DNA from: Gammaproteobacteria bacterium
GTDB lineage: Bacteria > Pseudomonadota > Gammaproteobacteria > Acidiferrobacterales > UBA6901
Direction of reading: 5' to 3'
DNA length: 45,941 nucleotides
NCBI GenBank assembly: GCA_016218345.1
Contig: JACREH010000117.1
Span: 1-45,941 of the forward strand
The notes under the pieces are model-generated. The model did no database searches and was not told the DNA's origin. It saw only the letters and a list, made by a program, of their open reading frames with translations. Below, one piece after another: positions 1 through 45,941 of the stretch. Within the stretch, counting starts at the first letter, position 1. The number at the start of each line of letters is the position of its first letter. The position numbers and the translations under genes were made by a program.

Positions 1-791
<791 letters not shown>

Positions 792-926
792 ATTGACGGG
801 GGGCCGGGGTGGCAAAAAAGGCGCGCAGCATAGCCTGATTCCGCCCCCTCCGCCAGCGCGCCGCGGGCATGGCGGCCGGGCGGGGCGCGGTTATACTTGA
901 TCGAACCCGTTTCCAGGAGGTCCCCC

Positions 927-1880
927 ATGAGCCGCATTCCGTTCGTTATCCTGATCCTGGCCGTGCTGACGGTCGCCGCGTGCAGCCGCTCCAAGGGTCC
1001 GCCGCTGGCCGGCGACTATCCGCTCACCCGGCTGACCGAGCATGTCTATGTCATTCACGGCCCGAACGACCTCCCCACCAAGCAAAACCAGGGGTTCATG
1101 AACAACCCCGGGTTCGTGCTCACCGCCAAGGGCGTGGTGGTGATCGACCCGGGGTCGAGCGTGCAGATCGGGGAAATGGTGCTGAAAAAAATCACCGGCG
1201 TCACCAAGGACCCGGTGATCGCGGTGTTCAACACCCATATCCACGGCGACCATTGGCTGGGTAACGACGCCATCCGCGCCGCCTACCCCAAGGCGGTGAT
1301 CTACGCCCACCCGGCGATGCGCGCCAAGGCCGCGGCCGAGGGCGAGAACTGGCTCAAGCTTCTGAGCACGCTCACCGACGACGCCACCAAGGGCACGCGC
1401 GCGGTCGCGCCTAACATGGACATCAACAACGACGAGACCCTGGCGCTGGGCGGCAAGCATTTTCGCATCGTCCACACCGGCGTGGCCCACACCGACGGCG
1501 ACATCATGATCGAGGTGGTCGAGGACCGGGTGCTGTTCGCCGGCGACAACATCGTGGCCGAGCGCACCGCGCGCATGGACGACGGCCATTTCAAGGGCAA
1601 CATCGCCGCGGTCGAGGCGGCGCTCAAGGTGAATGCCAAGGTCATCGTCCCCGGCCACGGCCTGAGCGGCGGGCGCGAGGTCGCGGACGCCTACCTCGGC
1701 TATCTCAAAACCTTTCACGCCACGGTCAAGAAATACCTCGATCAGGGCATGAGCGACTTCGACATGAAGGATAAGGTCATCGCCGACCTCAAGCCTTATC
1801 AAAAATGGGTGCTGTTCGACGCCGAGATGGGCAAGCTGATCAGCCTCGCCTACCTGCAAATCGAGGCCGAGGCGTTCTAG
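927..1880 (+). CDS. MBL-fold metallo-hydrolase, predicted lipoprotein
   Basis: Signal plus lipobox-like VAAC; HIHGDH metal-binding motif; AGGAGG upstream of the ATG at 927. Confidence 0.85.
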   Translation: MSRIPFVILILAVLTVAACSRSKGPPLAGDYPLTRLTEHVYVIHGPNDLPTKQNQGFMNNPGFVLTAKGVVVIDPGSSVQIGEMVLKKITGVTKDPVIAVFNTHIHGDHWLGNDAIRAAYPKAVIYAHPAMRAKAAAEGENWLKLLSTLTDDATKGTRAVAPNMDINNDETLALGGKHFRIVHTGVAHTDGDIMIEVVEDRVLFAGDNIVAERTARMDDGHFKGNIAAVEAALKVNAKVIVPGHGLSGGREVADAYLGYLKTFHATVKKYLDQGMSDFDMKDKVIADLKPYQKWVLFDAEMGKLISLAYLQIEAEAF

Positions 1881-1886
1881 CGGCGC

Positions 1887-2843
1887 ATGCGCAAACTGTT
1901 CCCCGAAATCAAGGCCAACAAGACCTACAGCCTGCCGGTCGATGCGCCGCATGTGTTGTACGTCGAGGAGAGCGGTAATCCCGACGGCCTGCCAGTGTTG
2001 TTCGTGCACGGCGGGCCGGGCGCCGGTTGCGAGGACAAGCACCGCCGCTACTTCGACCCCGATATCTATCGCATCGTGTTGTTCGATCAGCGCGGCGCCG
2101 GCCGCTCGCGCCCGCACGCCGCGCTGGATCTCAACACCACCCAGCACCTGGTCGCGGACATGGAGACGATCCGCAAGCATCTCGGCATCGAACGCTGGGT
2201 GCTGTTCGGCGGCTCGTGGGGCTCGACGCTCGCCCTGGTGTATGCCGAGGCCCATCCGCAACGCGTTCTGGGCCTGATCCTGCGCGGGATTTTTCTGTGC
2301 CGCCGCCAGGAGATCCGCTGGTTTTACCAGGACGGCGCGCACCGTATCTTTCCCGATTACTGGCAGGACTTCGTCCACCCCATTCCCGACACCGAACGCC
2401 ACGACTTGCTGCACGCCCATCACCGGCGTCTGACCGGCGAGGACGAGATCGCGCGCATGGCCTCGGCCAAGGCCTGGTCGATCTGGGAAGGCCGCACCGC
2501 CACGCTCACACCCAAGAAGGAGGTCGTGGATTTCTTCAGCGATCCGCATGTCGCGTTGTCGTTGGCGCGCATCGAGGCGCATTTCTTTGTGCACGACAGT
2601 TTTCTCGCGCCCAATCAGATCCTGCGCGACAGCCACCGCCTCAAGAACATACCGGGCGTAATCGTGCACGGCCGCTACGACATGGTTTGCCCGCTCGACA
2701 GCGCCTGGGCACTGCACCAAGCCTGGCCGGAGGCGGAGTTCCTGGTTATTCCCGATGCCGGCCATTCGGCCAGCGAACCCGGCATCGTCGATGCCCTGGT
2801 GGGCGCGACCTGTCGCCTGCCGCACACCATCAAAACCGACTAG
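1887..2843 (+). CDS. pip: Proline iminopeptidase (alpha/beta hydrolase)
   Basis: HGGPGAG oxyanion motif, GGSWGS nucleophile elbow, C-terminal GHS. Confidence 0.9.
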   Translation: MRKLFPEIKANKTYSLPVDAPHVLYVEESGNPDGLPVLFVHGGPGAGCEDKHRRYFDPDIYRIVLFDQRGAGRSRPHAALDLNTTQHLVADMETIRKHLGIERWVLFGGSWGSTLALVYAEAHPQRVLGLILRGIFLCRRQEIRWFYQDGAHRIFPDYWQDFVHPIPDTERHDLLHAHHRRLTGEDEIARMASAKAWSIWEGRTATLTPKKEVVDFFSDPHVALSLARIEAHFFVHDSFLAPNQILRDSHRLKNIPGVIVHGRYDMVCPLDSAWALHQAWPEAEFLVIPDAGHSASEPGIVDALVGATCRLPHTIKTD

Positions 2844-2846
2844 CAT

Positions 2847-3671
2847 ATGGCGGTGTACGCGATCGGCGACGTGCAGGGCTGCCACGACGCCTTGCAGGCG
2901 CTGCTCGAAAAAATTCGATTCGACCCGGCGTGCGACCGCTTGTGGTTCGTCGGCGACCTGGTGAACCGCGGGCCGCAATCGGCCGCGGTGCTGCGGTTCG
3001 TGATGGGGCTGGAAGCGGCGGTGTGCGTGCTCGGCAATCACGATCTGCATCTGCTGGCCGTGGCCGCCGGCCAGGCGCGCACCCGGCGGGAGGACACGCT
3101 CGACGATGTCTTGTCCGCGCCCGATCGCGATGCCCTGCTTCACTGGTTGCGCACCCGCCCGTTGTTGCATCACGATGCCGCGCTCGGCTATACGCTGGTG
3201 CACGCCGGCCTGCTGCCGTCCTGGGACTTAGGCCTCGCCCGGGCGCTGGCCGCCGAGGCCGAGGCGGCGCTGCGCGGACCGGCGGTCGATCGGCTCTTTG
3301 CCCAGATGTACGGCGACCAACCGGATCGGTGGGACCCGGCGCTCGCCGGCTGGCCGCGGTTGCGGGTCATTGTCAACGCCTTCACGCGCCTGCGATATTG
3401 CAGCGCCGACGGCCGCATGGATCTGGCACCTAAAGGCGTGCCCGGCAGCCAACCGCCCGGGCTGTTGCCGTGGTTTCAAGTGCCGGGGCGCAAGAGCCGC
3501 GCGCTCCGCATCCTGTTCGGCCATTGGTCGACGCTCGGCCTGTGGAACGGTGACGGCGCGATCGGCCTGGACAGCGGCTGCCTGTGGGGCGGACGCTTGA
3601 GCGCGCTGCGGCTCGACGCGGAACCGGAGTTTTTCAGCGTGCCGTGCCTACAACAGCAAATACCCGGGTGA
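2847..3671 (+). CDS. apaH: Bis(5'-nucleosyl)-tetraphosphatase, symmetrical
   Basis: [32 protein letters not shown] metallophosphatase motifs; adjacent to apaG. Confidence 0.93.
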
Positions 3672-3789
3672 GCCGCGGGGCGTAAAATATCGGAACCCCG
3701 TCGCTGCCCAATCGGTCCAACAGGTTGTAGAAACACGAGTTTATCAACAACCTGCTAATATCAGGCAAAATAGCAGCGCACGAACCCGG

Positions 3790-4185
3790 ATGATCAGCCC
3801 CATGTTGGAAGAGCACAAACACCAGATCGACATTGCGGTGAAGACCACCTACATCGACAACCAGTCGGTGCCGGACGCCAACCGCTATGTGTTCGCCTAC
3901 ACCATCACCATCACCAACGCCGGTACCGTGCCGGCCAAGCTGCTGGCGCGCCACTGGATCATCACCGACGCCAATAATAAGGTGCAGGAGGTACGCGGCG
4001 AGGGCGTGGTCGGCGAGCAGCCCTACCTGGTGCCGGGCATGAGCTTCGAGTACACCAGCGGCACCATGATCGAGACCCCGGTCGGCAGCATGCGCGGCAG
4101 CTATCAGATGATCGCCGACGACGGTACCGAGTTCGACGCCGAGATCCCGTCATTCATGCTGAGCATGCCGCGCACCCTGCATTAA
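3790..4185 (+). CDS. apaG: ApaG family protein
   Basis: [46 protein letters not shown] is characteristic of ApaG. Confidence 0.93.
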
Positions 4186-4203
4186 GCACGCGCCGGTTTC
4201 GAT

Positions 4204-5328
4204 TTAATCCCCGAGTTGCCGGCGCTCGCCCTTGGCGAAACCGCTAACGGGCCTTCCTTGGCCCGCGGCCCTCGCGTCGATCCCATCGGCGAAATCCAGC
4301 ATCCGCTGGGTGGCGCGCAACGCCTTGACGCGCACCGCCTCGTCGACCTGAATCTCGTTGGCCCCGGTCTCAAGCGCCTGGGCGAGCGCCGTTAGATTAT
4401 TCATCGCCATCCACGGGCAATGCGCGCAGCTTTCACAGGTCGCGCCCCTGCCGGCGGTCGGCGCCTCCATGAACAGCTTGCCCGGCGCGGCCTGGCGCAT
4501 CTTGTAAAAGATGCCGGTGTCGGTGGCGACGATGAACTCCTTGTTGGGCAGGTCGCGGGCCGCCTGTATCAACTGGGTGGTCGAACCGACCACGTCGGCG
4601 AGCGCGATCACCGACGCCGGCGACTCGGGGTGCACCAGCACCGCCGCCCCCGGGTGGCGGGCCTTGAGCGCGCCGAGCGCGATGCCCTTGAACGCCTCGT
4701 GCACCACGCATGCCCCCGGCCAGATCAGCATGTCGGCGCCGGTCGCCTGCTGAATGTAGTTTCCCAGGTGGCGGTCCGGGGCCCACAGGATTTTTTCGCC
4801 ACGGTCCTTGAGGTATTTGACGAGCTTCACGGCGATGCTCGAGGTCACTACCCAGTCGGCGCGCGCCTTGACGGCGGCGCTGGTGTTCGAATACACCACC
4901 ACGGTGCGCTCGGGGTAAGCATCGCAAAACGGAATAAACTGCTCGGCCGGACAGGCCAGATCGAGCGAGCACTCGGCATCCCGCGCCGCCATCAGCACGC
5001 GTTTTTCCGGGTTCAATATCTTGGCGGTCTCGCCCATGAAGCGCACGCCCGCGACCACCAGGGTGCGCGCCCGGTGCTCGTGGCCGAAGCGTGCCATGTC
5101 GAGCGAATCCGAGACATAGCCGCCGGTCTCTTCGGCCAGGCGCTGGATGTCCTCGTGCACATAGTAGTGCGCCACGATCACCGCGTCCTGTTGCTTCAGC
5201 AGACGCTTTATCTTGGCGACCAGCGCGGCGTGTTCGGCCGGCGTTTCCAGCGGCGCGCGCGCCAGGATCTCGGCGGTGCTGGGCGCCTCAATGACGGGGA
5301 CGATCGGGATGGCCGGGGCGTGCGACAT
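4204..5328 (-). CDS. nadA: Quinolinate synthase A, with C-terminal extension partly encoded by an interspersed repeat
   Basis: [50 protein letters not shown]; 5 bp from the upstream nrtR-like gene. Confidence 0.95.
4234..4294. repeat. Interspersed repeat copy A, inside the 3' end of nadA
   Basis: 57/61 identical by eye to 6210-6270; bounded by GGCGAAA at both ends. Confidence 0.85.
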
Positions 5329-5333
5329 TGTGG

Positions 5334-6014
5334 TTATTTGGTGAATTCCAGCTGGCCAGGGCGCTTGAGGCGATACAGCCGCGCCGGGCGGTGCGCGCCG
5401 TCGCGACGCTCCTCGTTGGTTTCCTCGATGCTGTCCAGCGCCAGTACCCGCTTGCGGAAATTGCGCTTGTCCAGGGGTGCGCGCAGGATGGTCTCGTATA
5501 CCCCCTGCAGTTCGCTCAGGGTGAATTTCTCGGGCATGAATTGCAGCGCGATCGTCGAGTAATCGAGTTTTGCGGCCAGGCGCTGCTGGGCAAAGGCCAC
5601 GATCTCGGCGTGATCGAAGGCCAGTGCCGGCAAGTCGTCAAACGCAAACCACCCGACCCCCGTGCCGTCGACCTCGCCCTTGAGTTCGAGCTTGGTGGAC
5701 GGAATCAGCGCGTAGTAGGCGACGCTGATCGCGTGCTCGCGCGGGTCGCGCCCGGGTCGTCCGAACGTGTAGAGTTGTTCGAGATAAACATCGGCACCGG
5801 TTTCTTCGCGCAGCAGGCGGCGCGCGCTGTCATCCGGATCTTCGTCTTGGCGCACCGCCCCGCCCGGCAAGGCCCACTTGCCTCGCGCGCCGCCATTGGA
5901 GCGTGGTACCAGCAGCAGCGTCAGGCGTTGGTCGCGGATCGTAAAGATCACCATGTCCGTGCTCACGGCCGGGCGCGGGTTGGTATAGCAGTACCGGGCG
6001 GTTGTTAGTGTCAT
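5334..6014 (-). CDS. nrtR: Nudix-domain protein with C-terminal extension, probable NrtR-type NAD metabolism regulator
   Basis: [25 protein letters not shown], Nudix-like [24 protein letters not shown]-terminal winged-helix-like portion ([23 protein letters not shown]); adjacent to nadA. Confidence 0.82.
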
Positions 6015-6028
6015 AGCGACACTAACAA
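6002..6028. promoter_or_regulatory. Perfect inverted repeat TTGTTAGTGTC-ATAGC-GACACTAACAA, candidate NrtR operator overlapping start codon
   Basis: 11-bp perfect arms, 5-bp spacer, read directly. Confidence 0.75.
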
Positions 6029-6053
6029 TAGTGTAGAAATTACACTATGTCAA
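6025..6053 (-). promoter_or_regulatory. Sigma70-like promoter for nrtR-nadA
   Basis: Reverse strand TTGACA (6053-6048), 17-nt spacer, TATTGT (6030-6025). Confidence 0.65.
6028..6048. promoter_or_regulatory. Perfect inverted repeat ATAGTGTA-GAAAT-TACACTAT, second candidate NrtR operator
   Basis: 8-bp perfect arms, 5-bp spacer; shares the TAGTGT/ACACTA core with the first site, centres 23 bp apart. Confidence 0.75.
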
Positions 6054-6165
6054 GGGGGTGTTTACGAAACCGCAAACGGGCTTAATATAACGACAGGACG
6101 AACGAGCGAAGGCGGAAAAACTGCTCCTGCGTTTTCCGCACTTCCGCCATCCATGGCGGGCGCGA

Positions 6166-6270
6166 GTAGGGCTTCCGTTTCGGCCCACGGCCCTCGCCTC
6201 GATCCCATCGGCGAAACCGCAAACGGACCATCCTTGGCCCGCGGCCCTCGCCTCGATCCCATCGGCGAAA
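6166..6270. repeat. Two tandem copies (54-bp period) of the same interspersed repeat, in the gyrB-nrtR intergenic region
   Basis: GGCCCTCGCCTCGATCCCATCGGCGAAA at 6189 and 6243; fragment CGAAACCGCAAACGGG at 6065-6080. Confidence 0.85.
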
Positions 6271-6290
6271 ACGACTGGTTCAACAAACTG

Positions 6291-8756
<2,466 letters not shown>

Positions 8757-8796
8757 TTATTCGTTGGTAGTGCCGGTGGAGGTGTGGATATTTTGG

Positions 8797-8812
8797 TGTT
8801 TCACGTGGAACG
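8797..8812. promoter_or_regulatory. parS: parS-like ParB binding site
   Basis: TGTTTCACGTGGAACG, close match to TGTTTCACGTGAAACA. Confidence 0.85.
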
Positions 8813-8830
8813 CGGGTGCGTTAGTAGTCA

Positions 8831-8846
8831 TGTTTCACGTGGAACT
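8831..8846. promoter_or_regulatory. parS: parS-like ParB binding site
   Basis: TGTTTCACGTGGAACT, 34 bp from the first copy in the same intergenic gap. Confidence 0.85.
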
Positions 8847-8864
8847 TTTGCCTTTTTTATAGAT

Positions 8865-9965
8865 TTATAAGCGCATGGGCATGACCACATATTGATGGCT
8901 AGTATCGCCCGGGCTATGCAGGGTACAGCTGCTATTTGCGTCGCTCAGGCCAAATTCAATGTCATCCGATTCCAGGGCGCTGACTGCATCCATGATGTAG
9001 TTGGCATTAAAGCCAATCTCCAGATCCTCGCCTTTATAGTCGACAGTCAGCTCCTCTTGAGCCTCTTCATGTTCAGGGTTGTGTGCCACGATATTCATGC
9101 TGCCGGTTTTTAGGCTCAGTCGTACGCCACGAAATTTTTCATTGGAGAGAATAGCGACGCGGTTGAGTGTCCCACGCAACTCCTCACGGCCGATTCGCAA
9201 AAGGGTGCGTTGGCCGCTGGGGATGACTTTGGTGTAGTCCGGATAGCGGCCATCGATCAACTTACAGGTAAAGGTAAGGTCTGCCAGATTGAGACGAATA
9301 TGGTTCGGGTTGATCTGCAACTGCACCTCGACCTTTTCGTCCCCCAGAAAACGGATCATTTCCTGAATGCCCTTGCGGGGGACAATCAGTTGACGGGTGG
9401 AATCTATCGGGGTGGGGAGCGTGGTTTCGCTCACTGCCATGCGGTGGCCGTCGGTAGCGACTGCACGGAGTTGTTTGCCGCTCAGGTCGAAGAGCATGCC
9501 GTTCAGATAGTAGCGGACGTCCTGTTGGGCCATACAAAATTGGGTTTTTTCCAGGAGCGTTTTAAGCGGTTTCTGTTCCAGTGTCAGGGTTTGTTCCCAT
9601 TGGGCCGTTTCGATGCTCGGGAAATCGCCGGCGGGGAGGGTCATCAAACTAAAGCGGCTGCGGCCCGATTTCAGGGTGGCCTTGTCTTTTTCCTGTTTGA
9701 TATCGAGCGTTGCCTGAGCCGGCAGCGCCCGGCAAATTTCCAGCAACTTGCGTGCCGGCAAAGTCATTTCTCCGGCCTCGCCCTTGGTTTGGTTGGTTTT
9801 GGCAACCACCTCGACCTCCAGGTCGGTGCCGGTCAATACCAGCCCGGCGTCGCTCATCCGCAGCAACACATTCGAGAGAATTGGCAACGTCTGGCGTCGC
9901 TCCGCGGCACCACCCACCAAACTGAGTGGCTTTAGCAGATCTTCGCGTTGAATCTGGATGCGCAT
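8865..9965 (-). CDS. dnaN: DNA polymerase III beta clamp
   Basis: MRIQIQREDLLKPLSLVGGAAERRQTLPILSNVLL; C-terminal YVVMPMRL. Confidence 0.98.
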   Translation of the reverse strand: MRIQIQREDLLKPLSLVGGAAERRQTLPILSNVLLRMSDAGLVLTGTDLEVEVVAKTNQTKGEAGEMTLPARKLLEICRALPAQATLDIKQEKDKATLKSGRSRFSLMTLPAGDFPSIETAQWEQTLTLEQKPLKTLLEKTQFCMAQQDVRYYLNGMLFDLSGKQLRAVATDGHRMAVSETTLPTPIDSTRQLIVPRKGIQEMIRFLGDEKVEVQLQINPNHIRLNLADLTFTCKLIDGRYPDYTKVIPSGQRTLLRIGREELRGTLNRVAILSNEKFRGVRLSLKTGSMNIVAHNPEHEEAQEELTVDYKGEDLEIGFNANYIMDAVSALESDDIEFGLSDANSSCTLHSPGDTSHQYVVMPMRL

Positions 9966-10199
9966 AGAGATCCTGACAGGTTTTGATTATAAAGAGATAA
10001 AGCTTGTTGTTATTATTATTAGTCGGCCCTGTTTCTGTGGTTAAGTGTATTTGATTCGGTCCAGCCCGCCCAGACTACAAACCAAAGCTGTGGATAAATC
10101 GTATTGAGCCGTGTGGACAAACGACTTATAGAAATTCATAAAAAGGCAGCTATCGATTCCAATTCACGGTTGTTCACAAATTCAACCACACCATACAGT
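9966..10199. other. oriC: Candidate oriC in the dnaN-dnaA intergenic region
   Basis: DnaA box-like sequences at 10036 (TGTGGTTAA), 10089 (TGTGGATAA, perfect), 10112 (TGTGGACAA), 10170 (TTGTTCACA); AT-rich 9980-10021 with TTATTATTATTA. Confidence 0.6.
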
Positions 10200-11549
10200 T
10201 CATACCCCCAAAATGCGCAACAAGTTGCTGTAGTCTTCCTTGATACGCGAGTCGGAGGTCTTCAACTCAGCAACTTTCCGACAAGCATGGATCACGGTGG
10301 TGTGGTCACGGCCGCCAAAGGCGTCCCCGATTCCAGGGAGACTCTGGCTGGTAAGCTCCTTCGAAAGCGCCATCGCCATCTGGCGGGGGCGTGCCAACTG
10401 TCGCGCACGGCTCTTGGAGTGCAGGTCCGAGACCCGGATTTTGTAATACTCGGCGACCGTCTTTTGAATGTTGTTGATCGTGACCAGTCGATCGCGAAAC
10501 GCCAGCAAATCCCTGAGGCTTTCATTAGCCAGCTCATGATCGATCGGCCGCCCGGTAAACGAGGCGCTGGCAATGACCCGGCAGAGCGCGCCCTCGAGCT
10601 CGCGCACGTTCGATTGCACATGGCGGGCAATAAAGAACGCCACATCTTCGGATAGCACCACCCCTTGAAGCAACGCCTTGTTGATCAGAATCGCCACGCG
10701 TGTCTCGAGCTCCGGCGGATCGATAGAGGTGGTCAAGCCGCTGCCGAACCGCGATCGGAGGCGTTCCTCCATCCCGGTCAGCTCTTTGGGGAAGCGATCC
10801 GCGGTGATGATCAGCTGGCGTTGACCCTCCAGTAAGGCATTGAAAGTATGGAAGAATTCTTCCTGCGAGCGCTCTTTGCCGGAAAAAAACTGAATGTCGT
10901 CAATGAGCAACGCGTCCAGCGACCGGTAATGTTTCTTGAACGCATTGATGGCGTTGTGTTGCAGGGCCTTGACCATGTCGGCCACAAACCGCTCGGAGTG
11001 CACATAGGCAATCTTGGTGTGGGGGTTGCGCTCCAACATGAGATTGCCGGCGGCGTGCATGAGGTGGGTCTTGCCCAGACCGACGCCGCCGTAAATGAAC
11101 AGCGGATTATAGGAACCACCCGGATTCTCGCCGACCTGGCGAGCGGCGGCACGTGCCAACTGATTGGATTTACCCTCGATATGAGTATCGAAGGTATGGT
11201 CGGGGCTGAGGTTGCCAACAAAGCCGCCGGCCGCGGGACGTACCGAAGCCGGCCCGGACGGCACCGGCGACGGGCTCAGTCCCACGGGCGCGGCAGCGCC
11301 TAAACTGCCTACCTCGATCGATATAGCGCAGGGCTCACCGTGGTTCTGTTTCGCCAACGAGGCGATGCGCTCGGCAAAACGCTCCTTAACCCAGTCGTGC
11401 ACAAAACGGTTGGGGGCGAATAGGCGCAAGACATGGCGATCCTGGACCGCCTGTAGTGGCCGGATCCAGGTATTGAATTGCTGTGCCGTCAGCTCCTCCT
11501 CGAGCTGTATCAGACACTTGTTCCACAAGGATGATGGTCCCACGCTCAA
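10200..11549 (-). CDS. dnaA: Chromosomal replication initiator DnaA
   Basis: [16 protein letters not shown] Walker [10 protein letters not shown] Walker [15 protein letters not shown] domain IV signature. Confidence 0.98.
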
Positions 11550-11739
11550 CTCTTCTGAATCGGGTTAAGTTGTTGTCACGGATCTGGGGTGGAGACCCGC
11601 CAGTCTAACGTCTGTCGTCAACCCCCGCCACCGGAAAGATAGCGCACGCGCACAACCGCCGGACGGTTGACAAAGACCCAGTAAAAACAGTAAGTTTGCC
11701 GCCCTTTCAAACCCGAAGCGCCCAACAAAGGCGGATACC

Positions 11740-11874
11740 ATGAAGAGAACCTACCAACCCAGCGTGCAGAAACGCAAACGTACACACGGTTTCCGCGCGC
11801 GCATGCGCACCCCCGGAGGTCGCGCGGTGCTAAGTGCTCGTCGAGCGAAGGGCCGCGCCCGACTCAGCGCCTGA
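11740..11874 (+). CDS. rpmH: 50S ribosomal protein L34
   Basis: [44 protein letters not shown], translated manually (44 aa; below the ORF-track cutoff). Confidence 0.97.
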
Positions 11875-11877
11875 GTT

Positions 11878-12240
11878 TTGACCACCACCGGCCGTTCGTT
11901 ACGATTGCGGCGCGTGCCGGCCGGGCCGGTGTTCGCGAGCATATTCAAAAAAGGCAGCCGCAGTAAAGACGCCTTGTTTCTGGTGTGCGCCGCACCCAGC
12001 GACCAGGCCCAAGCCCGCCTCGGTGTGAATGTCGCCCGCAAGGTCGCGAGCAAGGCGGTGGCGCGCAATCGCATCAAACGCCAGGTGCGCGAAACCTTCC
12101 GGCAATATCAGCACGACGTCCCGAATTTCGACGTGGTGGTGATTGCCCAGGTCGGCGCCGGCGCGGTTGATAACACCGCTTTGCGCAGCTCGTTGCGGGA
12201 ACACTTGAAAAAAATTGCGCAGAAATGCAAAAAATCCTGA
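11878..12240 (+). CDS. rnpA: Ribonuclease P protein component (TTG start)
   Basis: ARLGVNVARKVASKAVARNRIKRQVRETFR; between rpmH and yidD. Confidence 0.93.
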   Translation: MTTTGRSLRLRRVPAGPVFASIFKKGSRSKDALFLVCAAPSDQAQARLGVNVARKVASKAVARNRIKRQVRETFRQYQHDVPNFDVVVIAQVGAGAVDNTALRSSLREHLKKIAQKCKKS

Positions 12241-12467
12241 TCAATCTGATTCGCGGCTATCGGTATGTAGTGAGCCCGCTGCTCGGCAATCATTGCCGTT
12301 TTCATCCGAGTTGTTCGTGCTATGCGATCGAGGCGCTCCAGATCCACGGACCGCTCAAGGGTTTGCGCTTGAGTGGCGGCCGGTTGTTGCGCTGCCATCC
12401 CTGGCATCACGGCGGGCATGACCCGGTGCCGCCGGCCGCATCCAAGACCACAGTAAACAATGGATAA
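12225..12467 (+). CDS. yidD: Membrane protein insertion efficiency factor YidD
   Basis: LINLIRGYRYVVSPLLGNHCRFHPSCSCYAIEAL. Confidence 0.96.
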   Translation: MQKILINLIRGYRYVVSPLLGNHCRFHPSCSCYAIEALQIHGPLKGLRLSGGRLLRCHPWHHGGHDPVPPAASKTTVNNG

Positions 12468-14106
12468 CCAACGACTAATTCTGTTCGTCGCGCTCTCGGT
12501 CATTATTCTGCTGTTATGGCAGGCCTGGGAACAGGAGCGGCAGGTACGCGCGCCGCAGACACCGACCGAAACCGCGGTACAACGCGAAATCCCGCAGCCT
12601 CCCAGCGAGCAGCGCGGCGCGCAGACTAAAGCCGCGGAGGCACCCAAGGCCGGCGCCGAAATCCTGGAGCGTGGCGAGCGCGTGCTGGTCACGACCGACC
12701 TGCTGCGCGCCGAGATCGACACGCACGGCGGCGATTTGCGGGTGCTGTCCCTGCTGAATTACCCGCTCACACTCGGTGAGCCGGGGAAATCGGTGCGGCT
12801 CTTGAACGACAGCCTCCCCGACCTGTTTGTGGCCCAATCCGGGTTGATCGGGCGGGAGGGTGCTTGGCCCAACCACAAGACCGCCTATCGCCCCGACAAG
12901 ACCCAATACCAACTGGCGGACAACCAGGACACGCTCGAAGCCAGGCTCGAGTGGAGCGGACCGGAGGGTGTGCGCGTCACTAAAACCTTCACGTTCCGGC
13001 GCAACGATTATCTCGTCGATGTCAGCTACACAGTGCGCAATGGCGGCAAAGAGGCGCGCGAGTTCTTTCTTTACAACCAATTGTTGCGCACCCAGATTGC
13101 CGAAGAGGGCGGGATATTCGCTGCCATGCCGAGCTACCAGGGCGCGGTGATCTACAGCCCGGAGAAAAAATACGAAAAGGTCGGGTTCAGCGACATGGTC
13201 GACAAACGCCTGCAGCGCGAGGTGCGCGGCGGCTGGGTGGCGATGCTCCAGCATTACTTCGTCGGTGTCTGGCTGCCGCCCGCAACCGACAATCTGTTGT
13301 TCTACAGCGATGTCCATAACGGTGCGCGCTATGTCATCGGTTATAAGAGTCTCGTACCCACGCAGGTCGCAGCCGGGCAGACGGCCACGCTCGGCGCGCG
13401 CCTGTATGCCGGGCCGAAGGAGCAGAAGCGTCTGGAGCAACTGCCTGAGGGTGTGAGCCTGACCGTCGATTTCGGCTGGCTGACGGTCATCGCCGCGCCG
13501 CTGTTCTGGGTGTTGGATTTCATCCACCGCTGGGTCGGTAATTGGGGGTGGGCGATCGTTTTGCTCACCGCCTTGATCAAGCTCGCGTTCTATCCGCTGT
13601 CGGCGGCCAGCTATAAATCGATGGCGCACATGAAGAAGGTGCAGCCCAAGCTGCAGGCGCTCAAGGAGCGCTACAAGGACGACAAGCAGAAGCTCAACCA
13701 GGCGATGATGGAGATGTACAAGACCGAGAAGATCAACCCGCTCGGCGGCTGTCTGCCGATTCTGATTCAGATTCCGGTATTCATCGCGCTCTACTGGGTG
13801 TTGCTGGAGAGCGTCGAACTGCGCCAGGCGCCGTGGGCGCTGTGGATCAAGGATCTGTCGGCGCCCGATCCGTTTTATGTGCTGCCGGTCCTGATGGGCG
13901 TGACCATGTTCGCCCAGACCTGGCTCAATCCGCAACCGCTCGACCCGATTCAGCAAAAGGTCATGCTGGCGATGCCGCTCATGTTCACGGTGTTTTTCCT
14001 GTTCTTCCCGGCCGGCCTGGTGTTGTACTGGGTGGCGCAAAACCTGTTTTCGATCGCCCAGCAGTGGTGGATCACCCGCAGCATCGAGGGTGCGGCGAAA
14101 AGTTAG
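12460..14106 (+). CDS. yidC: Membrane protein insertase YidC
   Basis: N-terminal MDNQRLILFVALSVIILLLWQAW; GNWGWAIVLLTALIKLAFYPLSAASYKSMAHMKKVQPKLQALKERYKDDKQKLNQ. Confidence 0.98.
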   Translation: MDNQRLILFVALSVIILLLWQAWEQERQVRAPQTPTETAVQREIPQPPSEQRGAQTKAAEAPKAGAEILERGERVLVTTDLLRAEIDTHGGDLRVLSLLNYPLTLGEPGKSVRLLNDSLPDLFVAQSGLIGREGAWPNHKTAYRPDKTQYQLADNQDTLEARLEWSGPEGVRVTKTFTFRRNDYLVDVSYTVRNGGKEAREFFLYNQLLRTQIAEEGGIFAAMPSYQGAVIYSPEKKYEKVGFSDMVDKRLQREVRGGWVAMLQHYFVGVWLPPATDNLLFYSDVHNGARYVIGYKSLVPTQVAAGQTATLGARLYAGPKEQKRLEQLPEGVSLTVDFGWLTVIAAPLFWVLDFIHRWVGNWGWAIVLLTALIKLAFYPLSAASYKSMAHMKKVQPKLQALKERYKDDKQKLNQAMMEMYKTEKINPLGGCLPILIQIPVFIALYWVLLESVELRQAPWALWIKDLSAPDPFYVLPVLMGVTMFAQTWLNPQPLDPIQQKVMLAMPLMFTVFFLFFPAGLVLYWVAQNLFSIAQQWWITRSIEGAAKS

Positions 14107-14118
14107 TTATTGCTCGCC

Positions 14119-15480
14119 ATGGGCAAACCAGCCGATAACAGCGGGTCCGTTGAGACCATCGCGGCCCAGGCGACGCCGCCCGGCTTGGGCGGGGTGGGCA
14201 TAATCCGAGTCTCCGGCCCGCGGACACGCGTCATCGCGCAGGCGCTCCTCGGTCGGCTGCCGCCGCCGCGCCACGCGGTTTTTTCCGAGTTTCGGGACGC
14301 CCGGCAGGCCGCCATCGATCAAGGCGTGGCGTTGTTCTTTCCGGCGCCGCGGTCGTTCACCGGCGAGGATGTGCTCGAGTTGCACGGCCATGGCGGCCCG
14401 GCGGTGATGAACCTGCTGCTTCAGCGCGTGCTCGAAGCCGGCGCGCGTCTGGCGCGACCCGGGGAATTTTCCGAGCGGGCGTTCTTAAACGGCAAGCTCG
14501 ACCTCGCCCAGGCCGAGGCGGTCGCCGACCTGATCGCCGCCGCCAGCGACGGCGCCGCGCGCGCCGCGCTGCGCTCGCTGCAAGGGGTGTTCTCGCAGCG
14601 CGTGCACGCGCTGGTCGAAACATTGACCGCATTGCGCACGCATATCGAGGCGGCCATCGACTTCCCCGAGGAAGAAATCGATTTTCTGGCAGACGCCGAT
14701 TTGCAGACGCGCTGCCGGAGGCTGATCGACGACATTGCGTCGTTGCAACGCGACGCCCGCCATGGGCGCCTGCTGCACGACGGCCTGACTGTGGTGCTGG
14801 CCGGTCCGCCTAACGCCGGAAAATCCAGCCTGCTGAATGCGCTCGCCCAACAAGAAAGCGCCATCGTCAGCCCCACCCCCGGCACCACCCGCGATGTGCT
14901 GCGCGAGCAGATTGTCATCGACGGAATCCCGCTGCATGTCCTGGATACCGCCGGGCTGCGCGACAGCCACGACGACGTCGAGCGCGAGGGCGTGCGGCGC
15001 GCACGCGCCGCCGCCCAACAGGCCGATCACGTATTGATCGTCGTCGACGACAGCGCCCCGCACGACGCCGAGGTGCAGGCGCTGCTCGGCCAGCTGCCGG
15101 CCGGAATCGCCCGCACGCTGGTGCGCAACAAAATCGACAAAACCGGCCGTCCGCCCGGGACGATCGGCGCCACAGCCGGGTTGGCGGTATCGGCGCTGAC
15201 CGGCGCCGGTCTGGATGCGCTGCGCGCCCGCCTCAAAGACTGCGCCGGTTTTGCCCCGAGCGAGACCGGCAACTTCAGCGCCCGGCGCCGGCATCTGGAG
15301 GCTATCGAGCGCGCCCGCGCGCATATCGACAAGGGCCTTGGACAACTCACCTCCCGTCAGGGCGAGTTGGTCGCGGAGGAATTGCGGCATGCCCAGCAGG
15401 CACTCGGTGAAATCACCGGCGAGTTCAGCCCCGATGACCTGCTCGACAGAATTTTTTCGAGTTTTTGCATCGGCAAGTAA
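14119..15480 (+). CDS. mnmE: tRNA modification GTPase MnmE
   Basis: GGVGIIRVSGP; GPPNAGKSSLLNALA; C-terminal FCIGK. ORF track starts at 14110 (TTG); ATG at 14119 preferred. Confidence 0.96.
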   Translation: MGKPADNSGSVETIAAQATPPGLGGVGIIRVSGPRTRVIAQALLGRLPPPRHAVFSEFRDARQAAIDQGVALFFPAPRSFTGEDVLELHGHGGPAVMNLLLQRVLEAGARLARPGEFSERAFLNGKLDLAQAEAVADLIAAASDGAARAALRSLQGVFSQRVHALVETLTALRTHIEAAIDFPEEEIDFLADADLQTRCRRLIDDIASLQRDARHGRLLHDGLTVVLAGPPNAGKSSLLNALAQQESAIVSPTPGTTRDVLREQIVIDGIPLHVLDTAGLRDSHDDVEREGVRRARAAAQQADHVLIVVDDSAPHDAEVQALLGQLPAGIARTLVRNKIDKTGRPPGTIGATAGLAVSALTGAGLDALRARLKDCAGFAPSETGNFSARRRHLEAIERARAHIDKGLGQLTSRQGELVAEELRHAQQALGEITGEFSPDDLLDRIFSSFCIGK

Positions 15481-15495
15481 TCGGGCGGCGCGGGC

Positions 15496-15515
15496 CGGCA
15501 ACCGCTGCCGTTTTT
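15496..15515 (+). terminator. Possible rho-independent terminator after mnmE
   Basis: CGGCA-ACCGC-TGCCG followed by TTTTT. Confidence 0.5.
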
Positions 15516-15714
15516 AGTCGCCGCCGTTCGTCCCGATGGGTTTGCCGTTGGTCGATACGGTCGAAACAAATCCCGAGGATTCCTCGCTACAACCCGCCCG
15601 ACGGTCAACGCACCGCCTGGATAGCCGTTAAACTCTAGACACGGACAGCTGGAACACTAAGCCGCGGAGTGGTGCGGCGCCCGATCGTCGTTCAACAAGC
15701 TTGAGGTAACGGTT

Positions 15715-17028
<1,314 letters not shown>

Positions 17029-17037
17029 GGAACTGCC

Positions 17038-18252
17038 ATGAAGTCATTTAATATCAGTCGCCGCCGTTTCCTTAAGGGCTCGCTGGCCGCCGGCGCCGCC
17101 GGTCTGTTGCCCAACCTGATCTTCAGTGGTTCGGCCGACGCCGCCGCCAGCCCAACCAATGTCGTGATCGTGGTGCATCTGGACGGTGGCTGGGACGGTC
17201 TCAACACCGTCGTCCCGTTCACCGACCCGGCCTATGCCGCTGCCCGCCCGACCTTGGCGATACCGGGCGGGGACGTATTGCCGATCACCGGCGCGCTCGG
17301 GTTTCATCCGGCACTGACCGGGCTCAAGACCCTGTATGATCAGGGCAAGGTGGCGGTCGTGAACGGCGTCGGCTATCCGAACTTCAATCGCTCGCATTTC
17401 GCCGCCGAGGATATTTATTGGACCGCCGATCCGGCATCCGCGCCCAGTACCGGCTGGCTGGGACGCGGACTGGATGTGATGAACACCGGCAACGTCATGT
17501 CCGGTGTTTATATCGGCAGCGCCACCCCGCTAAGCATGCTGGGCGACACAGTGTCGGTGCCGGCGATCCCGGACGCCGCCAGTTATACCTTCCAGTCGGG
17601 CGGCAACGCCGCTGACGACGCCGCGGTGCTGAGCGCGGCCGTGCAGATTATCGACCAGCCGGCCACCGGCATGGCCATGATCGACGGCATCCTGGTTCAA
17701 GACCGGGCATTACGCGATTCGATCGGTCAGGTCCAGTCGGCGGCGGCCTATCAAACCAGCGTGACCTACGCGAACGACAGCTTCAGCCGCAGCATGAAAT
17801 TCGCCGCCCAGTTGATTCGCGCCAACATCGGCGTGCGCATCATATCCACCGACTTCGGCAGTTTCGACACCCACTCCGGCCAGCCCGCGCGCCTTACCAC
17901 TTTGCTCGGCAATCTCTCGGCCGGCATTGCCAGTTTCCAGCAGGATGCGCTCGTCGGCGGGTTCGCCAACCGCGTGACGGTCATGTTCTGGTCGGAGTTC
18001 GGGCGGCGGGTGGCGGAAAACGCCAGCGCCGGCACCGACCATGGCGCGTCGGCGCCGATAATCGTGGTCGGCGAGGGCGTGAGGGGCGGGGTGGTCGGGA
18101 ACTACCCGAGCCTCACCGATCTGACCGGCGGCGATTTGAAGATGGGCGTCGATTTCCGTTCGGTGTACGCCAGCGTGTTGAGCGATTGGCTGGCGGTCAA
18201 CGACAGCCAGGTGTTGGGCGCCAGCTGGGCCAAGCTGCCAATCTTCTTATAA
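17038..18252 (+). CDS. DUF1501 domain-containing protein with twin-arginine signal
   Basis: SRRRFLKGSLAAGAAGLLPNLIFSGSADA Tat-like leader; VVIVVHLDGGWDGLNTVVP; WSEFGRRVAENASAGTDHG. Confidence 0.9.
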   Translation: MKSFNISRRRFLKGSLAAGAAGLLPNLIFSGSADAAASPTNVVIVVHLDGGWDGLNTVVPFTDPAYAAARPTLAIPGGDVLPITGALGFHPALTGLKTLYDQGKVAVVNGVGYPNFNRSHFAAEDIYWTADPASAPSTGWLGRGLDVMNTGNVMSGVYIGSATPLSMLGDTVSVPAIPDAASYTFQSGGNAADDAAVLSAAVQIIDQPATGMAMIDGILVQDRALRDSIGQVQSAAAYQTSVTYANDSFSRSMKFAAQLIRANIGVRIISTDFGSFDTHSGQPARLTTLLGNLSAGIASFQQDALVGGFANRVTVMFWSEFGRRVAENASAGTDHGASAPIIVVGEGVRGGVVGNYPSLTDLTGGDLKMGVDFRSVYASVLSDWLAVNDSQVLGASWAKLPIFL

Positions 18253-18262
18253 ATCAGCCCGA

Positions 18263-20275
18263 TTAGGCCAGGCCGCGCTTGACGCTGAAGTGCGCCACCA
18301 ACCGCCGCAGGGTGCGGAGATGCTCGCGTTCTTTAAGGTCGGCATAGCGCAGGCCGACGTAGCTGCGCGTGACGGCGTCGATCGCCGGCTTTAGATCCGG
18401 GCGCGCGCGCCCGCAACGCTGGGCGAAATCGAGCGGGCCTTCATGCGCGACGCGCGCCAGACCGGCGCGCGCCAGCTTGCGACAAAATCGTTCATAGGCG
18501 GCGCGCGCCGGGTCGGTTGCGCGATCGGTGCGCCACATCCACAGCGCCAACAGCGCCAGGGCCCCGGCCAGCAGCACGCCCAGCGCGCTCGCGAGCGTCG
18601 TGCGGGTGGCGCCCTCGAAACCCAAATTTCTCAGCAACGTCTCTTGTCGCTCCTTGGTGTAATCCAGCACCCAGCGATTCCAGGTATTGTTGACGACGTC
18701 GAGACCGAGCCGGCCGTGCCGGTACAGGCCTTCGAACCAGCCGCGTCCGAGCGCCAGACTCAAGGCCTCGGGCGGCAACTCCCCGAAACGCTGGCCGCGG
18801 CTCGCCAGCCGGCGCAGCGCCTCGGCGCCGTATTCGATACGCTCGGGGGCGACCGCGCCGGTCGGGTCAACCCGCACCCAGCCGCGGCCGGCCAGCCATA
18901 CCTCTGCCCAGGCGTGGGCATCCAACTGGCGGACGATCAGGTAGTCGCCGGCGGCGTTGAACTCGCCGCCCTGGTAACCGATCACCACCCGGCTGGGGAT
19001 ACCGGCGGCGCGCATCAGCGTGACGAACGCCGATGCGTAGTGTTCGCAGAATCCGCGCCGGGTGTCGAACAGAAATTCATCGACCGGGTCCGCGCCGAGC
19101 AGCGGTGGCTCGAGGCTGTAAAAAAATTCCTGGGTACGAAAATGCGCCAGCGCCGTAGCCACGATCGCGGCGCCGTCGCGTGTCTGCGCGCGCCAGCCGA
19201 GCGCCAGTTCGCGCGCCCGCGGACTGGCAGTGGGCGGCAGTCGCAGGGCGCGCTGCCGTTCGGCCGGCTCGATGTCGCCGGTGTGGTAGTGCGGATAGGA
19301 AACCAATTGGTAGCGCAGGCGCTCGCGCACCGGTTGATTGCGCTCCAGGACATAGCCGGGGCGCATGCGCAGACCGTCCGGTACCGAGCCCGGCAGATCG
19401 AGCGCCGGCAACCACGGTTTGTTGCTCGGCTCGAAGCTGATCTCGTAGGCGAGTGGCGCGTCGTGAGATTGATAGGAAAGCACCGGCCAGAATGCCGGCG
19501 GTCCGCGCGACCAGCCGCGGCCGTCGCTGTCCCACATCACCAGTACCCGCCAATACGAATCCTTGACCGCCGGCGGCGGTCCCTGAAAGCTGACCCGAAA
19601 CGCGACCTCGTCGGATTGGCTCAATTGATTGATGCTGCCCGGGGTCATCTCGTCGGACATTCCGGTGAGTCCGCTATAGGCGTCGTGCGGCAGGCCCCAG
19701 AGCGAGCCCTGAATGCGCGGGAACAGCAGATACAAGATCAGCATGAACGGCAGCGCCTTGAGCAGCAGCCCGCCGGCCAGGCGCAGCGCCTGGCGCCCGT
19801 CGAGCGCGCTGCCGGGCAGCGCGATGCGGGCCAGCGCCGCGGTCGCCGCCAGCGCCGCGATCAGCAGATACAGGGCCAGGCCGATGGATTGCGAATACAA
19901 AAAACTACCGAGCATCAAAAAATACAGCAGAAACACACACAGCATGGCGTCGCGCGGATTTTTGAGTTCCAGGAATTTGAGCGCCAGCAAACCGGTGAGC
20001 AGTGCGATGCCGGCGTCGCGCCCGATCAGCGTGCGGTAGTGTTGATAGACCAGCACCAACACCAGCGCCACCAGACCGAGCCGCAGCAGCCGGCCGGGCG
20101 CGCGCCCGGCGCGCGCCATGATGGCGTAGCGCCAGACGAACAGCCCGGCGATCACCCCCCATAACGCGAGCGGCACGTGCGGGGCGAGCGGCGCCAGCAC
20201 CAGTGTGCTGGTCGCGATCAACCAGTAAACCGTGGTGCGATCCGGATAGCCGATCGAAGCCGTCACCGTGGTCAT
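18263..20275 (-). CDS. TgpA-like membrane transglutaminase (DUF3488/transglutaminase core)
   Basis: Multiple TM helices then RRGFCEHYASAFVTLMRAAGIPSRVVIGYQGGE...DAHAWAEVWLAGRGWVRVDPT. The 865-aa ORF upstream extension covers the DUF58 gene in another frame; start placed at ATG 20275. Confidence 0.88.
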   Translation of the reverse strand: MTTVTASIGYPDRTTVYWLIATSTLVLAPLAPHVPLALWGVIAGLFVWRYAIMARAGRAPGRLLRLGLVALVLVLVYQHYRTLIGRDAGIALLTGLLALKFLELKNPRDAMLCVFLLYFLMLGSFLYSQSIGLALYLLIAALAATAALARIALPGSALDGRQALRLAGGLLLKALPFMLILYLLFPRIQGSLWGLPHDAYSGLTGMSDEMTPGSINQLSQSDEVAFRVSFQGPPPAVKDSYWRVLVMWDSDGRGWSRGPPAFWPVLSYQSHDAPLAYEISFEPSNKPWLPALDLPGSVPDGLRMRPGYVLERNQPVRERLRYQLVSYPHYHTGDIEPAERQRALRLPPTASPRARELALGWRAQTRDGAAIVATALAHFRTQEFFYSLEPPLLGADPVDEFLFDTRRGFCEHYASAFVTLMRAAGIPSRVVIGYQGGEFNAAGDYLIVRQLDAHAWAEVWLAGRGWVRVDPTGAVAPERIEYGAEALRRLASRGQRFGELPPEALSLALGRGWFEGLYRHGRLGLDVVNNTWNRWVLDYTKERQETLLRNLGFEGATRTTLASALGVLLAGALALLALWMWRTDRATDPARAAYERFCRKLARAGLARVAHEGPLDFAQRCGRARPDLKPAIDAVTRSYVGLRYADLKEREHLRTLRRLVAHFSVKRGLA

Positions 20276-21171
20276 CCGGCGAACAGGGCCAGGGCTTCCA
20301 GACAGCGGCGCCGGTGGACCGCGCCGCTGTCGGGCGCGAACTCCTGAGCGGGCAGGCGCAGGCCGTAACGGAGTCCGGCGCGCTCGGCGTCCAGCACCGC
20401 GCGCGTCAGGCGACTCAGGCGCGCCTCGCCATCGAGCGGCGCGAACGCCTGCCACTCGAGCCAGACGCTGTCCTGGCCGCTGCCGCTGAATTGCTTGGTG
20501 TGCAGCCCTTGGCCGCGCGCCGCCGCCTTCCAGCTCACGTGCTGGGGCGGATCGCCCAAGCGAAACGGCCGCAGTCCGGCGAAATCGTCGCCGCCCGGCG
20601 CCGGTCCGGGACGATCGCCGCTCGCCGAGCCGGATTGCGGCGGCACGACCTCGGCGCGCGCCGGGCGCGGATACACCAGACAGCGGTGCGCCAGCGCGAT
20701 GCGCCGCGACCAGGCGCGGAACAGGCCAAGCGGAAAATACGTGCAGACCGTGAACGGCGGGCAGTCGAGATAGCCGCGCGCCCGGCTCGGCACCGGCAGC
20801 ATCACGGTCACGCTGGCGCGCGCCGGTATGTCGACGCGCGCCACCTCGTGTTTGCGGCATTCGATTACCACACCGAGGCGGGTGTCGGCGTGATCGTTGG
20901 TGAGCGTGATCCCGAAGTACGCCGTCTCGCCGGCGAACACCGGCGGGCAGGCCGCCGCCGCGACCCGCAACCGCAGGAGATTGCGGTTGGCGTACAGGAT
21001 CGACACCACCGCCACGCCGGCCAGCAGGAAGGTGAGCAGGTAGGCCAGGCCGTTGTTGTAATTGACCGCCGCCAGCAACAACGCCGTGAGCACCAGCGTG
21101 AACATCAACCCGTTGCGCGTCGGCAGGATATACACCTGGCGGCGTCCGAGCGTGATCGCGTCTGGTGACAT
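20272..21171 (-). CDS. DUF58 domain-containing protein
   Basis: Two N-terminal TM segments; GDRPGPAPGGDDFAGLRPFRLGDPPQHVSWKAAARGQGLHTKQF; 4-bp overlap with the downstream transglutaminase gene. Confidence 0.85.
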   Translation of the reverse strand: MSPDAITLGRRQVYILPTRNGLMFTLVLTALLLAAVNYNNGLAYLLTFLLAGVAVVSILYANRNLLRLRVAAAACPPVFAGETAYFGITLTNDHADTRLGVVIECRKHEVARVDIPARASVTVMLPVPSRARGYLDCPPFTVCTYFPLGLFRAWSRRIALAHRCLVYPRPARAEVVPPQSGSASGDRPGPAPGGDDFAGLRPFRLGDPPQHVSWKAAARGQGLHTKQFSGSGQDSVWLEWQAFAPLDGEARLSRLTRAVLDAERAGLRYGLRLPAQEFAPDSGAVHRRRCLEALALFAG

Positions 21172-21236
21172 CGAGGCGGCCGGTGGAAAATGTTAGAAAA
21201 GTTTAAGAAAAGCAGGCGCGCACAAAAATAACCGGT

Positions 21237-22154
<918 letters not shown>

Positions 22155-22243
22155 AGCTTTAAGAGTAGACCGGTCGGGGCCGATTTAGCGGTCGTCCTTG
22201 GCGGGTGGTATCATGCCGCGGCTCGGCGACAAATACCCATGAA

Positions 22244-24121
22244 ATGAACATGTTACATCCCGACTCTTATGATGTCATCGTGATCGGCGGCGGTCACGCC
22301 GGCAGCGAGGCCGCGCACGCCGGCGCCCGCCTCGGTGCGCGCACGCTGTTGCTCACCCAGAACATCGAGACCGTCGGCCAGATGTCCTGCAACCCGGCGA
22401 TCGGCGGCATCGGCAAGGGTCACCTGGTGAAGGAGATCGACGCCCTGGGCGGGATCATGGCGCGCGCCGCCGACCGTGCCGGCATTCAATTTCGGATTCT
22501 CAATGCCCGCAAGGGCCCGGCGGTGCGCGCCACCCGCGCCCAGGCCGACCGCGTGCTGTACAAGGCCGCGGTGCGAGCGCTGCTGGAGAGTGAGAAAAAC
22601 CTGACGCTGTTTCAGCAGACCGTCGAGGATTTGCTCGTCGAGAACGGGCGCGTGGTCGGGGTGGTGACGGCGATGGGCGTGGCATTCCGCGCGCGCGCCG
22701 TGGTGCTGACCACCGGCACGTTCCTGGGCGGGCGCATCCATATCGGTCTTTCGAACTATCCGGGCGGACGCGCCGGCGATCCGCCGTCCACGCGCCTGGC
22801 CGCGCGCCTGCGCGAGTTGCCGCTCACGGTCGCGCGCCTCAAGACCGGCACGCCGCCGCGCCTCGACGGCCGCACCATCGATTACTCGACGCTTCAGGCC
22901 CAGCCCGGCGACGAACCGACGCCGGTGTTTTCGTTTCTGGGCACGCGCGCCGAGCACCCGCGCCAGGTCGCTTGCCACATTACTCACACCAACGCGCGCA
23001 CCCACGACATCATTCGTTCCGGTCTCGACCGCTCGCCGATGTACACCGGTGTGATCGAGGGCGTCGGCCCGCGTTATTGCCCATCGGTCGAGGACAAGAT
23101 CGTGCGCTTCGCGGATAAAACCGCCCATCAGATTTTTGTCGAGCCCGAAGGGCTCGACACCCACGAGGTCTATCCCAACGGCATTTCCACCAGTCTGCCG
23201 TTCGATGTGCAGTGGCGGCTGGTGCGTTCGATCAAGGGCTTCGAGCACGCCGCCATCACCCGCCCGGGCTACGCCATCGAATACGATTACTTCGATCCGC
23301 GCGACCTGCAACCGACGCTCGAAACCAAGCCGTTGCCGGGGCTGTTCTTCGCCGGTCAGATCAACGGCACCACCGGCTACGAAGAGGCCGCCGCCCAGGG
23401 TCTGCTGGCCGGCGTCAACGCCGCCTTGCAGGCGCGCGGCCAGGAGCCGTGGTGGCCGCGCCGCGACCAGGCCTATCTCGGCGTGCTGCTCGACGACCTG
23501 ATCACGCGCGGCGTGACCGAGCCGTACCGCATGTTCACCTCGCGCGCCGAATACCGCTTGAGCCTGCGCGAAGACAACGCCGATCTGCGCTTGACCGAAA
23601 CCGGCCGCGACCTCGGTTTGGTGGACGATGCGCGTTGGCGGCGGTTCAATGAAAAATGCGCGGCGATCGCGGGCGAACAGGAGCGTTTGCAAAAAACCTG
23701 GTTGCGTCCGGACAGCGTGCCGGCCGAAGACGCGCTACGTGTGCTCGGCCAGCCGTTGGCGCGCGAGGCCACGCTCTTGGAGTTGTTGCGCCGCCCGGAC
23801 GTGTCGTACGGCGCGCTGCTGGGGCTGGCGGGCTTGGGCGATGCCGTTACCGACGGCGAGGTCGGCCAGCAACTGGAAATCCAGGCCAAATACGCCGGTT
23901 ACATCGAGCGTCAGCATGCCGAGATCGCCCAGCACCTGCGCCAGGAACAAACCCGGCTGCCGGAGAATTTCGATTACCAGAACGTGCGCGGCCTGTCGGT
24001 GGAGGTGCGCCAGAAGCTGTCCGCGCAGCGTCCGGCCACGGTCGGCCAGGCGGCGCGCATTTCCGGCGTGACGCCGGCGGCGATTTCGCTGTTGTTGGTG
24101 CATCTCAAACGCCGCGCCTAG
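22244..24121 (+). CDS. mnmG: tRNA uridine-5-carboxymethylaminomethyl modification enzyme MnmG
   Basis: [65 protein letters not shown] track starts at 22205; ATG at 22244 or 22250 preferred. Confidence 0.97.
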
Positions 24122-24129
24122 CTGCGCGC

Positions 24130-24765
24130 ATGTCCGCGAATTCCGCGCAGTTATTGAAATCCTTGCAAACCGGCCTGCAAACACTGGGGCTGGAACTGGC
24201 GCCAGCGACCCAGGAAAAACTCATTGGTTATATAGAGTTGCTGGCCAAATGGAATCAGGCCTATAACCTCACGGCGGTGCGCGACCCCGGGCAGATGGTC
24301 GCCCGCCATCTGCTCGACAGCCTGGCGATCCTGCCGTGGGTGCGCGGGCCGCGGGTGCTCGATATCGGCAGTGGCGCCGGCCTGCCGGGAATTCCACTGG
24401 CGCTGGCGCGGCCGGACCTTCGGTTTGTGGTGCTCGACAGCAACGCCAAAAAAACCCGGTTTCTGGTCCAGGCCGTGGCCGAACTCGGCCTGAAAAACGT
24501 CGAGGTGGTCAACAGCCGGGTGGAAAACTACCGGCCGGCCGCGCCATTCGACACGCTCATCGCTCGCGCCTTCGCCGGGATTGCTGATATGCTGAGCGCG
24601 AGCGCGCCGTTGTGCGCGCCCGGCGGCCGCTGGCTCGCCATGAAGGGTGTATACCCGCAACAGGAGCTGGCGGCGATCCCGCCGGGTTACCGGACCGAGA
24701 CCCGACGACTGCAGGTCCCGGGGCTGGACGCGGAACGGCATGTGGTGATCATCGTACCGCAGTGA
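24130..24765 (+). CDS. rsmG: 16S rRNA (guanine527-N7)-methyltransferase RsmG
   Basis: WNQAYNLTAVRDPGQMVARHLLDSLA, VLDIGSGAGLPGIPLALA. Inside a longer ORF (23656-24765); start at ATG 24130. Confidence 0.95.
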   Translation: MSANSAQLLKSLQTGLQTLGLELAPATQEKLIGYIELLAKWNQAYNLTAVRDPGQMVARHLLDSLAILPWVRGPRVLDIGSGAGLPGIPLALARPDLRFVVLDSNAKKTRFLVQAVAELGLKNVEVVNSRVENYRPAAPFDTLIARAFAGIADMLSASAPLCAPGGRWLAMKGVYPQQELAAIPPGYRTETRRLQVPGLDAERHVVIIVPQ

Positions 24766-24779
24766 ATTCAGTGACCGAC

Positions 24780-25547
24780 ATGGCCAAGATACTGGCGATT
24801 ACCAATCAAAAGGGCGGGGTCGGCAAGACCACCACCAGCATCAACCTCGCCGCCTCGCTCGCCAAGACCCGCCGGCGGGTGCTGCTGATCGACATCGATC
24901 CGCAGGGTAACGCCACCATGGGCAGCGGCGTCAACAAGGCCGAACTGACCAACAGCGTGTATCAGGTGCTGATCGGCATCGCCCCGGCCGCGCAGGCGCG
25001 CGTGACCGTCGAGGGCGGTTACGACTTGATACCGGCCAACAGCGACCTGAGCGGCGCCGAGATCGAGCTCATCAATCTCGACCGGCGCGAACGCCGGTTG
25101 CGCGGCGCGCTCGAAGAGATCCGCGCCGATTACGATTACATCCTGATCGATTGCCCGCCGGCCCTCAACCTGTTGACGGTGAACGCGCTGGTGGCGGCGC
25201 ACGCGGTGTTGATTCCGATGCAATGCGAGTATTATGCGCTCGAGGGACTGACGGCGCTGGTCGGCACGATCCGCAAGGTGCGCGAATCCTTGAATCCGCA
25301 ACTGCAAATCGAAGGGCTGTTGCGCACCATGTACGATCCGCGCAATACTTTGGCTACCGAGGTGTCGGCGCAACTGCGCCAGCACTTCGGCGACAAGCTT
25401 TACCGCACCATCATTCCGCGCAATGTGCGGCTGGCGGAGGCGCCGAGTTACGGCAAACCGGTGATCAGTTACGATATGCAATCCAAGGGTGCCCAAGCCT
25501 ATCTGGCCCTGGCCGGAGAAATTTTGCGACGTGAGCGGGCGGCATAA
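24780..25547 (+). CDS. parA: Chromosome partitioning ATPase ParA/Soj
   Basis: MAKILAITNQKGGVGKTTTSINLAASLAKTRRRVLLIDIDPQGNATMGSG. Confidence 0.96.
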   Translation: MAKILAITNQKGGVGKTTTSINLAASLAKTRRRVLLIDIDPQGNATMGSGVNKAELTNSVYQVLIGIAPAAQARVTVEGGYDLIPANSDLSGAEIELINLDRRERRLRGALEEIRADYDYILIDCPPALNLLTVNALVAAHAVLIPMQCEYYALEGLTALVGTIRKVRESLNPQLQIEGLLRTMYDPRNTLATEVSAQLRQHFGDKLYRTIIPRNVRLAEAPSYGKPVISYDMQSKGAQAYLALAGEILRRERAA

Positions 25548-25589
25548 CATCTAGGGAAAGCAGGCTTGCACAAAATTAGCCATAACTAA

Positions 25590-26468
25590 ATGACGGCAAT
25601 GGCCAGTAAATTGACCAGCAAAAAACCGCGTCTCGGGCGCGGTCTGGACGCGCTGCTCGGCGGCGCGCTCGCGCCCGCGAGCGGCGCCAAGGAAGAGTTG
25701 CGCCGCCTGCCGCTGGAGATCCTGCAGCGCGGTAAATACCAGCCGCGCAGCCACATGAGCATGGAGGCGCTCGAAGACCTGGCCAGCTCGATTAAGGCCC
25801 AGGGCGTGGTGCAGCCGATCGTGGTGCGCGAAATCGAGGACGGCCGCTACGAGATTGTCGCCGGCGAGCGCCGTTGGCGGGCCGCGCAGATGGCCGGGCT
25901 CGAGACCATCCCGGCGGTAGTGCGCAGCATACCCGACGAGGCCGCGATCGCCATCGCGCTCATCGAGAATATCCAGCGCGAGAATCTGAACCCGGTCGAA
26001 GAGGCCAGCGCGCTGCAGCGCCTGATCGACGAATTCGGCATGACCCACCAGCAAACCGCCGAAAGCGTCGGCCGCTCGCGCGCCGCCGTCACCAATCTGC
26101 TGCGGCTGCTGACGCTCAACGCCGACGTGCGCCAGATGCTCGAGGAGGCCAAGATGGACATGGGCCATGCGCGCGCGCTCCTGGCCCTGACCGGCCCGAA
26201 GCAGAGCCAGGTGGCCCAGCAGGTGGTGGACAAGGGGCTGTCGGTGCGCGAAACCGAGAACCTGGTGCGCCGCCTGCTCGAACGCCCGGCCCCCACCCAG
26301 GCCGCCCGCCAGGCCCTCAACCCCGATATCCGCGACCTGCAGGAAACGCTGTCCGAGAAGCTCGGCGCGCGCGTGCACATCCAGCACGGCCCGCGTGGGC
26401 ACGGCAAACTGGTGATCGAATACCACAGCCTGGACGAGTTGGACGGCATTTTGGCGCGTATCCGTTAA
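25590..26468 (+). CDS. parB: Chromosome partitioning protein ParB/Spo0J
   Basis: RLGRGLDALLGG; GERRWRAAQMAGLETIPAVV; HQQTAESVGRSRAAVTNLLRLL. Confidence 0.96.
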   Translation: MTAMASKLTSKKPRLGRGLDALLGGALAPASGAKEELRRLPLEILQRGKYQPRSHMSMEALEDLASSIKAQGVVQPIVVREIEDGRYEIVAGERRWRAAQMAGLETIPAVVRSIPDEAAIAIALIENIQRENLNPVEEASALQRLIDEFGMTHQQTAESVGRSRAAVTNLLRLLTLNADVRQMLEEAKMDMGHARALLALTGPKQSQVAQQVVDKGLSVRETENLVRRLLERPAPTQAARQALNPDIRDLQETLSEKLGARVHIQHGPRGHGKLVIEYHSLDELDGILARIR

Positions 26469-26590
26469 CCAAGCCGACCAACGGCGTTAAAAATGTCCGG
26501 CCGGGCATTGAAATATCCCCGAAAGTTCATTTAACTTATAAGGACTGCGCCCGCCCCGGGCGCGCTCGCTACCGAGAACAGGAGACAGGC

Positions 26591-26938
26591 ATGAAGCTAG
26601 GCTCGATTCTACCGGCCGCGGTGCTCGCGGCGCTGCTGCCGCTCGGCGTCGCCGCCGGCGTGGACAAAACCGCCGGCCTCAAGGAGATTCGCGAGGCCGC
26701 CCAACAGGGCGACGCCGAGGCGCAACTGGAACTCGGTATCCTCTACGAATTCGGCTATGGCATGGCCAACAACCAGATCGCCGCGCTCGCCTGGTACAGC
26801 GTGGCGGCCAAGCAGGGCCAGCAAAAAGCCGCGGCGCGCGCCGAGCTGCTGAAAAAGCGCCTGTCGCCGGCCGACATCGACAAGGCCGACAGCATGAGCG
26901 CCAAGCTGCCCGGCAAGCAACCGGCGACCGCGAAATAG
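26591..26938 (+). CDS. Small exported Sel1-like repeat protein
   Basis: Signal peptide MKLGSILPAAVLAALLPLGVAAG; QQGDAEAQLELGILYEFGYGMANNQIAALAWYSVAAKQGQQKA matches the Sel1-like pattern. Confidence 0.8.
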   Translation: MKLGSILPAAVLAALLPLGVAAGVDKTAGLKEIREAAQQGDAEAQLELGILYEFGYGMANNQIAALAWYSVAAKQGQQKAAARAELLKKRLSPADIDKADSMSAKLPGKQPATAK

Positions 26939-26955
26939 TCCGACTGGATTCCCGT

Positions 26956-26987
26956 TGCGGCCACCGGCGTGGCCGCAGGTTGTTTTT
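26956..26987 (+). terminator. Rho-independent terminator downstream of the Sel1-like gene
   Basis: TGCGGCCAC-CGGC-GTGGCCGCA (9-bp perfect stem) followed by GGTTGTTTTT. Confidence 0.75.
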
Positions 26988-27062
26988 CCCGCCCGCCCGC
27001 CCGCAAATTTCCGGTAAGCCTTCCCCGCGCCGCACCGCGCGGTTTCCGTACAATACGCAGCC

Positions 27063-28484
27063 ATGAAGTCGCGCGCCTATTCGAACGACCCGACGGTGGC
27101 GCGCACGCTGCGCTATGCGGTGCGCGACGGCGTGGCGTATTCGATCATGAACGGCGCCGGCGAAATTTATTTTTCCGCGTACGCGCTGCTGCTCAAGGCC
27201 ACCACCACCCAGATCGCGTTCCTGGCCGCCTTCCCGCCGTTGCTCGGATCGTTCGCGCAATTGTTCGCCGCCTGGCTGGAGCGCCGTCTCGGCCGGCGCA
27301 AGGCGATCATCGTCGCCGGCGTGTTCGGGCAGGTGCTGGTGTGGCTGCCGATGATCTGGCTGCCGTACGTGTTTCCCGAGCACGCCGTGGTGATTTTGAT
27401 CCTGTGCGTGGTGTGGTATTACGCGAGCGGCAATCTGGCCAGCCCGGCGTGGACCAGCCTCATGGGCGATCTCGTGCCGGAACGCAAACGCGGGCGCTAT
27501 TTCGGCCAGCGCACCCGCTACATGAGCCTGACGGCGTTTATCGCCCTGGTCGCGGCCGGGGGCGTGTTGCACTTCTGGGAATTGCGCGATGAGACGCGCG
27601 TCGGTTTCTTGATCGTCTTCAGCGTGGCGGCGCTGGCGCGCGCCTATTCGCTGGCGCAAATCACCCGCATGATCGAGCCGCCCTACCGGTCGCCGCCGGC
27701 CGCGCGCCTGTTCGCGTCCGGCTGGTGGCGGCGCCCGCCGTCCTCGGATTTCGCGCGCTTCGTGTGGTTCTTCGGCTTGATGAATTTCGCGGCGGTGATC
27801 GCCGCGCCGTTTTTCACCGTTTACATGCTGCGCGATCTGCAGTTCAGCTATCTGGAATTCACCGCCGCCATCGCCACCTCGGTGCTGGCCCAGTTCCTGA
27901 CGCTGGCGCTGTGGGGGCGGTTGTGCGACGTGTTCGGCAATCGCCGGGTGCTGGCCGTGACCGGCGCGCTGATTCCGGTGTTGCCGGCGCTGTGGCTGGT
28001 ATCGACCGAGTTCTGGTACATCGTCGCCATCCAGGTGATCGCCGGCGTTTCCTGGGCGGGGTTCAGCCTCGGCACCAGCAATTTTATCTACGATCTCGCC
28101 CCGGCCGAGCGCCGCGCCCAGTACATGGCCGTGCATGGCGTCGGCGCCAACCTCGGCATCTTCGCCGGCGCGTTGCTGGGCGGCTATTTGAGCGCCGTGC
28201 TGCCCGACACGCTGGCGCTGGCCGGCGCGACCATCGAGTGGCCGAGCAATCTGTGCTGGGTGTTTTTGGTGTCGAGCCTGGTGCGCGCGGCGGTGGCGCT
28301 CGCTTTTATCCCGCGGTTGCGCGAGCTGCGAGCGGTGCGGCCGATCTCGGTCGGGCAACTGGTGTTCCGCGTGTCCGGCTTTCACGCGCTCGCCGGGCTG
28401 TTGTTCGATCTGACGGGTCCGCGCCGCCGGGCGCGTCGGGCCAAGCGTGCCGTCGCGGAGCAATCCGCGCGTGCCGGCGGTTGA
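27063..28484 (+). CDS. MFS transporter
   Basis: Many predicted TM helices; PERKRGRYFGQRTRYMSL and similar loop sequences. Confidence 0.8.
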   Translation: MKSRAYSNDPTVARTLRYAVRDGVAYSIMNGAGEIYFSAYALLLKATTTQIAFLAAFPPLLGSFAQLFAAWLERRLGRRKAIIVAGVFGQVLVWLPMIWLPYVFPEHAVVILILCVVWYYASGNLASPAWTSLMGDLVPERKRGRYFGQRTRYMSLTAFIALVAAGGVLHFWELRDETRVGFLIVFSVAALARAYSLAQITRMIEPPYRSPPAARLFASGWWRRPPSSDFARFVWFFGLMNFAAVIAAPFFTVYMLRDLQFSYLEFTAAIATSVLAQFLTLALWGRLCDVFGNRRVLAVTGALIPVLPALWLVSTEFWYIVAIQVIAGVSWAGFSLGTSNFIYDLAPAERRAQYMAVHGVGANLGIFAGALLGGYLSAVLPDTLALAGATIEWPSNLCWVFLVSSLVRAAVALAFIPRLRELRAVRPISVGQLVFRVSGFHALAGLLFDLTGPRRRARRAKRAVAEQSARAGG

Positions 28485-28515
28485 TGATTCGATAACGCCG
28501 GTTTATCGGCCTATA

Positions 28516-28544
28516 TTGACCACTCAATGGGCCGTCAGTATACT
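28516..28544 (+). promoter_or_regulatory. Sigma70-like promoter for the atp operon
   Basis: TTGACC (28516-28521), 17-bp spacer, TATACT (28539-28544). Confidence 0.7.
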
Positions 28545-28613
28545 TCGCGGCCTTTGCCACGCCCCGCCAGCGCCGTTCGGATGGGGCGGCAAGGCGGTCG
28601 CAAGGACAATCAC

Positions 28614-28994
28614 GTGGGTGCAGCTGCCGACGAATTTACCAGCGGGTTGCGCCGGGTGGTCGTAACCCAGCTGCTGCTGACCGCGTTGTTGGCCGCCGGG
28701 TTTTTCGCGTTTCAAGACCGGTCGGCGGGCCTGGCCGCCGGCTACGGTGGGGCGGTCACGGCGCTGATCAGCGCGTGGCTGGGGTGGCGGATGAAGACCG
28801 CCACCCGCTCGGCGCGGCGCATGGCCGTGGCCGGACTCGGGGGGCTTTATCTCGCCAATCTCACCCGCTACGCATTGGCCTTTTTGCTGTTGGCCTTCGG
28901 CTTGGGTGTGTTGAAGCTTTCCCCGATACCGCTCGTGATCGCGTTTGTCGTCACCCAGTTTGGATTTGTGAGCGCCGCCTGGCGGCCGAAATAG
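28614..28994 (+). CDS. atpI: ATP synthase subunit I
   Basis: Four hydrophobic segments, first gene before atpB. GTG at 28614 preceded by AAGGA; ORF-track ATG at 28527 lies inside the predicted promoter. Confidence 0.75.
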   Translation: MGAAADEFTSGLRRVVVTQLLLTALLAAGFFAFQDRSAGLAAGYGGAVTALISAWLGWRMKTATRSARRMAVAGLGGLYLANLTRYALAFLLLAFGLGVLKLSPIPLVIAFVVTQFGFVSAAWRPK

Positions 28995-29003
28995 ACACGA
29001 TGA

Positions 29004-30212
<1,209 letters not shown>

Positions 30213-30258
30213 GGGCGGGTTTGAAACCCGGCCGCTACGTAGATTCCGGAGCACGCGC

Positions 30259-30729
30259 ATGAATATCACCGCAACCCTGATCGGACAGTCGATCGCGTTC
30301 TTCCTGTTCGTGTGGTTCTGCATGAAGTTCGTGTGGCCGCCGATCATGAAGGCGCTCGACCAGCGCAAGAAGACCATCGCCGACGGCCTGGCGGCCGCCG
30401 AGAAAGGCCGGCACGAGCTGGAGCTGGGGCACAAGAAGGCGCTCGAGACCATCAAGAAGGCCAAGGGCGACGCCGCCGAGGTCATCGCACTCGCCGAGAA
30501 GCGCGCCGCCGAGATTGCCGACGAGGCCAAGCAGCAGGCCAAGGCCGAGGCCGAGCGTATCGTGACCGCGGCGCGTGCCGACATCGAGCAGGAGGTCAAC
30601 CGCGCGCGCGAACATCTGCGCGCCGCCGTGGCCGAGCTGGCCGTGACCGGCGCGGCGCGCATCCTCGAAAAGGAAGTGGACGCCAAGGCGCACGCCAAGC
30701 TGCTCGACGCCGTGGTCAAACAACTCTAG
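30259..30729 (+). CDS. atpF: F0F1 ATP synthase subunit b
   Basis: [44 protein letters not shown]. Confidence 0.97.
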
Positions 30730-30738
30730 GGACGCGCC

Positions 30739-31275
30739 GTGGCCGAAAAACAAACCGCCGCCCGGCCGTACGCCGAAGCCGCCTTCCAATTCGCCCGGGA
30801 GCGCAACGCGCTTCCGGCCTGGTCGGAGATGCTTGCTTATATTAAGACGGTGGCGGCCGACGAGAACATGGCGCGGCTGGCGGCCGATCCGCGCGTCGAT
30901 CAGGCACGCTTGCTGGGTCTTTTCCTGGATGTGTGCGGCAGGCAGGTCGACGCCGAAGCCGCCAATTTCGTGCGGCTGGTGATCGAGAACCGCCGCCTCG
31001 GCCTGTTGCCCGACATCGCCGCGCAATTCGAACAACTGAAGGCCGCGGCCGAACGCCGGGTCGAGGCCAGTGTGCTGTCGGCGTACGTGCTCGACGCCGA
31101 TCAGGTTGCAGGTTTGGAGCAGGCGCTCACGCGCAAGCTCGGCCGGGACGTGCGGCTGAGCGCGCAGGTGGACAAGTCGCTGGTCGGCGGCGTCGTGATC
31201 CGCGCCGGCGACCTGGTCATCGACGGGTCGGTGCGCGGACGGCTCGCCGACCTCGCGAGCCACTTAAGCCGGTAG
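30739..31275 (+). CDS. atpH: F0F1 ATP synthase subunit delta
   Basis: ARPYAEAAFQFARE; LVGGVVIRAGDLVIDGSVRGRLADLASHL. Confidence 0.96.
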   Translation: MAEKQTAARPYAEAAFQFARERNALPAWSEMLAYIKTVAADENMARLAADPRVDQARLLGLFLDVCGRQVDAEAANFVRLVIENRRLGLLPDIAAQFEQLKAAAERRVEASVLSAYVLDADQVAGLEQALTRKLGRDVRLSAQVDKSLVGGVVIRAGDLVIDGSVRGRLADLASHLSR

Positions 31276-31287
31276 CTGTAAAATCAT

Positions 31288-31385
31288 ATCCGCAGATAAA
31301 CGCAGATGTTAATAATGATGAACGCCGATTTAATTTTTTGTTCCATCTGCTGCAATCCGTGGTTCTATCCGCGTTTATCTGCGGC
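31288..31385. repeat. Family-1 intergenic palindromic repeat (atpH-atpA)
   Basis: CCGCAGATAAACGC (31290-31303) and GCGTTTATCTGCGG (31371-31384), perfect 14-bp arms. Confidence 0.85.
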
Positions 31386-31418
31386 TAACAATCATTTTTA
31401 CATTTTGGGGATGCACCC

Positions 31419-32960
<1,542 letters not shown>

Positions 32961-32976
32961 TCGAGAAGACAGTATT

Positions 32977-33058
32977 GAGTTATGAGTGATTAGTTATAAG
33001 TTAGGGTTGCGCGTGTAGCGCGCCCCATAACTAAGCACTTAAAACTTAAAACTTTAAA
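32977..33058. repeat. Family-2 intergenic palindromic repeat (atpA-atpG)
   Basis: AGTGATTAGTTAT (32985-32997) pairs with ATAACTAAGCACT (33027-33039), one mismatch, around a GCGCG core. Confidence 0.8.
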
Positions 33059-33071
33059 CTGACTTAAATAT

Positions 33072-33938
33072 ATGGCCGTCGGCAAAGAAATACGCAAACA
33101 GATCAAGAGCATCCAGAACACGCAGAAGATCACGCGTGCCATGGAGATGGTCGCGGCCAGCAAGATGCGCCGCGCCCAGGAGCGCATGCAGGCCGCGCGC
33201 CCGTACGCCCACAAGATCCGCAACGTCGTGAGCCATTTGCACTACGCCCACCCGGAATACAAGCACCCGTTCGTGATCGGGCGCGAGGCCAGGCGTATCG
33301 GCATGATCCTGACGACCTCGGATCGCGGCCTATGCGGCGGCCTGAACACCAATCTGCTGCGCACCGCGCTGATCGAGATGAAGGCCTGGCACGACCAGAA
33401 GATCGACGTCGACATGTGCACCATCGGCAGCAAGGGCTTCATGTTCAGCAAGCGTATCGGCGGCAACATCCTGTCGCACGTGTCGCACCTCGGCGACAGC
33501 CCGCGCATCGAGGACCTGATCGGCACGGTCAAGGTCATGCTCGACGCCTACACCGAGGGCAAGGTCGACCGGCTGTACCTGGTATACAACCGCTTCGTGA
33601 ACACCATGACGCAGCAGCCGGTGATCGAGCAATTGCTGCCGCTGCCGGCCTCGGCGACCGAGGCCGAGGAGCTCAAGCATCACTGGGATTATATCTACGA
33701 GCCGGACGCGCGCGAGGTGCTGGACGACCTGCTGACGCGCTACATCGAATCGCTGGTCTATCACGGCGTCGCCGAGAATCAGGCCTGCGAGCAGAGCGCG
33801 CGCATGGTGGCGATGAAGTCGGCATCAGACAACGCCGGCACGCTGATCGACGAACTGAAACTGAAGTACAACAAGGCCCGGCAGGCGGCGATCACCCAGG
33901 AAATCTCCGAGATCGTCGGTGGCGCCGCGGCGGTTTGA
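33072..33938 (+). CDS. atpG: F0F1 ATP synthase subunit gamma
   Basis: [50 protein letters not shown]. Confidence 0.98.
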
Positions 33939-33950
33939 TATGAATTCGGA

Positions 33951-34050
33951 ACGCAGATGAACGCGGATCACAACGCCGATAAACGCAGATAAATTAACTC
34001 GAAAAAAAATCTGCGTTCATCTTTATTATGAATCTGCGTTTATCTGCGGA
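33951..34050. repeat. Family-1 intergenic palindromic repeat (atpG-atpD)
   Basis: GATAAACGCAGAT (33978-33990) and ATCTGCGTTTATC (34032-34044); nested GATGAACGC/GCGTTCATC arms. Confidence 0.85.
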
Positions 34051-34077
34051 AAAAGATTTTACTTTTTGAGGCACTGA

Positions 34078-35457
<1,380 letters not shown>

Positions 35458-35464
35458 CAGCAGT

Positions 35465-35552
35465 TGTTAGTGATAAGTGATGAGTTATAAGTTGATGTTG
35501 CGCGCGCCGCGCGCATCCTTAACTAAGCACTTATAACTTAGAACTTAAAACT
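35465..35552. repeat. Family-2 intergenic palindromic repeat (atpD-atpC)
   Basis: AGTGATAAGTGATGAGTTATAAGTT...GCGCGCGCCGCGCGC...AACTAAGCACTTATAACTTAGAACTT. Confidence 0.8.
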
Positions 35553-35563
35553 GGTTTTAAAAT

Positions 35564-35986
35564 ATGGCCATGACCCTACACGTCGACATCGTATCCGCCG
35601 AGAAGGAGATCTACTCCGGAAAGGCCGAGATGGTGTTCGCGCCGCTCGTGACCGGCGAGGTCGGTGTGCTGCCGCGCCATGCGCCGCTGCTGGCGCGCAT
35701 GAAGGCCGGCGAGGTGCGGGTGCGCACCGAGAGCAACGAGGATCTATACTTCTACGTATCGGGGGGGCTGCTGGAGGTCCAGCCGTACGTGGTGACGGTG
35801 CTGGCCGACACTGCGTTGCGCGCCAAGGACCTCGACGAGGCCGCGGCGTTGCAGGCCAAGGAGCGCGCCGAAGACGCGCTCAAGAACCGCCAGGCCAATA
35901 TCGACTACGCCAAGGCCCAGGCCGAGCTTGCCGAGGCGGTCGCGCAACTGCGCGCCATCAAGCGTCTGCGCGAGAAGACCAGGTAG
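35564..35986 (+). CDS. atpC: F0F1 ATP synthase subunit epsilon
   Basis: [49 protein letters not shown]. Confidence 0.97.
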
Positions 35987-36027
35987 TCCACGTCCCCCGG
36001 CGGCGGGGTCGCGGCATGAGGTCCGTT

Positions 36028-36519
36028 ATGTCCTATCCGGTGGTCGAAGCAGGCAAGGTCGTGTCGCTCAGCTACGTGCTGCGCAACGAGCGCGACCAGA
36101 TCGTCGAATACAGCGACGTGCCGATCGCCTACGTGCACGGTGCCGGCAGCGATCTGTTTCCCGAGATCGAGCGGGCGGTCGAGGGCTGCGGCGTCGGTGA
36201 CAAGATCACCGTCAGCCTCTCGCCCGAGCAGGCGTTCGGCGCGCGCAACCCGGAGCTCGCCTTCAGCGACGACGTCGAGAATGTCCCGCCCGAGCTGCGC
36301 CGCCTCGGCACCCAGCTCGAGGCCCAAAACGCCAAGGGCGAGACCCTGACCTTCGTGGTCACGCACATGGAAGGCGGGCGGCTGACGGTCGACGCCAATC
36401 ATCCGCTCGCCGGCCAGCGCGTGACCTTCGCAGTGACGGTGTGCGAGATCCGCGACGCCACCCCCGAGGAACTCCGCTCCGGCCGGCCGGACGCCTCGCT
36501 CAGCCCGCCGCTGCAATAG
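36028..36519 (+). CDS. FKBP-type peptidyl-prolyl cis-trans isomerase, SlyD-like
   Basis: LSYVLRNERDQIVEYSDVPIAYVHGAGSDLFPEIERAVEGCGVGDKITVSLSPEQAFG; VDANHPLAGQRVTFAVTV. ORF track starts at 36016. Confidence 0.9.
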   Translation: MSYPVVEAGKVVSLSYVLRNERDQIVEYSDVPIAYVHGAGSDLFPEIERAVEGCGVGDKITVSLSPEQAFGARNPELAFSDDVENVPPELRRLGTQLEAQNAKGETLTFVVTHMEGGRLTVDANHPLAGQRVTFAVTVCEIRDATPEELRSGRPDASLSPPLQ

Positions 36520-36620
36520 ACTTGCCCAAGCGGGGGCGCATATCTAGTCACCGTCCCGCCGTGTCCGGTCGGAAGGCGCGCGGTCTATAATCAGCCATCG
36601 ATCCGCATTCGAGCGCCAGC

Positions 36621-37985
36621 GTGAAGCTAGACATCGTCATCCTCGCGGCCGGCAAGGGCACGCGCATGTATTCCGAGCGCCCCAAGGTGTTGCATGCGCT
36701 CGCCGGCCGGTCGTTGCTCGTGCATGTCATCGACTGCGCGCGCGCCCTCGAGCCTTCGCGCATCCGCGTGGTCTACGGATTCGGCGGCCGGCAGGTGCCC
36801 GAGGCCCTGGCGGACGCGCCGGTCGAGTGGGTACTGCAGGCCGAGCAGCACGGCACCGGTCACGCGCTGCGCCTGGCCATGACCGACATTGCCGACGACA
36901 CGCTGGTGCTGGTGCTGTACGGCGACGTGCCGCTCACCCGCCCGGCGAGCCTCCGGCCGCTGATCGATGCGGCCGCGGACGGCGCGCTGGCGCTCATGAC
37001 GGTGGAGCTGGCCGATCCGGCCGGCTACGGGCGCATCGTTCGCGACCGCGCCGGGCGCATCGTTCGCATCGTCGAGCACAAGGACGCCACGCCCGCCGAG
37101 CGGGCGCTGACCGAGATCAACACCGGCATCCTGGCGGCGCCGGCCGGGCGGCTGAAAAAATACCTGGCGGCCCTGACAAACGCCAATGCCCAGGGCGAGT
37201 ACTATTTGACCGACGCGGTCGCGCTGGCCGCTGCCGACGGTGTTAAGATTGCCGGCCTGTCACCGGCCGATCGCTGGGAGATCATGGGTGTGAACAGCAA
37301 GACGCAGCTCGCCGAACTCGAACGCATTCACCAGCGCCAACAGGGCCAGGGCCTGATGGACAAGGGGCTGACGCTGTCGGACCCGGCGCGCTTCGATCTG
37401 CGCGGCACGCTCGAATTCGGCGCGGACGTGGTGATCGACGTGAATGTCGTGATCGAAGGGCGCGTGACGCTCGGCGACGGCGTGAGGGTCGGTCCGAACA
37501 ACGTGTTGAAGGATTGCCGTATCGGCGCCGGCACGGAGATACTCGCCAACTGCGTGATCGAGGACTGCCAGATCGGCGCCGGTTGCCGCATCGGGCCGTT
37601 CGCACGCCTCCGCCCGGAGGCGGACGTCGGGGACGGCGCGCATATCGGCAACTTCGTCGAGATCAAAAAATCCCGGATCGGCGCCGGCAGCAAGGTGAAT
37701 CATCTGGCCTATGTCGGCGACAGCAGCATCGGCCGGGACGTGAACATCGGCGCCGGGGCGATCACCGCCAACTACGACGGCGCCGACAAACACCGCACGC
37801 AGATCGAGGACAACGCCTCGATCGGATCGAACTGCGTGCTGGTCGCGCCGGTGACGATCGGCGTCGGCGCCACCGTCGGTGCCGGCTCAGTGATCACCAA
37901 GGACGCCCCGTCCGGCGAACTGACCGTGGCGCGCGCCAAGCAGGTGACCATCCCCGGCTGGAAGCGGCCGACCAAGAAGAAGTAG
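36621..37985 (+). CDS. glmU: Bifunctional UDP-GlcNAc pyrophosphorylase/GlcN-1-P acetyltransferase (GTG start)
   Basis: DIVILAAGKGTRMYSERPKVLHALAGRSLL; left-handed beta-helix hexapeptides; TANYDGADKHRTQIEDN. Confidence 0.97.
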   Translation: MKLDIVILAAGKGTRMYSERPKVLHALAGRSLLVHVIDCARALEPSRIRVVYGFGGRQVPEALADAPVEWVLQAEQHGTGHALRLAMTDIADDTLVLVLYGDVPLTRPASLRPLIDAAADGALALMTVELADPAGYGRIVRDRAGRIVRIVEHKDATPAERALTEINTGILAAPAGRLKKYLAALTNANAQGEYYLTDAVALAAADGVKIAGLSPADRWEIMGVNSKTQLAELERIHQRQQGQGLMDKGLTLSDPARFDLRGTLEFGADVVIDVNVVIEGRVTLGDGVRVGPNNVLKDCRIGAGTEILANCVIEDCQIGAGCRIGPFARLRPEADVGDGAHIGNFVEIKKSRIGAGSKVNHLAYVGDSSIGRDVNIGAGAITANYDGADKHRTQIEDNASIGSNCVLVAPVTIGVGATVGAGSVITKDAPSGELTVARAKQVTIPGWKRPTKKK

Positions 37986-38085
37986 TGCAAAGTGATTAGT
38001 GATTAGTGCTCAGTGACAAGTTATTGAGCGCGCGGCGCGCGCACCACCACTTATCACTCATAACTCCTAACTTAGAACTGATGAA
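37986..38085. repeat. Family-2 intergenic palindromic repeat (glmU-glmS)
   Basis: AGTGATTAGTGATTAGTGCTCAGTGACAAGTTATTGAGCGCGCGGCGCGCGCACC...CACTTATCACTCATAACTCCTAACTTAGAACT. Confidence 0.8.
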
Positions 38086-38092
38086 CTAACTT

Positions 38093-39919
38093 ATGTGCGG
38101 CATCGTCGGCGCGCTGGCGCAACGCAATATCGTCCCGATGCTGCTCGAGGGCTTGAAGCGCCTCGAGTACCGCGGTTACGATTCCGCCGGCATCGCCATC
38201 CTCGACCACGGCCTCAAGCGGGTGCGGCGCGTCGGGCGGGTGGCCGAGATGGAGGCCGAGGCCAAGGCCCAGAATCTGACCGGCATGCTCGGCATCGGCC
38301 ACACCCGCTGGGCGACGCACGGCGGCGTTACCGAGTTCAACGCCCATCCGATCGTGTCGCGCAACGAGATCGCGGTGGTGCACAACGGCATCATCGAAAA
38401 CCACGAGCAGCAACGCGCCCGCCTCGCCGCCCTCGGCTACGCGTTCGAATCGCAGACCGACACCGAGGTCATCGCCCACCTGGTCCATTACTATTTCGCG
38501 CAAACCGGCGAGCTGTTCGCGGCCACGCGCCGGGCGGTCGCCGACCTGCGCGGTGCCTACGCGATCGGCGTGGTCGCGGTGAAATCGCCGGAGACCATCT
38601 GTTGCGCGCGCATGGGTTGCCCGCTCCTCATCGGTGTCGGCGACGGCGAGAATTTCTTCGCCTCGGATGTCTCGGCGGTGCTGCCGGCGACGCGCCGCGT
38701 CATCTATCTCGAGGAAGGCGACGTCGCGGCGATCACGCGCGACCGTATCGAGATCGTGGACCGCGACGGCCGGCCGGTCACCCGCCCGGTGCGCATCTCC
38801 GAGCTGTCGGCCGACGCCGTTGATCTGGGGCCGTATCGCTACTACATGCAGAAAGAGATCCACGAACAGCCGCGCGCGCTGTCCGACACGCTCGAAGCGG
38901 TGTTGAACGAGGGCGTGCATGCCGGGCTGTTCGGCAAGGATGCGCCCGCGGTGCTGGGCGAGATCGACAGCGTGCTGATCCTGGCGGCCGGCACCAGTTA
39001 TTACGCCGGTCTGGTCGGGCGCCAATGGCTGGAGGCGATCGCGCGCATTCCGTGTGCGGTCGAATTGGCCCATGAGTACCGCTATCGCGAGTCCATCCCG
39101 AATCCCCGGCAGCTGGTCGTGACGCTCTCGCAGTCCGGCGAAACCCTGGACACCATGGAGGCGCTGAAGCGCGCCAAGGAACTGGGCCATGCCGACACGC
39201 TGGCCATCTGCAACGTCGCGGAAAGCGCCATCCCGCGCGCCTCGAAACTGGTATTTCACACCCGCGCCGGCGCCGAGATCGGCGTGGCCTCGACCAAGGC
39301 GTTCACCACCCAGCTGGCGGCGTTGTTCATCCTGACGCTGGTGCTGGCCAAGCAGCGCGGCCGGTTGTCCGCCGACGACGAACGCCGCCACCTGGAGGCG
39401 CTCCGCCATCTACCGGGCAGCGTGCAGCACGCGCTCAACCTGGAGCCGCAGATCCAGGGCTGGGCCGGGCGCTTCGCCGCCAAGCAACACGCCCTGTTCC
39501 TGGGGCGCGGTCTGCATTACCCGATCGCGCTCGAGGGCGCGCTCAAGCTCAAGGAGATTTCCTATATCCACGCCGAGGCCTACCCGGCCGGCGAGTTGAA
39601 ACACGGGCCGCTGGCGCTGGTCGACAGCGACATGCCGGTGGTGGTGATCGCGCCCAACGACGCGCTGCTCGAAAAGGTGAAATCCAACATGCAGGAGGTG
39701 CGCGCCCGCGGCGGCGAGCTGTATGTGTTCGCCGATCTCGACAGCCACTTCGAGAACTCCGAGGGCGTGCACGTCATCCGCACCCCGCGCCACGCCGGCC
39801 TGCTGTCGCCGATCGTGCACGCCGTGCCGGTGCAATTGCTCGCCTACCAGGTGGCGCTCGCCAAGGGCACGGACGTGGACAAGCCGCGCAACCTCGCCAA
39901 ATCCGTGACCGTCGAATAA
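38093..39919 (+). CDS. glmS: Glucosamine-fructose-6-phosphate aminotransferase
   Basis: [36 protein letters not shown]-terminal [19 protein letters not shown]. Confidence 0.98.
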
Positions 39920-39934
39920 TACCAGCGCCGCGGT

Positions 39935-41191
39935 TCAGGCCGTGCCGTACTTGGTCTCGATCTGGATGCCGACCTTTTTTAAAAACGGTGTGGGCAGCAC
40001 CCCGCCGGCGCAGACGATCACGGCGTCGTTGGCCAGTTCCAGTTCGCGCTCGTTGTGCCGCAACCGCACCTTGTCGGGCGTGATCGCCTTTACCTGCGAC
40101 TTCAATAACAGCTGCAGGCGGCCGCCGGCCGCGGCCTGATCGACGCGCTGGCGGTTTTTTTCCTTCACGCGGCTGAACGCCTCGCTGCGGTAGGAGAGCG
40201 TCACGCGCGTGCCCGGTTGCTCGGCGATGCTGACGGCCGCCTCGAGCGCGGCGTCGCCGCCGCCCACGACCAGCACGTTTCGGTCGCGGTATTGCTCGGC
40301 GTCGATCAGGCTGTACACCACCTTGGGCAGGTCCTCGCCCGGCACGTCGAGCTTGCGCGGCGTGCCGCGCCGGCCGATGGCGAGCAGCACCGCGCGCGTG
40401 CTGTAGGTGGCGCGCGTGGTCTTGACGGTGAAGCCCTGGGTGTTGGGCAGGATGTCCTCCATGCGCTCCTGGTAATTTATCTTGATGCCGGTCTGGCGCT
40501 CGATGCCCTTCCAGAAGTCGAGCAGCGCCTCCTTGCTGGTCTCGCGCATCTTGACCTTGCCGACCAGCGGCAGCGTCACCGGCTGGGTCATGACGATCTT
40601 GCCGCGCGGATATTTGAACACCGAGCCGCCGAGCGATTCCTGCTCGATGGTGACGGCGCGCAACTTGTGTTGCAGCGCGGCCAGCGACGCCGCCAGGCCG
40701 GCCGGGCCGGCGCCGACGATCACCACGTCCAACAGTTTGCCGTCGCCCTTGAGGCGGCGTACCGCGTCCATCGCCTGGCGGCCCTGCTCGACGGCGTTGC
40801 GAATCAGGCCCATGCCGCCGAGTTCGCCGGCGATGAACAGCCCCGGCACGTTGGTCTCGAACTCGGGAGTGAGCAGCGGAATGTCGACGCCGCGCGTGGC
40901 GCTGCCGAACACCAGCGTGATGGCGTCGTGCGGACAGGCGGCGCGGCAGGCGCCGTGGCCGATGCAATGCGTGGGGTTGATGAGTTGGCCCTTGCCGCGG
41001 ATCACACCGAGCACGTCGCCCTCCGGGCAGGCACGCACACAGGCGTTCGAGCCGAGGCAGCGGGCCGGATCGATGAGCGGATGCAACGACGCCGGCTCGG
41101 TGAGGCCGGCCTCGGTGGCGACCTTGAGCTGGGCGAGATTGACCCGATCGCGCCGCCGCTGGCGGTAGAGATAAAAACCGACCGCCAGCAC
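39935..41191 (-). CDS. FAD-dependent NAD(P)-binding oxidoreductase with N-terminal double ferredoxin-like motif and N-terminal hydrophobic segment
   Basis: CLGSNACVRACP and CIGHGACRAACP; VVIVGAGPAGLAASLAAL and VLVVGGGDAALEAAVSIAEQ dinucleotide folds; GTG start, hydrophobic codons continue upstream so the start is uncertain. Confidence 0.85.
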   Translation of the reverse strand: MLAVGFYLYRQRRRDRVNLAQLKVATEAGLTEPASLHPLIDPARCLGSNACVRACPEGDVLGVIRGKGQLINPTHCIGHGACRAACPHDAITLVFGSATRGVDIPLLTPEFETNVPGLFIAGELGGMGLIRNAVEQGRQAMDAVRRLKGDGKLLDVVIVGAGPAGLAASLAALQHKLRAVTIEQESLGGSVFKYPRGKIVMTQPVTLPLVGKVKMRETSKEALLDFWKGIERQTGIKINYQERMEDILPNTQGFTVKTTRATYSTRAVLLAIGRRGTPRKLDVPGEDLPKVVYSLIDAEQYRDRNVLVVGGGDAALEAAVSIAEQPGTRVTLSYRSEAFSRVKEKNRQRVDQAAAGGRLQLLLKSQVKAITPDKVRLRHNERELELANDAVIVCAGGVLPTPFLKKVGIQIETKYGTA

Positions 41192-41434
41192 CAGCGGGAT
41201 CAGATAGACGGTGTAGGCCGAGGTAGTCAGAAGCGCGCTCCGAGAAGCAACTGCCGGTCATGTTTGAAAGGGTGATTGGTCCAACGATATACCATCCCGG
41301 GGCCGCCTGCCGTACCGTGAAATCTCGGCAAGAAAAATTCTCTCACAGTTTGTCGGTCCATGCGCCCCGGCCGTCAGCCACGGCTTGTCTTGGGGGGCTG
41401 CCACAGACGACACTTTCGCTTGTTAATCAAAATA

Positions 41435-41453
41435 GTAACCACCCCCTGGTTAC
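41435..41453. promoter_or_regulatory. Inverted repeat GTAACCA-CCCCC-TGGTTAC in the divergent intergenic region
   Basis: 7-bp perfect arms 27 bp upstream of the GTG of the TPR gene. Confidence 0.55.
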
Positions 41454-41479
41454 CTTCAATATATATAAGGATGCGTTGA

Positions 41480-42124
41480 GTGTTTGTCGAAAAACGTCTT
41501 CGCCGTGCCTGGCTGTGGGCATCGTTAGCGATTGGATTGGTTGCCGTCGCCGGGGTTTGGCTGGCGCGTAAACCGGCCGACGGGCTCGGTGAGTTGTCGG
41601 CCGGCGTGATGGCCGGCCTCAAGGGCCAGGCGCCGATGCCGATGGACTCCGGCCATCCGCCGCCGACCGGCGCGCCGCAACTGCCGAGCCTGAACGATCT
41701 CTTGCCCGGACTCGAGGCCAAGGTCGCGGCCAACCCGCGCGATGTCGATTCCCGGTTGTTGCTCGCCCAGACCTACGCCGAGGTCGGGCAGCGCGACAAG
41801 GCGTTGAAAAATTTGAAACAGTTGCGCGCCGAACAACCGGGCAATGGCCACGTGGCGTTCGTGTCGGCCACGGTCTTGATGGCCGGCGGCGACCCCGGCG
41901 AGTTGCGCCAGGCCTTCGATCTCCTGGAACAAAGCCGCAAGCAGCCGGCGCTTAGCAGCATGGCGCGCTTGCAGCAAGGCGAGATTCGCCTGCGCCAGGG
42001 CGACGCCGCCGGTGCCCGCACGCTCTGGCAGAACGAGCTGCGCCAACTGGCGCCGGACGATCGACACCGTGGTCTGTTCGAGGCCGAGCTCGCCAAGCTG
42101 AACGTGCCCACGCCGAAAAATTGA
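41480..42124 (+). CDS. Membrane-anchored TPR protein, CcmI/CcmH C-terminal-like (GTG start)
   Basis: N-terminal TM; ANPRDVDSRLLLAQTYAEVGQRDKALKNLKQL and QGDAAGARTLWQNELRQLAP TPR-like. Confidence 0.7.
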   Translation: MFVEKRLRRAWLWASLAIGLVAVAGVWLARKPADGLGELSAGVMAGLKGQAPMPMDSGHPPPTGAPQLPSLNDLLPGLEAKVAANPRDVDSRLLLAQTYAEVGQRDKALKNLKQLRAEQPGNGHVAFVSATVLMAGGDPGELRQAFDLLEQSRKQPALSSMARLQQGEIRLRQGDAAGARTLWQNELRQLAPDDRHRGLFEAELAKLNVPTPKN

Positions 42125-42140
42125 AAGGATGTAATCGCCC

Positions 42141-43022
42141 ATGTCCGCCGTCAACCCCACCCAGGCCGCACGCATCCATCCGGTCGGCCACGCGCCGGTC
42201 AAAAGCGACAACCGCGCCTCGCCGTATTTCTTGATCGCCCTGGCGGTGCTGGTCGCCTGGCAGATCGCGACCGGCCTCGACTATCAGGCCGGCAGCGGCA
42301 TCGGTTATGCCTTCGGGCTGGTGGGCGGCTCCTTGATGCTGGTGCTGTTGCTCTATCCGCTCGCCAAGCGCTTCGCCTGGATGCGTGCCCTGCTGGCGCT
42401 GAAGCACTGGTTTCGCGGCCATATGTTGCTGGGGGTGGTCGGCCCGGTGTTGATCCTGCTGCACTCACGGCTGTCGTTCGGCTCGATCAACGGCGAGGTG
42501 GCGTTCTGGGCGATGGCCGTGGTGTTCGCGAGCGGCGTGTTCGGACGTTTCATCTACACCAAGATCCACCACGGTCTGTACGGGCGGCACCTGAGCCTGA
42601 ACGAGGTCAAGACCCGGCTCGGCATCAACGAACAAAACGTGCGCTCGAAATTTCATTTTCATCCGCCGCTCGAACACTATCTGGTGGCGCTCGAGCAATC
42701 GCTGCTCGCTTCCTCGGCCGGCGGTCTGGGATTGATCGTTATCGGCCCGCGCGCCCGCTGGGCGTATTTCCGGGCCAGCCGCGAACTCAAGACGGTGCTG
42801 GCCGCGCAGGCCGGCGCGCGCGGCTGGGACCGCGCCAAGCAACGGCGCTCGTACCGCTACGGTAAAAAGATCATCGCGGCCTATCTCGGGGCGATCAAGG
42901 ACGCGGCCTTGTTCAAGGCCTATGAGCGGATCTTCTCGGCCTGGCACCTGCTGCATATCCCGCTCATGGTGCTGCTGGTCGTTACCGGAGTGATCCATGT
43001 CATCGCCGTGCACATGTATTGA
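42141..43022 (+). CDS. Polytopic membrane protein with paired histidines, possible cytochrome b-type protein
   Basis: WFRGHMLLGVVGPVLILLHSRL and WHLLHIPLMVLLVVTGVIHVIAVHMY place His pairs in TM helices; overlaps the multiheme cytochrome gene. Confidence 0.6.
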   Translation: MSAVNPTQAARIHPVGHAPVKSDNRASPYFLIALAVLVAWQIATGLDYQAGSGIGYAFGLVGGSLMLVLLLYPLAKRFAWMRALLALKHWFRGHMLLGVVGPVLILLHSRLSFGSINGEVAFWAMAVVFASGVFGRFIYTKIHHGLYGRHLSLNEVKTRLGINEQNVRSKFHFHPPLEHYLVALEQSLLASSAGGLGLIVIGPRARWAYFRASRELKTVLAAQAGARGWDRAKQRRSYRYGKKIIAAYLGAIKDAALFKAYERIFSAWHLLHIPLMVLLVVTGVIHVIAVHMY

Positions 43023-44626
43023 ACGCGGACCGGGGCGTGACGCGGCGCATCGCAACCTCGTTGCTGCTGGCGGCGGTCGCGACCCTCACCATGGCGGCGC
43101 GCGCCGACCTGGGACCGCTCGACGCCCTGGTGCTGCCGGGCAAGGTGATCAAGGGACATGCCGCGCTTGAAAACGACTGTAAAAATTGTCACACGCCGTT
43201 CAAGAAATCCGCGCAACGCGATTTGTGCCTCGCCTGCCACGACCATCGTGCGGTCGCCCAGGACATCGCGGCCGGGCGCGGCTATCACGGCCGCCTCAAG
43301 GACAATACCTGCAGTGTTTGCCACACCGACCACAAGGGACGCGACGTGGATATCGTGAAGTTGGACGAGGCCCGGTTCGACCACAAGGCGACGGATTTCG
43401 CGCTGCGCGGCGCGCACGCCGCCGCCAAGGTCAAGTGCCGTGATTGTCACTCCCCGGGAGCCAAGTTTCGTGACGCGCCGTCGGACTGCCACGTCTGTCA
43501 TAAAAAAGACGACATCCACAAGGGCGGGCTCGGCAAGACCTGCGTCAACTGTCACGACGACGTGTCCTGGAAGAACGTGCGCTTCGATCACAGCAAGACC
43601 GACTATCCGCTCGATGGCCGCCACATCGATGTCGAGTGCAAGGCCTGTCATGTCGACAATCGCTACAAGGCCACGCCCAAGGATTGTTACTCCTGTCATC
43701 GCGGTGACGACGATAAGAAGGGCCACAAGGGCCGGTTCGGCAAAAAGTGCCAGAGCTGCCACGTCACCGAGGGCTGGACGTTGACGAAATTCGACCACAA
43801 GCGCGACACCAAATACCCGTTGCTAGGCAAGCACGCGCGTGCCAAGTGCAGCGCCTGCCACACCGGCGATCTCTATCAACAAAAGCTCGGGACCGCCTGC
43901 ATCGCCTGCCATGAGCGCGACGACACCCACAAGGGCCGGTTCGGCAAGAAGTGCGAGAGCTGTCACAACGAACGCGACTGGACCGGGATCCGCTTCGACC
44001 ACGACCGCGATACCAAGTACCCGCTGCTCGGCAAGCACCGCCCGCTCAAGTGCGACGCCTGCCATAAGGACGACGCCTATAAGGAAAAGCTCGGCACCGC
44101 CTGTATCGCCTGTCACCTCCAGGACGACGCCCACAAGGGCCAGGAAGGCAAGAAATGCGAGAGTTGCCACAGCGAACACTCCTGGACCAAGGCGGTGTTC
44201 GACCACGGGTTGAGCCGGTTCCCGCTGCTCGGCAAGCATGCCAAGGTCGAATGCAAGGCCTGTCACAAGCAGCCGACCTTCAAGGACGCGAGCACCAAAT
44301 GCCTGGACTGCCACGAGAAGGATGACAGCCACAAGCGTCGCCTCGGCCAGGCCTGCGAACAATGCCACAACGCCCGCGACTGGAAACAGTGGAGCTTCAA
44401 CCACAACGAGCGCAGCCAGTTCCGGCTGGACGGTGCGCACGAGCGCCTAGACTGCCACGCCTGCCATCGCCAGCCGGTCAAACACAAGATCGAGCTGGCC
44501 GGCGGCTGCGTGAGCTGTCACGAGGCCGACGACGTGCATGCCGGCAGTTACGGCGCCTATTGCGAGCGCTGTCATTTCACCTCGTCATTCAAGCAGATTA
44601 AAACCCGGATGCGCACCCTCCAATGA
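43019..44626 (+). CDS. Exported multiheme c-type cytochrome, 21 CXXCH motifs
   Basis: Sec-like signal; 21 CXXCH counted by hand. TTG start overlaps the upstream stop; GTG 43037 is an alternative. Confidence 0.92.
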   Translation: MNADRGVTRRIATSLLLAAVATLTMAARADLGPLDALVLPGKVIKGHAALENDCKNCHTPFKKSAQRDLCLACHDHRAVAQDIAAGRGYHGRLKDNTCSVCHTDHKGRDVDIVKLDEARFDHKATDFALRGAHAAAKVKCRDCHSPGAKFRDAPSDCHVCHKKDDIHKGGLGKTCVNCHDDVSWKNVRFDHSKTDYPLDGRHIDVECKACHVDNRYKATPKDCYSCHRGDDDKKGHKGRFGKKCQSCHVTEGWTLTKFDHKRDTKYPLLGKHARAKCSACHTGDLYQQKLGTACIACHERDDTHKGRFGKKCESCHNERDWTGIRFDHDRDTKYPLLGKHRPLKCDACHKDDAYKEKLGTACIACHLQDDAHKGQEGKKCESCHSEHSWTKAVFDHGLSRFPLLGKHAKVECKACHKQPTFKDASTKCLDCHEKDDSHKRRLGQACEQCHNARDWKQWSFNHNERSQFRLDGAHERLDCHACHRQPVKHKIELAGGCVSCHEADDVHAGSYGAYCERCHFTSSFKQIKTRMRTLQ

Positions 44627-45941
44627 GCGCCGCTGCCGGAAATCTCCGCGGGCACGACGTCTGCCGCCGGGTTCCAGGCGTGCGCCGGCGGGTTGTCGGA
44701 GGGCTGCTGCTGGCGCTATTCCTACTTTTCGGCGCATCGCTGACCGCTGGCGCGGCCGGCGATGCCGGCCAAAAAAGTGCGCGTCAATTCGATCATCACC
44801 AGACCGGTTTTGCGTTGACCGGGACGCATGCCACGGTCAAGTGCGAGAGTTGCCATATCCGCGGTATATTCAAGGGCACGCCGACGTTATGCGCGAGCTG
44901 CCACGTTTCCGGAAGCGGCTTGGCCGCCAGCTTCAAGTCGGCCAGTCATGTCCCGACCAACGCCGCCTGCGACCAATGCCACGACACTCGCCGTTTCGCC
45001 GGTGCGCGCTTCGATCACACCGGCGTGGCCGCGGGCGGTTGCGCCACCTGCCACAACGGCAGCGTTGCTGTCGGCAAGTCGGCCAACCATGTCCCGACCA
45101 TTCGACCCTGCGATACCTGTCACACGACCGTAGCCTGGAGCCCGTCGACGTTCAGCCACGAGAAGGTTGCCCCTGGCGGGGTCGTAAAAGGTAGTTGTAT
45201 CAATTGCCACAACCAGACGATCGCCACCGGCAAGCCCGCCACCCACATCCCAACTACCGCCGCGTGCGACACCTGTCACATCATGACCACCTGGCGGCCG
45301 GTTACGTTTGCGCACGTCGGCATCACGCCTGGCAGTTGCGCGACCTGTCATAACGGCACCACCGCCACCGGCAAGCCTGCCACCCACGTTCCGACGACCG
45401 CCGCGTGCGATATCTGCCATAGCACTGCGGCTTGGAAGCCGGCGACGTTCAATCACACCGGTGTCACGCCTGGCAGCTGCGCCAGCTGCCACAACGGCAC
45501 CACCGCCAAGGGAAAACCCGGTACCCACCTCCCGACCACCGCCGCGTGCGATAGTTGTCATACCACCGGCGCATGGAGGCCGGCGACGTTTAGTCACACC
45601 GGGATTACCACCGGTTGCGCCACTTGCCACAACGGCACCACCGCCAAGGGCAAGCCTGCCACCCATATTCTGACCACGGCGTCGTGCGAAACCTGTCATA
45701 AATCCACGACCACGTTCACGGGCGCCAAGATGGATCACACCGGCATCACCAGCGGTTGCGCCACCTGCCACAACGGCACCACCGCCAAGGGCAAGCCTGC
45801 CACCCATATTCTGACCACGGCGTCGTGCGAAACCTGTCATAAATCCACGACCACGTTCACCGGCGCCAAGATGGACCATACCGGCATCACCAGCGGTTGC
45901 GCCACTTGCCACAACGGCACCACCGCCAAGGGCAAGCCTGC
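44623..45941 (+). CDS. Exported multiheme c-type cytochrome built of diheme repeats, partial at window end
   Basis: ATG overlaps the upstream stop (ATGA); MSAAAGNLRGHDVCRR...LLLALFLLFGASLTAGAAG signal; at least 16 CXXCH. Absent from the ORF track because no stop occurs in the window. Confidence 0.9.
   Translation, partial: MSAAAGNLRGHDVCRRVPGVRRRVVGGLLLALFLLFGASLTAGAAGDAGQKSARQFDHHQTGFALTGTHATVKCESCHIRGIFKGTPTLCASCHVSGSGLAASFKSASHVPTNAACDQCHDTRRFAGARFDHTGVAAGGCATCHNGSVAVGKSANHVPTIRPCDTCHTTVAWSPSTFSHEKVAPGGVVKGSCINCHNQTIATGKPATHIPTTAACDTCHIMTTWRPVTFAHVGITPGSCATCHNGTTATGKPATHVPTTAACDICHSTAAWKPATFNHTGVTPGSCASCHNGTTAKGKPGTHLPTTAACDSCHTTGAWRPATFSHTGITTGCATCHNGTTAKGKPATHILTTASCETCHKSTTTFTGAKMDHTGITSGCATCHNGTTAKGKPATHILTTASCETCHKSTTTFTGAKMDHTGITSGCATCHNGTTAKGKP
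45617..45941 (+). repeat. Near-identical tandem DNA repeat, 141-bp period (47 aa, two CXXCH per unit)
   Basis: GCGCCACxTGCCACAACGGCACCACCGCCAAGGGCAAGCCTGC begins at 45617, 45758 and 45899. Confidence 0.9.

Follow-up and report, generated by a model that had tools for sequence, protein, structure and literature searches.

The flavin- and Fe-S-containing oxidoreductase encoded beside the multiheme cytochromes of this contig belongs to a family that accompanies the PCC3 inner-membrane protein almost without exception, its gene being usually divergent from and adjacent to that of the membrane protein. Judged by its motifs and gene order, the cluster itself is a PCC3 porin-cytochrome locus, truncated at the right end of the window (the whole stretch of 45,941 nucleotides that was analysed). 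The window is an entire contig of a 1.85-Mb, 81%-complete MAG, a member of Acidiferrobacterales. The cluster comprises the following genes:

39935-41230, minus strand: flavoprotein, an FAD/NAD(P)H oxidoreductase with a predicted membrane anchor and two ferredoxin-type Fe-S motifs
41480-42124, plus strand: TPR protein, predicted membrane-anchored and periplasmic, CcmI/CycH-like, accessory
42141-43022, plus strand: PCC3 inner-membrane protein (cytochrome b-like)
43019-44626, plus strand: MHC1, a predicted periplasmic 21-heme cytochrome with a signal peptide
44623-45941, plus strand: MHC2, a presumed extracellular multiheme cytochrome, cut by the contig end

All the genes lie where the original prediction had placed them, and the junctions are short or overlapping, as it described: the TPR gene is separated by 16 bp from the cytochrome b-like gene, which overlaps MHC1 by 4 bp, and the MHC1 and MHC2 genes overlap in an ATGA (44623/44626). 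A promoter scan of the divergent gap found none. Upstream of the cluster (31419-39919), the window carries ATP synthase genes, glmU, and glmS. The right end of the contig falls inside 141-bp repeats, the last of which are 94-96% alike; these explain the break in the assembly and leave MHC2 incomplete. No copies of the 141-bp repeats were found on other contigs of the same MAG.

The product of 42141-43022 (293 aa) has five predicted TM helices, the hydrophobic stretch at residues 183-201 being excluded as a part of the large basic cytoplasmic loop (139-269). The loops contain no lysine or arginine on the outer side, and all these residues are found on the cytoplasmic side. The transmembrane histidines, whose conservation the original prediction had set as a test, are invariant: H94, H108, H272, and H286 are identical in 48 of 48 rows of the alignment. 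They are predicted to bind two b hemes, one held by H94/H272 near the cytoplasm and the other by H108/H286 near the periplasm. Two WX3HX13H motifs are present in all 45 rows formed by this protein and its relatives, and SGXXG (SGVFG in the window protein) in 44 of them. The putative heme b pairs would lie, as two HX13H motifs on TM3 and TM5, as in the ferric reductases and NADPH oxidases (FRD, PF01794), whereas the absence of a Pfam FRD match or a PDB fold match and the number of helices (five) set the protein apart from that family. The AlphaFold model has a pLDDT of 90; a Foldseek search of the PDB with this confident model gave no match at E≤0.001, and a PDB sequence search with the profile of the protein gave no relative. 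Consequently, no fold family is claimed, and the kinship with ferric reductases rests on the motifs.

The two cytochromes, credited before with at least 37 CXXCH motifs, carry exactly 37. MHC1 (535 aa) contains 21 of them, as compared with no more than 3 in any of 2000 shuffled versions of its residues, and MHC2 contains 16 in the 439 aa encoded at 44623-45939, where the reading frame is open at the contig end. Both match Cytochrome_C7 in Pfam (2.3e-27 for MHC1 and 6.9e-24 for MHC2). MHC1 is built of three-heme modules of ~67 aa, with CXXCH spacings of 16-18, 18, and 32-33. In its complete homologues (n = 43) the number of hemes is 21 in 31 cases, 24 in nine, and 18 in three, always a multiple of three, in line with the three-heme module. 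A PDB sequence search with MHC1 gave no relative. The signal peptide suggests a periplasmic location of MHC1. MHC2 carries 47-aa repeats and is presumed to be extracellular; a large and variable heme number, an abundance of small residues, and repeats are features of the extracellular MHC of PCC3, which it fits. In the description of the pair as two giant cytochromes, "giant" is premature for a protein with at least 16 hemes; its complete homologues have from 10 to 67. A PCC3-linked open frame in another genome (L105:976-13233, G243:C17) spans 4086 residues with 133 CXXCH motifs, more than the 85 that He et al. 2017 (PMC5566968) gave as the largest number known to them from earlier reports.

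The original prediction of a trans-envelope multiheme conduit is supported, but its identity with the published PCC3 had been missed. The passages of He et al. 2017 (PMC5566968) on PCC3, described in Gallionellaceae, Leptothrix, and others, name four components: a porin, an extracellular MHC, a periplasmic MHC (median 21 hemes), and an inner-membrane protein of ~300 aa with SGXXG and two WX3HX13H motifs. The window shares with that description the gene content as far as the contig reaches, the membrane protein and its motifs, the 21-heme periplasmic MHC, and a second MHC of a kind with variable heme number; in its relatives the barrel gene comes next. It differs in that its barrel gene would lie beyond the contig end, in the conserved flavin/Fe-S gene that adjoins the cluster, and in the inserted TPR gene.

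The gene order recurring in 47 loci is the flavoprotein divergent from the membrane protein, which is followed by MHC1, MHC2, often a gene for a ~170-aa protein, and a barrel protein. The latter has mostly 600-900 aa, SPOR and TPR domains, and a barrel-like C-terminal part that ends in YRWDF or a similar sequence. Of the homologous loci, 31 extend 7.5 kb or more downstream, and the barrel protein is present at 27 of these. The outer-membrane barrel that was to be sought to the right of the cluster is found, in the relatives, just downstream. By comparison with them, the genes missing beyond the contig end would be those of the ~170-aa protein and of the SPOR/TPR/beta-barrel protein. A search of the rest of the 81%-complete MAG for the barrel protein found none, and the window contig ends before its position. 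In a MAG titled Deltaproteobacteria, a 29-heme cytochrome (L013:12482-16036) also matches the SPOR/barrel-protein profile and is an apparent fusion. At 31 of the 47 loci the flavoprotein gene is adjoined by an ankyrin/Sel1-repeat gene, in place of which the window has glmS. The two closest named relatives, Sulfurifustis variabilis and Sulfuricaulis limicola, belong to the same order and are both autotrophic sulfur oxidisers. The cluster of S. variabilis is the closest one, with 60% identity in the membrane protein and the TPR gene included; beyond its flavoprotein lies a 608-aa gene of the same length as the window glmS in that position.

The TPR protein (41480-42124) had been proposed to be a dedicated maturation factor. 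This does not agree with the rarity of its gene, a matching one being found beside the cytochrome b-like gene at only a handful of ~47 loci, or with its TPR_CcmH_CycH score (40.4 bits, below the 42-bit Pfam cut-off). The profile of the TPR protein drifted to unrelated TPR proteins, and the counts are limited to genes beside the cytochrome b-like gene. Present only occasionally, it is an accessory and not a core component, with a possible role in cytochrome maturation.

The pairing of the flavoprotein with the cytochrome b-like protein, regarded earlier as the least usual part of the cluster, turned out to be its most consistent link. Of the same 370 gammaproteobacterial genomes, 40 encode the flavoprotein orthologue (54-73% identity), 39 the membrane protein (matches with E below 1e-25; 45 in all), and 38 both, with a Fisher p of about 3e-48. 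The genes of the cluster co-occur in many other genomes, as the original prediction required. Within the order, the membrane protein is found in 12 of 57 genomes. The flavoprotein gene is present at 39 of the 44 loci that have at least 3 kb of upstream sequence, and is divergent in 36. In the case of four of the five loci without a nearby copy (G057, G130, G265, and G294), the flavoprotein is encoded elsewhere in the genome. The exception, which counts against the partnership, is G226, the only genome with the membrane protein alone; a flavoprotein fragment lies beside its cytochrome b gene. In the two genomes with the flavoprotein alone it occurs as fragments, and the assemblies are highly fragmented. 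Three genomes with two cytochrome b-like copies each (G089, G141, and G319) have two flavoproteins each. A protein scan of genome contigs with the single 42141 sequence returned one locus only; the counts given here come from whole-genome searches.

PCC3 itself is published, and the addition made here is the flavoprotein partner. No mention of it was found in the texts of the PCC3 accounts consulted, although the figures and supplements of He et al. may show the gene. The terms FAD and 4Fe-4S gave no matches in the PCC3 paper texts searched for them, and no literature linking PCC3 to any flavoprotein was found. Far-related clusters at four loci (L096, L098, L099, and L100) repeat the pairing: they consist of genes for an FAD protein (~820 aa), a cytochrome b-like protein, and a cytochrome that has 10 hemes and an FHA-like domain. 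At L099 the FAD protein has two cyclic-nucleotide-binding stretches and Fer4 domains, and the cytochrome b-like protein has a weak, sub-threshold Ferric_reduct match.

The FAD and Fe-S domains ascribed earlier to 39935-41191 were recovered by Pfam (Pyr_redox_3 at 2e-42, and Fer4 domains). The first ATG, GTG, or TTG start of this frame is GTG 41191, but the true start is probably upstream of it. All the orthologues carry a full N-terminal TM helix, the window encodes the same helix upstream in frame, and a start at 41191 would truncate it; of the candidates up to the stop codon, CTG 41230, with GGAG upstream, is the most plausible one. The single TM helix is followed by basic residues in 39 of 39 orthologues, which places the catalytic part, by prediction, in the cytoplasm. 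The six invariant cysteines are arranged in two ferredoxin-like motifs. In the second one (CIGHGAC, the motifs lying at 40931-41059 on the minus strand), an invariant histidine (H79) replaces the second cysteine, and the second cysteine of the first motif is conserved in most orthologues and is a serine in the Acidiferrobacterales ones.

The best match of the flavoprotein (Foldseek/HMMER) is YpdA, and its FAD and NAD(P)H motifs correspond to those of YpdA and of the thioredoxin-reductase-type reductases; the fold suggests that NAD(P)H is the substrate. With the YpdA/Bdr proteins and the thioredoxin-reductase-type ferredoxin-NADP reductases it shares the FAD and NAD(P)H domains, whereas it differs from them in the N-terminal TM anchor, the ferredoxin domain, and the lack of the active-site cysteine. 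In addition, residues ~105-145 (window 40742-40906) match, each time weakly, the C-terminal ends of several reductase models. This segment precedes the FAD Rossmann domain, while its usual place is C-terminal, and a circular permutation of the FAD-binding segment is likely.

The thioredoxin-reductase fold would also suit an enzyme of maturation or repair, standing outside the electron path and maintaining the reduced state of the multiheme cytochromes or of their thiols; dozens of cytochrome cysteines need reduction before heme attachment. The orthologues, however, have no conserved cysteine outside the Fe-S ligands, and an alanine (GAGPAG) occupies what we take to be the position of the catalytic cysteine of YpdA, which together argue that the flavoprotein is not a disulfide or thiol reductase. 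The score against TIGR04018 (YpdA bacillithiol disulfide reductase) is 165 bits, far from the cut-off of 339.9. Moreover, the protein faces the cytoplasm, heme attachment is periplasmic, and other multiheme systems do without such a flavoprotein, which makes this role very improbable.

On balance, we favour a PCC3-type conduit in which the dedicated flavoprotein forms the cytoplasmic end and electrons would pass along the path NAD(P)H-FAD-FeS-heme b-heme b-MHC1-MHC2/barrel-outside. NAD(P)H would reduce the FAD of the membrane-anchored flavoprotein, whose ferredoxin domain would pass the electrons to the 42141-43022 product, at its heme b on the cytoplasmic side. The electrons would then cross the membrane to the periplasmic heme b and enter the 21-heme MHC1, to be handed over to the extracellular MHC2, which may be held at the outer membrane by the SPOR/TPR/beta-barrel protein presumably encoded beyond the contig end. 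The gene content, motifs, topology, conservation, and co-occurrence are read from the sequences themselves, to which we add by inference the NAD(P)H substrate, the order of the carriers, and the outward direction.

Such a machine would operate in the manner of ferric reductases and NADPH oxidases, with flavin and NAD(P)H on the cytoplasmic side, as proposed here. In contrast to these enzymes, the flavin module would be a separate chain of another fold, and a multiheme wire would replace the extracellular acceptor site, a multiheme protein being the acceptor. The logic of a periplasmic MHC, a barrel, and an extracellular MHC is also that of MtrCAB/MtoAB, from which the window differs in having cytochromes with 21 and at least 16 hemes instead of 10, a barrel protein that in the relatives carries SPOR and TPR domains, and a heme b protein instead of CymA. 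The Methylobacter conduit described in the literature is of the MtrAB type and unrelated.

The published model (He et al. 2017, PMC5566968) runs in the opposite direction: a donor outside the cell, Fe(II) for instance, feeds electrons through MHC2, MHC1, and the heme b protein to the quinone pool. The flavoprotein would then be a side branch, e.g. one through which a minor share of electrons leaves at low potential for NAD(P)+ or ferredoxin. This model agrees with the iron and sulfur oxidisers found among the hosts, Sulfurifustis and Sulfuricaulis included, and with the CL21 expression data. A side branch, however, does not require a flavoprotein as constant as the membrane protein. In Sideroxydans ES-1, both PCC3 clusters are expressed less with Fe(II)-citrate than with thiosulfate (PMC8788666), and the PCC3 proteins show no response to magnetite. 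We regard the quinone-linked model as rather unlikely, yet as one to be weighed seriously.

Transfer of electrons from NADH to the outside is downhill, and a steep energy barrier opposes their transfer from Fe(II) to NAD(P)+ when the membrane is energised. These thermodynamics, together with the lower expression of the ES-1 clusters on Fe(II), are the reasons why outward flow seems modestly favoured over inward flow, which keeps considerable weight because of the CL21 data and of the PCC3 hosts, often autotrophic sulfur or iron oxidisers. The same parts with the same co-occurrence could also let low-potential extracellular donors (a cathode, iron sulfides, sulfur) reduce NAD(P)+ directly via the flavoprotein, all the steps being reversible and autotrophic hosts needing NAD(P)H. 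The membrane potential would make that route an uphill one, save with a strongly reducing donor or with electron bifurcation by the flavoprotein, and the route appears distinctly improbable.

In general, we tentatively propose, at somewhat less than even confidence, that the main role of PCC3 is not quinone-linked oxidation of Fe(II) but reduction across the envelope at the expense of NAD(P)H, by a split NOX-like system with an obligate and overlooked flavin/Fe-S subunit. If this is true, PCC3 would push electrons out of the cytosol to acceptors outside the cell, along a chain of tens to more than 100 hemes. PCC3 clusters are widespread, being found in about one tenth of the gammaproteobacterial genomes sampled, and they have been treated as likely iron oxidases. 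The flavoprotein, present almost exactly where the PCC3 membrane protein is, offers a concrete candidate for the inner end of the conduit and predicts coupling to NAD(P)H, so that the question of direction could be addressed by deleting one gene or by an assay in vitro.
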